Under the pieces are notes generated by a model that ran no database searches, was not told the origin of the DNA, and saw nothing but the letters and a program-made list of their open reading frames with translations. The position numbers and the translations under genes were made by a program. A stretch of DNA of 64,000 nucleotides from Subtercola lobariae. Its GTDB lineage: Bacteria > Actinomycetota > Actinomycetes > Actinomycetales > Microbacteriaceae. Below are positions 1 through 64,000 of the stretch, in pieces. The stretch is from NCBI RefSeq assembly GCF_014640255.1, contig NZ_BMGP01000007.1, forward strand, positions 1 to 64,000, written 5' to 3'. Every line of letters starts with the position of its first letter. Position 1 is the stretch's first letter.

Positions 1-8
1 TCGACAGT

Positions 9-126
9 GTTTCGGCGGCCATAGCGAGAGGGAAACGCCCGGCAACATTCCGAACCCGGAAGCTAAGACTCTCAGCGCCGATGGTACTGCAAGGGAGACC
101 CTGTGGGAGAGTAGGACACCGCCGGA
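9..126 (+). rRNA. rrf: 5S ribosomal RNA
   Basis: The sequence carries the conserved actinobacterial 5S core: a GGAAACGCCCGG segment, CATTCCGAACCCGGAAGCTAAG, GCGCCGATGGTACTGC and a closing GGGAGAGTAGGACACCGCCG that pairs with the GGCGG near the 5' end. It lies at the left edge, so the 16S and 23S genes are presumably just outside the window. The ends are placed by similarity to known 5S genes and may be off by a few bases. A strong hairpin terminator follows 11 bases downstream. Confidence 0.95.
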
Positions 127-136
127 CTCAATTTAG

Positions 137-170
137 AAGAAGCCCAGCCCCTTCGGGAGCTGGGCTTCTT
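137..170 (+). terminator. rRNA operon terminator
   Basis: A perfect 12-bp stem (AAGAAGCCCAGC with GCTGGGCTTCTT) encloses a short loop containing TTCG. It sits directly after the 5S rRNA and is a rho-independent terminator of the rRNA operon. Confidence 0.9.
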
Positions 171-185
171 CGCTTTAACGCCGTG

Positions 186-191
186 TATGGT
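186..191 (+). promoter_or_regulatory. Putative -10 box, leaderless start
   Basis: TATGGT ends 6 bases before the ATG at 198 and no Shine-Dalgarno sequence is visible. Transcription would begin at or near the start codon, the same layout as several other genes in the window. No convincing -35 box was seen. Confidence 0.35.
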
Positions 192-197
192 GTGCCA

Positions 198-692
198 ATG
201 AGCGCACCGATAAAGGCCCCATTCTGGGCAGTGATCAGCGGGCTCGTGATCGTCTCTGCTGCAGTACTTCTGCTCGCGTATCGTGTCGCTCCGGTACCCG
301 AACACATCCACGTGCACCTGAGCATCTCCGTGGATGGCGTACAGCTGGTGGTGCCAGCCAATACGGGTATCGACCCTGTGACCAACGTGGCGATGCCGCT
401 GCACACGCACGATACGACGGGAATCGTGCACGTCGAATCGCCCGTGACGCGCACATTCACGCTCGGCGAATTCTTCCAAGACTCGTGGCACGAGCCACTC
501 GACACCACTCATGTGGGCGCGTTCACTGTTTCGCCGACCGAGACTCTGACGGTGTTCGTGAACCAGGAGCCCGTGACAGGTGACCCGGCAGACATCGTCT
601 TGACGAACAAACTCGATATCGATCTCGTGTTCAGTCCGCTCGGCACTCCGGCTGTTGCGAGTGCTCCGTTCGACTGGCCGCCGCAGTACTAG
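198..692 (+). CDS. Membrane-anchored His-rich extracytoplasmic protein
   Basis: The 164-residue protein begins with a single membrane segment (about residues 8-27) and continues as an extracytoplasmic domain. The domain carries an HIHVHLSI motif, a PLHTHDTTGIVHVESP segment and a FTLGEFFQDSW segment. This arrangement resembles a small domain common in actinobacterial and archaeal membrane proteins whose function is not established; the histidines could bind metal, which is an inference. The ATG at 198 was preferred over an upstream in-frame start because the upstream part would overlap the 5S gene and terminator. It is convergent with the uricase gene. Confidence 0.7.
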   Translation: MSAPIKAPFWAVISGLVIVSAAVLLLAYRVAPVPEHIHVHLSISVDGVQLVVPANTGIDPVTNVAMPLHTHDTTGIVHVESPVTRTFTLGEFFQDSWHEPLDTTHVGAFTVSPTETLTVFVNQEPVTGDPADIVLTNKLDIDLVFSPLGTPAVASAPFDWPPQY

Positions 693-717
693 CTTCGCTA
701 CCGCGGTGACCGTGGCG

Positions 718-1623
718 TCAGACGAGGCCGGTGTACGATTCCCATGCCTCGGGTGCCGCGGACAGCTCATCACGAATGACGGTGGCTTCGATGAGGCCGT
801 AGGGCCGATCATCCGCGTTGAAGACCTCGTTGTTGTTCTCGACACCGAAGGGCTGCAAGTTGTACACGAAGTGGTGCTTATTCGGTGCTGAGAAACGAAT
901 TTCGGCGATGAAGTCGTACGCCTCGAGCACCGCCTTGCCCATTTCGTAGAGCGTCTGTTGCAGCGCAAGAGAGTGCAGCGTGGCGAAGGTCTCGATGATG
1001 ATCTTCTTGATGCCGAGATAGGTGGGCTCCCAGTCGACGTTGGTCGTCGTGAACCGCCACTGGGCCACGAGCGATGTGGCCATGACGCGGTCGGTCGTGG
1101 GCTCGAGGAGGGTGTATTCGTCTTCGTAGAAGCCGGTGAACTCAGACCCGGTCGACTTCAAGATGATCAGGTCTTTGAAGCCGCCGACGACGATGTTCGT
1201 GCGGTCGTCACCGCTACCCGTGACCGTAATCGCGGCGGTTCGCGTCTCTTGGCCCTTACGAACCCAGGTGTGGTCGTGCTCTTCGCCGTTGACGAGCACT
1301 CGCTGCCACTCGAATTCTTCGACCTCGATGCGTGCGCTCTTCACGTACTCGACGCTGTCGACGAAGTGCGCGCCCAGGTCGAGTGCGTACGTCTCTATCG
1401 ACGTCAGCCCCTTCTCTTTGGAGAACGAATAGGCCGTCTGCTTCTGGGTGTCGGTCGGCAAGATTTTCGACTGATCACCTGTCAGGTAAGCATCAGCGAA
1501 GTCGCCGCGCAGAGCGCTCGACACGTTGATGTCTCGAATCTCGTGGCGTTCCGTGTCGCGGTAGATGCGTACGACGCGATTTTCGGCTTTTCCGTACCGG
1601 TTGGCGCCTAGAACTATTGCCAC
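718..1623 (-). CDS. pucL: Urate oxidase (uricase)
   Basis: This is a 301-residue cofactor-free urate oxidase, which converts urate to 5-hydroxyisourate in purine catabolism. The N-terminal NRYGKAENRVV contains the catalytic lysine (K12), and LPTDTQK contains the catalytic threonine (T57) of the family. Length matches the usual 300-330 residues. Its start overlaps the end of the allantoinase gene by 10 bases, so the two are co-transcribed and probably translationally coupled. Genes for hydroxyisourate hydrolase and OHCU decarboxylase, the next two steps, were not found in the window. Confidence 0.95.
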   Translation of the reverse strand: MAIVLGANRYGKAENRVVRIYRDTERHEIRDINVSSALRGDFADAYLTGDQSKILPTDTQKQTAYSFSKEKGLTSIETYALDLGAHFVDSVEYVKSARIEVEEFEWQRVLVNGEEHDHTWVRKGQETRTAAITVTGSGDDRTNIVVGGFKDLIILKSTGSEFTGFYEDEYTLLEPTTDRVMATSLVAQWRFTTTNVDWEPTYLGIKKIIIETFATLHSLALQQTLYEMGKAVLEAYDFIAEIRFSAPNKHHFVYNLQPFGVENNNEVFNADDRPYGLIEATVIRDELSAAPEAWESYTGLV

Positions 1624-3002
1624 GAGGTTTCTCCTGTCAGTGAGGGTTGTGCTATGCGGGTGAGAAGTGTGCCGGTCAGCTCGGCATCGACTGGCTGATC
1701 GATCGAGAAGATGGGTGTGCCGCGTAGCCAGGTGGTGTGCACGACTCCGTGCAAATGTGAGCCTTCGAACGCGGTGAGTTTGTTTTTGTGCTGCAGGTGT
1801 TCAGCTATCACGGTGAACGTTTCTTCGGGGGCGAAAGCTACGAAGTCTGCGTCTGAGCCGACCGTGAGGGAGCCCTTTGCCGTGAGGTTGGCGAGGCGTG
1901 ACGTTGCCACGGACATCCACTCGAGAACCGACTCGAGACCGATACCACAGGCCTGAGCCGCCGACCAGACGGCGGGCAGGCTGACCTGAAGGCCTGAGAT
2001 TCCGCCCCAGGCGAGACCGAAGTCGCCGCCGTGGCCGAGCTTCAGCTCGCGGGTGCTGGGGGAGTGGTCAGAGGCAATGAGGTCGATGTCGCCCGCCACG
2101 AGGGCCTGCCACAGCAGCTCGCGGTTGGCTTCGTCTCGAATGGGTGGGCAGCACTTGTACTGGGTGGCGCCATCGGGAATGCCTTCGGCCGCGAAGCTGA
2201 GGTAGTGCGGGCAGGTCTCGACGGTGAGACGCAGGCCTTCGGCTTTGGCGGCGCGGATGGCCGGCAGCGCTCCAGCCGAAGACAGGTGCAGAATGTGCGC
2301 GCGAGCGCCGGTCGCGCGGAGGCCCTCGATGATGTGGTCGATAGCGGTCTTCTCGGCCGCCTCGGGGCGACTGGCCACGAAGTCTTCGTAACCTACCCCG
2401 CCGGCGTTCTCGTGTGCGGCGAGAACCCCGGGGTCTTCGGCGTGCACGATGAGCAATCCGTCGAAGGTGGCGATCTCGGCCAGGGCTTGGTGCAGTTGCT
2501 CGGTGCTGAGGTGAGGGAACTCGTCGACTCCAGAGGGGGAGAGAAAGGCTTTGAAGCCGAAGACGCCTGCGTCGTGCAGGGGCTCGAGATGCCCGAGGCT
2601 CGAGGGAATTGCTCCGCCCCAGAAACCCACGTCGACGGTGGCCTGACGGGCCGCGGCCGCACGCTTGAGGTCGAGCGCCTCGGGGGTGGTGGTGGGCGGA
2701 ATGCTGTTCAGCGGCATGTCGATGATGGTGGTGACGCCGCCCGCCGCGGCCGCTTTGGTGGCGCTGGCGAAACCCTCCCAGTCGGTGCGGCCGGGCTCGT
2801 TGACGTGAACGTGCGAGTCGACGATTCCCGGGATCAGAACCTGGGAATCCGGTAACGTCTCGTCGCGCAGAGCCTCGAAGCGAGCATCCACTTCACCGAT
2901 GGCGACGATGGTGCCGCCAGAAACGGCGAGGGCCGCCGGGCGGAAGGCGCCGTCGACACAGGCCCTGGTTGCGCGAACGACCACGTCGTAGGGTTCAGAC
3001 AA
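1614..3002 (-). CDS. allB: Allantoinase
   Basis: The protein (462 residues) is a cyclic amidohydrolase that opens allantoin to allantoate. Family marks are DSHVHVNEPGRTDWEGF (metal-binding histidines), GFKAFLSPSG (the lysine that is carboxylated to bridge the metals), HAED and SDHSP. The start codon is TTG, supported by a strong GGAGG five bases upstream. It is the first gene of a two-gene unit with uricase and diverges from the MTHFR-like gene across about 150 bases. Dihydropyrimidinase is the main alternative family, but the uricase context and overall pattern favour allantoinase. Confidence 0.93.
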   Translation of the reverse strand: MSEPYDVVVRATRACVDGAFRPAALAVSGGTIVAIGEVDARFEALRDETLPDSQVLIPGIVDSHVHVNEPGRTDWEGFASATKAAAAGGVTTIIDMPLNSIPPTTTPEALDLKRAAAARQATVDVGFWGGAIPSSLGHLEPLHDAGVFGFKAFLSPSGVDEFPHLSTEQLHQALAEIATFDGLLIVHAEDPGVLAAHENAGGVGYEDFVASRPEAAEKTAIDHIIEGLRATGARAHILHLSSAGALPAIRAAKAEGLRLTVETCPHYLSFAAEGIPDGATQYKCCPPIRDEANRELLWQALVAGDIDLIASDHSPSTRELKLGHGGDFGLAWGGISGLQVSLPAVWSAAQACGIGLESVLEWMSVATSRLANLTAKGSLTVGSDADFVAFAPEETFTVIAEHLQHKNKLTAFEGSHLHGVVHTTWLRGTPIFSIDQPVDAELTGTLLTRIAQPSLTGETSWQ

Positions 3003-3153
3003 TCGTTCCTCCGTGCGTGTGGTCTGCGGTGCTGTGAAGCAGTGTCAGCCTAACTTTTTCGCTGGCGGCAGACGGGTGGTTTGTGAAACGTCGTCGACAT
3101 CTGGCGGCGTTACTGTGAGGCATACGCTCGGCGCCGGCAAGGAGAGACTCGCG

Positions 3154-4254
3154 ATGAAAGCCCTGATCGACGTTGAGTTCTCGTGCCCCAAGCTGATGGA
3201 GTTCGGCCCGTGCGGCGGCGTGGAGTTCGACGGATCGTGCGAGGTGTCGGAGCACCGCTGTGTGTTCGTGGATGCCGCGACGGTGCACTGGCGCGGTGAC
3301 CTGGGTGGAAGCGCCGGGGCTCCGCATGTCGATACCGTCGCCCGTGCGGGAGGCGACGAGGTGGTGGTTGAGCTGAGCGCGTTGCGTACGACGATGGCTG
3401 CGCGACAGATTGTTGTCGGCGACTTTCCGGCGCGGGCGCTCGACGTGGCTTCGGCCGAAGAATGCGCGGGCATTATGGCGGGGTCGGTCGATGCCGGGCT
3501 TTCGGGCGACTCTGGCGCGCACCGGGTTCAGTTCTCGCCCACCTACCGAGCGCAGCTGATCGAAGGTGCCGGATTGGCCGCGTTCATCGGCATCAACTGC
3601 CGCGACCGCAATCGGGTGGCCATCGAAGGCGAGCTCGCGGGCCTGGCTGCGGTGGGCGTGGCGGGGGTGCACTGTGTCACGGGCGATCACACCCTGACGG
3701 GTTCGAGACCGGATGCTCGGCCGGTGTTCGACCTCGACTCCACCCGAGTCGCGGCTCTCGCAGCTGCCGCAGGTCACCTCGTTTCGGTGGGGGAGGCGCC
3801 CGCCACGCCGCCGACCGCGCGTCGAGCAGCCCGGCTCGTCGAGAAGCAGAAGGCCGGGGCGAGCGTCGCGTTCGTGAATCACTCGGGCGGCGCTCGGCCC
3901 GTGGAGCGCTTCATCGCCGAGGTACGCGAGCTCGAAAGCGCCGAGGGGCTGGGCGAGCTGGGTTTTATCGCGTGCGTTCCGCTGGTGGTCGACAGGGGAA
4001 GCGCCGAACTGCTCGCGACGTTCACGACGCTGGTGCTGCCGGAGGGGTACCTCGAACGCATACTGGGCGCCCGCGATGTGTACGCCGAGGGCGTCGCTGC
4101 CGCGATCGAACTCAGCGACGAGCTGCTCGCGCTCGACGGCGTGGTGGGCGTGAACCTGTCGGGTGGGCCCGAAGACGGGCGCGAGGCGCATTTCGCCGAA
4201 GCGCTCGCGCGGGTGGCGAGAGGTGTCGCGCGCCGAGCGCTCACCACGACGTAG
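3154..4254 (+). CDS. MTHFR-like protein with N-terminal Cys-rich module
   Basis: The 366-residue protein opens with a cysteine module (C11, C20, C29, C36 in a CPKLMEFGPCGGVEFDGSCE context) typical of the 'methylenetetrahydrofolate reductase C-terminal' domain. A TIM-barrel of the methylenetetrahydrofolate reductase type follows (segments FSPTYRA, GINCRDRNR, GVHCVTGDH). The family oxidises or reduces folate-bound C1 units; here the context is nitrogen-compound catabolism, so it may recycle methylene- or methyl-folate from demethylation (inference). The start is the ATG at 3154 preceded by AAGGAGA; a longer in-frame frame exists upstream but lacks family similarity. It diverges from allB and converges on the FMN-protein gene. 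Confidence 0.75.
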   Translation: MKALIDVEFSCPKLMEFGPCGGVEFDGSCEVSEHRCVFVDAATVHWRGDLGGSAGAPHVDTVARAGGDEVVVELSALRTTMAARQIVVGDFPARALDVASAEECAGIMAGSVDAGLSGDSGAHRVQFSPTYRAQLIEGAGLAAFIGINCRDRNRVAIEGELAGLAAVGVAGVHCVTGDHTLTGSRPDARPVFDLDSTRVAALAAAAGHLVSVGEAPATPPTARRAARLVEKQKAGASVAFVNHSGGARPVERFIAEVRELESAEGLGELGFIACVPLVVDRGSAELLATFTTLVLPEGYLERILGARDVYAEGVAAAIELSDELLALDGVVGVNLSGGPEDGREAHFAEALARVARGVARRALTTT

Positions 4255-4358
4255 ATCAGCAGGGCGAGCGGAGCGGGCGGTATGGCGCGTGAGCATCGGG
4301 TGCGCCAGGTAGCGGCTGTGTGGCGACGGGAGCGAGTGAGACATGGGCGAACGCTGCC

Positions 4359-4934
4359 TCAGCCGGGGAGTACCGTGGTGAGCCACGATCCGTCGGGGGT
4401 CAGGGTGTATTCGGTGCGCTGGCTCGCTGCGTCGGGGCGGCCGTGCCAGAAAGTGACGCGGCGCGGGCGCAGGAGGGCACCGGCCCAGGTGGGCGGGGGC
4501 GTCAGCGTGCCGAAGGGATGCTCGGCCTCGAACTCGGCCCAGATGCGCTGCCGCTCGGGCAGAGCGAGAGCGGTGTAGGCGTCATCGTTCAGCCATGCCA
4601 GAACCTGCAGATAGTACGAACGGCGCTGGTACACGGCCGCGGCCTCGACCGCTGATGCCGCTTCGACATCGGCGACCACAGAGAGTTGGCGGCCAAGCTG
4701 CGGCCACGCGATGCTGAACGAAGCTCGGGGCGAAGAGGTGAGCTCTTCGATTTTGCGTGAACGGGCATCCGTGTGAAAGAAGAAGCCCTCGTCGGTGAAT
4801 TCGCTCAGCAGTACGTGCCGTGTGTCGGGGTAGCCCTCTGGTGTGAGCGTGGCGAGCGCGATGAGCGGTCGAACGAGTTCGTCGTTCGAAGGCAGCCACT
4901 GGCGGAGTTCGTCGAGAAATGGTGCCCCGCGCAT
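4359..4934 (-). CDS. PNPOx-like FMN-binding oxidoreductase
   Basis: The 191-residue protein has the split-barrel flavin fold of pyridoxamine 5'-phosphate oxidases: a RHVLLSEFTDEGFFFHTDARSRK segment that would bind FMN phosphate, then SIAWPQLGRQL and a C-terminal RPRRVTFWHG motif. It could be PdxH or, more likely given its position, a relative acting in the catabolic operon. The ATG shares four bases (ATGA) with the stop of the upstream FAD-oxidase gene, so the two are translationally coupled. The long upstream extension of the frame is antisense to that gene and was discarded. Confidence 0.75.
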   Translation of the reverse strand: MRGAPFLDELRQWLPSNDELVRPLIALATLTPEGYPDTRHVLLSEFTDEGFFFHTDARSRKIEELTSSPRASFSIAWPQLGRQLSVVADVEAASAVEAAAVYQRRSYYLQVLAWLNDDAYTALALPERQRIWAEFEAEHPFGTLTPPPTWAGALLRPRRVTFWHGRPDAASQRTEYTLTPDGSWLTTVLPG

Positions 4935-6268
4935 CAGGTGACCTTGCCGGCGCCTGCCACGGGAACGGCGCCCGCAGAGGGCAGCTTGCCCGGGTTCAGC
5001 AGGCCCTCGGGGTCGGTGTCGACGGCGAGGCGGCGGGTGCGCTCCACCTCGTGGTCGACTTCCCAGTGGTGCGGGTTGTGCGAGCCGACTCCGAGCGCGG
5101 CGAGGGCATCGAACCCGGCGTACACCTGGTCGCGATTCTCGTAGATGCCCGCGAGCATGCCGATGGGGCGGCCGTGCTGGGCCTCGATGTGCAGCATTCC
5201 GCCGTTGTAGACCGCGTGCACCTCGTCGATGCGCTCCACCAGGGCGTCGCCGGCGACCTCGACGTGAAAGTACTTGCCCGGGTCGCTCTTCTGCAACCAC
5301 TCGATGGGGTGGTTGTACGACAGCATGCTGATCTTCATCGATGCCGCGGGGCCCTCCCGAACATCCTCAATGCGCCCGCCGGCGGCGAAGATGAGCGCGC
5401 TGGCTGCCTCGACGGCCTCGGCGTCGATGATGGCCCGCAGGCTGGCGCGATCTTTCGGAATGGCGGGGTCGTCGGGCAGGGCATTGGCGAGCACGGGCAG
5501 GTCGGCAGAGACGAGTCTTGGGGTGGGCTCGAGCTCACCGATCTCGCGGATGACGCTCAGTGCGGCCTCGAAGGTGTCGAAGCTGGCGTAGAGGCCGCGC
5601 CAATTCTGCAGCGGTTCGAGGGCGAGGGTGGCTCTGGCGATGATGCCGAGGGTGCCGTAGGTGTGTACGTAGGGCGCAGCGGCGTCGCCTTCGACGTGGA
5701 TGAGCCGGGCATCCGGAACCGCGTGCACGACGTCGAGCGCAAGGGCGAACCCGGTGTGATTCGAGCCGTGCTTGATGGAGCCGGTGCCGCCTGATCCGCC
5801 GGAGAGAAAGCCGCCGATGGTGGATTGCGCGGTTGACGGGTACATCAGAATCTGCTGGCTGGCTGCGTTCGCCGCCTGTTCGATCATGACCATGGGGGTA
5901 CCGGCCTCGACGGTGATGAAGCCGTCGCCCACCTCGATCACGCCGCGCGCCTTCGACATGTCGAGCACCAGGCCGCCCTGCATCGGGATGCCCTGGCCGT
6001 AGTTGCCCGTACCCTTACCCCGCGGGGTGATGGGCACGTGATGACGAACGGCTGCGCCAACCGTGGCCGCGATCTGTTCGGCGGTAGTGGGGAAGGCGAC
6101 GAGATCGGCCAGCCCGAGCGGAAACTGCTCGGCGAGAATGGGCGAGAGGTAGGCGCCGTCGAGCGAGGCTTTCTCGCGGGCACGCAGCTCGGTAGTGACA
6201 GCTTTGTCGCCGAGTAACTCGCGGAGTTCGTGCTGCAGGCCGTCGATGTCGGGCGTCTGGTCGGTCAT
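4934..6268 (-). CDS. FAD-linked oxidase (GlcD/vanillyl-alcohol oxidase type)
   Basis: The 444-residue protein is of the FAD-binding PCMH fold. The flavin-binding part spans about residues 55-220, with AFPTTAEQI, PITPRGKGTGNYGQG and STIGGFLSGGSGG. A substrate domain and a C-terminal DPEGLLNPGKL motif follow. Related enzymes oxidise 2-hydroxy acids, D-lactate or similar compounds; the substrate here is unknown. AAAGGAA lies about seven bases before the ATG. It is downstream of the creatininase-family gene and overlaps the FMN-protein gene by four bases, consistent with one catabolic operon. Confidence 0.82.
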   Translation of the reverse strand: MTDQTPDIDGLQHELRELLGDKAVTTELRAREKASLDGAYLSPILAEQFPLGLADLVAFPTTAEQIAATVGAAVRHHVPITPRGKGTGNYGQGIPMQGGLVLDMSKARGVIEVGDGFITVEAGTPMVMIEQAANAASQQILMYPSTAQSTIGGFLSGGSGGTGSIKHGSNHTGFALALDVVHAVPDARLIHVEGDAAAPYVHTYGTLGIIARATLALEPLQNWRGLYASFDTFEAALSVIREIGELEPTPRLVSADLPVLANALPDDPAIPKDRASLRAIIDAEAVEAASALIFAAGGRIEDVREGPAASMKISMLSYNHPIEWLQKSDPGKYFHVEVAGDALVERIDEVHAVYNGGMLHIEAQHGRPIGMLAGIYENRDQVYAGFDALAALGVGSHNPHHWEVDHEVERTRRLAVDTDPEGLLNPGKLPSAGAVPVAGAGKVT

Positions 6269-6323
6269 GCTCTGTTCCTTTTATCTGTGGTGACGCTGGA
6301 GTGATGAGAGTGCGTGAGCGAAG

Positions 6324-7127
6324 TCAGCTCGCGCTGAATCCGATGCGTTTGGGCGCGGGGGCGGGCGTGAAGACGGCGATTTCGGCGAAGGCGGCCGCTG
6401 CCTGCGCCACATTCGCCTCGAAGTGCTCTTTGCCGTACTCGGCGGTCGCGGTCGTCGGGTCGCCGACGACTCCGCCGGGCGCGAAGTCGTTACTGACCCA
6501 GCCGAAGCTGACCGGCTTGCCGAACCCCACCAGGTTATAGTCGAGCAGATGCTCGGGCACGCTGCGCACCGCGAGGCTCATGTCGACGAGCTCGGGGCGC
6601 AAATGCAGCACCACGCTGGTTTCGACATGACCGCCGTGAATGCCCAGACCGAACTCGTTCTCGCCCGACTTCGCCCCTCCGTTGGCGGGCATCATTCCGC
6701 CGATCAAGAAGGTCTGCAGGCCGAAGCGGCGCCGCAGTTCTCGGCAGGCGACCTGTAGCAGCGCGACGTTGCCGCCGTGGCCGTTGTAGAACACGAGCTT
6801 CGTGCACGGCGTCTGTGCGATCGACTCGCCGATCTCGACAATGGTCTGCATGAGCGTTTCCCAGCTCAGCCAGACCGTGCCGGGGGCCCAGTGGTGTTCG
6901 TCTGACTTCGTGTATGCGAGGCCGGGCAGCAGCCAGGCGTTGACGCCGTTTTCGGCCGCCAATTCGACGGCTGCCTTCGCCGACGCCTCGGCGACCAAGA
7001 AGTCGGTCGATAACGGGAGGTGCGGGCCGTGGTGCTCGATGGCGCCGGTGGGCAGCACGACGATCGAGTCGGTGCGCAGGGCCTCTACGGCGGCGGTGCT
7101 CGAGAGTTCGACGAGATTGCGGGGCAT
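6324..7127 (-). CDS. Creatininase-family amidohydrolase
   Basis: The 267-residue protein has the family metal-site motifs PTGAIEHHGPHLPLSTD, NGHGGN and HGGHVETS, which provide the Glu, His and Asp ligands of the dinuclear centre. Family members hydrolyse creatinine or other cyclic amides, or act in cofactor maturation (MftE). No mycofactocin genes are nearby. The neighbourhood (amidohydrolase, ABC importer, oxidase) suggests opening of a nitrogen heterocycle or amide, but the true substrate cannot be read from sequence. A 55-base gap separates it from the FAD oxidase and 49 bases from the SDR gene. Confidence 0.85.
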   Translation of the reverse strand: MPRNLVELSSTAAVEALRTDSIVVLPTGAIEHHGPHLPLSTDFLVAEASAKAAVELAAENGVNAWLLPGLAYTKSDEHHWAPGTVWLSWETLMQTIVEIGESIAQTPCTKLVFYNGHGGNVALLQVACRELRRRFGLQTFLIGGMMPANGGAKSGENEFGLGIHGGHVETSVVLHLRPELVDMSLAVRSVPEHLLDYNLVGFGKPVSFGWVSNDFAPGGVVGDPTTATAEYGKEHFEANVAQAAAAFAEIAVFTPAPAPKRIGFSAS

Positions 7128-7176
7128 GGTGTGCGTCTTTCGTTGGTGGTGCAGGTCGTCAGTCGGGTGCCGAGAG

Positions 7177-7938
7177 TCAGTGCATGATCATTCCGCCGGT
7201 GACGTTGAACGCCTGCCCGGTGAGGTAGTCGGCGTCGGCCGAGGAGAGAAACGCGGCTACGCCGGCCACGTCGTCGGGCTGGGCGAGCCGGCCGAGTGGT
7301 GAATAACTGCTCCACTCGGCGATGTCTTCTGCGGTGCGAGTATCTGCTCCCATCTCAGTGAGAACATAGCCCGGGCAGATGCAGTTCGCCGTGATGGCTT
7401 CGCAGCCGAGTTCAAGCGCGGTGACCCGGGTGAGTGCGATGACGGCGGCTTTCGATGCGGCGTAGTGAGCCTGACCCGCTCCGCCGGTTTTACCGCCCAT
7501 GCTCGCCATGTTGATGATCTTGCCGGGTTGCTTGGCCGCGATCATCCACTTCGCCGCCACCTGGGTAGTGACCAGCATCGAACGCGTGTTGATGGTGAAC
7601 ATCTCATCCCACTCCGTCACCGAGATGTCGAGCAGGGGCGAGAATCGCAGGATGCCCGCATTGTTGATGAGCACATCGACACCGCCGAGGTCTGCAATGG
7701 CCTGCCCGAGCACCTCGCGGGTTTCGACTTCGTCTGTGAGGTTCACCCGGTAGAACCGGCCGCCGATGGCTTCGGCGGTGGCTCGCCCTGGCTCTTCGAG
7801 CAGGTCGAGAATCGCGACATCCGCGCCCTCTGTCGCAGCTCGTGCTGCGATCGAAGCGCCGATGCCACGGGCTCCGCCGGTGACGATGATGCGCCTAGAC
7901 GTGAGGCGTTTCGTCGTCACCGGCAGAGTCGTGGTCAT
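7177..7938 (-). CDS. SDR-family NAD(P)-dependent oxidoreductase
   Basis: This is a classical short-chain dehydrogenase of 253 residues: TGGARGIG nucleotide-binding motif near residue 20, NNAG near residue 90, the YAASK catalytic motif and a C-terminal DYLTGQAFNVTGG. An acidic residue (ILDLLE) after the second strand favours NAD over NADP. The substrate is unknown; the position directly after the substrate-binding-protein gene (13 bases) places it in the catabolic operon. Confidence 0.88.
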   Translation of the reverse strand: MTTTLPVTTKRLTSRRIIVTGGARGIGASIAARAATEGADVAILDLLEEPGRATAEAIGGRFYRVNLTDEVETREVLGQAIADLGGVDVLINNAGILRFSPLLDISVTEWDEMFTINTRSMLVTTQVAAKWMIAAKQPGKIINMASMGGKTGGAGQAHYAASKAAVIALTRVTALELGCEAITANCICPGYVLTEMGADTRTAEDIAEWSSYSPLGRLAQPDDVAGVAAFLSSADADYLTGQAFNVTGGMIMH

Positions 7939-7951
7939 GATCGTGCGTCTA

Positions 7952-9130
7952 CTACTTCATGCCGATTGACGTGTCGATGAACTGGTTGGTGGCTATGTCT
8001 GCCGGTGTCAGCCCGGCCTTCACCGCCTTACCATTCGCCGCGTAAAGCGGGGTGTCGATGTCGATGATCTTCTGAACGCGAGCCGTGTCCATGTCTCCGA
8101 TGGTGGAGTTGTCACCGTTGCCGGCAAGCCCCTGGTCGGCCATGGTCTTGTCTGAGTAGTCGGCCATGCCCTGCGAGTAGACCCAGCCGGTGTTGAACTG
8201 GGTGACCAGGTTCAAAATCAGCGAGTTGACGGGCTCGGGGTTGGCGAAATAGTCGACCTCGGCCTGCTGCAGCACGGGAACCAGCTTGGTGAGGCAGCCA
8301 GAGAGGCTGGTCAGGTCGCCCGAACGAACCGAGACGGCCGAGGCGTAGACCGGGTAGCCGGCGTCGTTCAGCGTCTGGTAGTTCACGGCCTTGCCCCAAG
8401 CCGGCACCTCGTACTGGTACTGGTACGGCTCGGCGCTTGCGAAGCCCTGCTGGCCCGAGGCGCCCTGGTCGGCGACGAAGCTGGCGGGGGTGCCGTCATA
8501 GCTGCCGTCGACCTGGCTCTTGCTGAGGATGCCCGAGCTGGTCAGGTAATCCATGTAGGCCGAGCCGCCGAAGTAGCGGATGACTTTGCCCGGCTGCAGC
8601 TGCTTGCCGAGGTCGGCGATGGTCTTGACGTTCGGGTAGGTCGCCGGGTCCCACATGATCATGAGGGGCGTCTTGTCGAGCGGCGCGAAGACGGCCGTCG
8701 TGGGCTGGTCGGCCGAGAGCTGAACGGCTTCGTCGGTGGTGACGTAGCCGAGGGTGATGCTGTTGTCGGCGTACATCTGGCTGGTTACCGTCTGAAAACC
8801 GATGGCAGGGCCGCCCGAGCGGATCTCGACGTTGACGCCGGTGGGGGCGCCGTTTGCGTACAGCGGGCCGGAAACCGACTTCTTATTGGCGTCGATGACT
8901 GGGTTCGGGCCGAGCAGCTGGTATAGGTGGCCGTGCTCGGCTTCGGGGTTCCAGTCGGTTTGGATGACGACGGTGGCCGGGCAGCCTGCGGCGGCGAGGT
9001 CGACACCGCCGGCTGCTGCTGACGCGGCTGGGGTGCTGGTGGTTGAGCCGGAGCTACAGGCAGCGAGGGCCAACATGCTGATGACGGCGAGGCCGCTGGC
9101 GAAAGCGACCCTTTTTGTGCGTTTGTGCAT
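7952..9130 (-). CDS. ABC importer substrate-binding lipoprotein
   Basis: The 392-residue protein starts with a lipoprotein signal peptide whose lipobox LAAC puts the lipidated cysteine at residue 25. It is followed by a Ser/Thr/Ala-rich linker and a periplasmic-binding fold of the NMT1/THI5 (nitrate, sulfonate, pyrimidine precursor) type. The ATG at 9130 is preceded by AAGGAGAAGTA, so the longer upstream frame was rejected. It belongs with the permease and ATPase genes upstream. The likely ligand is a small nitrogen- or sulfur-containing organic molecule (inference from context). Confidence 0.85.
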   Translation of the reverse strand: MHKRTKRVAFASGLAVISMLALAACSSGSTTSTPAASAAAGGVDLAAAGCPATVVIQTDWNPEAEHGHLYQLLGPNPVIDANKKSVSGPLYANGAPTGVNVEIRSGGPAIGFQTVTSQMYADNSITLGYVTTDEAVQLSADQPTTAVFAPLDKTPLMIMWDPATYPNVKTIADLGKQLQPGKVIRYFGGSAYMDYLTSSGILSKSQVDGSYDGTPASFVADQGASGQQGFASAEPYQYQYEVPAWGKAVNYQTLNDAGYPVYASAVSVRSGDLTSLSGCLTKLVPVLQQAEVDYFANPEPVNSLILNLVTQFNTGWVYSQGMADYSDKTMADQGLAGNGDNSTIGDMDTARVQKIIDIDTPLYAANGKAVKAGLTPADIATNQFIDTSIGMK

Positions 9131-9283
9131 TACTTCTCCTTCGGGATGGGTGCAGGTGCGGAGCTGTTGGTGGAGGTGATGCGGGTGGTGCTTGTGGTGC
9201 TGTTTCGGGTGGTGCTGTGGAACATCCATGGGGCTGGCTGGGCTGGGCTGGGCTGTGCCAGCGGGCGGTGGCGAGGCGGCGGC
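9131..9283 (-). repeat. Intergenic stretch with GGGCT pentanucleotide repeats
   Basis: This 153-base gap between the permease and the substrate-binding protein contains four tandem GGGCT-type units near 9231-9256 and GGTGGTGCT-rich sequence. No gene was seen. It may allow the binding protein to be expressed at a different level from the membrane components, which is common in ABC operons (inference). Confidence 0.5.
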
Positions 9284-10171
9284 CTAGGTGAAGTCGTACC
9301 ACTTACCGACGGCGCGTCGACCGAGCAGGCCGAAGAGCCAGAACACGACCACGCCGAAGAGGGCTGCCGTGATGATCGTGGCGAAGAGCTGTTCGCCTTG
9401 CAGACGAGAGCTGTAGTTCGAGATCAGAATGCCGAGGCCCGGCGTGCCGCGGCGAAAGAACTGGTCGCCGACGATGGCGCCGACCACGGCGAGACCCGCC
9501 GAGATGCGCATACCTGCGAAGATGGCCGGCAGAGCCGCAGGAAGCGACAGCTTCAGCAGGGTGGTCGAGCGGCTCGCACCTTGCAGTGCGAAGAGTTCTT
9601 TATGGCCCTTGTCGACCGACTGCAAGCCGAACAGAGTGTTGTTGACCATCGGGAACAGCGCGATCATCACACAGACCAGTACCCGCGACTGAAATTCATA
9701 GCCGAACCAGAAGCCGATCAGTGGCACGAGAGCCAGAATCGGGATGCACTGCAGAATCACCGCGTAAGGAAACAGTGAGCGTTCGATCCATTTCGCCTGC
9801 GACATGGCGATCGCCCACACCACACCCAGCACGATGGCGATGGCCAGCCCGAGCATCGAAACGATGACGGTTTGGTACAGCGCCACGATCAAAGCGTTGA
9901 ACGACAGCGGGTCGATGAACCCCTTGATGATGATGTCTTGGGGCAGCGGCAGCAAGAACCGCAGGTGCGGGTCGAGCACAAAGAGGCTGATGAGATACCA
10001 GACGCCCACGATGACGAGAAAGACCAGCAGCGGCGGCAGCCAGCGGCCGAGGTTACTCTTCTTCGCGCGCGGCTTCGATACGGTGAGCGTTGCGGGCAGC
10101 TCGGGCGTGGGGTGCGCCTCGACGTTGCCTGTGTCGTCGGTCACGGTCGTTTCGTTCGAGATAGTGGTCAT
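9284..10171 (-). CDS. ABC importer permease (SsuC/TauC type)
   Basis: The 295-residue protein is a multi-spanning permease with about six hydrophobic helices. The cytoplasmic EAA-like loop lies in the segment LQGASRSTTLLKLSLPAALP, which contacts the ATPase. Its start overlaps the ATPase stop by four bases (ATGA). Together with the ATPase and lipoprotein genes it forms a complete importer of the nitrate/taurine/sulfonate/pyrimidine-precursor class. Confidence 0.88.
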   Translation of the reverse strand: MTTISNETTVTDDTGNVEAHPTPELPATLTVSKPRAKKSNLGRWLPPLLVFLVIVGVWYLISLFVLDPHLRFLLPLPQDIIIKGFIDPLSFNALIVALYQTVIVSMLGLAIAIVLGVVWAIAMSQAKWIERSLFPYAVILQCIPILALVPLIGFWFGYEFQSRVLVCVMIALFPMVNNTLFGLQSVDKGHKELFALQGASRSTTLLKLSLPAALPAIFAGMRISAGLAVVGAIVGDQFFRRGTPGLGILISNYSSRLQGEQLFATIITAALFGVVVFWLFGLLGRRAVGKWYDFT

Positions 10172-10953
10172 GAGTGGCCGTGTCCCTTCCGAAGGGCGTG
10201 CGAGACTTCGCCGACGAGAGCGGCGTACTCAGGGGTGAAGCGAATGTCGGGATCGCGCGGCTGGGCGAACGGTACGTCGAAGGTCTCGACGATCTTCCCC
10301 GGCCGGCCCGACATGACGACGACCTTGGTCGACATGTACACGGCTTCTGACACCGAGTGCGTGATGAACAGCCCTGCGAAGTTCTTCGCGTTGAACAGTT
10401 TGATCAGTTCGTCGTTCAGGCGCTCGCGGGTGATTTCGTCGAGAGCACCGAACGGCTCGTCGAACAAGAACAACTCGGGGTCGAGGGTGAGTGAGCGGGC
10501 GAGCGAGGCGCGCATCTTCATACCGCCCGACAGCGCCTTCGGCAGGTGCTTCTCGAAACCGTTCAAACCCACCAGGTCAATGGCCTCTTTCGCCTTGACC
10601 GAGCGGTCTTTCTTGCTCTCGCCGTGCAGTTCGGCCAGCAGCTCGACGTTCGCGGTGACGTTTCGCCACGGCAGCAGGGTCGCGTCTTGAAAGACGTAAC
10701 CGATGCGGTCAGTGCCGAGCTCGGCCGAGCCCTGCGATGCGGTTTCGAGCCCCGACGCGATGCGCAGCAGTGTGCTCTTGCCGCAGCCCGACGGGCCGAC
10801 GACGGTGACGAATTCGCCGCGTTTCACGACCAGATCGACGCCCTGCAGCGCGATCGTGCCGTCGGGAAAGGTCATCTCGACGTTCGAGAAATCGAGTAGC
10901 ACCTCGTTTGCCGGTGCCTGGGTGGCCGATGGTGCCGGTGCTGTGACAGTCAT
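10168..10953 (-). CDS. ABC importer ATP-binding protein (SsuB/TauB type)
   Basis: The 261-residue ATPase shows Walker A GPSGCGKST, Q-loop YVFQDATLLPW, signature LSGGMKMR, Walker B LFLFDEPFGALD and a switch histidine in FITHSV. The start chosen is the ATG at 10953, eight bases after the stop of the amidohydrolase gene; a longer frame would overlap that gene. It energises uptake by the adjacent permease. Confidence 0.9.
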   Translation of the reverse strand: MTVTAPAPSATQAPANEVLLDFSNVEMTFPDGTIALQGVDLVVKRGEFVTVVGPSGCGKSTLLRIASGLETASQGSAELGTDRIGYVFQDATLLPWRNVTANVELLAELHGESKKDRSVKAKEAIDLVGLNGFEKHLPKALSGGMKMRASLARSLTLDPELFLFDEPFGALDEITRERLNDELIKLFNAKNFAGLFITHSVSEAVYMSTKVVVMSGRPGKIVETFDVPFAQPRDPDIRFTPEYAALVGEVSHALRKGHGHS

Positions 10954-10960
10954 AACAGCG

Positions 10961-12322
10961 TTACCTCGTTTCGACGAGAGACGGGTGGTGCAGAAGGGAG
11001 GGCTCGGCGACGTCATACGACACCGAGCTCTGGGCAACGAGGTTGCCGGCGTGAATCACGTAGCGGTCTGCCGAAGCGTTCGCGATGACATCTGAGAGCG
11101 ACGAGCCCCGAACGGCGAGCAGCTCGGCAGCGGCTCCGACCTTCACGCCGGCCTCGGGCAGCGCCAGCACTTCGCGGGCGCCATCGCTCACGGCGGTGTA
11201 GGCCTCATCGAGCGTCAGGTGCCCTGCGGTCACGAGCAACGATGCGGTTTCGAGGGCGTCACTTCGGCCAACGGGGTTGAACGGGTCTCTGACGTTGTCT
11301 GCTCCGGCAGCGAAGCGGATGTTCGCATCGAGCAGCGCTCGGATCGCGGTCAACCCGCGAGGAGTGGCCACCGGATGCTCCCACCCCTGCAGGTACAGGT
11401 TGGTGATGGGAAGGCTGATGATGCCCACGTCTGAGCGCTTCACCTCGATGAGAACCTCGCTGAGCTCGGCTGCCTCGAGCGTGCCGAGCCGCACGCAGTG
11501 ACCGGCGCTGCGGTTGCGGTCGGCAGGCCAATCGCGCACCGAGAGCGAGAGCTCGCCGAGAGTCAGCGGGCCGCCGAGGCCTTCGTCGGTGTGAATGTCG
11601 ACGCCCACGCCTTTACGCTCGGCGATACGCAACAGGCGCTGCAGGTCGGCGCTGGGGTCGGGCGCGAGGTGCGGGGCTCCGCCCACGAGATCGACGCCGA
11701 GGTCGATGGCCGCCTCGATATCGGCGTCGGGAGAGTCGGAGTTCGCCAGAGCGACGAGTTCGATGTCGATGAGGCCCCGCAGGGCATCCCGAACCTCGAC
11801 GAGAGCCTTCACGCCACGAAGCGGTTCGTCGCCCAGAAGCACATCGACATGGCTGCGGATGGCGGTGGTGCCCTGCCGCAGCATCAGGAGCGCCGCTGCG
11901 TGGGCGCGTTCGGCGATGCTCTCGGTGGTCATGGCCTGGGCGTATTCGCGCCAAGCGACGATGGCCGAGACGAGGTCGCCCATGGGCGGGTTGATCGCAT
12001 CCCACGAGAGGGCTTTGTCGAGGTGGGCGTGCGGTTCGGCTGGAGCGGTGAGCAGTACGAAGCCGGTGAGATCGAGGGTACCGTCGGTGAGTGCCGGTGC
12101 TGGGGTGGCGTGGGTGGCCGAGGTGGTGAGGGCGCCCGGGATGCCCGTGGTGACGGTCGTGGCAGAGGCGGCAGTGGTGGGGGAGACGGCAGTGGTGGCA
12201 GAGGCCGCAGTGCTGGGGGAGACGGCCGTGACGATGCCGTTCTCGATGGTGACGTCGCAGGTCGAACCGTCGGGCAGGGTGGCATTCGTCAGGTGATGGA
12301 GGGCGACGGGCAAACGGCTCAC
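10961..12322 (-). CDS. CodA-like amidohydrolase (cytosine deaminase family)
   Basis: The 453-residue metal-dependent hydrolase has HAHLDKAL, RSHVDV, HTDEG, GHCVRLG, LPITNLYLQG and AAGADNVRDPF, the pattern of the cytosine deaminase branch. It probably deaminates or hydrolyses a heterocyclic ring; cytosine, isoguanine or another substrate cannot be separated. The GTG start at 12322 is fixed by AGGAGG seven bases upstream. An Ala/Thr-rich insertion near residues 45-80 contains two copies of an AVSPxTAASATT repeat. It is the first gene of the importer operon and diverges from the XRE-cupin regulator. Confidence 0.82.
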   Translation of the reverse strand: MSRLPVALHHLTNATLPDGSTCDVTIENGIVTAVSPSTAASATTAVSPTTAASATTVTTGIPGALTTSATHATPAPALTDGTLDLTGFVLLTAPAEPHAHLDKALSWDAINPPMGDLVSAIVAWREYAQAMTTESIAERAHAAALLMLRQGTTAIRSHVDVLLGDEPLRGVKALVEVRDALRGLIDIELVALANSDSPDADIEAAIDLGVDLVGGAPHLAPDPSADLQRLLRIAERKGVGVDIHTDEGLGGPLTLGELSLSVRDWPADRNRSAGHCVRLGTLEAAELSEVLIEVKRSDVGIISLPITNLYLQGWEHPVATPRGLTAIRALLDANIRFAAGADNVRDPFNPVGRSDALETASLLVTAGHLTLDEAYTAVSDGAREVLALPEAGVKVGAAAELLAVRGSSLSDVIANASADRYVIHAGNLVAQSSVSYDVAEPSLLHHPSLVETR

Positions 12323-12389
12323 GTGCTCGCCTCCTGAGATTGGTGAATAGTGATCGGTGGGGAATCGTCTCGACGCTGGGAGATCGTGC

Positions 12390-12461
12390 TGAAATGTTGA
12401 TGTGTTCAACATGTGAAAATCTACGTTCGGTGCGTTTCGGGCGTGTAACGCGAACATTTCA
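12390..12461. promoter_or_regulatory. Candidate operator pair in divergent promoter
   Basis: Between the divergent amidohydrolase and XRE-cupin genes lie TGAAATGTT (12390-12398) and its exact complement AACATTTCA (12453-12461). The first arm overlaps a separate palindrome TGTTGA-N5-TCAACA (12395-12411). This AT-rich symmetrical sequence in a GC-rich background is a plausible binding site for the neighbouring regulator (inference). Confidence 0.45.
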
Positions 12462-12561
12462 CTGTGTTAACCCTCAGCGACCTGGATTGCAGAATCGGTG
12501 GCAAGTGCGATTACTGTCTGTCGTGAGGCACTGGCCGAGCGAGCGTTGAAAGGAGGCCGAG

Positions 12562-13293
12562 ATGTCAGCAACAACCGAGGCGCTCGACCCGCAGACGCGC
12601 CAGCTGGGCGCCGCGATACGAGCCATGAGGCTCTCGAAGTCATTGACGCTCGTCGAATTAGCGCGGTTGGCGAACCTCTCGCACCCGTTTCTCTCGCAGC
12701 TCGAACGTGGGCACGCCAGGCCGAGCATGTCGTCGCTCGAACGCATCGCCCGGGCGCTCGAGACAAGCCAGCTCGATCTGCTCGCCGAAGGTGCCGGGGG
12801 CGGCCAGTCCGGCGCAGCTGAGGGGCTAGCGCACGCGGCAACGTCGACCGAGGCACGTGTTGCCACCAAGGTGCTCGCCGCCGAGGGCACTCGAGGGCCG
12901 TACGCCGAGGGCGAGGGCCGCCTGCTGGTGGATGCTCGGGCGAAGTTTCAGCCGATGGAATTTCGTGGGGCGAACGGGTCATTCGGCGACTTCTACCGGC
13001 ACGCCGAAGACGAATTCGTGACGGTCATCGAAGGTGACATCGTGGTTGATCTCGAGGTGGGCGGGTTGCACTCTCTCGCTGCTGGTGACTCGTTGTATTT
13101 CATCGGCGGCACGCCTCATCGGTGGCGTTCTTTCGACGGGTCGCCCTACCGCATGCTGATCGTGAAGCAGCGTTTCTTCGCGGGCGAGAACGGTGAGCCG
13201 CCCCATGTCACCCTGTGGAGCAGGGCCGCGACCGAGGCGAGTTTTGCGCCGATACCGTCTTTCGAGGCGAGCGCCGAAGCACCGAAGAAATGA
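12562..13293 (+). CDS. XRE-family regulator with C-terminal cupin
   Basis: The 243-residue protein has an N-terminal helix-turn-helix (about residues 14-68, with LTLVELARLANLSHPFLSQLE and RPSMSSLERIA). A short linker and a C-terminal cupin domain follow (HAEDEFVTVIEGDIVVDLE, AGDSLYFIGGTPHRW). This architecture is typical of local regulators of amine, amino-acid or purine catabolism that bind a small molecule in the cupin. AAAGGAGG precedes the ATG. It diverges from the importer operon and is followed after eight bases by the reductase gene, so it likely controls both. Confidence 0.88.
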   Translation: MSATTEALDPQTRQLGAAIRAMRLSKSLTLVELARLANLSHPFLSQLERGHARPSMSSLERIARALETSQLDLLAEGAGGGQSGAAEGLAHAATSTEARVATKVLAAEGTRGPYAEGEGRLLVDARAKFQPMEFRGANGSFGDFYRHAEDEFVTVIEGDIVVDLEVGGLHSLAAGDSLYFIGGTPHRWRSFDGSPYRMLIVKQRFFAGENGEPPHVTLWSRAATEASFAPIPSFEASAEAPKK

Positions 13294-13300
13294 GTGAGTT

Positions 13301-14266
13301 GTGAGCGTGCATCCGCTGCCCGAGTTCGACGTGGTCGTCAGAGAGGTGACAGCTGTCGCGAGCGACATCGTGGTGTTGACGCTCGTGCGGCCGGGCGGCG
13401 AGGAGTTGCCCGAGTGGATGCCCGGGGCACACCTCGATCTGGTGCTCGAGCCGGGGCTCGAGCGGCAGTATTCGCTGTGCTCTGACCCCGGAGATCGCTC
13501 GATGTGGCAGGTCGCGGTGTTGCGTGAGCCGGGTGGGCGCGGTGGTTCGGAGTTCGTGCACTCCCGCGTGGCGGTGGGGTCTGAGCTGATTGCGCGCGGG
13601 CCACTGAACCACTTCGCGTTCGATGCGGCTGAGAGTTATCTGTTTGTGGCGGGGGGAATCGGCATCACTCCGTTGCTGCCGATGATCGCTGCCGCCGATG
13701 CGGCCGGGGCTCAGTGGTCGCTCGCCTACGCGGGCAGATCGGCTGGGTCGATGGCCTTCGCGGCCGAGCTGAAGGCGGCTCACGGCGACCGGGTGACGGT
13801 GTATTCGAGCGAGGCCGGTGAGCGGCTGGCGCTCGACGGTTTGTTCGGGTCGGTCGCCGAGGGCACGCTGGTCTACTGTTGTGGGCCGGCCCGGCTGCTT
13901 GATGCCGCACTGGCGCTCGCCGATGAACTCCCTTCCGGCGTGGGGGCGTTGCGACTCGAGCGGTTCGAGGCCAAGGCGGCAGGTGAGCCTGTGTTCGCTG
14001 ACTCGTTCGAGGTCGAACTCGAGCTGAGCGGAATGACACTGACCGTTCCGCCCGAGCGAAGCATTCTCGAGGTGGTCGAAGAGGCCGGTGTGCTCGTGCT
14101 CTCGTCGTGCCGCGAGGGAACCTGCGGCACCTGCGAGACGCCCGTCGTTTCGGGCGACGTCGACCACCGCGACTCGGTGCTGACCCCCGAGGAGCAGGCC
14201 GACAACGAGGTGATGATGATCTGCGTCTCGCGGGCGGCGTGCCCGCGCTTGGTGTTAGAGCTGTAG
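13301..14266 (+). CDS. PDR/VanB-type ferredoxin reductase with 2Fe-2S domain
   Basis: The 321-residue protein has the order flavin domain (RQYSLCSDP), NAD domain (FVAGGIGITPLLPM, YCCGPARLL) and C-terminal plant-type 2Fe-2S domain (CREGTCGTCETPV with a later cysteine). Such proteins pass electrons from NAD(P)H to Rieske oxygenases or cytochrome P450s. No oxygenase is encoded in this window, so the partner is elsewhere or unconventional. The GTG start is eight bases after the regulator stop, implying co-transcription. Confidence 0.87.
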   Translation: MSVHPLPEFDVVVREVTAVASDIVVLTLVRPGGEELPEWMPGAHLDLVLEPGLERQYSLCSDPGDRSMWQVAVLREPGGRGGSEFVHSRVAVGSELIARGPLNHFAFDAAESYLFVAGGIGITPLLPMIAAADAAGAQWSLAYAGRSAGSMAFAAELKAAHGDRVTVYSSEAGERLALDGLFGSVAEGTLVYCCGPARLLDAALALADELPSGVGALRLERFEAKAAGEPVFADSFEVELELSGMTLTVPPERSILEVVEEAGVLVLSSCREGTCGTCETPVVSGDVDHRDSVLTPEEQADNEVMMICVSRAACPRLVLEL

Positions 14267-14462
14267 CGGTGTTTATTGGTGCGCCGCCGCCTCTGGGCCC
14301 ACGCCGGCTGGAGGCTCCGCGCGCCGCTTGCGGCGGGTGGAGTAGCCGGTGGGGACGGCGCACTGCTGGCAGAGGTTTGTGCGCGGGGGTAGTTGCGCCG
14401 GGTCTCGTCGAACGCGACGAGCGCGGTCGCCGCGTTCAGCTGATCCCGTTGTGCGCGGGACG
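14267..14462. other. Intergenic region between convergent genes
   Basis: This 196-base gap separates the convergent reductase and deaminase genes. It holds a hairpin-forming CTCGTCG-AACG-CGACGAG near 14403-14420 that may help terminate transcription. No gene was recognised. Confidence 0.4.
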
Positions 14463-15821
14463 TTAGCGGCGGCGGGCGGATAGGAGGGATTCTAGGTCGG
14501 TTGCTAGGGCGCGGTCGTCGAGGGGGTCGCCGCCGGTGGTGACGAGGTGGTAGTCGCGCACCACGATGCGGCCCGCCACGATGACGTGCTTGGGGCGGCG
14601 ACCGGGGTTCGCCCAGAGCAGGCCCGCCACGGGGTCTGCCACGGCGGCATCGGCCACGCCTGAGACGTCCCAGACGCAGACGTCGGCCGCGTCGCCGAGC
14701 GCGAGCGAGCCGAGTTCGGGGCGACCGAGGCCGAGAGCCGACCCCTTTGTGGCCATGCCGAGAATGTGGCGAGCGGCGATCGGCGGCCCGACCAACGGTG
14801 CGATCTGCATGGCGAGGCGAGCGTCGGCGAGCAGGTGGCCGGCGTCGTTGCTGCCGCCGCCGCTGGTGCCGAGGCCCATCGATATACCTGCAGCAGTAAG
14901 CGCTGCGACGGGAGCGATGCCCCAGCCCATCGGCAAGTCGCACGCAGGCGCGTGTGTGCCCGTCACGCCGGCAGCCGCGAGGCGCGAAATCTCGTCGTCG
15001 GTGACCGCACAGAGGTGCGCGAGTGTCACGTCGGGGGCGAGCCAGCCCCACTCGTCGAGCAGGTCGATGGGGCGACGGCCGTATTTGTCGAGTGCAATCG
15101 CCACGTCGACCTGCTCGTTGGCCTGAGTGCGTCGCCGCAGACCATACTTCGCCGCGAGCTCACCGAAAAGCGCGAAGGTCTTGCGGCTGTCGCTGTGCAC
15201 GCCGGCCGGGCCTATAGCGACCTGCAGCATGCCGTCTGAGCGGATGCCCTGCAGTGCGTTCGGCACCAGAGCGTTCATGATGCTCTCCGCCGACGCCGCG
15301 GCTGCCTCGGCATCGTCACGCGCAGATCCGCGCACGAAAACGAGTCGCGCGCCGAGTTCTATTGCAGCAGTCGCGGTGGCGGTCGCGATGGCCACGGTTT
15401 CGGCTGTCGACGCACCGGCCGGCCAGTTCAGATGGTGGTCGGCCACGGTCGTGACCCCTGAGAGCAGGCCCTCAGCGACGCCGACCCTGGCAGATGCGTA
15501 GGCCAGCTCTGGATCTATGCCCACGGCGGCATATGCCGCGGCCATGGTCGGCAGCCACGTCGCCATGGCGACTCCGCGCGTGCCGGGCAGGGTGCGAAAG
15601 GCGCTCTGCAGGAGGTGGTGGTGTGCGTTCACGAGGCCGGGGGTGACCACGCAGCCGCTTGCATCGAGCACGGCTGGCTCATCTCGCGCTGCGCCGGTGG
15701 AAGAGCCGCCGTGGTTCGGCCTGCTCGGCTCGACAACGACTCCCTGGTCGAGAAACAGGTCACCCGACGATTCTGTGGTTTCGTCGATGAACGTGGCGAC
15801 GGCGTTGCGGATGGTCAGCAT
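14463..15821 (-). CDS. 8-Oxoguanine deaminase-like amidohydrolase
   Basis: The 452-residue ATZ/TRZ-family hydrolase carries TPGLVNAHHHLLQS (metal-binding histidines), ADHHLN, THAPACDLPMGWG and a late GTSGGGSNDAGHL segment with the metal-binding aspartate. These fit the 8-oxoguanine/guanine deaminase group, which would feed urate or xanthine into the neighbouring pathway. Other ATZ/TRZ deaminases are possible. It lies between the reductase and xdhC genes, divergent from xdhC; no strong Shine-Dalgarno sequence is seen before the ATG. Confidence 0.75.
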   Translation of the reverse strand: MLTIRNAVATFIDETTESSGDLFLDQGVVVEPSRPNHGGSSTGAARDEPAVLDASGCVVTPGLVNAHHHLLQSAFRTLPGTRGVAMATWLPTMAAAYAAVGIDPELAYASARVGVAEGLLSGVTTVADHHLNWPAGASTAETVAIATATATAAIELGARLVFVRGSARDDAEAAAASAESIMNALVPNALQGIRSDGMLQVAIGPAGVHSDSRKTFALFGELAAKYGLRRRTQANEQVDVAIALDKYGRRPIDLLDEWGWLAPDVTLAHLCAVTDDEISRLAAAGVTGTHAPACDLPMGWGIAPVAALTAAGISMGLGTSGGGSNDAGHLLADARLAMQIAPLVGPPIAARHILGMATKGSALGLGRPELGSLALGDAADVCVWDVSGVADAAVADPVAGLLWANPGRRPKHVIVAGRIVVRDYHLVTTGGDPLDDRALATDLESLLSARRR

Positions 15822-15870
15822 GAGAGAGTTCTAACACGCAAATGTGTCAAGCTCGTGTCAGGAGGAGTGG

Positions 15871-17085
15871 ATGCTCGAACTAGCGGCTGAGCTATTGCAG
15901 CGTCTTGACTCCGGCCACAGCGTTGCCGTTGCAACCGTGACGCGCATCAACGGCAGTGCTCCCCGAACGCTCGGAACCGCGATGGCCCTCGACGACGAGG
16001 GCGCGGTGATCGGCAGCATTTCGGGCGGCTGCGTCGAAGGCGCGGTGTACGAGGCGTGCCTCGAGGTTCTGCACACCGGTGTCGCCGTACGGCACGAGTT
16101 CGGCTACTCAGACGACGATGCATTCGCCGTGGGGCTCGCCTGCGGCGGTCGAATCGACGTGGTGGTACAGCGCATCGTACCCGGCGAGCGGTGGCACGAC
16201 TGCGTACTTCGGGCCGAGTTCGTAGCGGCGGCTGCCGGGCAGCCGGCGGGCGTGGTGCTGGTGGTGGGTGCGCGGGCATTCGGCTCGATACTCGCCGCGG
16301 GTGCCGACTCTGTCGGTGGCGTTTTCACGCGTGGTGGGCCTGCGGATGGCGAGCGTACGGCCTTCGAACTCGCCGAATCGAGTCACAGAGACGAGCTGGG
16401 CGAGGAGATCACGCTTGGCACGGAGAGCGTTCGGCGAATTCAAGGGGAGTTGGCAGGGCGTGTTGCTGCCGGAAAAGGAGCGCTCACCGAGGTCGACTGC
16501 GAAGATGGGCCCGTGCAGGCGCTGTTCGTGGTGTCGGCCGCGGCGCCGCGCATGATCATTTTCGGCGCGGTCGATTTTTCGGGCGCGCTCGCCAGCGCGG
16601 CTGCCCTGCTGGGCTACCGGGTGACGATCTGCGACGCTCGGCCGGTGTTTGCTACAGCTCAGCGGTTTCCCGCAGCCGACGAGGTGGTGGTGGAGTGGCC
16701 ATCCACCTATCTCGCACGCACCGAGGTCGACGCGCGCACCGTGGTGTGTGTGCTCACGCACGACGACAAGTTCGACGTTCCGTTGCTCGAGGTCGCCTTG
16801 AACCTGCCCGTGGCGTACGTCGGAGCGATGGGTTCCCGTCGAACGCACGCTCGGCGGCTCGCAGCTCTGCGGCAGACTGTCGCCCCCGAGGCACTTTCGC
16901 GGCTGCACTCGCCGATCGGTCTCGACATCGGGGCGAGCACTCCTGAAGAAACCGCGGTCTCGATTCTGGCTGAGGTGCTTGCCGTGCGAAATGCTGCTTC
17001 GGCGGCACTGCTGACGAACACGAGCGGGCCGATTCACCGCCCGTTGCGCGAGCACTCCCCGGTACATGCCGACAGGGGCATATAG
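15871..17085 (+). CDS. xdhC: XdhC/CoxI-family molybdenum enzyme maturation factor
   Basis: The 404-residue protein combines an N-terminal XdhC/CoxI domain (GSAPRTLGTAMA, SGGCVEGAVY, GLACGGRIDV) and a C-terminal Rossmann domain (IFGAVDFSGALA, YVGAMGSRRTHARR, HSPIGLDIGASTPEETA). XdhC proteins bind molybdenum cofactor, promote its sulfuration and insert it into xanthine dehydrogenase. AGGAGG lies just before the ATG at 15871. The gene converges on the xanthine dehydrogenase gene rather than being in its operon. Confidence 0.9.
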   Translation: MLELAAELLQRLDSGHSVAVATVTRINGSAPRTLGTAMALDDEGAVIGSISGGCVEGAVYEACLEVLHTGVAVRHEFGYSDDDAFAVGLACGGRIDVVVQRIVPGERWHDCVLRAEFVAAAAGQPAGVVLVVGARAFGSILAAGADSVGGVFTRGGPADGERTAFELAESSHRDELGEEITLGTESVRRIQGELAGRVAAGKGALTEVDCEDGPVQALFVVSAAAPRMIIFGAVDFSGALASAAALLGYRVTICDARPVFATAQRFPAADEVVVEWPSTYLARTEVDARTVVCVLTHDDKFDVPLLEVALNLPVAYVGAMGSRRTHARRLAALRQTVAPEALSRLHSPIGLDIGASTPEETAVSILAEVLAVRNAASAALLTNTSGPIHRPLREHSPVHADRGI

Positions 17086-17181
17086 TCTCGGTGTTGGCGC
17101 ACGCGTGCACTGGCGCTGGCGCGCTGGCGCGCTGGCGCGGGGGCTCGCCGGCTCGAGGATTTGACTGCCGGGTAGATCTGA

Positions 17182-20100
17182 CTAGTCGGCCGGCTCGATT
17201 CGGGCTGGTACATGCGTCGTTTCGGCGGGCTGGAGGAGGCGCCAGATACGGTCGCGCGAGAGCGGCAATTCGTATGGGCGCACTCCGATTGCCCGTCTAA
17301 TGGCGTTAGCGAGCGCCGCGGCCACCGGGTTGAAGGGTGACTCGCTCATCGACTTGGCGCCATAGGGGCCGAGGTCGTCGGCGGTGTCGGTGAAGAAGAT
17401 CTCCGTGGGTGGCACGTCGGCCATCTGCGGCAGATGGTAGCTGCGCAGCACGGAGGTGGTGACTTCGCCGGTGTCAGAGACGATGATCTCTTCGTACATC
17501 GAGGTTCCGATGCCTTGAGCAACTCCGCCCTCGATCTGCCCGCGGCACTGTTCGGGATTCATCACGAAGCCGGCGTCGGCGGCCTGAATCGATTGCAGAA
17601 TGCGCACTTCACCGGTGTCGGTGTTCACCGCCACCCGGAACGCCTGAACGTTGAAGGCGATCGAGCGGTGGTCGCCGGCGTGCGTGCCTTCGGCCGTGAT
17701 GCCGTCAGCCACGGGCCGGGCGAAAGCGGCGCCCTCGACCGTTTCGATGACGGTGACGTCGGTGAGTTCGGGGTCGGCGGCGAGCTCGGTGTTGGCGAGG
17801 GCGGCGTGGGCGGGGGCGACGGATGCTCCTGCCGCTGCCACCTCGGTGAGGGCAACGAAGAGGGTTCCGGCGCGAAGGCCGGTGGGCTCGAGCATCCACT
17901 CGCCTGCGGCGACGCCGGTGAGAGCAGCAGCTGCTTCGGCGAGCTTCAGCGCCAGTGCCGTGGCGGCGGCGTAGACCGCGCGGCCGGCGACGACGGTTCC
18001 GGCCGAGCCGAAAGCGCCAGTGTCGTAAGGCACGACGTCAGTGTCTGACTGGTGGATGCGCAACAGCTCGGGCGATGTGCCGAGCGCTTCGGCGGCGATC
18101 TGCGAGTGCACGGTTGTAGTTCCGTTGCCGAATTCGGCGGTGCCCACGTTCAGGGTGTAGCTGCCGTCGAGGCCGAGGGTGACGGAGGCGTCGGCGAAGT
18201 GGCCGCGCGGGGGAATGGTGGCGATCATGGCGGCGGCGACGCCCTCGCCGACCTTCCATTCGGGCCCGGTGGGAGCCAGAACTCCGTTACCGCGAACCAG
18301 CGCGCTTTGCGCCAGATCGAAGCACTGATCGAGGCCGTAGCTGCCGGCGAACGAGAGGTCTGACCCTTCGACGTGGGTCACGACGAGGGGGTCGTCGGCG
18401 CGAACCGCGTTGATGCGCCGCAGCTCGAAGGGGTCGATGCCGAGGCGCAGGGCCAGATCATCCATCGCCGATTCGACGGCGAAGATCACCTGGCCGAGCC
18501 CGTAGCCGCGAAACGCGCCCGAGGGCATGTTGTTCGTGTAGACGCACTCGGCGTTGACCCGCTTGTTGGGCGAGTTGTAGATGCTGATCGACTCACCGCA
18601 GGCGTGGAACATCGTGCCGGGGCCGTGGTTTCCGTAGGCGCCGGTGTCAGAGAGCACGGTGAGGTCGAGGGCGGTGAGGCGGCCGTCGGAGGTGGCGCCG
18701 AGGGTGACGGTGGTGGTCATGGGGTGGCGGCACGGCACCACGGTGAGTTCGTCGGTGCGGGTCATTTCGTACTGCACCGGGCGACCCGTCTTGAGAACCG
18801 CCAGCGCGACCACGTCTTCGGTCTGAATCTCTTGTTTGCCGCCGAAACCGCCGCCGACGCGTGCCGAGTACACCCGGATGCGTTCGGGGTCGAGGTCGAG
18901 CACGCGCGAGAGTTCCTTGCGCACCAGAAACGGCACCTGCGAGCTCGTGCGGAGAATGAGGCGGCCGTCGTCGTCGATCCAGCCGATGGTGCCGTGCGTT
19001 TCGAGTGCGTTGGCCGAGATGCGTTGCGTCTGCCAGGTTCCGGTGACCGTGACGTCTGCAGCTGCCAGGCCGTCGGCGATGCTGCCGTACTCTCCGCGCA
19101 TTTCGGCGACGAGGTTGGTGGCCGGGTTCGCGATTCTCGAAGTGGTGGCGTTTTTGTCGGCGTGAAGCGGCAGGATGCCCGGCGCTTGCGCCTTGGCCGG
19201 GTCGAAGTTGGCCGGCAGAACGTCGTACTGCACGTCGAGCAGGCGGCAGGCTTCTTCGGCGATCGCCATCGATTCGGCGACGACGAAGGCGACGCGCTGC
19301 CCGGTGAAGCGCACGACGTCATCGAGAATCAGAGTGTCGTCGGGGTCGTCGGTGCGATTCTCGTGGCGGGCGGTTGAGAAGAGAGTTTTCGGCACGTCTG
19401 TGTGCGTGAACACGGCAGCGACGCCGGGGAGAGCTTCGGCGGCCGCGGTGTCGATGGAGACGATGCGGGCGTGTGCGTGAGGGCTCCGCAGCACGACGAG
19501 GTGCAGCAGACCCGGCACGGCGATGTCGAGCGTGTACGGTTCGCGCCCGCTCACGATGCGGGCGCCGGCGGGGGCCTTCTGCGAGCGGCCGACCGAGCGG
19601 ATGCCCGTGCTGGTGGGCAACGGGCGCTCGAGTACGGCGGTGCCGCCGTGGGCGTGAGTGTGGGAGTGGCCCGGGGCGCCCCCGCCGCGTCGATCGGTGC
19701 CCGGGGCGTTCTCGGTGCTGCCGCGCTGGCCGGTGTCAGATCTGGAGTCTGGGCCGTTGTCAGGGTTGGCGTCGGAACTTACGTCATCGGGCAGGCTCGT
19801 CGCCACCACGTTCGTCGTGCCTGCGAGGGCGTCTCGCACGGAACGGTAGCCCGTGCAGCGGCAGAGGTTTCCTTTGAGCATGCGCGGCAGATCATCCACG
19901 TCGTGCCCGACAAGAGTGGAAGCAGTGACCACCATGCCGGCGGTGCAGAAGCCGCACTGAAAGCCGGCGGCGTCGACGAAGTGCTGCTGCACGGGGCTGA
20001 GGTTCTCGGGGGTGCCGAGGCCGGCGACCGTGGTGACCTCGCGGCCCTCGGCGCGGTAGGCGGGGAAGACGCAGGAGTGCACGGGGGTTTCGTCGACGAG

Positions 20101-20238
20101 AACCGAGCAGGCGCCGCAGTCGCCGGTGTCGCAACCCTTTTTGACCTCGAAGTGCTCGTGGTCGCGTAGGAAGGTACGCAGCACTTGGCCGGCTCGCGGG
20201 GTTGCCTCGAGGGGGGAGCCGTTGACGGTGAAGGTCAT
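17182..20238 (-). CDS. Xanthine dehydrogenase, fused FeS and molybdenum subunit
   Basis: This 1018-residue polypeptide joins two usually separate subunits. Residues 1-145 carry two 2Fe-2S clusters (C36, C41, C44, C56 and C95, C98, C126, C128). A polar, His-rich linker (about 150-215) leads to the molybdopterin domain, with GGGFGGKQEIQ, AFRGYGLGQ and a GAKSMSESPFNP segment holding the catalytic glutamate. It oxidises hypoxanthine/xanthine to urate, supplying uricase. The ATG at 20238 overlaps the stop of the FAD-subunit gene by four bases. The related aldehyde oxidase or other purine hydroxylase activities cannot be excluded. Confidence 0.9.
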   Translation of the reverse strand: MTFTVNGSPLEATPRAGQVLRTFLRDHEHFEVKKGCDTGDCGACSVLVDETPVHSCVFPAYRAEGREVTTVAGLGTPENLSPVQQHFVDAAGFQCGFCTAGMVVTASTLVGHDVDDLPRMLKGNLCRCTGYRSVRDALAGTTNVVATSLPDDVSSDANPDNGPDSRSDTGQRGSTENAPGTDRRGGGAPGHSHTHAHGGTAVLERPLPTSTGIRSVGRSQKAPAGARIVSGREPYTLDIAVPGLLHLVVLRSPHAHARIVSIDTAAAEALPGVAAVFTHTDVPKTLFSTARHENRTDDPDDTLILDDVVRFTGQRVAFVVAESMAIAEEACRLLDVQYDVLPANFDPAKAQAPGILPLHADKNATTSRIANPATNLVAEMRGEYGSIADGLAAADVTVTGTWQTQRISANALETHGTIGWIDDDGRLILRTSSQVPFLVRKELSRVLDLDPERIRVYSARVGGGFGGKQEIQTEDVVALAVLKTGRPVQYEMTRTDELTVVPCRHPMTTTVTLGATSDGRLTALDLTVLSDTGAYGNHGPGTMFHACGESISIYNSPNKRVNAECVYTNNMPSGAFRGYGLGQVIFAVESAMDDLALRLGIDPFELRRINAVRADDPLVVTHVEGSDLSFAGSYGLDQCFDLAQSALVRGNGVLAPTGPEWKVGEGVAAAMIATIPPRGHFADASVTLGLDGSYTLNVGTAEFGNGTTTVHSQIAAEALGTSPELLRIHQSDTDVVPYDTGAFGSAGTVVAGRAVYAAATALALKLAEAAAALTGVAAGEWMLEPTGLRAGTLFVALTEVAAAGASVAPAHAALANTELAADPELTDVTVIETVEGAAFARPVADGITAEGTHAGDHRSIAFNVQAFRVAVNTDTGEVRILQSIQAADAGFVMNPEQCRGQIEGGVAQGIGTSMYEEIIVSDTGEVTTSVLRSYHLPQMADVPPTEIFFTDTADDLGPYGAKSMSESPFNPVAAALANAIRRAIGVRPYELPLSRDRIWRLLQPAETTHVPARIEPAD

Positions 20239-21059
20239 GATGCGAGCTCGTTTCGAATTTCGGCGGCGAGAACGGTGCTCACCGTGCGGCGCCAGTCGGC
20301 GGCGCCGTGCGGGTCGGTGAACCACTCGTCGATGGCGAGCACGTCGTCGTGCAGGGCTTCGTCGGTGGGTAGTTCGGGGTAGCGCAGCTGCACGGGCCGC
20401 ACGGTTCCTGCGGTGACGGTCAGTACAAAGGCGCCGTCGGGCGCGAGCCGGCCGAGCAGCACCAGCCCCGAGCGGCCGAGGGGAGAGAGGGCAATCTTGC
20501 GCGTTGCTACCCGCGACTCGAGGGAGCCCTGAGGAATGGTGATCGATCGCAGTACATCGCCGGGGTGAAGCGCGTTCGACTTGTTGCCCGTGACGAAGTC
20601 GGCCACGGGCATCCGTTCGTCGGAGCCGTCGGCGCGCCAGATGAGTGCGACTCCCTCGAGCGCGGAGGTGAGTGAGGTCATGGGGCCGGCGGGAAGCGAG
20701 GCGCAGATGTTGCCGCCGACGGTGGCGACGTTCCAGACCTTGAACGAGCCGAGAAGGTAGGTGCAGCACTCGTAGAAGGCGTGGTGGGCCTGCCAGCCGG
20801 GCTGGTTCTGGAGCTTGGAGAGCTCGACGAGAGTGCAGGTCGCCGCGATCTCGAGGCCGTCGTCGGTGACGGTGAGCGAGGGCCAGCCGAAGGTCATCAG
20901 GTCGACGAGGCCGGTGAGGTGATGCTGCGGTTCGCCGTAGAGCGCGGAGCCGCCGGCGAAGGGTGCCACCGTGGGGCTGAGGGCTGCGAGATCGCTGCGG
21001 TTGTGAGCGAGCGTGACGCTGGCGACGGTGTTCAGATCCACGGTGCCAGTGAACACCAT
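20235..21059 (-). CDS. Xanthine dehydrogenase FAD-binding subunit
   Basis: The 274-residue protein is a CoxM/XdhB-type FAD subunit, with the flavin motifs VAPFAGGSAL near residue 33 and ATVGGNICASLPAGPM near residue 118. It carries electrons from the FeS clusters to NAD. Its stop overlaps the start of the fused subunit gene by four bases, so both are made stoichiometrically from one message. Confidence 0.9.
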   Translation of the reverse strand: MVFTGTVDLNTVASVTLAHNRSDLAALSPTVAPFAGGSALYGEPQHHLTGLVDLMTFGWPSLTVTDDGLEIAATCTLVELSKLQNQPGWQAHHAFYECCTYLLGSFKVWNVATVGGNICASLPAGPMTSLTSALEGVALIWRADGSDERMPVADFVTGNKSNALHPGDVLRSITIPQGSLESRVATRKIALSPLGRSGLVLLGRLAPDGAFVLTVTAGTVRPVQLRYPELPTDEALHDDVLAIDEWFTDPHGAADWRRTVSTVLAAEIRNELAS

Positions 21060-21126
21060 GAACGTGTCGATCGTGTAACGCGGCGCGAGCGGGGCCCTGG
21101 GTGTTCAGCGTGAGGTTCGCCGCGGC

Positions 21127-21238
21127 GGTGTGCGAGCGGGCTGAGGTCGCTCGACGGTGTGCTGGCGGCTGAGGTCGCGACGATGTGCCAGCGGCTGAGG
21201 TCGCTCGACGGTGTGCCAGCGGCTGAGGTCGCTGCGAC
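21127..21238 (+). repeat. Four tandem ~28-bp repeats
   Basis: Four imperfect units of about 28 bases share the core GTGTGCCAGCGGCTGAGGTC followed by GCTCGAC or a variant. They are noncoding and run directly into a palindromic element at 21223, whose left arm begins with the same TGAGGTCGCT sequence, so the array looks like partial duplication of that element. Confidence 0.7.
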
Positions 21239-21286
21239 AGTATGGAGGCCGCTACGCCGACCTCAGTTAGGGCGTAAGTGACTCAC
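21223..21286. repeat. 62-bp-type palindromic element, diverged copy
   Basis: Two arms of about 27-28 bases (starting TGAGGTCGCTGCG and ending GTAAGTGACTCAC) flank the 8-base loop GCTACGCC. The layout and arm sequence match the elements at 21420 and 32676, with more mismatches. Confidence 0.55.
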
Positions 21287-21419
21287 CGCGTCGGGGTCGG
21301 CGTCGGCAACGGCCTCGGCGTCCGCGCCCGCGCCCCCGCGCGCGCCGGTACGGTATCGGCCGGGTGCGCGGCGCGGGAGGGGTCAAACCACGCCCAAGGA
21401 CGTGGCTTCGAAGGGCCTA
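21287..21419. other. GC-rich intergenic sequence
   Basis: This stretch is extremely GC-rich with simple GCGTCGGC/CGCGCCC sequence and a small inverted repeat CCACG-N8-CGTGG near 21388. No gene, promoter or RNA was recognised. Confidence 0.4.
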
Positions 21420-21481
21420 GTGAGCCTGCTACGTCGTTTTGAGGCCGGTGCAATGGCCTCGAAACGACGTAATGGGCTCAC
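21420..21481. repeat. 62-bp palindromic element
   Basis: Two 27-base arms surround the loop GGTGCAAT. The left arm starts GTGAGCC, contains TACGTCGTTTTGAGGCC, and pairs with GGCCTCGAAACGACGTA followed by GGGCTCAC, with only a handful of mismatches. It lies 98 bases past the stop of moaE and could act as a terminator as well as being a dispersed repeat. Confidence 0.8.
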
Positions 21482-21512
21482 CCGAGGGTGTGGCCGCGAT
21501 TCTGCGGCGGCC

Positions 21513-21560
21513 ACTCGGACGCTCGGACGCTCGGCCGCTCGGGCGCTCGGCCGCTCGCCG
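21513..21560. repeat. Six tandem 8-bp units (GCTCGGNC)
   Basis: The octamer GCTCGGAC or close variants is repeated six times just beyond the 3' end of moaE. It is one of many short tandem arrays in the molybdenum cofactor block. Confidence 0.65.
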
Positions 21561-21578
21561 AACGGCGGGGCGCCGCGA

Positions 21579-22106
21579 TCAGCCCGCGCCGACCCATTCG
21601 GTGGTGCCGTCGGTGAACCACTGCTCTTTCCAGATCGGAACGCGCGACTTCACGGCATCGACGAGCTCGGCGCACGCGGCGAAGGCCTGAGCGCGGTGAG
21701 CGGATGCCACGGCGGCGGCCAGCGCGATGTCGCCCACGCCCAGCTCGCCGACCCGATGCGCCACCGCGATTCGAGTGCCGGGGTGCGCAGTTGCCACGTC
21801 GTCGGCGACCTGACGCATGACCTCGTCGGCGGTCGGATGCCCGGAATAACTCAAGCGCAGAACACCGCGCCCGTGGTCGTGGTTGCGCACCACTCCGCTG
21901 AACGTCACCACGGCGCCGGCTTCGTCTGAGCTGACGTTGTCGACGCACCACTCGACCGTGATGGGCTGGTCGCTCACGTACGCGAACGCAATCTCGGCGG
22001 GGGCGCTGGCGTCGTCGGCGTCGAAGTGCCCGACTATTCCCCGCAGAGTACCGGCGTCTTCTGACGCGGCGGCGTCGAGAGGTTCGTCAGCGGGCATGGT
22101 CTCCAC
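21579..22106 (-). CDS. moaE: Molybdopterin synthase catalytic subunit MoaE
   Basis: The 175-residue protein has the MoaE fold, with FSGVVRNHDHGR, YSGHPTADEVMRQ, AVAHRVGELGVGD and the diagnostic KSRVPIWKEQWF-DGTTEWVG end. With MoaD it adds the dithiolene sulfurs to precursor Z in molybdopterin synthesis. The N-terminal 35 residues or so are extra relative to the family core. Its start overlaps the mog/moaB gene by 20 bases, at the end of the moeA-moaC-mog-moaE run. Confidence 0.92.
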   Translation of the reverse strand: METMPADEPLDAAASEDAGTLRGIVGHFDADDASAPAEIAFAYVSDQPITVEWCVDNVSSDEAGAVVTFSGVVRNHDHGRGVLRLSYSGHPTADEVMRQVADDVATAHPGTRIAVAHRVGELGVGDIALAAAVASAHRAQAFAACAELVDAVKSRVPIWKEQWFTDGTTEWVGAG

Positions 22107-22910
22107 CCTTCAGCTGGTCGAGCATGTGGTCGAGCACCTCGTCGAGCAGCCCGAGGCCGTCTTTCACGCCGCCAGACGAACCGGGCAGATTCACCACGAT
22201 CGTCGATCCGGCCACGCCCGCGACACCGCGCGAAAGCAGAGCGTTGGCGACCTTGAGTGAGCCACGCCGACGCAGCTCTTCGGCGAAGCCCGGAATCTCG
22301 AAATCGAGCAGTGCACTCGTCTGGTCGGGGGTGCGGTCGCCGGGGTGGATGCCCGTTCCGCCGCTCGTGATGACGAGATCGGGCCCGGCGGCGATCAACG
22401 CGCTGAGCGCGGTGGTCACCCCGGGGCCGTCGGACTCGACGAGGTGGGCCGTGACCGAGCATCCGCGGGCCGTGAGCCACTCGGCGATGCGCGGACCGGT
22501 CAGGTCGGCGTAGACGCCCGCCGCGGCCCGGGTCGAGACGATGAGGATGGCGGCTGTGGGGCCGGCGGCGTCTGGCGCGCTGGTGGCGCCGGCGGTGCCA
22601 GTGGTGGTGGGGCTGTTCTGCGCGGTGCCGGTCGCGGCGGGCTGCGCGGTGCTGGTGCCGATGGGCTGCGCGGTGCTGGTGGGCTGCGCGGTGCCGGTGG
22701 GCTGCGCGGTGCTGGCGGGCTGCGCGGTGCCGGTGTCGGCGGGCTTCGCGGTACCGGTTGCGACGGGCTGCGCCGTGCCGGTCGCGGCGGGCTTCGCGGT
22801 GCCGGCGGCGCCGGTGATGCCGGCGGTAGCAGTGGTGCCGGTGCCGGTGCCGGTCGCGGTGGGGTACGCGGTGCCGGTGCCGGTCGCAGTGGTGGGGTCT
22901 GGATGCTCGG

Positions 22911-22914
<4 letters not shown>
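22087..22914 (-). CDS. mog: MogA/MoaB-type molybdopterin adenylyltransferase, repeat-rich N-terminus
   Basis: The conserved part (about residue 120 onward) has [20 protein letters not shown] and [14 protein letters not shown], the nucleotide-binding motifs of the MoaB/Mog family that adenylates molybdopterin. The first ~115 residues are an Ala/Thr/Gly/Pro tract of repeated TGTAQPA-like hexapeptides encoded by an 18-bp tandem repeat. The start is uncertain: GTG at 22914 overlaps the moaC stop by four bases, and a TTG lies 12 bases upstream. The repeat tract could instead mean the true start is further downstream. Confidence 0.82.
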
Positions 22915-23664
<750 letters not shown>

Positions 23665-23672
<8 letters not shown>

Positions 23673-25311
23673 CGATTCTCCAGACCATGACGGGGTCGCC
23701 GGCGTCGAGATGCTCGACATCGGCCGGAATGTGCACGAGAGCGTTCGATGACGCGTAGGAGTGCAGCAGATGTGAACTCGGGCCGCCGATGAGCGCCACG
23801 GTGCCGTCGTCGCCGACGAATCCGCGGCGCACTTGATAAGTGCCGCTCGGCGAGTCGGCCGCGCTCGCAATCATGGCTACCTCGCGAATGCGGTCGTTCG
23901 GTTCGAGCAAGGCGAGCTTGCGCAGGGCGTGGCGCACGAACATCTCGAACGAGACGAGTGCGCTGACGGGGTTGCCGGGAAGGCAGAGCACGGGCAGGGT
24001 GGTGGTCGCCCCGAGCTCGGTTCGAGCATCCGGAGCCGGCGTTTCTGTCGGAGTCGAAAGCGACGGGGTAGCGGGCGAAATCGCGGCGGTTGCCTCGGAG
24101 GGTGGTGCGGCATCCGGAGCGGGCGTTTCTGTCGGAGTCGAAAGCGACGGGGTAGCGGGCGAAATCGCGGCGGTTGCCTCGGAGGGTGGTGCGGCATCCG
24201 GAGCCGACGTTTTTGTCGGAGTCGAAAGCGACGGGGTAGCGGGCGCAATCGTGGTGGTTGCCTCGGAGGGCGGTGCGGCATCCGGAGTCGACGTGAATGC
24301 GGGCCGAGACGCGGTCGGGGTCGCGGGTGACAGCGGGATGGTCGCCACTCCGAGACCCTGGGGGCCGCCGGGCTGCATTGCGACTTTGACGAAGTCGACT
24401 CCGAGCGGGCCCAGGGCGTCACGAACCACTTCGCGGGCGCCGGCGCTGACTCCGCCGATCGTGATGATGAGGTCGACCTCGGCCGCGTGGGCGCTCAGGA
24501 TGCTCAGCAGCGCGTCTGCGTCATCAGACCTGCACGGAACCGCCGTGACCTCGCACCCCGCGTCGACCAAGGCGAGGCTCAGCGAGATGCTGTTCGAGTC
24601 GAAGATCTGGCCGGCGGCGAGGGTCGTGCCGGCGTCACGAATTTCGTGTCCGGTTGAAACGAGCAGCACACGGATGCGCCGCAGCACATCGACCTCGGTG
24701 AGGCCGGTGCCGGTGATGACTCCGAGCTGGGCGGGGCCGAGCACGCTGCCGGCGGTGAGCAGAACGTCGCCCGTGCTGACGTCGCTGCCGGCGCGGCGGA
24801 TGAACGTGCCGGGCGTCACGGGTTCGATGAACGAGACCGTGGGGGTGCCGGGCGCGTCGGCTCGGGGGTCGCTTTCGCCTTCGTCGGTGTTGCCGGGCGC
24901 GGCGGGCTGGAAGTGCGGCGGCAGAGCCTGCTCGATGGGCACGATGGCGTCTGCGCCGGGCGGAACAGGCGCGCCGGTCATGATCGGCGCCGCGGTGCCG
25001 GGCAGCAGCGTGGTCGCTCCGTCGCCCGCGGCGATCTGGTCAGCGATGGTCACACGTACGGGATCATCGGGCGAGGCCGTCACGAGATCGAACCAGGAGA
25101 CGGCATAACCGTCCATCTGCGAGTTGTCGAAGGTAGGGAGGTCGGCGGGTGCGAGCAGGTGGTCGGCGAGAATACGCCCGCGGTATTCGGTGGGGTTCGC
25201 CAGCAGCGCCGCCGCGGAGATGGGCAGCGGCTCGCTTACACGGTTCGCGGCGAGGGGGGCGAGGAGGGCATCCACCGCGTCTTTGTGTTCGGTTACGCTG
25301 CGCCTGGTCAC
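23665..25311 (-). CDS. moeA: Molybdopterin molybdotransferase MoeA with internal repeat insertion
   Basis: MoeA inserts molybdate into adenylated molybdopterin. The 548-residue protein has [40 protein letters not shown]-like [32 protein letters not shown] and [13 protein letters not shown]. It is about 120 residues longer than usual: an insertion of repeated 28-residue units ([20 protein letters not shown] and so on) sits between QPGGPQGLG and LPGNPVS, which are normally close. The GTG at 25311, with AGGCAGGA upstream, is the preferred start. It heads the moeA-moaC-mog-moaE run and diverges from moaA. Confidence 0.9.
24026..24277 (-). repeat. 84-bp tandem repeat inside moeA
   Basis: Three consecutive 84-bp units plus flanking partial copies begin at 24026, 24110, 24194 and 24278 (each marked by GCATCCGGA). 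Units are nearly identical, so the expansion is recent. The length is a multiple of three and preserves the moeA frame. Confidence 0.9.
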
Positions 25312-25412
25312 ACGACCATCCTGCCTCACTCGGCGGTGAAGGTGGCGCGGGCGGCGGGCGATTGGCTGTGCATTCTTTCGCCGGGGGGGGCGAGCACCCG
25401 CCCGGGCACTCG

Positions 25413-25418
25413 TAGGCT
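25413..25418 (+). promoter_or_regulatory. Putative moaA -10 box, leaderless
   Basis: TAGGCT ends six bases before the moaA ATG and no Shine-Dalgarno sequence is present, consistent with a leaderless transcript. No known molybdenum-cofactor riboswitch fold was recognised upstream. Confidence 0.4.
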
Positions 25419-25424
25419 TAGGTC

Positions 25425-26537
25425 ATGACGGTGATGCTCGGGGTTCCGCAGGTGCGAGGCGCAGTGGGCGATTCCACCGGCGCTGCGGCGACGCAAACGA
25501 GCCGGCCGTCGAACAGCCGCGCACCGGGCCTGCTCGACTCCTACGGTCGCGTGGCTTCTGACCTCAGAATCTCGTTGACTGACAAGTGCAACCTGCGCTG
25601 CACCTACTGCATGCCAGCCGAAGGCCTGCCGTTTCTGCCCACATCGAAGCTGATGCAGCGCGACGAGATCGTTCGCCTCGCCAGGCTCGCCACCGAGCAG
25701 CTCGGCGTGCGGCAGGTGCGCTTCACGGGCGGTGAGCCGTTGTTGCGCAAAGACTTGGTCGAGATCATCCGTGACGTTGCGGCTCTGGATGCCCGCCCCG
25801 AGATTTCGCTGACGACCAACGCCATCGGGCTGTCGGGCCGTGCTGCCGCGCTCGCCGAGGCGGGCCTCGACCGCGTGAACGTGTCTCTCGATTCGATCTG
25901 CCCCGAGACCTTCGCCATCATTACGCGTCGGCCGTTTCTCGAGCGGGTACTGAAGGGCATCGATGCGCTCGGCGCTGCGGGAATCGGGCACACGAAGATC
26001 AACGCCGTGCTGATTCCGAAAATCAACGACACTCAGGGCCCCGAATTGCTCGAATGGGCGCTCGCCGGGGGCCATCAGCTGAGGTTCATCGAGCAGATGC
26101 CGCTCGACGCCGATCACATCTGGAACCGTGACGCGATGATCACGGCCGCCGAGATTCGTCGTCGGCTCTCTGTGCGGTTCGATCTGACTGCCGATGAGGC
26201 GCCGCGCGACGGCGCGCCGGCCGAGCTGTATCAGGTGCGGTTGCGGGGAGCTGACCCGACGTCTGGGTCGCTCGGAACAGTCGGCATCATCGCGTCTGTG
26301 ACGGAGGCGTTCTGCGACGACTGCCGCCGCACGCGGCTCACGGCCGAGGGCGCGGTTCGGAGCTGCCTCTTTTCGCACACCGAGACCGATCTGCTCGCCC
26401 CGATGCGTGCGGGCGCGAGCGACGCCGAGGTGGCCGATTTGTGGCGCGGGGCGATGTGGGCGAAGCCGTCGGGGCACGGAATGAGCCTCGACGGGTTTCA
26501 GCAGCCCGATCGGCCGATGAGTGCGATCGGTGGCTGA
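25425..26537 (+). CDS. moaA: GTP 3',8-cyclase MoaA
   Basis: The 370-residue radical SAM enzyme performs the first step of molybdenum cofactor synthesis, converting GTP to 3',8-cyclo-GTP. The SAM cluster motif is CNLRCTYC near residue 58, the SAM-binding TGGEPLLR follows, and the second cluster uses the cysteines in FCDDCRRTRL and SCLFS. It ends with the essential Gly-Gly. It overlaps moaD by eight bases. Confidence 0.96.
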   Translation: MTVMLGVPQVRGAVGDSTGAAATQTSRPSNSRAPGLLDSYGRVASDLRISLTDKCNLRCTYCMPAEGLPFLPTSKLMQRDEIVRLARLATEQLGVRQVRFTGGEPLLRKDLVEIIRDVAALDARPEISLTTNAIGLSGRAAALAEAGLDRVNVSLDSICPETFAIITRRPFLERVLKGIDALGAAGIGHTKINAVLIPKINDTQGPELLEWALAGGHQLRFIEQMPLDADHIWNRDAMITAAEIRRRLSVRFDLTADEAPRDGAPAELYQVRLRGADPTSGSLGTVGIIASVTEAFCDDCRRTRLTAEGAVRSCLFSHTETDLLAPMRAGASDAEVADLWRGAMWAKPSGHGMSLDGFQQPDRPMSAIGG

Positions 26538-26994
26538 GGTTTTGGGTGCGGCTGGCGTCGCCGACGCGGCTGGCCTTGCCGACGCGGCTGGCCTTGTCGA
26601 CGCGGCTGGCGTCGCCGACGCGGCCGGCCTTGCCGACGCGACGGCCGCGGTGCCGGGTGCCGAGAAAGCGGCCGCCGCGGAAGGCGCGGTGGCTGCGGTG
26701 GGTGCATTGGCTGTAGAGCAAGCGGTCGCATCTCACGAGCGCGCGCAAACGCGGGTGCGGGTTCGGGTGCGCTACTTCGCTGCGGCAAAGGCTGCCGCAG
26801 GGGTGGGCGAAGAGGTTCGCGAGGTGGCCGACGGATGCCCGATCAGCAGCCTGCTCGCTGAGGCCGGTTTCGGCGCGGTACCCGTCTTCGGGCGCAGCAC
26901 GTTCATCGTGAACGGGGTCGCGACGGGCGACCGCGAGCATCCACTGCACAACGGAGACGAGCTCGACGTGTTGCCCCCCTTCGCCGGAGGCTGA
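26530..26994 (+). CDS. moaD: Molybdopterin synthase sulfur carrier MoaD with Ala-rich N-terminal repeat
   Basis: The last 80 residues form a ubiquitin-like MoaD (VRYFAAAKAAAGV, FIVNG, LHNGDELDVLPPFAGG) ending in the Gly-Gly that carries the thiocarboxylate. About 75 extra residues precede it, consisting of repeated DAAGLA/DAAGVA units encoded by an 18-bp tandem repeat. The GTG at 26530 overlaps moaA and is the best upstream start, but an internal start nearer the core, for example a GTG around 26750, would give a normal-sized MoaD. Confidence 0.85.
   Translation: MAEVLGAAGVADAAGLADAAGLVDAAGVADAAGLADATAAVPGAEKAAAAEGAVAAVGALAVEQAVASHERAQTRVRVRVRYFAAAKAAAGVGEEVREVADGCPISSLLAEAGFGAVPVFGRSTFIVNGVATGDREHPLHNGDELDVLPPFAGG
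26545..26640 (+). repeat. 18-bp tandem repeat in moaD
   Basis: Five units of GACGCGGCTGGCCTTGCC or close variants, plus a partial unit, encode Asp-Ala-Ala-Gly-(Leu/Val)-(Ala/Val) repeats before the MoaD fold. Confidence 0.9.
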
Positions 26995-27101
26995 ACCCCG
27001 CAACACTGCTCGCGCTCGAACGAGCTACGCAGTCGGGTGGGAGCGCACGCGGGTGACCCGCCCCGAGTCGTTGCTGTGGATCGGGGAGCGATCTGATCCG
27101 G

Positions 27102-28463
27102 TCAGTACCGAGGCTGGGAGGGGTCTACCTCGGTGGCCCAGGCGTCGATTCCGCCCTCGACGAAGGTGACGTTGCTCCAGCCGGCCTGCAGCAGAACTTC
27201 GCGGGCGTGGCGGGAGCGCCCGTCGTGGTGGCAGTGCACGATGACGGTTTCGTCGCGCGGCATGATTTCTTGCGCGGCGTCAGACAGTATCGACGAGAGT
27301 GGCACGAGCGCTGAGCCCGGAATGGCGACGAGTTCGCGCTCCCAGGGTTCGCGCACGTCGACGAGCACGAAGTCGTCGGTGCCCTGCTCGCGGGCGGCGA
27401 GGCGCGCGGCGAGTTCGGGCGCGGTGAGGGAGGGCGCGGCGGGTGCGGGCGCGGGCGTGGGTGCGGGTGTTGCGGCGGATTCGTCGGTCATGGGGGCTCT
27501 TCTTTCGGTGAACTCGGGAGGGGAGGTGCGGGGTGAAGCAGGGGAGCGCTGAAACTCGACAGTCGTGTAGCTGCTGTCTAGAGCATCCACGACCAGAATG
27601 CGGCCGAGGAGCAGGTCGCCGAAGCCGACGATGAGTTTCATCGCCTCGGTTGCCATGGCGGCGCCGACGGTGGCGCAAAGCGGCCCGAGCACGCCGGCGA
27701 TGGCGCATGACTCGACGTCGTCGTCGTTCGGCGGGGTGGGAAAGACGTCGCGCAGGGTGGGGCCGCGGCGGGCGGCGATGGGCTCGGCGTGGGCCGCGGT
27801 GGCGCCTGACCCGGTGGCGCCCGCCACGGTGGCGGCAGGCTCGGCAGGCTCGATGGGCTCGGCGTGGGTGGCGCTGGCTCCTGACCCGGCGGCGCCCGTC
27901 ACGACGGCGGCAGGCTCGGACGGCGTGGCGGCCTCGGCCTGCCAGAACACCGAGACCTGCCCGTCGAAGCGCAGCACCGAGCCCCAGACGTAGGGCATCC
28001 CGAGCAGCGCCGCGGTGTCGTTCGCGAGGTAGCGGGCGTCGAAGTTGTCGGTTCCGTCGATGACCAGGTCGTACGCCGAGAGAAGCCGCGCCGCGTTGCG
28101 GCCGGTCAGACGTGTTTCATGCACCTCGACGTTCACCAGCGGGTTCAGGCGCCGGATGCTCGCTGCCGCCGACTGCGCTTTCGAAGTGCCCACGGCGGCT
28201 GTCGTATGAACGGTCTGGCGCTGCAGATTCGACACATCGATGGTGTCATCGTCGACAACTCCGATCGTTCCGACTCCCGCGCCGGCGAGATACAGCAGCA
28301 CGGGGGATCCGAGCCCCCCAGCGCCCAGCACGAGCACGCGCGCGTTCTTCAGCCGGCGCTGGCCCTCGAGCCCGATCTGTGGCAGCCGAATCTGCCGCGA
28401 GTACCGCTCGAGCTCTACTGGATCGAGTTCAGGCCCGGCAGCAACAAGCGGTCTTCGGGCCAT
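27102..28463 (-). CDS. moeB: MoeB/ThiF-type adenylyltransferase with rhodanese domain
   Basis: The 453-residue protein activates MoaD-type sulfur carriers. The E1-like domain (about 1-290) has RYSRQIRLPQIG, VLGAGGLGSP (ATP site), DVSNLQRQTVH and SCAIAGVLGPL. The rhodanese domain (about 345-453) has the VHCHHDGRSRHA active-site cysteine loop that could supply sulfur. A repeat insertion (two ~22-residue copies with GSGA-THAEPI) interrupts the E1 domain after SVFWQAE. The paired CxxC zinc motifs of E. coli MoeB were not seen. It converges on moaD. Confidence 0.9.
   Translation of the reverse strand: MARRPLVAAGPELDPVELERYSRQIRLPQIGLEGQRRLKNARVLVLGAGGLGSPVLLYLAGAGVGTIGVVDDDTIDVSNLQRQTVHTTAAVGTSKAQSAAASIRRLNPLVNVEVHETRLTGRNAARLLSAYDLVIDGTDNFDARYLANDTAALLGMPYVWGSVLRFDGQVSVFWQAEAATPSEPAAVVTGAAGSGASATHAEPIEPAEPAATVAGATGSGATAAHAEPIAARRGPTLRDVFPTPPNDDDVESCAIAGVLGPLCATVGAAMATEAMKLIVGFGDLLLGRILVVDALDSSYTTVEFQRSPASPRTSPPEFTERRAPMTDESAATPAPTPAPAPAAPSLTAPELAARLAAREQGTDDFVLVDVREPWERELVAIPGSALVPLSSILSDAAQEIMPRDETVIVHCHHDGRSRHAREVLLQAGWSNVTFVEGGIDAWATEVDPSQPRY
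27780..27945 (-). repeat. ~75-bp imperfect tandem repeat in moeB
   Basis: Two diverged copies encode EPAAVVTGAAGSGA-THAEPI and EPAATVAGATGSGA-AHAEPI within the E1 domain. The spacing is 25 residues, so the reading frame is kept. Confidence 0.7.
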
Positions 28464-28598
28464 GCCTCAAGCGTACGCGCCCGCGCGCCCCTGCCTCCCC
28501 GCGCCCCCTGCCGCCGCGCCCGCTCCGCCGCGCCCGCCCCTGCCTCGCCCCGCGCCTCCGCCGCCGCGCCCGCCCGCGCCGCCCGCGCTCACCGCCGA
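28464..28598. other. Extremely C-rich intergenic sequence upstream of moeB
   Basis: This holds CGCGCCC/CCGCCGCG simple sequence with no recognisable gene. Together with the 28599 palindrome and the G-rich stretch to 28781 it fills the 318-base gap between moeB and the lipoprotein gene. Confidence 0.5.
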
Positions 28599-28646
28599 TT
28601 GACGCAAAAGCGCGCTAAGTGAGGCGGAAGGGTGCCTATTCGTCAA
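28599..28646. repeat. 48-bp palindromic element, copy A
   Basis: TTGACGCAAAAGC at one end and an imperfect complement ending TATTCGTCAA at the other enclose a centre beginning CTAAGTGAGGCG. Length and sequence align with the copy at 30467 (shared TTGACGCAAA, CTAA, GCG, GCCT and CGTCAA in register). Confidence 0.75.
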
Positions 28647-28781
28647 ACCGGTGCGGGCGCAGGTGGCGCGCGGGTGCGGGTGCGGGCGGAGGTGGCGAAT
28701 CCGCGGGTGCGCGTGCGGGTGCGGGTGTGGGTGGCGGCGGCCTGGGGTGGCACCGCGACAGCGTCAGAGCCGCGCGCCGCG

Positions 28782-29381
28782 TCAGAGCGCGCCAGCCACC
28801 TGCGTCGCCAGGGCCGTGAGCTTCTGCTGTGTGGCCGCCGCGTCGAGCGTATTTCCGTTGCCCTTGGTGAAGACGCTCTGCACCGTGATCACCGTGTCGC
28901 CCGTGGCGAACGACAGCGCGTCGGTCGTCGCGCTGTAGAACGCCGTGTCGCCGATGCCCGGCACGTCGATGGCTCCCGGCGTGCCGTCTTTCGCGTAGCC
29001 GAACTTCGTGGCGTCTTGCAGGCTGACGGGAACGAAAATGTCGACCTCACCCGAACCGCCGAGCTTCGACGCGGTGACCTGCCACGTGCAGGTGGGGTTG
29101 ACCTGAGACGCGTCGGTATCGGGGGATCCCGCGGCCACGGTACCCCCGAAGATCGCCTGAATCTCGGGTGCGGTTGCGAGGGTGCACGGGTCTGGCGTTC
29201 CACTGGCCGCTGCTGCTGCAGGGGTGGAACCGCCGCCTGCGTCGGCCGAGGAAGAGGCTGATGCCGAAGACGCCGAGCCCGCCACCGCCGCCGAGCCGGA
29301 GTTCGATGAGCCCGAACTGCAGGCCGAGCATCCGGCAATCACCAGACCGGCCGCCAGGGCCACAAGCAGTGTTCGATTCAC
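28782..29381 (-). CDS. Secreted lipoprotein, DUF3558-like
   Basis: The 199-residue protein has a lipoprotein signal with AGCSACSS as lipobox region and a Ser/Ala/Gly-rich linker. A domain with DPCTLATAPEIQAIFGG, NPTCTWQV and PGIGDTAFYSATTDALSF follows, resembling the DUF3558 lipoprotein domain of actinobacteria. Function unknown. The GTG start at 29381 is fixed by AGGAGG a few bases upstream. It diverges from the IclR gene across a palindrome-containing promoter region. Confidence 0.8.
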   Translation of the reverse strand: MNRTLLVALAAGLVIAGCSACSSGSSNSGSAAVAGSASSASASSSADAGGGSTPAAAAASGTPDPCTLATAPEIQAIFGGTVAAGSPDTDASQVNPTCTWQVTASKLGGSGEVDIFVPVSLQDATKFGYAKDGTPGAIDVPGIGDTAFYSATTDALSFATGDTVITVQSVFTKGNGNTLDAAATQQKLTALATQVAGAL

Positions 29382-29413
29382 GATGCCTCCTCGTTGTTTC
29401 GACAACATACGTT

Positions 29414-29435
29414 GCACTAGTCGCAACACTAGTGC
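29414..29435. promoter_or_regulatory. Candidate operator palindrome
   Basis: GCACTAGT and ACTAGTGC form a perfect 8-bp inverted repeat separated by six bases, in the intergenic space between the lipoprotein and IclR genes. A second, overlapping GTTGC-N7-GCAAC symmetry is also present. It is a candidate site for the adjacent IclR regulator (inference). Confidence 0.5.
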
Positions 29436-29491
29436 GCATCAAGTGCAAGCAAAAGAGTCCGAAACAAGTCGCCGAGGAGTATCGTGAGGTC

Positions 29492-30334
29492 GTGCCACAG
29501 ACCCTGCTGCGAGGCCTCCGCCTGCTCGAGATCGTTGATTTCGCGGGACCGCTGACCATTTCGCAGCTCGCCCGTGAACTCGAGGTCGACAAAGCGACCG
29601 CGTCGCGCATGGTTTCGGCGTGCGAGGCCGACGGTTGGGTGGTGCGCGACGAGGGCGGGCGTGTGCTGATCGGCCCGCGGTCGGCGCTGCTCGGGCAGGG
29701 AGCCGCCGCGGGGGTGTCGTTGCGGGTGGCTGAGCCGCTCATCCATGCCGTCTCGGGCGTCACAGGCATGCTGACTCAGGCCATCGCGCTGGTCGGCGGG
29801 GTGTGCGTGGTGCTCGCGTCGGCCGACCCTGTTGGGGCGAAGATTCCCTACGGGCTCACCACGAACTTTCCGCTCTGGCTGAGCGCGGCAGGTAAGACGG
29901 TTGCTGCGCAGCTGACTCCGGATGCTCGGCAGCGCTACCTGCCGCCCGACCCGCTGCCCGTGCCCGACGATGCCGTGTCGACCGTGGCTCCGTCTGCCGT
30001 TGTGCAGCAGTTTCGCGTCTCGCTCGGACTCGCTGCTAGCTCTGCCGGGTACGTGGTGGATCACTCGACCCGCGCCCGCGACCGCACCCACCTCGATGCG
30101 CAACTCGACGGCATCGCGCGCGACGGGGTGTACGTCGACCGGGCCGAACTCATGCCCGAAGTCTCATGCGTGGCCGTGCCATGGCCGCAGCCGGGCATGC
30201 CGGCCGCACTCGTCTGCATCGCCACGACGGCCGCGGTCGACCGCGACCGCGCCCTCATGGAGCGCGCCCTGCGGGCCGCGGCCGCCTCCGGCGCCACCCG
30301 CGACTCCGTCGTGGCGGCTGCCGCCGGGCGCTGA
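29492..30334 (+). CDS. IclR-family transcriptional regulator
   Basis: The 280-residue protein has an N-terminal winged helix (TLLRGLRLLEIVDFAGPLTIS, ELEVDKATASRMVSACEADG) and a C-terminal effector domain with AAGKTVAAQL and AAVPWPQ-like CVAVPWPQPGMPAALVCI. IclR proteins usually control local catabolic genes, and its target may be the divergent lipoprotein. The start is GTG at 29492; an in-frame GTG at 29432 would add 20 residues. The gene ends in a GC-rich repeat zone. Confidence 0.82.
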   Translation: MPQTLLRGLRLLEIVDFAGPLTISQLARELEVDKATASRMVSACEADGWVVRDEGGRVLIGPRSALLGQGAAAGVSLRVAEPLIHAVSGVTGMLTQAIALVGGVCVVLASADPVGAKIPYGLTTNFPLWLSAAGKTVAAQLTPDARQRYLPPDPLPVPDDAVSTVAPSAVVQQFRVSLGLAASSAGYVVDHSTRARDRTHLDAQLDGIARDGVYVDRAELMPEVSCVAVPWPQPGMPAALVCIATTAAVDRDRALMERALRAAAASGATRDSVVAAAAGR

Positions 30335-30466
30335 CGCACCGCACCGCGCAGCGCTGCAGCGCTGCGCTGACGCGCCGCGCCGCGCTGCGCTGCCGCGCTG
30401 CGCTGCCGCGACGCACCGCGCAGCGCTGCTCCGCGCGCGCCCGCCCTTCCCTCCCACCCAATCGGT
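30335..30466. repeat. Low-complexity GCTGCG-rich intergenic region
   Basis: The DNA consists of repeated CTGCGCTG, CGCCGCGC and CGCAGCGC words with many small palindromes and no coding signal. With the adjacent palindrome it fills the roughly 300-base gap before smc. Confidence 0.6.
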
Positions 30467-30514
30467 TTGACGCAAACGCCCCCTAACCGACGCGATACCG
30501 CGCCTTTGCGTCAA
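30467..30514. repeat. 48-bp palindromic element, copy B
   Basis: TTGACGCAAA and TTTGCGTCAA are exact complements at the two ends, with CTAACCGACGCG in the centre. It aligns over its full 48 bases with copy A at 28599. It lies about 120 bases upstream of smc. Confidence 0.85.
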
Positions 30515-30637
30515 GCGCAGCGCAGCGCAACGCAGCGCAGAGCGGCACCTCCGAGCCCCGGGCGCGCCCGTGCGCCGCTCCGGCACCGATGTTGGGTACC
30601 GTAGACCCACACGAACCAGCAGAAAGGGTCTCGCACG

Positions 30638-33600
30638 GTGTATTTGAAGAGCCTGACCCTCAAAGGGTTCAAATCGTTCGCGCAACCCACCACGTTCGCC
30701 TTCGAGACCGGCGTCACCTGCGTCATCGGCCCGAACGGCTCCGGAAAGAGCAACGTCGTCGACGCCCTCGCCTGGGTCATGGGCGAACAGGGCGTCAAGA
30801 CGCTCCGCGGCGGCAAGATGGAAGACGTCATCTTCGCCGGCACCTCCACTCGTGGTCCGCTCGGCCGGGCCGAGGTCATTCTGACCATCGACAACGCCGA
30901 CGGCGCGCTGCCGATCGACTACTCAGAGGTCACGATCAGCCGCACGCTCTTCCGCAACGGCGGCAGCGAATACGCGATCAATGGCGACTCGTGCCGGCTG
31001 CTCGACGTGCAGGAGCTGCTGAGCGACTCCGGCCTCGGGCGTGAAATGCACGTGATCGTCGGGCAGGGTCAGCTCGACGCGGTGCTGCACGCCAGCCCCG
31101 AGGGGCGTCGCGGTTTCATCGAAGAGGCGGCGGGCATCCTGAAGCATCGTCGCCGCAAAGAGAAGACGCAGCGCAAGCTCGAGGCCATGCAAGCGAACCT
31201 CACCAGGCTCAGCGACCTGGCAGGTGAGATCAGACGACAGCTGAAACCTCTCGGACGCCAGGCTGAGGTCGCCAAAGAGGCTCAAGGCATCGCCTCGATC
31301 GTGAGGGATGCCCGCGCCCGCCTGCTCGCCGACGAAGTCGTCACCCTGCGAGCCGCCCTCGACGCCCACAGCCACAGCGAGAGCGAACGCCGCACCGAGC
31401 GCATCGTTCTGCAAGAGCGCCTTGAACAGAATCAGCTGCGCATCACCCGCCTCGAGCAGCAGCAGGTGGGCGATGCCGTCGACCTCGCCCGGCGAACCGC
31501 CTTCGGGCTCGAATCCGTGCAAGAACGCCTGCGCGGACTTTTCACTCTCGCGAACCAGCGTCTCGCACTGCTGGGCTCAGAGCAGGGCGCCCACGATGTT
31601 TCGCCCAGCGTGACGCCCTCGATGGTTCAGGATGCCCGCGACGAAGCCACCCGGCTCGAAGCCGCCGTGGCAGCCGCTGAACAGAACTGGCGCGATGCCC
31701 AAGTCGGCACGCTCGCGGCCCGTTCCTCCCTCGATGCGGTCGACGAGCAGATCTCGGTGCAGAGCGCGCTCGTCTCGAAACACGACCTCGAACTCTCGAA
31801 GCTCGGTGGCCAGCTCGAGTCGGCGAACTCTCGCCTTGCCGCCGTGCGCGGTGAAGATTTGCGCCAGCAGAATGCGCTCGACGCCGCTGCCGAGCGGCGC
31901 GAACGCCTGCAGGCCGAGTTCGTCGCTCTCGAGGCCGAGGCCGCCTTCACCGATGCCGGCGAAACCGACCTCGACGAGGCCTACGAGTTCGCGCAGGCCG
32001 CGGTGTTCGAGGCCGAGGCCGAGATCGAGCAGCTTCGGGATGCCCTGCACACCCACGAGCGCGAACGCGACGCCCTCGCCGGTAAGACCGCGGCCCTCTC
32101 GATGGCGCTCGGCCAGAAAGACGGCTCGAGTGAGCTCGCCGCCGCCGGAGTCTCTGGCGTGCTCGGCCTCCTCGCCGACCACGTGCAGGTCGAACCCGGG
32201 TTCGAGGGCGCCATCGCCGCCGCCCTCGGCTCCCTCGCCGACGCCGTTCTCGCCGAGACTCCCGCCGCGGCCTTCGCTGCGCTCGCGGCCGCCCGCGCCT
32301 CCGACATGGGCCGCGTTGAGGTAGTAGTGGCCATCTCCGCCCCCTTCGCCCCCGCCACTCGCGCGTTGTCAGCCCGCGGCTCGGCCGCCACCTCCGCTGA
32401 CATTTCGGCGAGAGAAGCCGTTTCAGACGAGAGCGGCCGTTCCGCTGGCGTCTCTCGTCTGAACCAGACGCTCTCGTCGGCCGAGGGCGGCACTCTGGGG
32501 CTGGTGCGCGCGGTGGATGTGGTGACGGCACCCGAGGGCGTAAAGGCGCTGCTCGCGAACACCCTGATCGCCGATGACCTCGATGCGGCCCGAGCGGCGT
32601 GGCCGAGCATCCACGCCGCCGCTGCAGCTGGCACCGCCGCAGCCAGCGCCGACCCCGAAGCCGCTGACCGCGCTCGTGAGGCCGTTACGCCGAATAGAGA
32701 CCGCTCTGCCGGCCTCAATTCGACGCAACAGGCTCACTCAGCCGAAAGTAGTCGGAACGGCGAGGGGTTCGGCGGCGACTCCGACGGCGCGAGCGACCCG
32801 CGTTCGGCGGGCGACCTGAACGGTGCGAGCGACCCTGGTTCGGCGGGTGACCTGAACGGGCCGAGCGACCCTGGTTCGGCGGGCGACCTGAATGGCGCGA
32901 GGGCGCCGCGTTCGGCGGGCAGCGGCTCTGGCCCGCTCACCATCATCACGCAGGGCGGCGACGTGCTCACCGAGTACGTGCTGCGCGGCGGCTCCGGCGC
33001 CAAGCGCAGCAGGCTCGAGCTCGTGGCCGAGCGCGACGCGGCGGCAGACCGCCTCGAGGTGGTCACTGCCGACATCGACCGCGCCAAATTCGCCCTCGCT
33101 GAGCAGCGCGGCATTCTGCAGAACGCAAAACAGCAGTCGACCACCGCGCTCGCCGCGTTGCGCGAGTTCGATTCGCGCCTCGCCGCCCAGACCGAGCGCC
33201 TCTCGCGCCTGCGCGCCCAGGTCGACGCGAGCCAAGGCGAGTACGAACGCCTCGAGCGCAGTCGTGGGCTCGCCGCCGAAACCGTCGCGGGTGCCGTGAT
33301 GAACGCCGAGAAGGCCCGCGCCGAACTCGAATCCGCCCGAGCACGCCCCCGCCCGATTCTCGACGTCAGTTCGCGCGACGACCTCTTCGCCGCCGTGGAA
33401 CGCGGCCGCGAGAGCGAAATCGAGGCGCGCCTGCAGCTCGAAACCGTTCGCGAGCGCGTCAGGGCCGAACGGGCACGCGTCGTCGACCTCGAGCGCCAGC
33501 TCGACGCCGAACGCGCCGCCGCCGAAGAAGCCGCCCGTCGTGCGGTGATTCGCCGCAGGCAAGTGGATGCAGCCACCTCCGTCGTCGAAGCCCTTCCCGA

Positions 33601-34681
33601 GGTGCTGCACTCGGTCGACGAGGCGGTCGCCGAAGCGCGGCTCGACCTCGGCAAGCGTGAATCCGAGCGTGCAGAACAGAACGCCGAGCTGACCGAGCTG
33701 CGCCGCGAAGAATCCGGTCTGCGCGAGCGCTTGCAAGGCATCACCGAGAACGTGCACGGACTCGAGCTGCAGATCTACGAGAAGAAGCTGCACCTCTCGA
33801 GCGTGCTCGAGCGCGTCGGCTCCGAACTCGGTCTGATCGAAGACGACCTCGTGGCCGAATACGGGCCCGACCAGCGCATTCCGCTCGACGCCTCGTCGCG
33901 GCCGGCGCGCGGTAGCGCGCGTGCATTGACCTCGCCCTCGAACGGTGCACCTGCTGACGCCAGCGCGAGCAACGACGCCAGCGAGAACGATGACACTGAC
34001 ACTGACACCGAGACCGTTGCCTTCGACCGTGACGAGCAGAAGCGGCGGCTTGCCAAGGCTGAGCGGATGCTCGCGGAGCTCGGTCGCGTGAATCCACTCG
34101 CTCTCGAAGAATTCGATGCGCTCGAGCAGCGGCACAAGTTCTTGACCGAACAGCTCACCGACCTCACGAACACCCGCAAAGACCTGCTGACGATCATCGA
34201 CGAGATCGACGACAAGATGAAGTTCATCTTCGAAAGCGCCTTCAACGACACCCGTGACGCGTTCGCCGATGTGTTTCCCATTCTCTTTCCGGGCGGCACG
34301 GGCAGCATCTCGCTCACCAACCCCGACGATCTGCTCACCACCGGAGTCGAGGTGAGTGTGAAGCCGGCCGGCAAGAAGATCGAGCGGCTTTCGCTGCTCT
34401 CGGGCGGCGAGCGGTCACTTGCCGCTGTCGCCCTGCTCATCGCGATCTTCAAGGCGCGCCCCAGCCCGTTCTACATCATGGATGAGGTCGAGGCGGCCCT
34501 CGACGACGCGAACCTGGGGCGGTTGCTCACGATCTTCCGCGACCTGCGTGAGACCTCGCAGCTCATCGTCATCACGCACCAAAAGCGCACCATGGAGATC
34601 GCTGACGCGCTCTACGGGGTGTCGATGCGGCAAGACGGCGTTTCGGCGGTCATCGGCCAGCGCGTGGAGGTTGCTTCGTGA
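30638..34681 (+). CDS. smc: Chromosome segregation protein SMC
   Basis: The 1347-residue ATPase compacts and segregates chromosomes with ScpA/ScpB. Walker A GPNGSGKSNVVDAL is near residue 32, long coiled coils surround a central hinge, and LSGGERSLAAVALL (near 1250) and Walker B YIMDEVEAALDDAN (near 1280) complete the head. It is over 100 residues longer than typical bacterial SMC. The excess lies in the hinge region (about 575-765): two palindromic elements and three 12-residue repeats (GASDPGSAGDLN) are read in frame before the hinge resumes with ITQGGDVLTEYVLRGG. The start is GTG at 30638 with AGAAAGGG upstream. Confidence 0.96.
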   Translation: MYLKSLTLKGFKSFAQPTTFAFETGVTCVIGPNGSGKSNVVDALAWVMGEQGVKTLRGGKMEDVIFAGTSTRGPLGRAEVILTIDNADGALPIDYSEVTISRTLFRNGGSEYAINGDSCRLLDVQELLSDSGLGREMHVIVGQGQLDAVLHASPEGRRGFIEEAAGILKHRRRKEKTQRKLEAMQANLTRLSDLAGEIRRQLKPLGRQAEVAKEAQGIASIVRDARARLLADEVVTLRAALDAHSHSESERRTERIVLQERLEQNQLRITRLEQQQVGDAVDLARRTAFGLESVQERLRGLFTLANQRLALLGSEQGAHDVSPSVTPSMVQDARDEATRLEAAVAAAEQNWRDAQVGTLAARSSLDAVDEQISVQSALVSKHDLELSKLGGQLESANSRLAAVRGEDLRQQNALDAAAERRERLQAEFVALEAEAAFTDAGETDLDEAYEFAQAAVFEAEAEIEQLRDALHTHERERDALAGKTAALSMALGQKDGSSELAAAGVSGVLGLLADHVQVEPGFEGAIAAALGSLADAVLAETPAAAFAALAAARASDMGRVEVVVAISAPFAPATRALSARGSAATSADISAREAVSDESGRSAGVSRLNQTLSSAEGGTLGLVRAVDVVTAPEGVKALLANTLIADDLDAARAAWPSIHAAAAAGTAAASADPEAADRAREAVTPNRDRSAGLNSTQQAHSAESSRNGEGFGGDSDGASDPRSAGDLNGASDPGSAGDLNGPSDPGSAGDLNGARAPRSAGSGSGPLTIITQGGDVLTEYVLRGGSGAKRSRLELVAERDAAADRLEVVTADIDRAKFALAEQRGILQNAKQQSTTALAALREFDSRLAAQTERLSRLRAQVDASQGEYERLERSRGLAAETVAGAVMNAEKARAELESARARPRPILDVSSRDDLFAAVERGRESEIEARLQLETVRERVRAERARVVDLERQLDAERAAAEEAARRAVIRRRQVDAATSVVEALPEVLHSVDEAVAEARLDLGKRESERAEQNAELTELRREESGLRERLQGITENVHGLELQIYEKKLHLSSVLERVGSELGLIEDDLVAEYGPDQRIPLDASSRPARGSARALTSPSNGAPADASASNDASENDDTDTDTETVAFDRDEQKRRLAKAERMLAELGRVNPLALEEFDALEQRHKFLTEQLTDLTNTRKDLLTIIDEIDDKMKFIFESAFNDTRDAFADVFPILFPGGTGSISLTNPDDLLTTGVEVSVKPAGKKIERLSLLSGGERSLAAVALLIAIFKARPSPFYIMDEVEAALDDANLGRLLTIFRDLRETSQLIVITHQKRTMEIADALYGVSMRQDGVSAVIGQRVEVAS
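32422..32463. repeat. Palindrome within smc
   Basis: TTCAGACGAGAG and CTCTCGTCTGAA are perfect 12-bp complements separated by 18 bases, inside codons 595-609 of smc. Such symmetry is not expected in coding sequence. The encoded AREAVS-RSAG segment resembles that of the palindrome at 32676. Confidence 0.8.
32676..32737. repeat. 62-bp palindromic element inside smc
   Basis: Two 27-base arms, beginning GTGAGGCCGTTACGCCGAAT and ending ATTCGACGCAACAGGCTCAC, flank the 8-base loop GCTCTGCC. Six of 27 arm pairs mismatch. Architecture and arm sequence match the noncoding element at 21420. It is read in frame as codons 680-700 of smc, within the hinge region. Confidence 0.85.
32786..32920 (+). repeat. 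36-bp tandem repeat within smc
   Basis: Three 36-bp units starting at 32786, 32822 and 32858, plus a partial fourth, encode G-(A/P)-S-D-P-(R/G)-SAGDLN. They start about 50 bases after the 62-bp element and belong to the same hinge insertion. Confidence 0.88.
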
Positions 34682-34998
34682 TGCGGCTAACGAGCATCCA
34701 TCAGCCCGACGGCAGCCAGCCCGACGGCAGCCAGCCCGACGGCAGCCAGCCCGACGGCAGCCAGCCCGACGGCAGCCAGCCCGACGGCAGCCAGCCCGAC
34801 GGCAGCCAGCCCGACGGCAGCCAGCCCGACGGCAGCCAGCCCGACGGCAGCCAGCCCGACGGCAGCCAGCCCGACGGCAGCCAGCCCGACGGCAGCCAGC
34901 CCGACGGCAGCCAGCCCGACGGCAGCCAACCTGCCGGCACCCAGCCCGCGAACCCCCAGCCCGCCAACCGCCAGCCCGACAGCGAAAGCGAGCGCTGA
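34681..34998 (+). CDS. QPDGS pentapeptide-repeat ORF between smc and PEBP gene
   Basis: This 105-residue ORF consists of a short leader, 15 perfect Gln-Pro-Asp-Gly-Ser repeats, four degenerate QP repeats and a charged end. Its ATG shares a base with the smc stop and its stop overlaps the next gene's ATG (TGATG), so ribosomes could pass from smc through it to the PEBP gene. No family is recognised. The repeat is open in other frames too, so coding status rests on the coupled start and stop. It may be a disordered peptide or simply a translated spacer. Confidence 0.5.
   Translation: MRLTSIHQPDGSQPDGSQPDGSQPDGSQPDGSQPDGSQPDGSQPDGSQPDGSQPDGSQPDGSQPDGSQPDGSQPDGSQPDGSQPAGTQPANPQPANRQPDSESER
34702..34926 (+). 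repeat. Fifteen perfect 15-bp tandem repeats
   Basis: The unit CAGCCCGACGGCAGC is repeated 15 times without a single difference, followed by degenerate units. Complete identity indicates very recent expansion or active homogenisation. The 15-bp period keeps the frame of the overlying ORF. Confidence 0.97.
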
Positions 34999-35561
34999 TG
35001 CAACTGCCGAAGGTCGGGAGCCTGTTCAAACGAGTGCATTCGGGCTCATACATGCTGGCGTGGGGCACGCTCGCGCCCGAGGCACCGACGACGATCGTAG
35101 TGACCAGCCCCGACTTCACCGAGGGCGGCGCGATTCCGGGTGTCTTCGCGGGCGAGGGTGAGGGCGACAACGTCTCGCCGGCCCTGCAGTGGAGCGGCGT
35201 TCCCGACGGCACACGGCAGCTGTTGCTGATGGTCGAAGACCCGGATGTTCCGGCGCCGCGGCCCGACAACTACCTGATCGCGCGGCTCGACCCGAGCAGG
35301 TCTGGGGTAGCGCGTGGCGAACTCAACAGGGAGGCCGTCAACACCGGAATCGTGCTGCACCCGAACTCGTTCGGCCGGGTCGGCTACGCCGGGCCCTACC
35401 CGATTCGGGGCCACGGCCCGCATCGCTACGTGTTTCAGCTCTTCGCGCTCTCGAAACCGCTGCCGCTGCCCGCGAAGGCCAAACGCGACGAGGTGGCCAA
35501 CGCGACGTACGGCAACATACTCGCTCGCGGGCGAATCTGGGCAACATTCGAACGACCGTAG
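34998..35561 (+). CDS. YbhB/YbcL-family PEBP-like protein
   Basis: The 187-residue protein has the phosphatidylethanolamine-binding-protein fold: SPDFTEGGAIP, NVSPALQWSGVPDGTRQLLLMVEDPDVPAP, YAGPYPIRGHGPHRYVFQLFAL. The DPD and GHGPHRY motifs line the ligand pocket. Bacterial members have no settled role. Its ATG overlaps the stop of the QPDGS ORF, coupling it to the smc transcript. Confidence 0.88.
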   Translation: MQLPKVGSLFKRVHSGSYMLAWGTLAPEAPTTIVVTSPDFTEGGAIPGVFAGEGEGDNVSPALQWSGVPDGTRQLLLMVEDPDVPAPRPDNYLIARLDPSRSGVARGELNREAVNTGIVLHPNSFGRVGYAGPYPIRGHGPHRYVFQLFALSKPLPLPAKAKRDEVANATYGNILARGRIWATFERP

Positions 35562-35621
35562 ACCGGTGGCCCGGGCGTGTTACAGAATATGAGCAGAGCC
35601 CACGACGACAAAGGAGTCACC

Positions 35622-36062
35622 ATGCCCGACTACGTTTCTCGTGCCGAAATACTCATTCGTAAGGCACCTGAAGACGTGTGGCAGATGCTCACGGCCACCG
35701 GTTCGAACCCGGAGATCATGTTCGGGGCCGAAATCGTGACCGATTGGCAGGTCGGGCATCCGATTGTCTGGAAGGGCGAATTCAAGGGCACGACCTACGA
35801 AGACAAGGGCACCATTCTCGAGGTCGACGAGCCGCGCACGCTCAGCATGACGCACTTCAGCGCGCTCACCGGGCAGGCCGATGAGCCCGAGAACTATCAC
35901 ACGGTCTCGTATTCGCTCGAGCAGGTGCCTGAGGGCACCAGGGTCGCGCTCACCCAAGACAAGAACCCTACGGTCGAGGCGGCGGCGCACTCCGAAGAGA
36001 ATTGGATGCTCATGCTCAAGGGTCTCCGCTCAGTAGTAGAGGGAACCCTCGTCGACGACTGA
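35622..36062 (+). CDS. SRPBCC-domain protein (AHSA1-like)
   Basis: The 146-residue protein is a START/AHSA1-type helix-grip domain: AEILIRKAPEDVWQML at the N-terminus, GHPIVWKGEF, TYEDKGTILEVDEPRTL and a C-terminal helix ENWMLMLKGLRSVVEG. Such proteins bind hydrophobic ligands, or act as Hsp90 activator relatives. AAAGGAG precedes the ATG at 35622. It stands between the PEBP gene and lipB as a single gene. Confidence 0.85.
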   Translation: MPDYVSRAEILIRKAPEDVWQMLTATGSNPEIMFGAEIVTDWQVGHPIVWKGEFKGTTYEDKGTILEVDEPRTLSMTHFSALTGQADEPENYHTVSYSLEQVPEGTRVALTQDKNPTVEAAAHSEENWMLMLKGLRSVVEGTLVDD

Positions 36063-36088
36063 GGTCGTGAGCGACCGATGAAGGCGGC

Positions 36089-36102
36089 GCACAAAAGTGT
36101 GC
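36089..36102. terminator. Small hairpin after SRPBCC gene
   Basis: GCACA-AAAG-TGTGC forms a 5-bp stem with 4-base loop 27 bases after the SRPBCC stop. It could be a weak terminator; no T-tract follows. Confidence 0.3.
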
Positions 36103-36110
36103 AGATTCAT

Positions 36111-36141
36111 ATTTATGGACTCAGTCTGATAAATGTATAGT
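36111..36141 (+). promoter_or_regulatory. lipB promoter region with AT-rich palindrome
   Basis: ATTTAT and ATAAAT form a perfect 6-bp inverted repeat spaced by 12 bases, followed by the -10 box TATAGT (36136-36141). The box ends six bases before the chosen lipB ATG, indicating a leaderless mRNA. The palindrome would overlap the -35 zone and could bind a regulator (inference). Confidence 0.5.
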
Positions 36142-36147
36142 GGCCTC

Positions 36148-36837
36148 ATGGTCGAGTTTTTCGTTGCAGATGTCGGTAGCCGTTCGGTTCCTTATGAAGA
36201 GGGCCTCGTGATGCAGCGCTCGCGCCGCCGAGCGGTCTGCGATGGTGCAGAGAACGTGGTGATTCTGCTCGAGCACGAGGCGGTCTATACGGCCGGGCGT
36301 CGCACCGACGACTCCGAGCGCCCGACCGATGGCTCCGCGGTCATCGACGTCGATCGCGGCGGCAAGCTCACCTGGCACGGCCCCGGCCAGCTCGTCGGCT
36401 ACCCGATCGTGCGGCTGCGTGAGCCGATGGATGTGGTCGCCTACGTGCGCACGCTCGAATCCGTGCTCATCGCCGCACTCGCCGACTCGGGCGTCGAAGG
36501 CTATCGCGTCGACGGCCGCTCTGGCGTCTGGGTGCAGGTCGGAACGGGCCCGTTCGCGAAAGACGCGAAGATCGCCGCCATCGGCATCCGGGTCGCCGAG
36601 GGCGTGACATCGCACGGCTTCGCGCTCAACTGCAGCAACAGCCTCGAGCCGTACGCGCACATCGTGGCCTGCGGCATTCGCGACGCCGGAGTCACGACCA
36701 TCACCGACGTGCTGGGCCGCAGGGTCGACCCCGTCGATGTGCTCGCTTCGGTCGAGCGCCACCTCGCAGAGGCGTTCGCCGCCGAAGGTTCTCCGGTCGC
36801 CGAGGCTCGGGATGCCCGGGTCGGGGTCAACGCGTGA
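36148..36837 (+). CDS. lipB: Octanoyltransferase LipB
   Basis: The 229-residue enzyme transfers octanoyl groups from acyl carrier protein to lipoyl domains. Conserved segments are [28 protein letters not shown] and [10 protein letters not shown] with the catalytic cysteine and the partner lysine. The ATG at 36148 was chosen because the -10 box TATAGT covers the alternative ATG at 36133. It overlaps lipA by four bases. Confidence 0.95.
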
Positions 36838-37850
36838 GCGCCCCCGCCAGCGCACATCAGCTCGGTGGCCGCAAACTGCTGCGCCTCGAGGTGCGTAACG
36901 CCGAGACGCCCATCGAGAAAAAGCCCGACTGGATCAAGACGAAGGCCCGCTTCGGCCCCGAATACCGCCAGCTGCAGGAGCTCGTCAAGAGCGAAGACCT
37001 GCACACCGTGTGCCAAGAGGCCGGGTGCCCGAACATCTTCGAGTGCTGGGAAGACCGCGAGGCGACCTTCCTGATCGGCGGCTCGCAGTGCACCAGGCGC
37101 TGCGACTTCTGCCAGATCGACACCGGAAAGCCCGCAGACTACGACCGTGACGAGCCCCGCCGGGTCGCCGAGTCGGTGACGCAGATGCGGTTGCGCTACG
37201 CCACGGTGACGGGTGTAGCCCGCGACGACCTGCCCGACGAGGGTGCGTGGTTGCACGCCGAAACTGTTCGGCAGATCCACCAGCAGAACCCGGGCACGGG
37301 TGTTGAGATTCTCGCGACCGACTTCTCGGGCAACCCCGATCTGCTCGCCGAGGTCTTCTCGTCGCGCCCCGAGGTTTTCGCACACAATGTCGAGACGGTT
37401 CCGCGCATCTTCAAGCGCATTCGGCCTGCGTTTCGGTACGAGCGTTCGCTCGATGTGCTGACGCAGGCACGCGCGGCTTCGCTGGTGACCAAGTCGAACC
37501 TCATTCTCGGCATGGGCGAGACCCGCGAAGAGATCAGCCAGGCGCTGCAAGACCTGCACGACGCGGGTACTGACATCATCACGGTGACGCAGTACCTGCG
37601 CCCCTCACCGCGGCACCTGCCGGTCGACCGCTGGGTCAAGCCCGAAGAGTTCATGGAGATCAAGGAGGAGGCCGAAGAGATCGGTTTTCTCGGGGTGCTC
37701 GCCGGCCCGCTCGTTCGTTCGTCGTACCGCGCCGGTCGCCTCTGGGCTCAGTCGATGCACCGCAAGGGCTGGGCTATCCCTGAGGGTCTCGAGGCACTCG
37801 CCGAGGCGCAACTCGCAAACGCGCAGCTCGGCTTCGCCCAGGCGGTCTGA
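36834..37850 (+). CDS. lipA: Lipoyl synthase LipA
   Basis: The 338-residue radical SAM enzyme inserts two sulfurs into octanoyl groups. The auxiliary cluster motif [13 protein letters not shown] (near residue 60), the SAM cluster CTRRCDFC (near 87) and the C-terminal RSSYRAG serine ligand are all present. The GTG start overlaps the lipB stop (GTGA), so the two lipoate genes are coupled. Confidence 0.97.
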
Positions 37851-37900
37851 TTCGCGGGATGCTCGGGGCCGGGCATCCACGTACCGAGGGGTAGTACACC

Positions 37901-37906
37901 TAAGCT
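37901..37906 (+). promoter_or_regulatory. Putative ftsY -10 box, leaderless
   Basis: TAAGCT ends seven bases before the ftsY ATG; the G-run between could also serve as a weak ribosome contact. Confidence 0.35.
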
Positions 37907-37913
37907 GGGGGGC

Positions 37914-38789
37914 ATGGCTGAACGAACACCGTGGTCGCTTTCCGGTGCCCTGAGGGGCATGTTCGCGAAGCGGCTCATCGACCAAGAGACGTGGGACGAC
38001 CTCGAGACCGCCCTCATCACGGGCGACTTCGGCATCGATGTGACCGACGAGATCGTGGCCGACCTGCGCGCGAAGGTCGCTCGCTACAACACCACAGACC
38101 CTAAAGACCTGCAGCGGATGCTCCGTGAGGCCCTCGAAGAGCGGTTCTCGAAGCTCGACTCTACCTTGAAGCTCAGCGAACGCCCTGCCGTGGTGCTGGT
38201 CGTGGGCGTGAACGGCGTGGGAAAGACCACGACCATCGGCAAGTTCGCGAAGTTTTTGCGCAACTACGACCGCAGCGTGGTGATCGGTGCTGCCGATACA
38301 TTCCGCGCCGCCGCCGTGGAACAGGTTGCAACGTGGGCCGAGCGCGCAGGGGCGCAGATCGTGCGCCCGCAGCAAGAGGGTCAAGACCCGGCATCCGTCG
38401 CCTTTCAGACCGTCGACTTCGCCAAGCGCAACGGCATCGAAATCGTCATCATCGACACGGCCGGCCGCCTGCAGACCAAGGGCGGCCTGATGGATGAGCT
38501 GACCAAGATTCGCCGGGTGGTCGAGAAGCAGGCTCCCGTATCTGAAGTGTTGCTGGTGCTCGACGCCACGACAGGCCAGAACGGCTTGGCTCAGGCAGAG
38601 GCATTCATCGAACATGCGGGCGTGACCGGGCTTGTGCTCACCAAACTCGACGGCTCGGCGAAGGCCGGGTTCGTGCTGGCCGTGCAGGAGAAGACGGGCA
38701 TCCCGATCAAACTCATCGGTCAGGGTGAGGGCATCAACGACCTCACCGGGTTCACGCCGCACGTGTTCGTGCAGAACCTCATCGGCTGA
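37914..38789 (+). CDS. ftsY: Signal recognition particle receptor FtsY
   Basis: The 291-residue GTPase docks SRP-bound ribosomes at the membrane. The NG domain is complete: G1 [13 protein letters not shown], the [16 protein letters not shown] motif, [10 protein letters not shown] and closing [10 protein letters not shown]. The acidic N-terminal A domain of E. coli FtsY is absent, leaving an N-terminal amphipathic stretch ([13 protein letters not shown]) that could contact membrane. Its SRP partner ffh is about 700 bases downstream. Confidence 0.96.
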
Positions 38790-38845
38790 GGCCCAGGCTT
38801 TGGCTGAGGCCGGGTTGAACGACCGGGTACGAAGGGAGACGCGGT

Positions 38846-39361
38846 ATGCACCTCGAGGCGTGGCATGACCTCTTCGTCGCGTCAGCAGGGGCGGCGGCGG
38901 CCCTCGCCGGTCTGATCATCGTGGCGATGTCGGTGAATATCAAAGAAATCATCGCCATTCGTTCGATGCCTGCGCGTGCAGGCACCTCCATCGCCGCGCT
39001 CGTGCTGATCGTGGTCGTGTCGATCGGAGCCCTCATTCCGGTTCAGGCGACGTGGATGCTCGGGCTCGAGACCCTCGTCTTCGCCCTGGTAGCTCTCGCC
39101 TTCGCCGCCGACGCCACCGTGCGCCTCGTACAAGACGCACGCGAATCCGCTGCCGCGGGCCAGCGCCGCCCCCTGAGCAATATCATTGCGAACGCCTCGT
39201 TGAGCGTGATTCAGGTGATTCCGTTCGTCGTGGGCGGCGTGATCTTGGTGGTCGGCGGCCAGACAAGCGTCGGGCTCTCGTGGATCGCCGCGGGAATCTT
39301 GTTGGTCTTCATCGGCGCTGTGGTGAACGCTTGGGTGCTTCTGGTAGAGATTCTGCGCTGA
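38846..39361 (+). CDS. Four-helix membrane protein of unknown function
   Basis: The 171-residue protein has about four or five hydrophobic segments (AAAALAGLIIVAMSV, ALVLIVVVSIGALI, VFALVALAFAA, VIQVIPFVVGGVILVVGG, IAAGILLVFIGAVVNAW). No family is recognised beyond a general similarity to 'modulator of FtsH'-like small actinobacterial membrane proteins, which is uncertain. AAGGGAG precedes the ATG. It sits between ftsY and ffh. Confidence 0.75.
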   Translation: MHLEAWHDLFVASAGAAAALAGLIIVAMSVNIKEIIAIRSMPARAGTSIAALVLIVVVSIGALIPVQATWMLGLETLVFALVALAFAADATVRLVQDARESAAAGQRRPLSNIIANASLSVIQVIPFVVGGVILVVGGQTSVGLSWIAAGILLVFIGAVVNAWVLLVEILR

Positions 39362-39383
39362 GCCTCGAGATTCTTCGCTGAGC
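39347..39383 (+). repeat. 17-bp direct duplication over a stop codon
   Basis: GAGATTCTGCGCTGAGC, which includes the stop of the membrane-protein gene, is repeated with one change 20 bases later. It is a simple local duplication. Confidence 0.8.
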
Positions 39384-39490
39384 AGAGTGGATGATCGTGG
39401 CCCCGCCGGGCATCCGTTCGCCATCGGCGTGCAGGTACGAGCCGCCCCTCGCAGCGAGTACCCGGCGTGAGCGGTTAAGATTGTTGCACC

Positions 39491-41092
39491 ATGGCCACTT
39501 TTGGAAACCTCTCTGACCGCCTCGCCGATACCTTCAGAAACCTGCGCACCAAGGGCAAGCTCAGCCCGGCAGACGTCGACGGTACCGTTCGCGAGATTCG
39601 GCGCGCCCTGCTCGATGCCGACGTGGCGCTGGATGTTGTTAAAGACTTCACCGGCAAGGTGCGCGAGCGGGCCCTCGGCGACGAGGTCAACAAGGCGCTG
39701 AACCCGGCGCAGCAGGTCGTGCAGATCGTCAACGAAGAGCTCATCGCGATTCTGGGCGGCGAAGCGCGCCGCATCAACTTTGCGAAGAAGCCGCCGACCA
39801 TCATCATGCTCGCAGGCCTTCAGGGCGCGGGTAAAACGACGCTCGCCGGCAAGCTCGCGAAGTGGCTCGCCAAAGACAACCACACGCCGCTGCTCGTCGC
39901 GGCCGACCTCCAGCGCCCGAACGCCGTGCAGCAGCTGCAGGTCGTCGGCAGCCAGGCCGGCGTCGCTGTGTACGCACCCGAGCCCGGCAACGGCGTGGGC
40001 AACCCGGTGAAGGTCGCTCGCGATTCGATCAAATGGGCCGTCGACAAGCAGTACGACGTGGTCATCGTCGACACCGCCGGCCGCCTCGGTGTCGACGCCG
40101 ACATGATGAAGCAGGCCGCAGACATTCGCAAGGCCGTGCAGCCCGACGAGGTTCTGTTCGTCATCGACGCGATGATCGGTCAGGATGCCGTGGCCACCGC
40201 CAAGGCGTTCCAAGAGGGTGTCGACTTCACCGGCGTCGTGCTGACGAAGCTCGACGGTGACGCCCGAGGTGGTGCCGCTCTTTCGGTCGCATCGGTCACC
40301 GGCCGCCCGATCATCTTCGCCTCGACCGGCGAATCGTTGGACGACTTCGAGCCGTTCTACCCGGATCGCATGGCATCGCGCATCCTGGATCTCGGTGACA
40401 TTCTCACCCTCATCGAGCAGGCGCAGGGCGCGTTCGACGAAGAAGAGGCCGCGAAGGTCGCGGAGAAGTTCCGCACCGACACGTTCACGCTCGAAGACTT
40501 TCTCGGCCAGATGCAGCAGCTGCGCGGTGCCGGTTCGATCAAGAAGATGATCGGCATGCTGCCCGGCATGGGCGCCATGAAAGAACAGCTGAACAACTTC
40601 GATGAGCGCGAGATCGTGCGTACCGAGGCGATCATCCAGTCGATGACGAAGGCCGAGCGCCAGAATCCCAAGCTGCTGAACGGCTCGCGACGCGTGCGCA
40701 TCGCGCGTGGTTCGGGCATGACGGTGACCGATGTGAACCAGCTCGTGCAGCGCTTCGAGCAGGCCGCGAAGATGATGAAGACCGTGGCGCGCGGCGGTGT
40801 GCCGCAGATTCCCGGAATGGGTCCGGTGCCCGGGGCCGGCTTCGGTGGTGGCCGCGGCAAGCAGCTCCCGCCGAAGAAGAAAGGCTCGAAGTCGGGCAAT
40901 CCGGCAAAGCGCGCGGTGGAGAACGCCGCAATCGCCTCCGGCGAGAAGCTGCCCGCCGGCGGTGCGGCCGCGTCGGCTGGCGCCTCGGGCTCGAAGGGCT
41001 CGGGCTTCGGCCTCGGCGGCAGCAACGGCCGGCCCGAGGGTGCGCCCTCCGAGCAAGAACTCGAGTCGCTGCAGAAGTTCCTGCGCCGCTGA
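39491..41092 (+). CDS. ffh: Signal recognition particle protein Ffh
   Basis: The 533-residue protein has N and G domains (G1 GLQGAGKTTLAGKLA, DTAGRLGVDADMM, TKLDGDARGG) and a methionine-rich M domain (FLGQMQQLRG, MIGMLPGMGAMK). The M domain binds 4.5S RNA and signal peptides. A Gly/Ser/Lys-rich tail of about 80 residues follows. With FtsY it targets membrane proteins to the translocon. The 4.5S RNA gene was not found here. Confidence 0.97.
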   Translation: MATFGNLSDRLADTFRNLRTKGKLSPADVDGTVREIRRALLDADVALDVVKDFTGKVRERALGDEVNKALNPAQQVVQIVNEELIAILGGEARRINFAKKPPTIIMLAGLQGAGKTTLAGKLAKWLAKDNHTPLLVAADLQRPNAVQQLQVVGSQAGVAVYAPEPGNGVGNPVKVARDSIKWAVDKQYDVVIVDTAGRLGVDADMMKQAADIRKAVQPDEVLFVIDAMIGQDAVATAKAFQEGVDFTGVVLTKLDGDARGGAALSVASVTGRPIIFASTGESLDDFEPFYPDRMASRILDLGDILTLIEQAQGAFDEEEAAKVAEKFRTDTFTLEDFLGQMQQLRGAGSIKKMIGMLPGMGAMKEQLNNFDEREIVRTEAIIQSMTKAERQNPKLLNGSRRVRIARGSGMTVTDVNQLVQRFEQAAKMMKTVARGGVPQIPGMGPVPGAGFGGGRGKQLPPKKKGSKSGNPAKRAVENAAIASGEKLPAGGAAASAGASGSKGSGFGLGGSNGRPEGAPSEQELESLQKFLRR

Positions 41093-41149
41093 CCCTCCAC
41101 GCGCTCTCGTGCGGTCGACCTGCGATCTCAAGCTCGGGAACCGTTGTAC

Positions 41150-41197
41150 GTTGCGCAAAAGCACCGAGAATCCGAAGCGCAGGTGCTTTTGCGCAAC
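41150..41197. repeat. 48-bp perfect palindrome, probable copy C
   Basis: GTTGCGCAAAAGCACC and GGTGCTTTTGCGCAAC are perfect 16-bp complements around a 16-base centre. Total length and the CGCAAA position equal those of the elements at 28599 and 30467, but the centre is less similar. It lies 57 bases past the ffh stop and could also stop transcription. Confidence 0.85.
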
Positions 41198-41319
41198 CTG
41201 CTCGCGGGGAGGGGCGCTCTCGCGCGAGTTCTGAGGCTCGACAAGGGCCGGCCGGCGCGCGCGCGTGGGGAGCAAGCGCCGCGGGAGCGCGCGGTGCGAG
41301 TCGGCGTCGCGACCGGGCA

Positions 41320-41325
41320 TAGGCT
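41320..41325 (+). promoter_or_regulatory. Putative -10 box, leaderless
   Basis: TAGGCT is followed by six bases and the ATG of the LLM oxidoreductase gene, with no Shine-Dalgarno sequence; the hexamer equals that before moaA. Confidence 0.4.
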
Positions 41326-41331
41326 TTTGAT

Positions 41332-42156
41332 ATGACTTCTGCCGCCTCACGCCCCGTTCGCATCGGGGTTCAGATCGCGCCCCAACACTCCACGTACAGC
41401 GAGATTCGCGACACCCTCAACACGCTCGAAGAGCTCGGCGTCGACGTTGCCTTCAACTGGGACCACTTCTATCCGCTGAGCGGCGACGCCGAGGGCACGC
41501 ACTTCGAGGGGTGGAGCATGTTGGCGGCCTGGGCTGAGCAGACCACGAGCATCCAATTCGGCCCGCTCGTCACCTGCAACACCTACCGCAACCCCGATCT
41601 GCTGGCCGATATCGCCCGCACCGTCGACCACATCAGCGCCAAGAACGGCGCCGAGGGCAGGCTCATCTTCGGCATCGGCTCGGGCTGGTTCGAGCGCGAC
41701 TACGACGAGTACGGCTACGAGTTCGGCACGGTTGGTCAGCGATTGGATGCTCTCGCCGAGTCACTGCCGCGCATCGAGTCGCGCTGGGCGAAGCTCAACC
41801 CGGCTCCGACGCGCAAGATTCCCGTGCTGATCGGTGGTGGCGGTGAGAAGAAGACGCTGCGCATTGTGGCGAAGCATGCGGATATCTGGCACAGTTTCGC
41901 CGACACCGAGACCCTCGAGCGCAAGCTCCTCATCTTGCGCGGCCACTGCGAGGCAATCGGCCGCGATTTCGACGACATCGAGATCTCGACGGGAACGCGC
42001 CCGCACGCCGCGGACTCGGCCGCTCAGGTCGAGGCGCTCGAGGCGCAGCACGCGCTAGGCGCCACCCTCTTCACCCTCGGAATCACGGGCCCGGGCCTCG
42101 ACCCCTCACCCGTGCGCGACCTGCTCGCCTGGCGCGATGAGGTCAACTCCCGCTGA
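41332..42156 (+). CDS. LLM-class (F420-type) flavin oxidoreductase
   Basis: The 274-residue protein is a luciferase-like TIM barrel: IGVQIAPQHSTY, FNWDHFYPL, FGPLVTCNTYRNPDLLA, RLIFGIGSGWFERDYDEYG and PVLIGGGGEKKTLRIVAKHAD. The pattern is that of F420-dependent actinobacterial members rather than FMN luciferases, but cofactor use is inferred. The stop codon lies inside the first of five GCTGAC hexamers, so the 3' end is set in a small repeat array. Confidence 0.87.
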   Translation: MTSAASRPVRIGVQIAPQHSTYSEIRDTLNTLEELGVDVAFNWDHFYPLSGDAEGTHFEGWSMLAAWAEQTTSIQFGPLVTCNTYRNPDLLADIARTVDHISAKNGAEGRLIFGIGSGWFERDYDEYGYEFGTVGQRLDALAESLPRIESRWAKLNPAPTRKIPVLIGGGGEKKTLRIVAKHADIWHSFADTETLERKLLILRGHCEAIGRDFDDIEISTGTRPHAADSAAQVEALEAQHALGATLFTLGITGPGLDPSPVRDLLAWRDEVNSR

Positions 42157-42261
42157 CGCTGACGCTGACGCTGACGCTGACGGTGCGCGTCAGCCGGCCA
42201 GGCCGTGCCGCAGCTCGTGCGTCAGCCGCCGGCCAGGCCGTGCCGCAGCTCGTGCGTCAGC
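42152..42261. repeat. GCTGAC microsatellite and 33-bp direct repeat
   Basis: Five GCTGAC hexamers (42152-42181) are followed by two identical 33-base copies at 42194-42226 and 42229-42261. The second copy encodes the last residues of YbdK (THELRHGLAG), so the first is a duplicate of the gene's 3' end. Confidence 0.92.
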
Positions 42262-43361
42262 GAGGAGACCACCGCGTGCAGGCTGCCGCCGTTCTCGGCG
42301 GCCACGCGCAACTGACGTTGGTAGCTGGCGCCGTGCTCGAGAATGAGGTTGATCTGGGCTAGTTCTGCAGAGCATCCGAGGCGCTCAGCCACCGGAGCAA
42401 GCGTCACTAGCAGGTCGCGAATCTCGTCGGTGACCAGGCGTTCGTCGCCCGCCGAATTGAGAATGATCTCGGCGTCGAGCCCATACCTGGCCGCCCGCCA
42501 CTTGTTCTCGCGCGCGAACCAGGGCTGCAACGTGACGAGCGAACGGCCGGCGTCGAGCTCTGACGACATGTGCTCGACGAGGCACTGGATGAGCGCCGCA
42601 ACGCCCCCGATCTCTTGCGGGCTCGACAGCCCGTCGCACGCGCGCATCTCGACCGTGCCCCATTTCGGCGACGGCCGAATATCCCACCGCACCTCGCTGA
42701 AGTCGTCGATGATACCCGTCGTGGTCATGTCGGCGACGTACTTTTCGTACTCGCTCCACTCGGCGAATTGGTACGGAAGCCCGGCCGTCGGCAGCTGCTG
42801 AAACATCAACGCCCGGTTCGACGCGTACCCCGTATTGACGCCGCCCCAGTACGGACTCGACGCGCTGAGCGCCTGCAAATGCGGGTAATACGTGAGCAGC
42901 CCGTTGAGCAGCGGCAGCACTTTGTCGCGCGATTCGATGCCCACGTGCACGTGGATTCCCCAGATGAGCATGTTGCGACCCCACCACTGCGTGCGATCCA
43001 CGAGCCGGTGATACCGCTCTTTGTCGGTGACCTGCTGGTCGAACCACTGCGCGAAGGGGTGTGTGCCCGCGCACATCAGCTCTACGTCGAGGGGGTCGGT
43101 GATGGCCCGCACTTCGTCGAGTTGCGCCAAGAGGTCGGCAACGGCATCCGGAACCGTCTTGTGCACCCGGGTGACCAACTCAACGGTGTTGAGCAACAAT
43201 TCTCCGGTGATCTGCGGATGCTCGGAGCCGTCTTCTTGGCGAAGAGCCTGCAATACCTCGGTGGCCACCGAGACCAGGTTGCCGGTCTGCTGGTCGACGA
43301 GCGCGATCTCCCACTCGATTCCGAGAGTGGACCGTTCTGATGCGGCGAATGAGATCTGCAT
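42222..43361 (-). CDS. ybdK: YbdK-type carboxylate-amine ligase (glutamate-cysteine ligase 2 family)
   Basis: The 379-residue protein has the GCS2 fold: TLGIEWEIALVD near the start, GTHPFAQW, YHRLVDRTQWWGRNMLIWGIHVHVGI, LSASSPYWGG and GTVEMRACDGL. E. coli YbdK has weak glutamate-cysteine ligase activity; in actinobacteria the physiological product is unclear. The gene is convergent with the LLM oxidoreductase and divergent from rpsP. Confidence 0.9.
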   Translation of the reverse strand: MQISFAASERSTLGIEWEIALVDQQTGNLVSVATEVLQALRQEDGSEHPQITGELLLNTVELVTRVHKTVPDAVADLLAQLDEVRAITDPLDVELMCAGTHPFAQWFDQQVTDKERYHRLVDRTQWWGRNMLIWGIHVHVGIESRDKVLPLLNGLLTYYPHLQALSASSPYWGGVNTGYASNRALMFQQLPTAGLPYQFAEWSEYEKYVADMTTTGIIDDFSEVRWDIRPSPKWGTVEMRACDGLSSPQEIGGVAALIQCLVEHMSSELDAGRSLVTLQPWFARENKWRAARYGLDAEIILNSAGDERLVTDEIRDLLVTLAPVAERLGCSAELAQINLILEHGASYQRQLRVAAENGGSLHAVVSSLTHELRHGLAGG

Positions 43362-43587
43362 CTCACCACTGTGACATCGATTGGGTGCGAATCTGGGAAC
43401 TGGCGAGTTATTTCGCTGCGGGATTACTGCTTGGCCGCAAAATCTGACAGAATGGTCTGTCGAGTCTCTGCCCGCCCGACCCTCTAATCAGGCGCGGCTG
43501 GAGAACCCCAGAACTTATTCTTGGCCGAGTGTGCATCCCCACGCTCACGGCCGGCAGTTCGCCCCATAAAAATTACTCAGGAGAATT
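43362..43587. other. ybdK/rpsP divergent promoter region
   Basis: The 226-base region contains a relatively AT-rich segment (around 43405-43455, with TTACTG and CAGAAT boxes 18 bases apart) that may be the rpsP promoter, and a long leader to the rpsP Shine-Dalgarno sequence AGGAGA. No clear ribosomal-protein leader fold was recognised. Confidence 0.35.
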
Positions 43588-44028
43588 GTGGCTGTAAAGA
43601 TCCGTTTGAAGCGTTTGGGCAAGATCCGCGCTCCTTACTACCGTATTGTCGTCGCCGACTCGCGCACCAAGCGCGACGGCCGTGTCATCGAAGAAATCGG
43701 CAAGTACCACCCGACCGAAGAGCCCTCGTACATCGAGGTCAAGAGCGATCGCGCCCAGTACTGGCTGTCAGTCGGCGCTCAGCCCACCGAGCAGGTTGAG
43801 GCCATTCTCAAGCTGACCGGCGACTGGGGCAAGTTCAAGGGTGACCCCAACGCGGTTTCGACCGTTCGCGTGAAAGAGCCGAAGGCCGCTTTCGTTGCAG
43901 ACGAGAAGAAGAAGCCCGTGTTGCGCCCCAAGGCTGATGCGCCTGCCGCTCCGGTCGCCGCGCCTGCTGCTTCGGCTGACGACGCTTCGGCATCTGACGC
44001 TGACGCCGCTTCGTCGACCGAGGCGTAA
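43588..44028 (+). CDS. rpsP: 30S ribosomal protein S16
   Basis: The first 85 residues are canonical S16 ([37 protein letters not shown]). The remaining ~60 are an Ala/Asp/Ser-rich tail common in actinobacterial S16. The GTG start has AGGAGA upstream. It leads the rpsP-khpA-rimM cluster. Confidence 0.98.
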
Positions 44029-44031
44029 GTC

Positions 44032-44268
44032 TTGCTCGCACCAGCGCTCGAGCACCTCGTCAAGGGAATCGTAGACAACCCTGATGACGTGCACGTCGTG
44101 GCAAAGAACTCACCACGCGGCGAGGTTCTCGAGGTTCGAGTGAACCCCGACGACCTCGGCCGCGTGATCGGTCGTTCAGGTCGCACCGCGAAAGCGTTGC
44201 GCACCCTCGTTGCAGCGCTCGCCGATGGCAAGCGCGTTCGTGTTGACGTGGTTGATACCGATTTCTAA
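44032..44268 (+). CDS. khpA: KH-domain RNA-binding protein KhpA
   Basis: The 78-residue protein is a single KH domain with the GRVIGRSGRTAKALRTL motif (GxxG loop). KhpA, usually with KhpB, binds RNA and influences cell division. The start is an unusual TTG three bases after the rpsP stop, as no ATG or GTG gives the full domain. It overlaps rimM. Confidence 0.93.
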   Translation: MLAPALEHLVKGIVDNPDDVHVVAKNSPRGEVLEVRVNPDDLGRVIGRSGRTAKALRTLVAALADGKRVRVDVVDTDF

Positions 44269-44953
44269 GAACGACACACAACTGAGAGTCGGTCGCCTCA
44301 CCAAAGCCCACGGGCTGAAGGGCGCGATCAAACTCGAGCTGTTCACCGACGACCCGGGGCGACGTTTCGTTCCGGGCGCGGTGTTCACGCTGCAAGTGCC
44401 CACCACGTCTCCCTGGCACGGCAAGACCCTCGAACTGGCCGAACTGCGCTGGTACAACGGGCATCCGGTGGGCTTCTTCGTGGGCGTACCCGACCGCACG
44501 GCGGCCGAGTCGCTCGCCAAAGCCATTCTCTGGATCGACCACGATCTCACCGAGACCACCGACGAAGAAGACGCCTGGTTCGACCACCAGCTGGTAGGCC
44601 TCGCCGTCATTCGTGATGGCGTTCGCATCGGAACCATGACGCAGATCGACCATCTGCCAGCCCAAGACCTGCTGCACGTGGCAACGGTCTCGGGCGAGGT
44701 GCTCGTGCCCTTCGTGAAGGCCATCGTGCCGGCAGTGGATGTCGCGGGCGGCACGATCACGGTCACCCCGCCCCCCGGCCTCTTCGAGGAGCTGCCATCG
44801 GCCGCCGCCGACGACGCTTCGGCACGCTCGACGGTTGATGCTCCCGAAGCGGCCTTCGCCGCCTACGATCAAATCGACGTATCGCTGGTCAGCGGTGCCG
44901 GTTCAGCTTCCGAACCGGTCGCGCCGATGACAGCAGAAACCACGAGCGAGTAG
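44252..44953 (+). CDS. rimM: 16S rRNA processing protein RimM
   Basis: RimM assists 30S maturation and binds S19. The N-terminal barrel (LRVGRLTKAHGLKGAIKLELFTDDP) and PRC-barrel (WFDHQLVGLAVIRDGVRIGTM, VPFVKAIVPAVD) are present, plus an Ala-rich tail. The start is uncertain. TTG at 44252, overlapping khpA by 17 bases, gives the usual short N-terminus; GTG 44240 and ATG 44225 are alternatives. The usual next gene trmD is displaced by three antisense genes. Confidence 0.93.
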   Translation: MIPISKNDTQLRVGRLTKAHGLKGAIKLELFTDDPGRRFVPGAVFTLQVPTTSPWHGKTLELAELRWYNGHPVGFFVGVPDRTAAESLAKAILWIDHDLTETTDEEDAWFDHQLVGLAVIRDGVRIGTMTQIDHLPAQDLLHVATVSGEVLVPFVKAIVPAVDVAGGTITVTPPPGLFEELPSAAADDASARSTVDAPEAAFAAYDQIDVSLVSGAGSASEPVAPMTAETTSE

Positions 44954-44964
44954 CGTCTACTGCG

Positions 44965-45486
44965 CTACTGTGACCCCTCCGGCACGACGTAGTACTCGAC
45001 GGTGTCGCCGTGCAAGCCACCTCGACTGTACGTGAGGTACACCTTGTACGCCTCATTCTCAAACACGTCATGCGGCTCGCTTGCATCGTCATTTGCGACA
45101 GGCGTGTAGCCGGCTCCGGTGAGCTGGTCGGGGATGCTCGATTTCGCCGCGTCGAGATCAGGGGTCGAAATCACGACGTCGTACCGCACGTAGTTGTCGG
45201 CACCAGTCTCTTTGGTGCCAGTGACGATAGTGCTCTGCAGAAGAGGGATAGACGAGGGAAAGCCGGGTGCAACGCACCCCTGAACGCTCGTTCGCGAAGT
45301 GCCGTCTTGATAAGAGCTACTGTTCTGGAAGCCGCAACCGAATCGAGGACCGTTGTAGCCAACGAACGGAATGTCGCCCGTCGAGGCGCCGATGCCCAGT
45401 GCGACTATACCCCCGACAAAAGCGACAAACACCACGACAACCACAAGACACCCAACCGATGAGCGTTTGCGTCGGCTTCGCTTCAT
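44965..45486 (-). CDS. Membrane-anchored protein of unknown family (paralog 1)
   Basis: The 173-residue protein starts with a basic stretch (KRSRRKR) and one membrane helix (SVGCLVVVVVFVAFVGGIVA). An extracytoplasmic domain follows, with GYNGPRFGCGFQ, a second cysteine in VQGCVAPGFPSSIPLL, and ends in VFENEAYKVYLTYSRGGLHG-DTVEYYVVPEGSQ. It is clearly paralogous to the gene at 45915. The two cysteines could form a disulfide. It runs antisense to the ribosomal-protein operon. Family and function are not recognised. Confidence 0.75.
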   Translation of the reverse strand: MKRSRRKRSSVGCLVVVVVFVAFVGGIVALGIGASTGDIPFVGYNGPRFGCGFQNSSSYQDGTSRTSVQGCVAPGFPSSIPLLQSTIVTGTKETGADNYVRYDVVISTPDLDAAKSSIPDQLTGAGYTPVANDDASEPHDVFENEAYKVYLTYSRGGLHGDTVEYYVVPEGSQ

Positions 45487-45517
45487 CGCGACACCCGAAG
45501 CCGCGGTCTCTCGGCGT

Positions 45518-45838
45518 TCATTGTGACGATGATGTGGGGTCGATCGACGTGATGAGATATTCGGCGGTTGGCCCGTGTGGGCCGGAATCGGATAGCGTGA
45601 CGCCAACGTCATATCCGTTGCCTGTGAACTCGAGGTCGAAACCTTGCCCAATGTCAGCAGGATCGATCGAAGTGAAGCCGGCGCCAGCGAGCTGATTTGC
45701 GATCGAGTTCGATCCGCCGATTCCGAAAGGGAGATCGGAGAGCAGGTCTGGAAAGGCCGAGATACTCGAGGCAATGCCTGCTCCAGCTATCAGGAGAGCA
45801 ACGACCGTGATGATCAAACCGCGTCTTTTTCTTTGCAT
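45518..45838 (-). CDS. Short membrane-anchored protein (paralog 2, reduced)
   Basis: The 106-residue protein has a basic N-terminus, one membrane helix (GLIITVVALLIAGAGIA) and a small domain ending GYDVGVTLSDSGPHGPTAEYLITSIDP. It resembles only the C-terminal half of its neighbours (IANQLAGAGFTSID, GPHG-x-EY). The cysteine-containing middle is missing, so it is a reduced or independent family member. It lies 31 bases upstream of paralog 1 on the same strand. Confidence 0.65.
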   Translation of the reverse strand: MQRKRRGLIITVVALLIAGAGIASSISAFPDLLSDLPFGIGGSNSIANQLAGAGFTSIDPADIGQGFDLEFTGNGYDVGVTLSDSGPHGPTAEYLITSIDPTSSSQ

Positions 45839-45914
45839 GGTTGCAGCTTTCAACAGTGAGAAAAGATCACTATAGCATGAGCGATTGATCGTATTCGAAC
45901 GTGTTATGGCCCGC

Positions 45915-46406
45915 CTATTGAGCGCCGGCTGGCACGATGTAGTACTCAACTGTGTCGCCATGAGGGCCGCCTTCAGTGAACGTGAGATAGATCTTGTATG
46001 TGTCGTTCTCGAACACGACGTGAGGCGTCGATGTGTCATTGTTGTCGACACTGTGGTAACCCGCTGCTGTCAGCTGAGTCGAAATGGAACCTTGTGCGCC
46101 GTCGAGGTCGGAGGTTGTCATGATCACGTCGAATCGCTGATAACCGTTGTCGCCGATCTCTTTCATACTGTCGACGATGCGCCCCTGAAGCAGTGGAATC
46201 GACGTAGGAAAGTCGGGCGCTGTGCAGCTCTGAACCTCGATCTGCTTAGTTCCGTCGACAAGATAAGACGTTGTCTGCTGCCCGCAGCCGTCAAACCGTA
46301 CGCCGGAGTAGTCCATGACGAGTACTCCGTTCAGGGTAAGCACAACGATGGTTGCGATCGCCGCCACCAGGCCGAGAATCATCAGCAGACATCCGCCGCG
46401 TTTCAT
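45915..46406 (-). CDS. Membrane-anchored protein of unknown family (paralog 3)
   Basis: The 163-residue protein has a membrane helix (GCLLMILGLVAAIATIVVLTL). Its outer domain matches paralog 1 throughout: RFDGCGQQT, VQSCTAPDFPTSIPLL, QLTAAGYHSV and VFENDTYKIYLTFTEGGPHG-DTVEYYIVPAGAQ. ATAGGAGG gives a good ribosome-binding site. It is the first gene of the three-gene antisense run. GC content here is visibly lower than in the flanking genes (one sampled 60-base line at 45841 has 24 G/C), suggesting transfer or relaxed composition. Confidence 0.75.
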   Translation of the reverse strand: MKRGGCLLMILGLVAAIATIVVLTLNGVLVMDYSGVRFDGCGQQTTSYLVDGTKQIEVQSCTAPDFPTSIPLLQGRIVDSMKEIGDNGYQRFDVIMTTSDLDGAQGSISTQLTAAGYHSVDNNDTSTPHVVFENDTYKIYLTFTEGGPHGDTVEYYIVPAGAQ

Positions 46407-46452
46407 CGATGACCTCCTATAGATGAGAAAAGATCAGTCTAGCAGCGCGGGA

Positions 46453-46458
46453 TAGGGT
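46453..46458 (+). promoter_or_regulatory. Putative trmD -10 box, leaderless
   Basis: TAGGGT ends six bases before the trmD ATG with no Shine-Dalgarno sequence. A local promoter makes sense because the antisense genes cut trmD off from the rpsP operon. Confidence 0.45.
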
Positions 46459-46464
46459 TTTGAG

Positions 46465-47244
46465 ATGCGCATCGACATCGTCACGATCTTTCCTGAGTAC
46501 TTCGGGGTGCTCGATGTGTCGCTGCTCGGGCGGGCCCGCGAAGACGGCATTCTCAAGGTCGAGGTGCACGATTTGCGCGACTTCACGCACGATCGGCACC
46601 GAACGGTCGACGACAAGCCGTACGGCGGTGGGGCAGGCATGGTGATGAAGCCCGAGCCGTGGGGTGAGGCGCTCGACGCGATTCTTCCCGCGACGCCCGC
46701 ACTCGCGACGCCTACCGCGCCCACCGAGGTGCCCGGGGTTGCTCAGGGCGATTCGGGCGAAGTGGATGCCCGTTCCGGGGCTACCGGCGGCCCCATCGTG
46801 ATCTTCCCGTCCCCCGCGGGCGAGGTCTTCACGCAGGCGATGGCGCGAGAGCTGAGCTCGGCCGAACATCTCGTGTTCGGGTGCGGGAGGTACGAAGGCA
46901 TCGATCACAGGGTGTTCGAATTTGCCGCGACCCGAGCATCCGTTCGCCTGGTGAGCCTCGGCGACTACGTGCTGAACGGGGGAGAAGTCGCCGTCATGGC
47001 GATGATCGAGGCGATCGGGCGGCTGATTCCGGGCGTTATCGGCAACCCCGAGAGCCTCGTTGAGGAGTCGCACGAAGACGGGCTGTTGGAGTACCCGAGC
47101 TATACAAAGCCTGCCGAATGGCGGGGTTACGAGGTGCCGTCGGTGTTGACGAACGGCAATCACGGGGCGATTGCGGCGTGGCGCCGCGATGCTCAGTTTG
47201 AGCGAACCCGCCGCGTGCGCCCCGATCTGTTGCCGCCCGAGTAG
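46465..47244 (+). CDS. trmD: tRNA (guanine-N1)-methyltransferase TrmD
   Basis: The 259-residue SPOUT enzyme methylates G37 of tRNAs. It shows [25 protein letters not shown], the knot motifs [15 protein letters not shown] and [20 protein letters not shown], and the end [11 protein letters not shown]. About 30 residues of Pro/Thr/Ala-rich sequence are inserted between ILPATP and [12 protein letters not shown], a position where many homologues are short. Confidence 0.96.
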
Positions 47245-47276
47245 TGGCGCGGATTTCGATATGCAGGCTGCGCGGG

Positions 47277-48044
47277 TTACGCGCGGGCGCTCAGCACGAG
47301 GGGGCCGTCGGCCGTGATCGCGATGGTGTGCTCCATGTGGGCGCCACGAGAGCCGTCGGCGCTGCGTAAGGTCCAGCCGTCGCGGTCGGTGACGATCTTG
47401 TTCGTCGTTTCGAGAAACCAGGGCTCGATCGCGATGACCAGCCCCGGGTCGAGGTGCACTCCGCGCCCCGCGCGACCGTTGTTGGGCACGTGAGGGTCGC
47501 CGTGCATGGTGCGGCCGACGCCGTGTCCGCCGAATTCGGTGTTGATGGAGTAGCCGTCGGCTAGCGCGACAGCGGCGATGGCGGCCGAGATGTCGCCGAT
47601 TCTGCCGCCGGGTTGCGCGGCGTTGATCGCCGCGGTCAGGGCACGCGTCGTGGTGTCGATGAGCTGGGCATCCTGCGGCCGCGGCGTACCCACGATCACC
47701 GTGATGGCGCTGTCAGAGACCCAGCCGTCGACGGATGCGGCGAAGTCGAGCGACACCATGTCGCCGTCTGCCAGCCGGTAGTCGTGCGGCAGGCCGTGCA
47801 GCACCGCGTCGTTGACCGAGGTGCAGAGCACCTTGCCGAACGGGCTGGCGCCGAACGAGGGGTGGTAATCGATGTAGCACGACTCGGCGCCGCGGGTCCG
47901 AATCATGTCGTGCGCGATTCGGTCGAGCTTCAGCAGATTGACGCCCACTGCGGCCTGTTCGGCGAGCTCGGTCAGAACCTCGCCAACGAAAACGCCGGCT
48001 GCGCGCAGCTTTTCGATTTCGGCTGGAGTTCTGAGTTCGATCAC
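47277..48044 (-). CDS. map: Methionine aminopeptidase, type I
   Basis: The 255-residue enzyme removes initiator methionines. Metal ligands lie in SLDFAASVDGWVSDSA, GGHGVGRTMH and IEPW, with a final acidic ligand in RGAHMEHTIA. GTG at 48044 is preceded by AAGGGA; a longer frame upstream lacks family similarity. It is antisense to trmD and rplS. Confidence 0.95.
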   Translation of the reverse strand: MIELRTPAEIEKLRAAGVFVGEVLTELAEQAAVGVNLLKLDRIAHDMIRTRGAESCYIDYHPSFGASPFGKVLCTSVNDAVLHGLPHDYRLADGDMVSLDFAASVDGWVSDSAITVIVGTPRPQDAQLIDTTTRALTAAINAAQPGGRIGDISAAIAAVALADGYSINTEFGGHGVGRTMHGDPHVPNNGRAGRGVHLDPGLVIAIEPWFLETTNKIVTDRDGWTLRSADGSRGAHMEHTIAITADGPLVLSARA

Positions 48045-48110
48045 TGGTGTTTCCCTTTGATTTGACTGTGTTTTTGTAAGGCCCGAGGGCGTAACCAACG
48101 TTACCCGCCG

Positions 48111-48116
48111 TAACCT
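48111..48116 (+). promoter_or_regulatory. Putative -10 box, leaderless
   Basis: TAACCT is six bases before the ATG at 48123, with no Shine-Dalgarno sequence. Confidence 0.4.
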
Positions 48117-48122
48117 TGAGAT

Positions 48123-48641
48123 ATGTTCGTTCGTCGAGCCTTCTACTACTGGCAGCCGGCTGCTGCCGTCGTGCTTCCGCTCTGGGTTCTGATCGGCTGG
48201 TCGATCTTCGGCGGGTCAGCCTGGCAGTTCTTGCTGGTGCTTCTGTCGTGCGGCGTTCTGGCGCTTGCGCTCGCCGGTGTGGGGCTGCTGAACTTCTCGC
48301 GCAAACAGGTGCGCACCGAGCGCGCTGTCTCGTGGCCGGATGCCGCACTGCTCGCTGCCTGGCAGGCGGCCATCATCGCGGTGGGCTTTGTGACACCTTT
48401 CACGGCCGTTCTCTCGGTGGCCGTCGTTGTTCTCGGTTTGGCTGCCTTCTGGACGTCGTTTGTCGAACTCGCCCGCGAAACACGCCGCCGCGTGCAGGGT
48501 GTGTACAACTCATTCCAGTACGCGGCGCAGATGGGCGGAGCCGCGCCGGCAGGCGCCGGAGTCGGTGCCGCGCCCATGCCGCCTCGCATCGAGGAACACG
48601 AATACATCGTGATCGATACGGGCCGCAGTCACGAGAAGTGA
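48123..48641 (+). CDS. Membrane protein of unknown function
   Basis: The 172-residue protein has about four hydrophobic helices in two hairpins (residues 10-55 and 75-115) and a cytoplasmic C-terminal tail rich in Ala/Gly with a charged end. No family is recognised. It is divergent from map, with a 78-base gap, and precedes rplS. Confidence 0.7.
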   Translation: MFVRRAFYYWQPAAAVVLPLWVLIGWSIFGGSAWQFLLVLLSCGVLALALAGVGLLNFSRKQVRTERAVSWPDAALLAAWQAAIIAVGFVTPFTAVLSVAVVVLGLAAFWTSFVELARETRRRVQGVYNSFQYAAQMGGAAPAGAGVGAAPMPPRIEEHEYIVIDTGRSHEK

Positions 48642-48865
48642 GGCTCGGGCATCCACTCGCCGAGTCGCACTCGCAGGCGCGCCGGCTGAGCGGTAACCGC
48701 AGATAGGCGCATGCCTTTGCATATTGCCCCCTCGGCATGGCAGAATTATCGATTGTGCCACCGCCAGGCTCTGCCACAGGGGAGTTCTGCAGTAACGAGT
48801 GCCACATCACCCTTTTTCTACCTAACCCGTAGTCGACCTGTGGCGGTTACAGAGAGCGATACATC

Positions 48866-49213
48866 ATGCACATTCTTGACGCCGTAGACGCAGCATCGCT
48901 GCGCAGCGACATTCCCGACTTTCGCGCCGGTGACACTGTTCGCGTTCACGTCAACATCATCGAAGGTACTCGCTCGCGTGTGCAGGTCTTTCAGGGCATC
49001 GTCATCGGCCGTTCGGGCGAAGGCGTGCGCGAGACTTTCTGCGTTCGCAAAGTCAGCTTTCAGGTCGGCGTAGAGCGTACCTTCCCGGTGCACTCGCCGA
49101 TCATCGACCACATCGAGGTTGTGACCCGCGGCGACGTGCGTCGCGCGAAGCTGTACTACCTGCGCGCGCTGCGTGGCAAGAAAGCCAAAATCAAAGAGAA
49201 GCGCGACGCGTAG
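48866..49213 (+). CDS. rplS: 50S ribosomal protein L19
   Basis: The 115-residue protein has the L19 pattern [39 protein letters not shown] and [21 protein letters not shown]. It has a 224-base upstream gap that must hold its own promoter and leader, since trmD is separated from it by two genes. A strong terminator lies about 100 bases downstream. Confidence 0.98.
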
Positions 49214-49315
49214 TTCGTCGACTCTTTTCGTTCGGGAGCTTTGCTGTCGAACAATCTGACCATTCGGTAACGCGGCTGTGAAATTGCTCACGGCATCGCG
49301 AGTTCTGGACGGTTA

Positions 49316-49353
49316 TCTGAGCCCTCGCCCCATAAAATGGGGCAGGGCTCAGA
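49316..49353 (+). terminator. rplS terminator hairpin
   Basis: TCTGAGCCCT-C-GCCCCAT pairs with ATGGGGC-AGGGCTCAGA around a 3-base AAA loop, a 17-bp stem with one bulge, followed by TTCGTTT. It separates rplS from lepB. Confidence 0.85.
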
Positions 49354-49378
49354 TTCGTTTAAGACAAGAAACAACTCA

Positions 49379-50146
49379 ATGACAGAAACACCGGTGCCGA
49401 CGCGGCCTCGCAGCGGCAAGCGCGGGGGTCGGCGTTCTCGCAGTGCTGCCCTGTTCGCACGCGACATCATCATCATCTTCTTGGTGGCGTTGCTCGCTTC
49501 TGTGCTCATCAAGACGTTTCTGGTTCGCTCGTTCTACATTCCGTCGGGGTCGATGGAGAACACGCTGCAGATCAACGACCGCATCTTGGTCAACGAGCTC
49601 GAGCCGAACCTCATCCCCATCTCCCGGGGCGACGTGGTGGTGTTCAAAGACCCGGGCGGGTGGTTACAACCTCAGCCCGAGGCGCCCACAGCCCCTCTGG
49701 TATCGGCGGTCAACTGGGCACTGGATGCTGTGGGCCTGGCCGCGACAGACAGTAACGATCACCTGATCAAGCGGGTCATCGGGCTGCCAGGCGACCACGT
49801 GACCTGTTGTAACGCGCTCGGTCAGATGATGGTGAACGACGTGCCACTGAACGAGCCGTACCTCAAGCTGCCCGACGGTGTGACGAAGGTTTCAGACCTG
49901 GCGTTCGACGTCACCGTGCCAGCAGGTTCGCTGTGGGTGATGGGTGACAACCGCTACAACTCGGCAGATTCGCGGTACAACCAAGACAAGCCCGGCGGTG
50001 GGTTCGTGCCCATCAGCGACGTGGTGGGGCGGGCGCTGTGGATCACCTGGCCCTCGAGCCGGTGGACGTTTCTCGATAACTACTCCGCCGTCTTCCGAGG
50101 CGCCAAAGACGCGGCTCCTGGCGCTCCACCGGGCGGTTCGGGATGA
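49379..50146 (+). CDS. lepB: Signal peptidase I
   Basis: The 255-residue membrane protease has one N-terminal helix (IIIIFLVALLASVLIKTFLV), the catalytic serine in IPSGSMENTLQ, the catalytic lysine in LIKRVIGLPGD and the WVMGDNRYNSADSR box. It cleaves signal peptides of exported proteins. The ATG at 49379 was chosen because the longer frame begins inside the terminator hairpin. It overlaps rnhB by four bases. Confidence 0.95.
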   Translation: MTETPVPTRPRSGKRGGRRSRSAALFARDIIIIFLVALLASVLIKTFLVRSFYIPSGSMENTLQINDRILVNELEPNLIPISRGDVVVFKDPGGWLQPQPEAPTAPLVSAVNWALDAVGLAATDSNDHLIKRVIGLPGDHVTCCNALGQMMVNDVPLNEPYLKLPDGVTKVSDLAFDVTVPAGSLWVMGDNRYNSADSRYNQDKPGGGFVPISDVVGRALWITWPSSRWTFLDNYSAVFRGAKDAAPGAPPGGSG

Positions 50147-50928
50147 CACCGGTGAAAGACCCGACGCTGCGACATGAGCGCGCGCTTGGCCGCCAGGGCG
50201 CGCGGCTGATCATCGGGGTCGATGAAGTGGGGCGCGGGGCGCTCGCGGGGCCGGTCGCTGTGGGAATGTGCGTCATCGACCCGGTGCGGCCGGGAAAGTT
50301 TCCGGCCGGCCTTCGCGATTCGAAGCTGCTGGCCGAGGCCCGCCGCGAGCAACTGGCTCCGCTCGCCTCGGCGTGGGCTCGGGCATCCGCTGTGGGCCTG
50401 GCTAGTGCGGCCGAAGTCGATGAGCTCGGCATCATCTTCTGCTTGGGCCTTGCCGGGGCGCGGGCGCTGTCGACGCTACTGGCCGCGGGAGTCGACGTCG
50501 AGGGAGCAGTGCTCGTGCTCGACGGCAATCACGACTATTTGAGCCGCCACCTCGTGTCAGTCGTGCCGAACCCGCTCACGGTGACCACGAAGATCAAGGC
50601 TGACCGAGACTGCGCCTCGGTGGCAGCGGCGTCGGTGGTGGCGAAAGTGCACCGTGACCGGCTCATGATTGCACTCGACGCCGAGGTTCCGGGCTACAGC
50701 TGGGCGAGCAATAAGGGGTACGGCAGTTCGGCGCACTTCGAAGCGCTCGAGTTGCTGGGGCCGAGCGATCATCATCGGCGCACCTGGCTGAAGAGCGAGC
50801 GTGCACTGTTCGAGCTTGGCGCCGACGGTGAGGTCGAAGTGGATGCCCAGGGTGAACTCGAAGCCGATGAAGCTGCGCTCGGAGTCGACGTTGCCGAGCT
50901 CGAGGTCGATGAGGCCGCGCGGGCATAG
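50143..50928 (+). CDS. rnhB: Ribonuclease HII
   Basis: The 261-residue enzyme removes ribonucleotides from DNA. Active-site acids lie in IIGVDEVGRGALAGPV and LVLDGNHDY, with KADRDCASVAAASVVAKVHRD following. A repetitive acidic tail (VEVDAQGELEADEAAL-type units) of about 35 residues extends beyond the family end. The ATG overlaps the lepB stop. Confidence 0.96.
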   Translation: MTPVKDPTLRHERALGRQGARLIIGVDEVGRGALAGPVAVGMCVIDPVRPGKFPAGLRDSKLLAEARREQLAPLASAWARASAVGLASAAEVDELGIIFCLGLAGARALSTLLAAGVDVEGAVLVLDGNHDYLSRHLVSVVPNPLTVTTKIKADRDCASVAAASVVAKVHRDRLMIALDAEVPGYSWASNKGYGSSAHFEALELLGPSDHHRRTWLKSERALFELGADGEVEVDAQGELEADEAALGVDVAELEVDEAARA

Positions 50929-50940
50929 ACTTGTCGCACC

Positions 50941-51264
50941 ATGGAAGAAGATGAGTTCGAGGATTACGACCGTGAGGTCGAGCTAGCCCTCTACCGCGAA
51001 TACCGCGACGTCGTGTCGCAGTTCAAGTATGTGATCGAAACCGAACGCCGGTTCTACCTGGCCAACGATGTCGAGCTGGTCAGGCGCGACACCGAGCACG
51101 ACTTCTATTTCGAACTCACCATGAACGACGTGTGGGTGTGGGACGTTTATCGTTCTGATCGGTTCGTGAAATCGGTGCGAGTACTGACGTTCAAAGATGT
51201 GAACATCGAAGAGCTGTCGTCGAAAGACTTCGAACTGCCGAAAGAACTCGCGCTCGACGAGTAG
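50941..51264 (+). CDS. DUF2469 domain protein
   Basis: The 107-residue acidic protein (EDEFEDYDREVELALYREYRDVV, NDVWVWDVYRSDRFVKSVRVLTFKDVNIEEL) matches DUF2469, a small protein conserved next to rnhB in actinobacteria. Function unknown. Confidence 0.93.
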   Translation: MEEDEFEDYDREVELALYREYRDVVSQFKYVIETERRFYLANDVELVRRDTEHDFYFELTMNDVWVWDVYRSDRFVKSVRVLTFKDVNIEELSSKDFELPKELALDE

Positions 51265-51379
51265 CTTTTCGCGTTTTCTTGTTCTGCACAGGTTGTCGCT
51301 CTAGCGCATTGTGCACAGATTGACCCCTCGGCGATTCTGACCGCGTTAGCCTTTGCCAGTGTTGCTGGCGGAGGCACGA

Positions 51380-51736
51380 ATGAAGGCGAAAGACGAACTC
51401 GGCAGGCGCGGCGAACAGCTGGCTGCCGACTATCTGGTGGGGCGCGGCTACACCATTCTCGAGCGCAATTGGCGGTGCTCGCAGGGCGAGATCGATGTTG
51501 TCGCCCAGACGGCGGGTGTGACCGTCTTCGTCGAGGTGAAGACACGGTCGGGGTTGTGGTACGGGCATCCGTTCGAGTCGATCACCGTGGCGAAACTGGC
51601 AAGGCTGAAACGCCTGAGCACCGCGTGGTGCGAGGCTGCGGGCGGTGGTCGCCGGCAGATACGCATCGACGCCATCGGTGTTGTCGCGCCACTTCGTGAT
51701 GCGGCGACGGTCGAACACCTCGAGGGAATCTTCTGA
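51380..51736 (+). CDS. yraN: UPF0102 (YraN) nuclease-fold protein
   Basis: The 118-residue protein shows GRRGEQLAADYLVGRGYTILERNWR, GEIDVVAQ and VFVEVKTRS, the restriction-endonuclease-like core (D, E-x-K) of UPF0102. Its role is unproven. ATG 51380, with GGAGG upstream, was preferred over an upstream frame. Its stop overlaps the comM start. Confidence 0.92.
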   Translation: MKAKDELGRRGEQLAADYLVGRGYTILERNWRCSQGEIDVVAQTAGVTVFVEVKTRSGLWYGHPFESITVAKLARLKRLSTAWCEAAGGGRRQIRIDAIGVVAPLRDAATVEHLEGIF

Positions 51737-53268
51737 TGGTGGCGCGAACGCATTCCGTAGCGCTGCTCGGCATGACCGGCTCAATGGTCGAGGTCGAGGC
51801 AGACATGGGCAACGGCCTGCCGACGCTGATGATCATCGGGCTGCCAGACACGGCACTGGCGGATGCTCGTGACAGGGTTCGGGCTGCAGCAACCAACTCG
51901 GGCTGCCCGCTGCCCGTGAGCAAGATCACCGTGAACCTCTCGCCAGCGGCGCTACCGAAACACGGCTCGACGTTCGACCTGGCCATCGCCATGGCGATTC
52001 TGGCGGCGGCGGGTACCATTTCGGCGGCGTCGGTCGAGAGTGTGGTTCACTTGGGCGAACTGAGCCTCGACGGCAGGTTGAGGCCGATGAACGGGGTGCT
52101 GCCAGCCATTGCTGCCGCTGCGCGAGCCGGCTTTCGCACCTTCGTTGTGCCAGCGGGCAACCGGCACGAGGCAGAACTGGTTCCTGGCGTGAGAATCGTG
52201 CCGGTCGCTTCGATGCGCGATGCCGCGATCTTTCACGGTGGCGCCTTTGATCCCATCGATTTGGAGGTACTCGAAGGCAGCGACGCAGCCGATGACAGCG
52301 AGCCTGCCCCTGAGTTGGCCGACGTCATCGGCAACCCTGATGCCGTTCTGGCGCTGGTTGCGGCGGCGGCGGGCGGCCACCACATGTTCATGCTCGGGCC
52401 GCCCGGAGCAGGCAAGACAATGCTCGCGTCGCGGCTGACCGGGCTGCTACCCGATCTCGACACCGCCCGAGCGCTCGAGGTGAGTTCGATCCGCTCACTC
52501 TCGGGTGCGGGTGTACCCCGCACACTCGCTACCCGGCCGCCGTTCGAGAGCCCGCACCACACGGCGTCGGCAGCCGCGCTCATCGGTGGCGGTTCGAAAC
52601 AGATTCGCCCGGGCGCGGCAGCACGGGCATGCCACGGCGTCTTGTTTCTCGACGAGGCGCCGGAGTTCGCCACCAATGTGCTCGATGCGTTGCGGCAACC
52701 GCTCGAATCGGGGGTGATCAGCATTCATCGCGCCAACGCCGTGGCCAAGTTTCCCGCTCGCTTTCAACTTATTCTGGCGGCCAACCCGTGCCCGTGCGGG
52801 CAGTACGGTGCTGCCGAGCTGAACTGCACCTGCACTCCGAATACCCGGCGCAGGTACCTCGCTCGCCTATCTGGGCCGCTGCTTGACCGCATCGACATTC
52901 AGGTGCAGGTGCGGCGGGTCACTGCCGGTGAACTTCGGCTAGCGCGCACGGAGCCGCGACTCAACACGGCACAGGCGCGAGAGCACGTGGTCAGCGCAAG
53001 ACGGCAGATGGCGCACCGCCTGCGCGGCACCGGCTGGCACCTCAACAGTGAAGTTGCCGGCGAATGGTTGCGGTCGGGGCCGCATCGTCTGCATCACGAG
53101 TCGACCGAAGTGCTCGACCGAGCGCTCGAACGCGGCGGAATCACCATGCGGGCGTACGACCGCATTCTGCGCGTGGCGTGGACTCTCGCAGACCTCGACG
53201 GCGTCGATCAACCCGAGCGCGACCACATCGGCCGCGCCCTTTATCTCAGAAAGTCGCTGGCACTATGA
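51736..53268 (+). CDS. comM: ComM/YifB AAA+ ATPase
   Basis: The 510-residue Mg-chelatase-like ATPase has an N-terminal Lon-like domain, Walker A GPPGAGKTM (near residue 220), Walker B GVLFLDEAPEF, and the cysteine motif ANPCPCGQYG with NCTC. ComM helicases promote branch migration during natural transformation. It overlaps yraN and dprA by one and four bases. Confidence 0.95.
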   Translation: MVARTHSVALLGMTGSMVEVEADMGNGLPTLMIIGLPDTALADARDRVRAAATNSGCPLPVSKITVNLSPAALPKHGSTFDLAIAMAILAAAGTISAASVESVVHLGELSLDGRLRPMNGVLPAIAAAARAGFRTFVVPAGNRHEAELVPGVRIVPVASMRDAAIFHGGAFDPIDLEVLEGSDAADDSEPAPELADVIGNPDAVLALVAAAAGGHHMFMLGPPGAGKTMLASRLTGLLPDLDTARALEVSSIRSLSGAGVPRTLATRPPFESPHHTASAAALIGGGSKQIRPGAAARACHGVLFLDEAPEFATNVLDALRQPLESGVISIHRANAVAKFPARFQLILAANPCPCGQYGAAELNCTCTPNTRRRYLARLSGPLLDRIDIQVQVRRVTAGELRLARTEPRLNTAQAREHVVSARRQMAHRLRGTGWHLNSEVAGEWLRSGPHRLHHESTEVLDRALERGGITMRAYDRILRVAWTLADLDGVDQPERDHIGRALYLRKSLAL

Positions 53269-54560
53269 CACTGTTTTCGCTCGATGAGTCGCAGATCTTC
53301 GAGGCGATCCGTGCGATCACCCCTCACCGGAGCCCAGACGAAAGGGCCCCCCGAGAGAGTTCAAACGAGGATGCCGAAGTGGCTGAGCGATTTGCTCGGG
53401 CCGCGTGGAGCGGAATCGCCGAGCCGGGTGACCTTGTCGCTGGGGTTGTGGTGCGTGCGCTCGGCGCGGGGCCTGCACTTATGGCGCTCGTCGAACGGCA
53501 CTCGCGCTCGCGGGTACTCGATTCGCTCGCGACAGCAGGCGTCGACGAGGTGAAACCGAGTGTGCTCGCGACGGCACTCGAACGATGGATGCCGCGGCTC
53601 ACCGCAGGTTCGGCACTCAGCTCACTTCGACTCGCAGCTCGTTGCGGCGCCCGATTGGTGGTGCCCGGTGACGAGGAGTGGCCGGGGTCTTTCGGTGATC
53701 TCGGCGAACACGAACCCCTTGCGTTGTGGGTGCGCGGAGACCTCAACGCGCTGAACCGCATGAGTCACACCGTCTCGCTCGTTGGGGCCAGGGCAGCCAC
53801 CGGATACGGCGAACATGTGGCTATGGAGCTCTCGGCCGGCCTGATCGATCGAAAAATGGGCATCGTTTCGGGTGCGGCCTACGGTATTGACGGCATGGCT
53901 CACCGAGCGGCGCTTGCGAGTTCGGGGTTCACAGCCGCGTTTCTGGCCGGTGGGGTCGACCGCTTTTATCCGAGCGGCCACGACGCCCTCTTGACGCGCA
54001 TCACAAAGGTCGGGGCTGTGATTTCGGAGCTGCCATGCGGTTCGCCACCGACGAAGTGGCGTTTTCTTCAGCGAAACCGGCTGATCGCCGCGGCTTCGAA
54101 GGCGACCGTGGTCGTCGAGGCTGGCAGCCGCAGCGGGTCACTCAATACGGCCGCGCACGCCTCGTCGATCGGGCGACCGGTCGGTGCCGTACCTGGGCCG
54201 GTGACGTCACTCTCGTCGGCCGGCTGCCACCGATTGTTGCGCGAGTACGGAGCAGAATGTGTGACCAACGCCGACGAGGTGATGGCCTTGTTCACGCCGG
54301 TGAGTGACAACGAGCCGCGGCTCGACACGCCCATCACTCAAGCCGCGGCTGGGCCTGCCTCGGAGCGACGTCAGCAACATCGGTCGTCAGACGAAGTGCG
54401 CCTTGCCGATGCTCTCAGCTCGAGGGCGCCCCGGCTGACGGCCGACATCGCCAAACGGTCGGGGTTGAGCATCTCGCGCACGAGTTCACTTCTCGGTTCC
54501 CTTTCGTTGGCCGGCTCTGTGGTCGAGGGGGAGCGCGGGTGGAAGAAGATAGAACCATGA
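53265..54560 (+). CDS. dprA: DNA-processing protein DprA
   Basis: The 431-residue protein has a DprA Rossmann core (SLVGARAATGYG, VSGAAYGIDGMAHRAAL, FLAGGVDRFYP, ISELPCGSPPTKWRFLQRNRLIAAAS, VEAGSRSGSLNTAAHA) and a C-terminal winged helix. It loads RecA on incoming single strands. The ATG overlaps the comM stop. The yraN-comM-dprA order is common and suggests competence potential, though no uptake genes are in the window. Confidence 0.96.
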   Translation: MTLFSLDESQIFEAIRAITPHRSPDERAPRESSNEDAEVAERFARAAWSGIAEPGDLVAGVVVRALGAGPALMALVERHSRSRVLDSLATAGVDEVKPSVLATALERWMPRLTAGSALSSLRLAARCGARLVVPGDEEWPGSFGDLGEHEPLALWVRGDLNALNRMSHTVSLVGARAATGYGEHVAMELSAGLIDRKMGIVSGAAYGIDGMAHRAALASSGFTAAFLAGGVDRFYPSGHDALLTRITKVGAVISELPCGSPPTKWRFLQRNRLIAAASKATVVVEAGSRSGSLNTAAHASSIGRPVGAVPGPVTSLSSAGCHRLLREYGAECVTNADEVMALFTPVSDNEPRLDTPITQAAAGPASERRQQHRSSDEVRLADALSSRAPRLTADIAKRSGLSISRTSSLLGSLSLAGSVVEGERGWKKIEP

Positions 54561-55453
54561 CCGCGAAAGCCGAACCGACCCACGTCATCGCTCACATCAG
54601 TGACACCCACTTTCTCGCCGATGAAGCGCTGCTGTACGGAGCCGTCGATACTGATGCCACGCTGAAGCAGATTCTGGGGCAGCTCGAGGGCTCGGGCATC
54701 CATTTCGACGCGCTCGTCTTCACGGGAGACATCGCCGATCTGGGGGAACAGAACGCGTACGCGCGAATTCGCTCGATCGTCGAACCCGTTGCGGCTCGGC
54801 TCGGTGCCGAACTCGTCTGGGTGATGGGCAACCATGATCAGCGTGCACGGCTCAGAACCGACCTGCTCGATGAGGCGGCGAGCGACGACCCTGTAGATCG
54901 CGTCTTCGACCTCAACGGGCTCAGGCTCATTGCGCTCGACACGTCTGTACCCGGCTACCATCACGGCGAATTGACTTCGGCGCAGTTGACCTGGCTGAGA
55001 GCCGAACTCGCCGAACCCGCGCCGAACGGAACGCTCGTGGCGCTACACCACCCGCCCATTCCCACAACACTGCCGTTGATGCCGATTCTCGAGCTTCAGC
55101 GGCAGCATCTGCTGGCCGACGTGATTCGGGGCACGGATGTTCGGGCAATACTCGGCGGCCATCTGCACTATTCGACGACGTCACTCTTCGCCGGCGTGCC
55201 GATCTCGGTGGCCGCGGCAACGTGTTACACCATGAATCTCGCAGCGGAGCGTGGAGTGCTCTCGGGTGTCTCGGGCGGGCAGTCAATCAACCTCGTGCAC
55301 GTCTACGACGACCAGGTGGTGCATTCGGTCGTGCCCGTCGGCTCGTTTCCTGCCGTGAGCACCTTTCCCGTCGAATTCGTGTCTCGGCTCGAAGCCCTCT
55401 CTCCCGAAGACCAGATCGAGGCGTTCTCGCGTCAGGTGCCCCCCGCGAGCTAG
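54557..55453 (+). CDS. Calcineurin-like metallophosphoesterase (cAMP phosphodiesterase type)
   Basis: The 298-residue protein has the class III phosphodiesterase motifs: HISDTHF, FTGDIADLG, WVMGNHDQR, LHHPPIP and LGGHLHY. These match Rv0805-like cyclic nucleotide phosphodiesterases, though other phosphoesters may be substrates. The ATG overlaps the dprA stop by four bases; a GTG 18 bases upstream is an alternative. Confidence 0.9.
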   Translation: MTAKAEPTHVIAHISDTHFLADEALLYGAVDTDATLKQILGQLEGSGIHFDALVFTGDIADLGEQNAYARIRSIVEPVAARLGAELVWVMGNHDQRARLRTDLLDEAASDDPVDRVFDLNGLRLIALDTSVPGYHHGELTSAQLTWLRAELAEPAPNGTLVALHHPPIPTTLPLMPILELQRQHLLADVIRGTDVRAILGGHLHYSTTSLFAGVPISVAAATCYTMNLAAERGVLSGVSGGQSINLVHVYDDQVVHSVVPVGSFPAVSTFPVEFVSRLEALSPEDQIEAFSRQVPPAS

Positions 55454-55595
55454 GGGGGCGAGCCGACTGCGAGCCGAGCGTCAATCCGAGTGGGCTAGGA
55501 ACGCGGCGAGCCGTTCGATGTGCTGACGGGGAGCGGGATGCCGCCACGCCCGTGTGCGGGCGCGAACCGCGGGCCAGGCAGGCCATTCTTGAAGT

Positions 55596-56615
55596 GTGAA
55601 CCTCGACGAGAGCATCGACGACTTTGTGTCGTATCTCGAACTCGAGCGCGGTTACTCGCCGAACACGATTCGTTCGTACTCGTCAGACCTCGCAAACTTG
55701 CGCACATTCGCGCGATCACGCGGAGTGGCTGCACCTAGCGCCGCGCACGCACCCGCGAACGCGAGTGTGGGTGGGGTTGGCGCCGTCGCCGAATCCTTGC
55801 CGGTGGAGAGAAGAGCAAGCGGGGCACGCGACGACGAGCTGACATTGGAGCTGCTGCGCGACTGGCTCTGGGCCGCGTCTACTCAAGGGCTCTCGAAGGC
55901 CACGCTCGCGAGGCGCTCTGCCACCGTCAAAAGCTTTTCGGCGTGGCTGACGCGAACCGAGCGCCAGCCCATCGACGCGGCAGTTCGGCTGCGGGCGCCG
56001 AAACCTGACCGCGCGCTGCCGCGAGTGCTGAGCGTGGGGTCGATGTCGGTCATCTTCGATGTGTTGGAGCAGCGCTCGGCCGAGGGCGACCCCGTAGCCG
56101 AGCGAGACCGGGCGATCGTCGAACTGCTCTATGCCTCGGCGCTGAGGGTGTCAGAACTGGTCGGCATCGACATCGACGACCTCGATCACGAGAGGCGCAC
56201 GGTGCTCGTCACAGGCAAGGGATCGAAACAGCGGGTGGTGCCGTTCGGAGCACCGGCAGACGAAGCGGTCACTCACTACCAGCGCAACGGTCGACCGCTG
56301 TTGCTGGCGCGCGCGAGCGAGGCCGGCACCCGCCCGACGGCCGCGCTCTTTCTGAACACCCGCGGTACCAGACTGGGTACCCGGGCGGTCTACACTCTCG
56401 TATCAGACCTCCTGCAGCGTGTGCCGGGCGGTGGCCCCGAAGGCCCACACGCCTTTCGGCACACCGCGGCAACGCACCTGCTCGACGGCGGCGCAGACCT
56501 GCGTGCCGTGCAGGAGATGCTCGGTCACGCGAGCCTCGGCACGACCCAGATCTACACTCATGTCACCACCGAGCGCCTTCGCCAGACCTACCTCGCCGCG
56601 CATCCTCGCGCGTAG
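55596..56615 (+). CDS. xerC: Tyrosine recombinase XerC
   Basis: The 339-residue recombinase resolves chromosome dimers at dif. Catalytic residues are in ALRVSELVG (R), GKGSKQRVVP (K), HAFRHTAATH (H, R), LGHASLGTTQIYTH (H, Y). About 40 residues of Ala/Gly/Val-rich sequence are inserted in the N-terminal SAM-like domain after FARSRG. The last 213 bases overlap the antisense M23 gene. Confidence 0.93.
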   Translation: MNLDESIDDFVSYLELERGYSPNTIRSYSSDLANLRTFARSRGVAAPSAAHAPANASVGGVGAVAESLPVERRASGARDDELTLELLRDWLWAASTQGLSKATLARRSATVKSFSAWLTRTERQPIDAAVRLRAPKPDRALPRVLSVGSMSVIFDVLEQRSAEGDPVAERDRAIVELLYASALRVSELVGIDIDDLDHERRTVLVTGKGSKQRVVPFGAPADEAVTHYQRNGRPLLLARASEAGTRPTAALFLNTRGTRLGTRAVYTLVSDLLQRVPGGGPEGPHAFRHTAATHLLDGGADLRAVQEMLGHASLGTTQIYTHVTTERLRQTYLAAHPRA

Positions 56616-57140
56616 CTCGACCAACACGGCCGTCGGCAGCAACACCGCCCGCGCAACAGCTCCCAGCACAAGCAACGGTGAAACGTAGTCGCCGTCGAGC
56701 CGCACACCGAGGTGCACGCATGCTCGGTCGCAGTGCGGCCACGCCACCACCACCCCGATGACTTGGCCGGCAGCGACAACATCGCCAGCGGCCACCGACG
56801 GGGTGACGGGTTCGACGGTGCTGACGTACCCGCTACCGTGCACGATCGAGACGAGGGGCCGGTCGACCACCACTCCCGCAAACGACACAACTCCCGCGGC
56901 CAAGGCCACGACCGGCTGCCCGACGTCAGCAGCAATATCGATGCCACGATGACCGGCCGAATACCTCGTCGCCGGCGCCTCGAACCCGCGCAGCACGGTG
57001 TGCCCCGGCCCCACGGGCCACACTCCGCGCAGGCTCACTCCTGCACCTGCCGAGTCTGCGGTGATCGCCGCGCACGACACCAGCGCAGTAACCATCGCGA
57101 AAAGAGCCGCCGCCCACACCCGAGTTCGTAGATTTTTCAT
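56403..57140 (-). CDS. M23-family murein peptidase-like secreted protein
   Basis: The 245-residue protein has a signal peptide or N-terminal anchor (VWAAALFAMVTALVSCA) and a LytM domain with SAGHRGIDIAAD (H64, D68) and CVHLGVRLDGDYVSPLL (H143). In this actinobacterial group the first His of the HxH motif is commonly replaced. The recognisable domain ends near residue 180. The last ~65 residues are encoded antisense to the xerC catalytic region, because no stop occurs earlier. Confidence 0.78.
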   Translation of the reverse strand: MKNLRTRVWAAALFAMVTALVSCAAITADSAGAGVSLRGVWPVGPGHTVLRGFEAPATRYSAGHRGIDIAADVGQPVVALAAGVVSFAGVVVDRPLVSIVHGSGYVSTVEPVTPSVAAGDVVAAGQVIGVVVAWPHCDRACVHLGVRLDGDYVSPLLVLGAVARAVLLPTAVLVELRARMRGEVGLAKALGGDMSVDLGRAEARVTEHLLHGTQVCAAVEQVRCRGVPKGVWAFGATARHTLQEV

Positions 57141-57213
57141 AGAGACAGCCTCGGCGCCGCCGCGCAAGCCCTGACGCAATTCCCGCCATCTGTGAAAACT
57201 CGTGCCAAGATCG

Positions 57214-57234
57214 AAGTTGTGAGGGAGACAACTT
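57214..57234. promoter_or_regulatory. Candidate operator upstream of MFS gene
   Basis: AAGTTGT-N7-ACAACTT is a perfect inverted repeat between the divergent M23 and sugar transporter genes, a plausible regulator site (inference). Confidence 0.35.
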
Positions 57235-57315
57235 GCAAACAGCTTTCGACCCACGTGATAGCAGAACGACCAACCGCGACACTTTGCGCGGGCTCACTGT
57301 TCAAAGGGGTTAGCA

Positions 57316-58833
57316 ATGTCTGGCACGGCTAGTACAACGGGGTCTGGCGTTTCAGAGAAAGATCTGCAGAAGAAGCTCAATCGAAAGGTCATTGGGCTCT
57401 CTGTGGCTGCCGCTCTCGGCGGGTTTCTGTTCGGGTTCGATTCATCTGTCATCAACGGCGCAGTCGACGCCATCAAGAGCGACTTCGACCTCGGCGGCGT
57501 TCCGCTGCTCAGCGGTTTCGTCGTCGCATCCGCTCTTCTGGGCTGCGCCATCGGTGCCTACTTTGCCGGTCGCCTCGCCGACCGAATGGGCCGCATTCCG
57601 GTCATGCTCATCGGCGCCGCCCTCTTCTTGGTCAGCTCCATCGGTTCTGCGTTCGCCTTCGCCGTGTGGGATCTGGTGCTCTGGCGCGTTCTGGGCGGCC
57701 TCGGCATCGGCATCGCCTCGGTTATCGCCCCGGCCTACATCGCCGAGATCGCGCCGAAAGCCGTGCGTGGCAGCCTCGCCTCGCTGCAGCAACTCGCCAT
57801 CACCCTCGGTATCTTCGCGGCTCTGCTCTCTGACGCCATTCTCGCCAACGCGGCGGGCGACGCGAACAGCCCGCTCTGGTTCGGCGCCGATGCCTGGCGG
57901 TGGATGTTCGTCATGTGCGCCATCCCCGCCGTCGTCTACGGCCTGTTGGCCCTGCGATTGCCCGAATCGCCGCGGTATCTCGCGAACAAAGGCCGCCAAG
58001 ACGACGCCCGAAATGTTCTCGCCAGTGTCATGCCGAAAAGTCAGGTCGACGATGCCCTGAACGAAATCGAGCGCAATCTCAAAGAAGACAAGGAGAACGC
58101 TCGCACCGCGTCGCTGCGCGGCAAGATGTTCGGCCTGTTGCCCGTGGTCTGGGTGGGCATCCTGTTGTCGATGTTCCAGCAGCTCGTCGGCATCAACGTG
58201 ATCTTCTACTACTCCACCTCGCTCTGGGCGTCGGTCGGGTTCGACACGACAAACCCGGGCACATCGCTGACGATCTCGGTCATCACGAGCGTTGTGAACG
58301 TGGCCGTCACCTTCGTGGCGATCTTCTTTGTCGACAAGATCGGCCGCAGGCCCCTGTTGCTCAGCGGGTCTATCGGCATGTTCGTATCGCTCGGCGTCAT
58401 GGCCCTGTCGTTCGCCCAGTCTGTTCAGGTCAACGGTAGCCCTTCGCTGCCCGGTGCCTGGGGTCCGATCGCTCTGGTGGCGGCCAACGTGTTCGTGATC
58501 TCGTTCGGTGCCACCTGGGGCCCGCTCGTCTGGGTTCTGCTCGGCGAAATCTTTCCGAACCGCATTCGCGGCAAGGCGCTCGGTGTCGCAGCAGCCGCCC
58601 AGTGGCTCACCAACTTCGCCATCACCGAAACCTTCCCGGCGCTCTCGGCGTTCTCCCTTCCTTTCACGTACGGCATGTATGCGTTCTTCGCGCTCGTCTC
58701 GTTCGTCTTCGTGTTCTTCGCGGTTCCTGAAACCAAGGGCCGTTCGCTTGAGAGCATGGATGATCTGAAGGTCGACCGTGGCGGCCGCGCCGCCAAGGCT
58801 GCGGCAGCCCTGAAGGCAGACGCGCCCGCATAG
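57316..58833 (+). CDS. MFS sugar transporter
   Basis: The 505-residue protein is a 12-helix sugar porter. Family marks are GFLFGFDSSVINGA, GRLADRMGRIPVML, WRVLGGLGIGIAS, LPESPRYL, QQLVGINVIFYYS, DKIGRRPLLL and PETKGRSLE. It probably imports a hexose or related sugar with protons. AAAGGGG lies before the ATG. It is a single gene divergent from the M23 gene. Confidence 0.92.
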   Translation: MSGTASTTGSGVSEKDLQKKLNRKVIGLSVAAALGGFLFGFDSSVINGAVDAIKSDFDLGGVPLLSGFVVASALLGCAIGAYFAGRLADRMGRIPVMLIGAALFLVSSIGSAFAFAVWDLVLWRVLGGLGIGIASVIAPAYIAEIAPKAVRGSLASLQQLAITLGIFAALLSDAILANAAGDANSPLWFGADAWRWMFVMCAIPAVVYGLLALRLPESPRYLANKGRQDDARNVLASVMPKSQVDDALNEIERNLKEDKENARTASLRGKMFGLLPVVWVGILLSMFQQLVGINVIFYYSTSLWASVGFDTTNPGTSLTISVITSVVNVAVTFVAIFFVDKIGRRPLLLSGSIGMFVSLGVMALSFAQSVQVNGSPSLPGAWGPIALVAANVFVISFGATWGPLVWVLLGEIFPNRIRGKALGVAAAAQWLTNFAITETFPALSAFSLPFTYGMYAFFALVSFVFVFFAVPETKGRSLESMDDLKVDRGGRAAKAAAALKADAPA

Positions 58834-59108
58834 GCTCTTCGTTTCGCTCGCTCTGTCGGCTCCGGATGCCCGGCCATTCCACCGGCAAAAAGTGCTATTC
58901 TGTTGGTTGCACCGCGCTCGTCGTGGTGACTACGCGTGCCATTTCGGCCGCCAAATCCATTCGGTCCGCGAATCTGAGCCTTCTGGCTGAGCTTTCGGGG
59001 CGGGTTTGTGCCGGGCACCAGGAGCTACGATCATCCGGTCGTGGCTAGCAACCGATTTGGGTTCGCCGTGCATCCGTGCGCCGCGGCCCCGCAGAACAGG
59101 AGACGGCC
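58834..59108. other. Intergenic region upstream of rpsB
   Basis: The 275-base gap has an AT-richer spot with a possible -10 box TATTCT near 58895-58900 that may start the rpsB transcript, leaving a leader of about 200 bases. No ribosomal-protein leader fold was recognised with confidence. Confidence 0.35.
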
Positions 59109-60119
59109 ATGGCCGTTGTAACCATTCGCCAGCTGCTCGACAGTGGCGTGCACTTCGGGCACCAGACCCGCCGGTGGAACCCGAAAATGAAGCGCTTCAT
59201 TCTGACCGAGCGCTCGGGCAGCCACATCATCGACCTTCAGCAGTCGCTGACCTACATCGACAAGACCTACGACTACGTCAAAGAGACCGTCGCTCACGGC
59301 GGCACCGTTCTCTTCGTCGGCACCAAGAAGCAGGCTCAGGGCTCCATCGCCGAGCAGGCGACCCGCGTCGGCCAGCCGTACGTCAACCAGCGCTGGCTCG
59401 GTGGCCTTCTCACCAACTTCCAGACGGTGTCGAAGCGTCTCGCCCGCATGAAAGAGCTCGAAGAGCTCGACTTCGAAGACACCGCCAAGAGCGGTTTCAC
59501 GAAGAAAGAGCTGCTCATCAAGAAGCGCGAGCTCGACAAGCTGCACAAGAGCCTCGGCGGAATTCGTAACCTCACGAAGACACCGTCGGCCCTGTGGGTC
59601 GTCGACACCAAGAAGGAGCACCTCGCCATTGACGAGGCGCGCAAGCTCGGCATTCCCGTCATCGGCATTCTCGACACCAACTGCGACCCCGACGAAGTTC
59701 AGTACCCGATTCCGGGCAACGATGACGCCATCCGCTCGGTTGGTCTCTTGACCCGCATCATCGCCGACGCTGCCGCTGAGGGCCTCATCCAGCGCCACCA
59801 GAAGCCCGAAGAGGCCGGTAATGTCTCGGCCGTCGAGCCCCTCGCCGAGTGGGAGCGCGAGCTTCTCGAGACGAGCACCGTCGAGTTGGCAGCAACCGAA
59901 CTCGAAGTCACCGCCGAGCTGGTCGAAGAGGGCGCCTCTGACGCCGCCGTCGAGGCTGCTGCTGAGGATGCCGCCGAGATTCTCGTCGATGTCGTCGAGC
60001 TGGCCGAAGAGCCGAACACCGAAGAGAACGACGCTGACGCGCAGCTCATCGGCAAGAACATCGGCGACCCGGTGGCGCACCCCGTCGCCGCGTCGCGTGG
60101 CGAAACCCTATCCGAATAG
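59109..60119 (+). CDS. rpsB: 30S ribosomal protein S2
   Basis: The first ~235 residues are canonical S2 ([80 protein letters not shown]). A roughly 95-residue acidic Ala/Glu-rich tail follows, longer than in most bacteria. AGGAGA precedes the ATG. Confidence 0.98.
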
Positions 60120-60203
60120 ATCCTGCAGCCACGGCTGCATGATCGAATAAATCCTCGCAGAACCTGAAGGTGGGGTGGCGGCGGGGATTCGAACACAATT
60201 GTT

Positions 60204-60231
60204 GCTGTGCCCGGGGAGACTCGGGCACAGC
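60204..60231 (+). terminator. Hairpin between rpsB and tsf
   Basis: GCTGTGCCCG and CGGGCACAGC form a perfect 10-bp stem with an 8-base loop, 27 bases before the tsf start. It lacks a T-tract, so it may partly terminate or protect the mRNA end rather than fully stop transcription. Confidence 0.6.
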
Positions 60232-60257
60232 CATTTAGCTAGGAGTAATGAAGCACT

Positions 60258-61088
60258 ATGGCAAATTTCAACGTTGCCGACGTTAAGATCCTCCGCGACC
60301 GCCTCGGTGCGGGAATGGTCGACAGCAAGAACGCTCTGGTCGAGGCCGATGGTGACATCGACAAGGCCATTGAGATTCTGCGACTCAAGGGCCAGAAGGG
60401 TGTCGCCAAGCGTGAAGGCCGCGCCACCAGCGAGGGCCTTGTCGCCGCGAAAGAGAGCGGTAACAGCGCCACGCTGATCGAACTCGCCAGTGAGACCGAC
60501 TTCGTGGCGAAGAACCAGCGGTTCATCGACCTGAGCGAGAAGGTTCTCGACGCCGTGGTCGCCGCCAACGCGTCGACCGTCGCCGAGGCGCTCGGCGCTT
60601 CGGGCGGGCCCAACCAGACCGTGGCCGAGGTCATCACCGACGAGGCCGCGATTCTGGGCGAGAAGCTCGAGCTGCGCCGCGTCGCCCAGGTGGGCGGCGA
60701 GCACTTCGCCATCTACCTGCACCGCACCAGCAAAGACCTGCCCCCGCAGGTCGGTGTGATCGTCGGCTACATCGGCGACGACGCTGACACCGCGCGCAGC
60801 ATTGCTCAGCACATCTCGTTCGCGAACCCGGAGTACCTGACTCGCGACGACGTTCCCGCCGACGCCGTTGAGGCCGAGCGCAAGATCGTCACCGAGATCG
60901 CCGAGAACGAGGGCAAGCCGGCCGCCGCGCTGCCCAAGATCATCGAGGGTCGCCTGACCGGCTACTTCAAGCAGGTCGCCCTGCTCGACCAGGACTACGC
61001 CAAAGACAACAAGTTGTCGGTCGGCAAGGTCGTGGCCGAGGCTGGCCTGACCATCACCGGCTTCGCCCGGTTCAAGGTCGGCGCGTAG
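60258..61088 (+). CDS. tsf: Elongation factor Ts
   Basis: The 276-residue protein recharges EF-Tu. It begins ANFNVADVKILRDRLGAGMVDSKNAL, contains the TDFVAKNQRF motif and ends LTITGFARFKVG. AGGAG lies upstream, at 60241-60245. It is followed by a strong terminator. Confidence 0.98.
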   Translation: MANFNVADVKILRDRLGAGMVDSKNALVEADGDIDKAIEILRLKGQKGVAKREGRATSEGLVAAKESGNSATLIELASETDFVAKNQRFIDLSEKVLDAVVAANASTVAEALGASGGPNQTVAEVITDEAAILGEKLELRRVAQVGGEHFAIYLHRTSKDLPPQVGVIVGYIGDDADTARSIAQHISFANPEYLTRDDVPADAVEAERKIVTEIAENEGKPAAALPKIIEGRLTGYFKQVALLDQDYAKDNKLSVGKVVAEAGLTITGFARFKVGA

Positions 61089-61106
61089 AGCCACTAGCGC
61101 GCTGGT

Positions 61107-61162
61107 CCCTGCCCGGCGCGTGAACCGATAACGCACCGGCCCTGCCCGGCGCGTGAGCCAAT
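61107..61162 (+). repeat. Short direct repeat after tsf
   Basis: CCCTGCCCGGCGCGTGA-CC occurs twice about 33 bases apart, just before the tsf terminator. No function is evident. Confidence 0.6.
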
Positions 61163-61168
61163 TGCCGA

Positions 61169-61198
61169 AAAGGGGCAGCGCGAGCTGCCCCTTTTTTG
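61169..61198 (+). terminator. tsf rho-independent terminator
   Basis: AAAAGGGGCAGC-GCGA-GCTGCCCCTTTTTT: a perfect stem, four-base loop and T-tract. It ends the rpsB-tsf transcript. Confidence 0.95.
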
Positions 61199-61264
61199 GC
61201 GCCCGAACGGCGGCCCGATTACCGGTAGCCTGAACAAAGTAGCGACGAAGGGAATCTGACCTCT

Positions 61265-61990
61265 ATGCCAGAAACAACCGGAAAACGACGGGTTCTACTC
61301 AAACTTTCGGGAGAGGCATTCGGCGGCGGCTCGCTCGGTGTGAACCCCGACGTGGTGAGCGCACTGGCCCGCGAGATCGCAGAGGCCGCCAAACAGGTCG
61401 AGATCGCCATCGTCGTTGGCGGCGGCAACTTCTTTCGCGGCGCCGAGCTGTCGCAGCGCGGTATGGACCGTGGGCGCGCCGACTACATGGGCATGCTCGG
61501 CACCGTGATGAACGCTCTCGCGCTGCAAGACTTTCTCGAGCAGGCCGGGGCGGAGACGCGGGTGCAGTCGGCGATTTCGATGACCCAAGTGGCTGAGCCG
61601 TACATCCCGCGCCGCGCAGAACGTCATCTCGAAAAGGGCCGAGTGGTCATCTTCGGCGCCGGCGCCGGGCTGCCGTATTTCTCGACCGACACCGTTGCCG
61701 CTCAGCGGGCGCTCGAGATCGGCGCCGATGTGGTGCTCGTCGCCAAGAACGGCGTCGACGGCGTGTACGACGCCGACCCGCGCACGCACCCCGAGGCGAA
61801 GAAGATCGACCGGCTGACCTACATCGACGCTCTGCAGCGCGAGCTGAAGGTCGTCGATTCCACCGCGTTCAGCTTGTGTATGGACAACCGGATGCCCATG
61901 GTGGTGTTCGGCATGGAGCCGCACGGCAACGTGACCCGCGCCATTCTCGGCGAAGAGATCGGTACGCTCGTTCACACGTCGCACGAGTAG
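61265..61990 (+). CDS. pyrH: UMP kinase
   Basis: The 241-residue enzyme phosphorylates UMP. It shows [62 protein letters not shown] and [14 protein letters not shown]. It heads the pyrH-frr-cdsA group. Confidence 0.97.
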
Positions 61991-62038
61991 CGCCGTCTTT
62001 CACCGTAAACTGTGGGTTTGAAGTAAGGGAGTTGTACC

Positions 62039-62593
62039 GTGATTGCCGATGTACTGAGTGACGCCTCCGAACGAATGAAGAAGGCTCTCGAGAATACGAA
62101 AGAAGACTTCTCGACCGTTCGAACGGGTCGCGCGAACCCCGCACTCTTTCAGAAGGTGCTGGTCGACTACTACGGTTCGCCCACGCCGCTTTCGCAGCTG
62201 GCCTCGTTGCAGAACCCCGAAGCGCGCACCATCATCGTGACGCCCTACGACAAGGGTGCGCTGCGCGACATCGAGCAGGCGCTGCGTGACATGCCGAACC
62301 TCGGCGCGAACCCCACGAACGACGGCAACATCATTCGCGTGACGCTGCCCGACCTCACTGAAGAGCGCCGTAAAGAGTTCGTGAAAGTCGTCAAGGGCAA
62401 GGCCGAAGACGGCAAGGTGTCGGTGCGTAACATCCGTCGCAAGGCGAAAGACGATCTGGATGCCCTGAAGAGCGAAGTCGGCGACGACGAAGTAGCCCGG
62501 GCCGAGAAAGAGCTCGAAGCCAGCACGAAGGCCATCGTCGACGCAATCGACGACGCACTGAAGCGCAAAGAAACCGAACTGCTGGAAATCTAG
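62039..62593 (+). CDS. frr: Ribosome recycling factor
   Basis: The 184-residue protein splits post-termination ribosomes with EF-G. It has [38 protein letters not shown] and [12 protein letters not shown]. The GTG start has AAGGGAG upstream. Confidence 0.98.
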
Positions 62594-62601
62594 GCGCACG
62601 A

Positions 62602-63570
62602 GTGAGCACTGATGGGGGGGCTGGCGACTCGCGGGCTAAGCCTCCGAAGCCGAAGCGATCGCCCCAGGGCATTTCGCGTGAAGAACTCGAAGACCGGGTT
62701 CGCGCGCGCCGCGAGCAGTTCGCCGAGGTCAACGAGAAGATTCAGGCGCGCACCGGCCGAAACCTGATCAGCGCCATCGCCATCGGCCTGGGTCTCGGGC
62801 TGATCATGCTGTTCAGCCTGATCTTTCTGCCCGTGGTGTTCTTCATCTTCGTGGGTGTTCTGGTCTGCATCACGTCTGCCGAACTCGTGGGCGCGCTTGG
62901 CAAATCGGGGCGGCATGTTCCCCTGATTCCCACGGTGGCGTCGGGCGCGGCAGTCGCGGTGGCGTCGTTCTATTGGGGTCAGCAGGGCGCGTGGCTGATT
63001 CTGCTCGCGGGCAGTGTGCTCGTGTTTCTGTGGCGCCTCGCCGAACTCGCGGTGCCGAAGTACCGCGGCACTGCCCGCGAGATTCTGCGCGACCTCGCGG
63101 CTGGCTTCTTCGTGCAGGCGTATGTCGTGTTTCTCGGCTGCATCTCGATTCTGCTCGTTGCCCAACCCGATGGGCAGTGGTGGGTGCTCTCGTTCATGAT
63201 CGTGGTGATCTGCGTCGACACGGGCGCCTATGCCACAGGTTTGAACTTCGGCAAACACCCGATGGCGCCGCGCATCAGCCCGAAGAAGACCTGGGAGGGG
63301 CTCGCCGGCGCGGTCGCTCTCGCCCTGATCGCGGGCGTCGTGCTCGGCATCTTCCTTCTGCACCAGCCGTGGTGGTTCGGCCTGATTCTGGGCGCCGTCA
63401 TCACCGCGACGGCGACCTTCGGCGACCTGGCCGAGTCGTTGCTGAAGCGCGACATGGGCATCAAAGACATGAGCACCTGGCTGCCGGGCCACGGTGGCTT
63501 TCTTGATCGGCTCGACTCGATGCTGCCCTCTGCGGCGGCCGCGTACGTTCTGTTCGTGGTGTTTCACTAG
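62602..63570 (+). CDS. cdsA: Phosphatidate cytidylyltransferase
   Basis: The 322-residue membrane enzyme makes CDP-diacylglycerol. About eight helices follow a basic cytoplasmic N-terminus of about 50 residues, and the C-terminal signature (SPKKTWEGLAGA, GDLAESLLKRDMGIKDMSTWLPGHGGFLDRLDS) is complete. GTG at 62602 is eight bases after frr. Confidence 0.95.
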   Translation: MSTDGGAGDSRAKPPKPKRSPQGISREELEDRVRARREQFAEVNEKIQARTGRNLISAIAIGLGLGLIMLFSLIFLPVVFFIFVGVLVCITSAELVGALGKSGRHVPLIPTVASGAAVAVASFYWGQQGAWLILLAGSVLVFLWRLAELAVPKYRGTAREILRDLAAGFFVQAYVVFLGCISILLVAQPDGQWWVLSFMIVVICVDTGAYATGLNFGKHPMAPRISPKKTWEGLAGAVALALIAGVVLGIFLLHQPWWFGLILGAVITATATFGDLAESLLKRDMGIKDMSTWLPGHGGFLDRLDSMLPSAAAAYVLFVVFH

Positions 63571-63678
63571 CCGATTCGTCGGCACGAGCCCGTTCGCTGG
63601 CCACCTTCGAAGGCCTTGCCGAGCGCTCACCGGGGGTACGGTCAGCTTCTGGCCCGAACTATTGGCACAATGGGGTGC

Positions 63679-64000
63679 GTGAGTCAAACGTTTCCGGTCA
63701 GCCGCAAGTCATCGATGGGCTACAACGTCGACGAGGTCGAGAAGTTCTTAAGCGATGCCAGGGCCGCCTATGAGGCGCAGGGCGACCCCGCGCACATCGA
63801 TCAAGACGCCGAGCTCGATTCGCGGAGCATCCGGCGCGCCTCGTTCTCGTTGCAGAAGGGTGGCTACTCGACGGCACACGTCGATGCGGCGCTCGAGCGG
63901 CTCGAAGACGCTTTCTCGGCTCGGGAGCGAGCCCGTGCCATGCACGAGATCGGCGACGAGAAGTGGTACACCCTCAGTCGTGACCGGGCCCGCGAGATCG
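63679..64000 (+). CDS. DivIVA-domain protein, partial
   Basis: The frame opens with GTG at 63679 and runs off the window. The start FPVSRKSSMGYNVDEVEKFL is the lipid-binding DivIVA motif, and a second YSTAHVDAALERLEDAF copy follows. Such proteins mark poles or septa in actinobacteria. An upstream -10-like CACAAT seven bases before the GTG suggests a leaderless start. Confidence 0.8.
   Translation, partial: MSQTFPVSRKSSMGYNVDEVEKFLSDARAAYEAQGDPAHIDQDAELDSRSIRRASFSLQKGGYSTAHVDAALERLEDAFSARERARAMHEIGDEKWYTLSRDRAREI

Follow-up and report, generated by a model that had tools for sequence, protein, structure and literature searches.

Scattered four-box palindromes and a palindrome-bracketed AbiEi-like gene in Subtercola and other actinobacteria

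REPs are the classic scattered palindromes of bacteria, and RAYTs are their described protein partners. RAYTs have been proposed for gammaproteobacteria, short palindromes are scattered between genes and flank the RAYT gene on both sides, and one end of a REP is marked by a GTAG or CGTC tag (PMC3733652). AbiEi, the antitoxin of a type IV toxin–antitoxin system, is reported to bind, within its own promoter, an inverted repeat of the form 23-N3-23 (PMC3985639), and the Rickettsia palindromic elements measure ~150 bp and reside in frame inside genes (PMC10969869). MITEs are likewise short and non-coding, with sharp ends and many copies.

The palindromes analyzed here were found in a window, the whole 64,000-nucleotide stretch of Subtercola lobariae DNA, and form two families accompanied by a gene that carries them on both sides. 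As in REP/RAYT systems, short palindromes are scattered between genes (52 of 56 family-1 places are intergenic with called neighbors) and a gene is flanked on both sides, but no Y1 transposase was found, the protein is AbiEi/DUF559-like and the elements are 62–68 bp long with four boxes. The protein shares with AbiEi an AbiEi-like N-terminus and a long inverted repeat upstream of its gene; here, however, a second palindrome lies behind the gene, copies are scattered and the C-terminus is nuclease-like. Palindromes in frame inside genes recall Rickettsia, but at 62–68 bp they are shorter and only 2 of 56 family-1 places are within genes, both in frame; a Rickettsia-type reading as their main nature was rejected because few copies are intragenic. 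In contrast to MITEs, each element consists entirely of a single palindrome, target-site duplications were not detected and the gene is not a known transposase (the transposase search covered Y1, PF01797). Since the defining RAYT feature was searched for and not found, and the arrangement agrees with none of the other known kinds, we regard the pairing of repeat and protein as not of a known kind; the scattered palindromes alone would be REP-like. No account of palindromes bracketing an AbiEi/DUF559 gene was found in open full-text papers, subscription papers mostly and bioRxiv preprints being outside the scope of this search.

Two palindrome families and their anatomy

The elements of the window are as follows.

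21420..21481, no strand: copy A, a 62-bp member of family 1 with boxes of the TGAGCCTG/TGAGGCCG type (74.5 bits)
21223..21286, no strand: copy B, reads as a degenerate family-1 element (18.8 bits; E 0.005 over the 64 kb)
32676..32737, no strand: copy C, family 1, in frame within smc (71.8 bits)
32410..32475, no strand: sister-family (family 2) element, in frame within smc at a different loop of the protein from copy C (66.2 bits)
30638..34681, + strand: smc ORF holding both in-frame palindromes (Pfam SMC_hinge match, residues 506-653)

The original prediction described a hairpin at 21420-21481 with 27-base arms and an 8-base loop, related to two further copies and thereby suggesting a genome-wide family. 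The sequence at this place reads as described. The 27-8-27 architecture designates the same hairpin with the pair 28/35 (G-T here) left unpaired; in the frame of the family, 28 positions pair around a loop of 6 bases. Kinship is clear for copy C and weak for copy B, which reads as a degenerate copy. These scores derive from a covariance model built from 19 family-1 copies, and those of A and C are inflated as both belong to its training set, B being outside it. Within the window, a pattern derived from the arm sequence that the copies have in common is matched by A and C alone, and two matches were reached in 0/100 shuffles. The family-2 element at 32410-32475 was missing from the earlier listing. 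Copy A lies between tandem minus-strand genes, 97 bp past the 3' end of a moaE-like gene (21579-22106), and copy B shares its intergenic region. In the stretch 21060-21578 of the window, beside this moaE-like gene, family 1 is present in S. lobariae (hereafter G000), and family 2 occupies the same spot in G005 and G009 (comparison places L083:787-852 and L081:12329-12394).

Far from being limited to the window's three copies, family 1 occupies 55 places in G000 (4.09 Mb, 22 contigs, 98.67% complete) in addition to the weak copy B, with 111 strand matches to the 19-copy model, a count that may be too low given that 150 of 2,327 candidates were scored. A systematic 400-kb sample of this genome contained seven copies, all seven already among the listed places. 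The palindromic family is indeed genome-wide, and 8 of 11 congeners also have matches. A palindrome scan of 464 kb returned 16 matches (six of family 1, one of the sister family and nine others) and none on one Markov-shuffled control of the same scan.

Family-1 elements have sharp boundaries. Across 50 gap-free copies, conservation stops at positions 1 and 62, the ends being GTGAG...CTCAC with little conservation outside them. Pairing is maintained through compensating changes: 82 cells are changed on both sides versus 52.1 (sd 5.4) after shuffling, and the covariation score is 0.171 versus 0.113, both reached in 0/500 shuffles, while the number of pairs bearing a two-sided change shows no excess (14 versus 13.4). 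Each arm contains a box, most commonly TGAGCCCG, twice and 19 bp apart; with one box twice per arm, every element has four boxes in a box-spacer-box-loop-box'-spacer-box' layout. Outer and inner boxes of the left arm agree at 322 of 400 positions versus 313.8 when shuffled (sd 4.2, p 0.04). The closest dispersed pair in G000 is identical at just 54/62 positions, and family 1 has therefore undergone no recent burst in this genome.

The core of family 2 measures 66 bp, or 68 if an outer C-G pair is counted, and follows the same four-box plan with different boxes, which an ad hoc rule assigns to the subtypes 2a (GAGAGCGA) and 2b (GAGAGAAG). Here, outer and inner left-arm boxes agree at 353 of 424 positions versus 304.6 when shuffled (sd 9.2, 0/1000), in 53 aligned copies that include one place twice (L127 = L297). 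Strand matches number 56 in G000, at least 150 in G009, 91 in G005, 72 in G002, 47 in G011, 16 in G007, 10 in G010, 8 in G008 and 2 in G001, and 0 in G003, G004 and G006. Two family-2 copies, L293 (G009) and L315 (G005), occupy one shared place between two conserved genes, presumably encoding a DNA polymerase delta-subunit-like and an S20-like protein; some copies have thus been kept across species.

Outside the genus, family-1 matches were found in 2 of 48 genomes, and a family-wide sample, with 18 candidates scored per genome, yielded matches in at least 21 of 299 genomes and at least 13 of 85 genera. In a species collection from which records near the window may be absent, the only record with the strict arm pattern is a Subtercola metagenome-assembled genome. 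This strict family-1 pattern was not found in viral contigs, nor the palindromic element in phages and plasmids. The box variant TGAGAC occurs in the gene flanks of G007 and in the few scattered copies inspected in G007, G008 and G003, while G000 has mostly TGAGCC. Another palindrome type, GTCGAGTAG...CTACTCGAC, is present in other Microbacteriaceae (L327:1406-1477, L327:1496-1567 and L328:1501-1560), where we assume it to be common.

Gene ends, in-frame copies and the search for a mobilizer

Using gene calls from a simple codon model made for this analysis, the 56 family-1 places were divided into 27 between tandem genes, 20 convergent, 5 divergent, 2 within genes and 2 unclassified. The copies are concentrated behind genes: among 52 intergenic copies, a few of which form tandem clusters and are hence non-independent, 30 lie within 100 bp past a gene end versus 10.2 expected from random intergenic placement, 16 lie within 30 bp (4.2 expected) and 5 are in divergent intervals (16.0 expected). 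In five copies, the TGA of the element itself is the called stop codon. Family 2 behaves similarly: 38 of 47 copies are within 100 bp past a gene end, or 37 of 46 once the duplicate is removed. The null, 19%, was derived from G000, although the copies were drawn from four genomes; for G009 alone the figure is 15 of 21. Promoter avoidance was considered as the cause of this 3' bias and rejected, the null not being raised when placements near 5' ends were excluded. Canonical terminators were rejected as well: across 90 gene ends in sense orientation, one place being entered twice, the element is never followed by a run of T.

Within smc, the first palindrome (32410-32475) is inside the SMC_hinge match and the second (32676-32737) just past it, both being placed in loops of the hinge region. 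The first site is occupied by family 2 in G000, G009 and, weakly, G005 (30.5 bits), and by family 1 in G002, G004 and G006; the second carries family 1 in G000, G002, G004, G005 and G006. Neither site has a match in G001, G003, G007, G008, G010 and G011; smc of G001 contains one weak family-2 match (25.6 bits) at a different position. A further in-frame family-1 copy, L118:2997-3058 (G000 C7:125696-125757), is located in an ABC protein, in the linker that joins its two ATPase regions. The reading frame of this copy is identical to that of the smc copy, of which it is the nearest dispersed relative (54/62). Two short tandem repeats were also observed in this part of the window, one immediately after copy C inside smc (~32800-32900, ..SAGDLNGASDPG..) and the other at ~34690-34950, read as (DGSQP)n in ORF 34678-34998 adjoining smc.

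As a mobilizing agent, the original prediction had offered a RAYT-like or other enzyme encoded elsewhere. A RAYT finds no support: a search of the 98.67% complete genome for Y1_Tnp (PF01797) gave nothing at E <= 1, while 10 of 14 control genomes match. For another enzyme, there is a strong candidate in the palindrome-flanked AbiEi-like gene described below. The family-1 elements do not bear a GTAG or CGTC end tag, and BLAST among neighboring genes returned common families and orthologues but no mobilizer. Target-site duplications were not detected, flanking k-mer identity in 54 copies being at or below the shuffled level for k 1-9. Clean empty sites or insertion events were not resolved in congeners, whose intergenic stretches align poorly at this divergence; one comparison opposes 25 bp in G002 to 88 bp with a family-2 copy in G000.

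An AbiEi-like gene bracketed by palindromes

What led to the bracketed gene was a conserved stretch separating two copies of family 1. In G000, a family-1 pair adjoins tuf (C2:414082 and 415258, 1.2 kb apart) with one gene between, the stop codon of which is inside the end of one flanking palindrome. This tuf-linked gene has family-1 palindromes on both sides in G000 (51.3 and 45.9 bits), G005, G006 and G007 and, weakly, in G009 (13.7 and 13.7 bits). It is present in G008, with flanks devoid of scoring palindromes, and in G010, where the flanks bear a weak resemblance to family 2 (23.4 and 13.4 bits). G004 lacks the gene at tuf, where two weak palindromes (14.3 and 21.6 bits) start 177 bp apart, despite its scattered copies, and the bracketed gene was not found in the 86% complete genome of G002, which has many copies.

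Another paralogue, which is syntenic, has family-2 palindromes on either side in G000 (42.7 and 33.7 bits), G009 (68.3 and 39.3 bits) and G005 (33.0 and 17.8 bits). By the ad hoc subtype rule, its flank boxes are 2a in G000 and G009 and 2b in G005, where one side is weak (17.8 bits); yet in G000 subtype 2b accounts for 10 of the 15 copies sampled, and in G005 subtype 2a accounts for 7 of 8. In G009, the 5' palindrome of the gene and one scattered copy are equal at 62 of 66 bases, a joint closest pair among 23 copies, which may be one pointer to spread from the gene.

The N-terminal half of the protein matches AbiEi in PADLOC (4.5e-13). Among 36 homologues, Pfam AbiEi_4 is matched by 16 (best 1.3e-5) and AbiEi_1 by 8, the AbiEi_1 match of the first member being under Pfam's cut-off. 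In the C-terminal half, E184, E227, D229 and K233 are invariant in these 36 homologues and D216 is present in 35, a pattern that we take to be that of a DUF559/Vsr-like PD-(D/E)XK nuclease; Pfam DUF559 itself gives weak matches in 4 of 36 (best E 0.043). No sequence-close solved structure was found in the PDB, and no match in NCBIfam. A class-wide search retrieved the gene in 144 of 197 genomes at E <= 1e-15; it counted four matches in G000, two of which were located. Three plasmid records match the protein, annotated as hypothetical protein (two) or AbiEi-family antitoxin (one), and it was found neither in phages nor in viral contigs.

Bracketing extends beyond Subtercola. Homologues were searched in 18 genomes, 15 of them from other genera with family-1-like matches (15 of 16, G145 being left out), and were found in 14. 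This first set comprises 41 distinct loci, restricted to places with a returned locus, of which 16 are from Subtercola and partly orthologous. Palindromes scoring at least 9 are present on both sides of 19 of the 41 loci versus 2.3% of 217 control genes; at two of these 19 (L232 and L235), the upstream palindrome is the hairpin behind tuf and not an element. The two flanks of one locus resemble each other, with a mean similarity of 23.7 versus 8.6 when shuffled (maximum of 500 shuffles, 16.5). A second set of 29 loci besides those of G000, the best-scoring ones of the class-wide search, was chosen without regard to palindromes, five being from the same family. A 5' palindrome is present at 21 of these loci, a 3' palindrome at 13 and both at 11, and within-locus similarity reaches 35.9 versus 10.5 (sd 2.9, maximum 20.5). 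Flank pairs that match (similarity of at least 15) occur at 15 of the 41 loci of the first set versus 0/483 controls and at 13 of the 29 loci of the second versus 0/283, in total 28 of 70 loci versus 0 of 766 control window pairs; these windows, of equal size and spacing, were shifted within the same loci and overlap, making them non-independent. A matching pair is absent at 42 of the 70 loci.

The flank boxes vary from locus to locus, and the 19-bp box period recurs: of the 29 long palindromes taken from flanks that match each other, 18 contain a direct repeat within the arm versus 2.9 expected, with an offset of 19 in 17 of them and 18 in one. The 5' palindrome is mostly 180-310 bp ahead of the start of the protein domain. 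Scattered copies mostly resemble the gene flanks of their own genome. When 18 copies from ten genomes were compared with gene flanks, their own genome ranked first of 18 for 13, namely four of five copies from G310, four from G070, two from G140 (one narrowly) and those of G321, G308 and G017. The remaining G310 copy ranked its own genome second, and the copies of G216, G143, G302 and G032 did not match their own gene flanks; eleven copies (seven from G087 and four from G156), for which flank palindromes are not known, were left out of this comparison.

Possible roles: recognition sites, offspring or terminators

The reading that we favor, and consider probable, is a REP/RAYT-like arrangement operating with an unrelated protein, in which the hairpins would be recognition sites, and probably non-autonomous offspring, of a palindrome–gene–palindrome unit. 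The AbiEi-like half would read the boxes, four per element and two per arm, 19 bp apart, so that the protein would bind a box-matched palindrome, perhaps as an extruded cruciform or an exposed single strand. The nuclease-like half may then nick or cut at the palindrome, and repair would copy it elsewhere. Surviving copies would be mainly those just past stop codons and, rarely, those in frame in flexible protein loops, solo palindromes being by-products lodging behind genes. Box and protein would change together; paralogues have different boxes on their flanks. The families, their four-box layout, the two-sided bracketing, the agreement of both flanks at a locus and, in most cases compared, the resemblance between scattered copies and the flanks in their own genome are observations, whereas binding, nuclease activity and dispersal by this protein are inferred. 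Against this reading stand the mismatch of subtypes between gene flanks and copies in G000 and G005, the copies in G002 and G004 that lack a gene found in the genome or, for G004, at tuf, the G008 gene with its non-scoring flanks, the scattered copies of G216, G143, G302 and G032 that differ from their gene flanks, the 42 of 70 loci with unmatched flanks, the weak DUF559 matches, and the negative results for target-site duplications, a clean insertion event and a recent family-1 burst in G000.

A possible, though less probable, alternative is that the palindromes serve solely for binding: through the 5' copy, the AbiEi-like protein would repress its own promoter, as is known for AbiEi, and the other copies, spread by ordinary recombination and selection and not by the protein, would act at the 3' ends of genes, for example as a bound roadblock against read-through. 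In its favor are the promoter repeat bound by AbiEi (PMC3985639), the 180-310 bp spacing of most 5' palindromes, the concentration of copies within 100 bp behind genes and the copies found at an equal place in two species. Mere binding, however, does not need nuclease-like residues that are invariant in 36 of 36 homologues (35 for D216), and by itself it leaves dozens of copies, among them those in frame in smc, as well as the presence of the operator's sequence at the gene's own 3' end, without explanation. The same concentration behind gene ends (30 of 52 family-1 copies versus 10.2), the strength of the hairpins and the compensating changes in their stems would also suit bidirectional terminators or stabilizers of mRNA 3' ends, RNA hairpins requiring no protein partner. 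This reading is improbable considering the missing T runs (0 of 90 gene ends in sense orientation, with one place entered twice), the two palindromes within the smc frame and the palindrome that precedes the bracketed gene and matches the one behind it, which it does not explain. As for classical REPs moved by a RAYT, a Y1 tyrosine transposase encoded elsewhere in the genome, scattered palindromes and a gene between two of them do reproduce the RAYT arrangement, but with PF01797 absent from G000 at E <= 1, found in control genomes, and an AbiEi/DUF559-like protein encoded by the bracketed gene, it is most improbable.

Returning to recognition sites and offspring of the bracketed gene, even if dispersal by the protein proved wrong, the palindromes would most likely still be its binding sites. 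Whether the arrangement amounts to a class-wide actinobacterial system seems to us evenly balanced; such a system would combine an AbiEi-type DNA-binding protein joined to a PD-(D/E)XK-like nuclease, its own four-box palindrome on both sides of the gene and solo chromosomal copies, with a specificity changing together with the protein, and would be a second and independent invention of the REP/RAYT kind. The pairing described here offers a different protein partner, encoded by a common gene, for scattered palindromes in actinobacteria. If true, palindromes in such genomes would become readable as protein-specific sites, pairs of paralogues and palindromes would represent natural swaps of specificity, and AbiEi-like genes would gain a possible role beyond toxin–antitoxin pairs.
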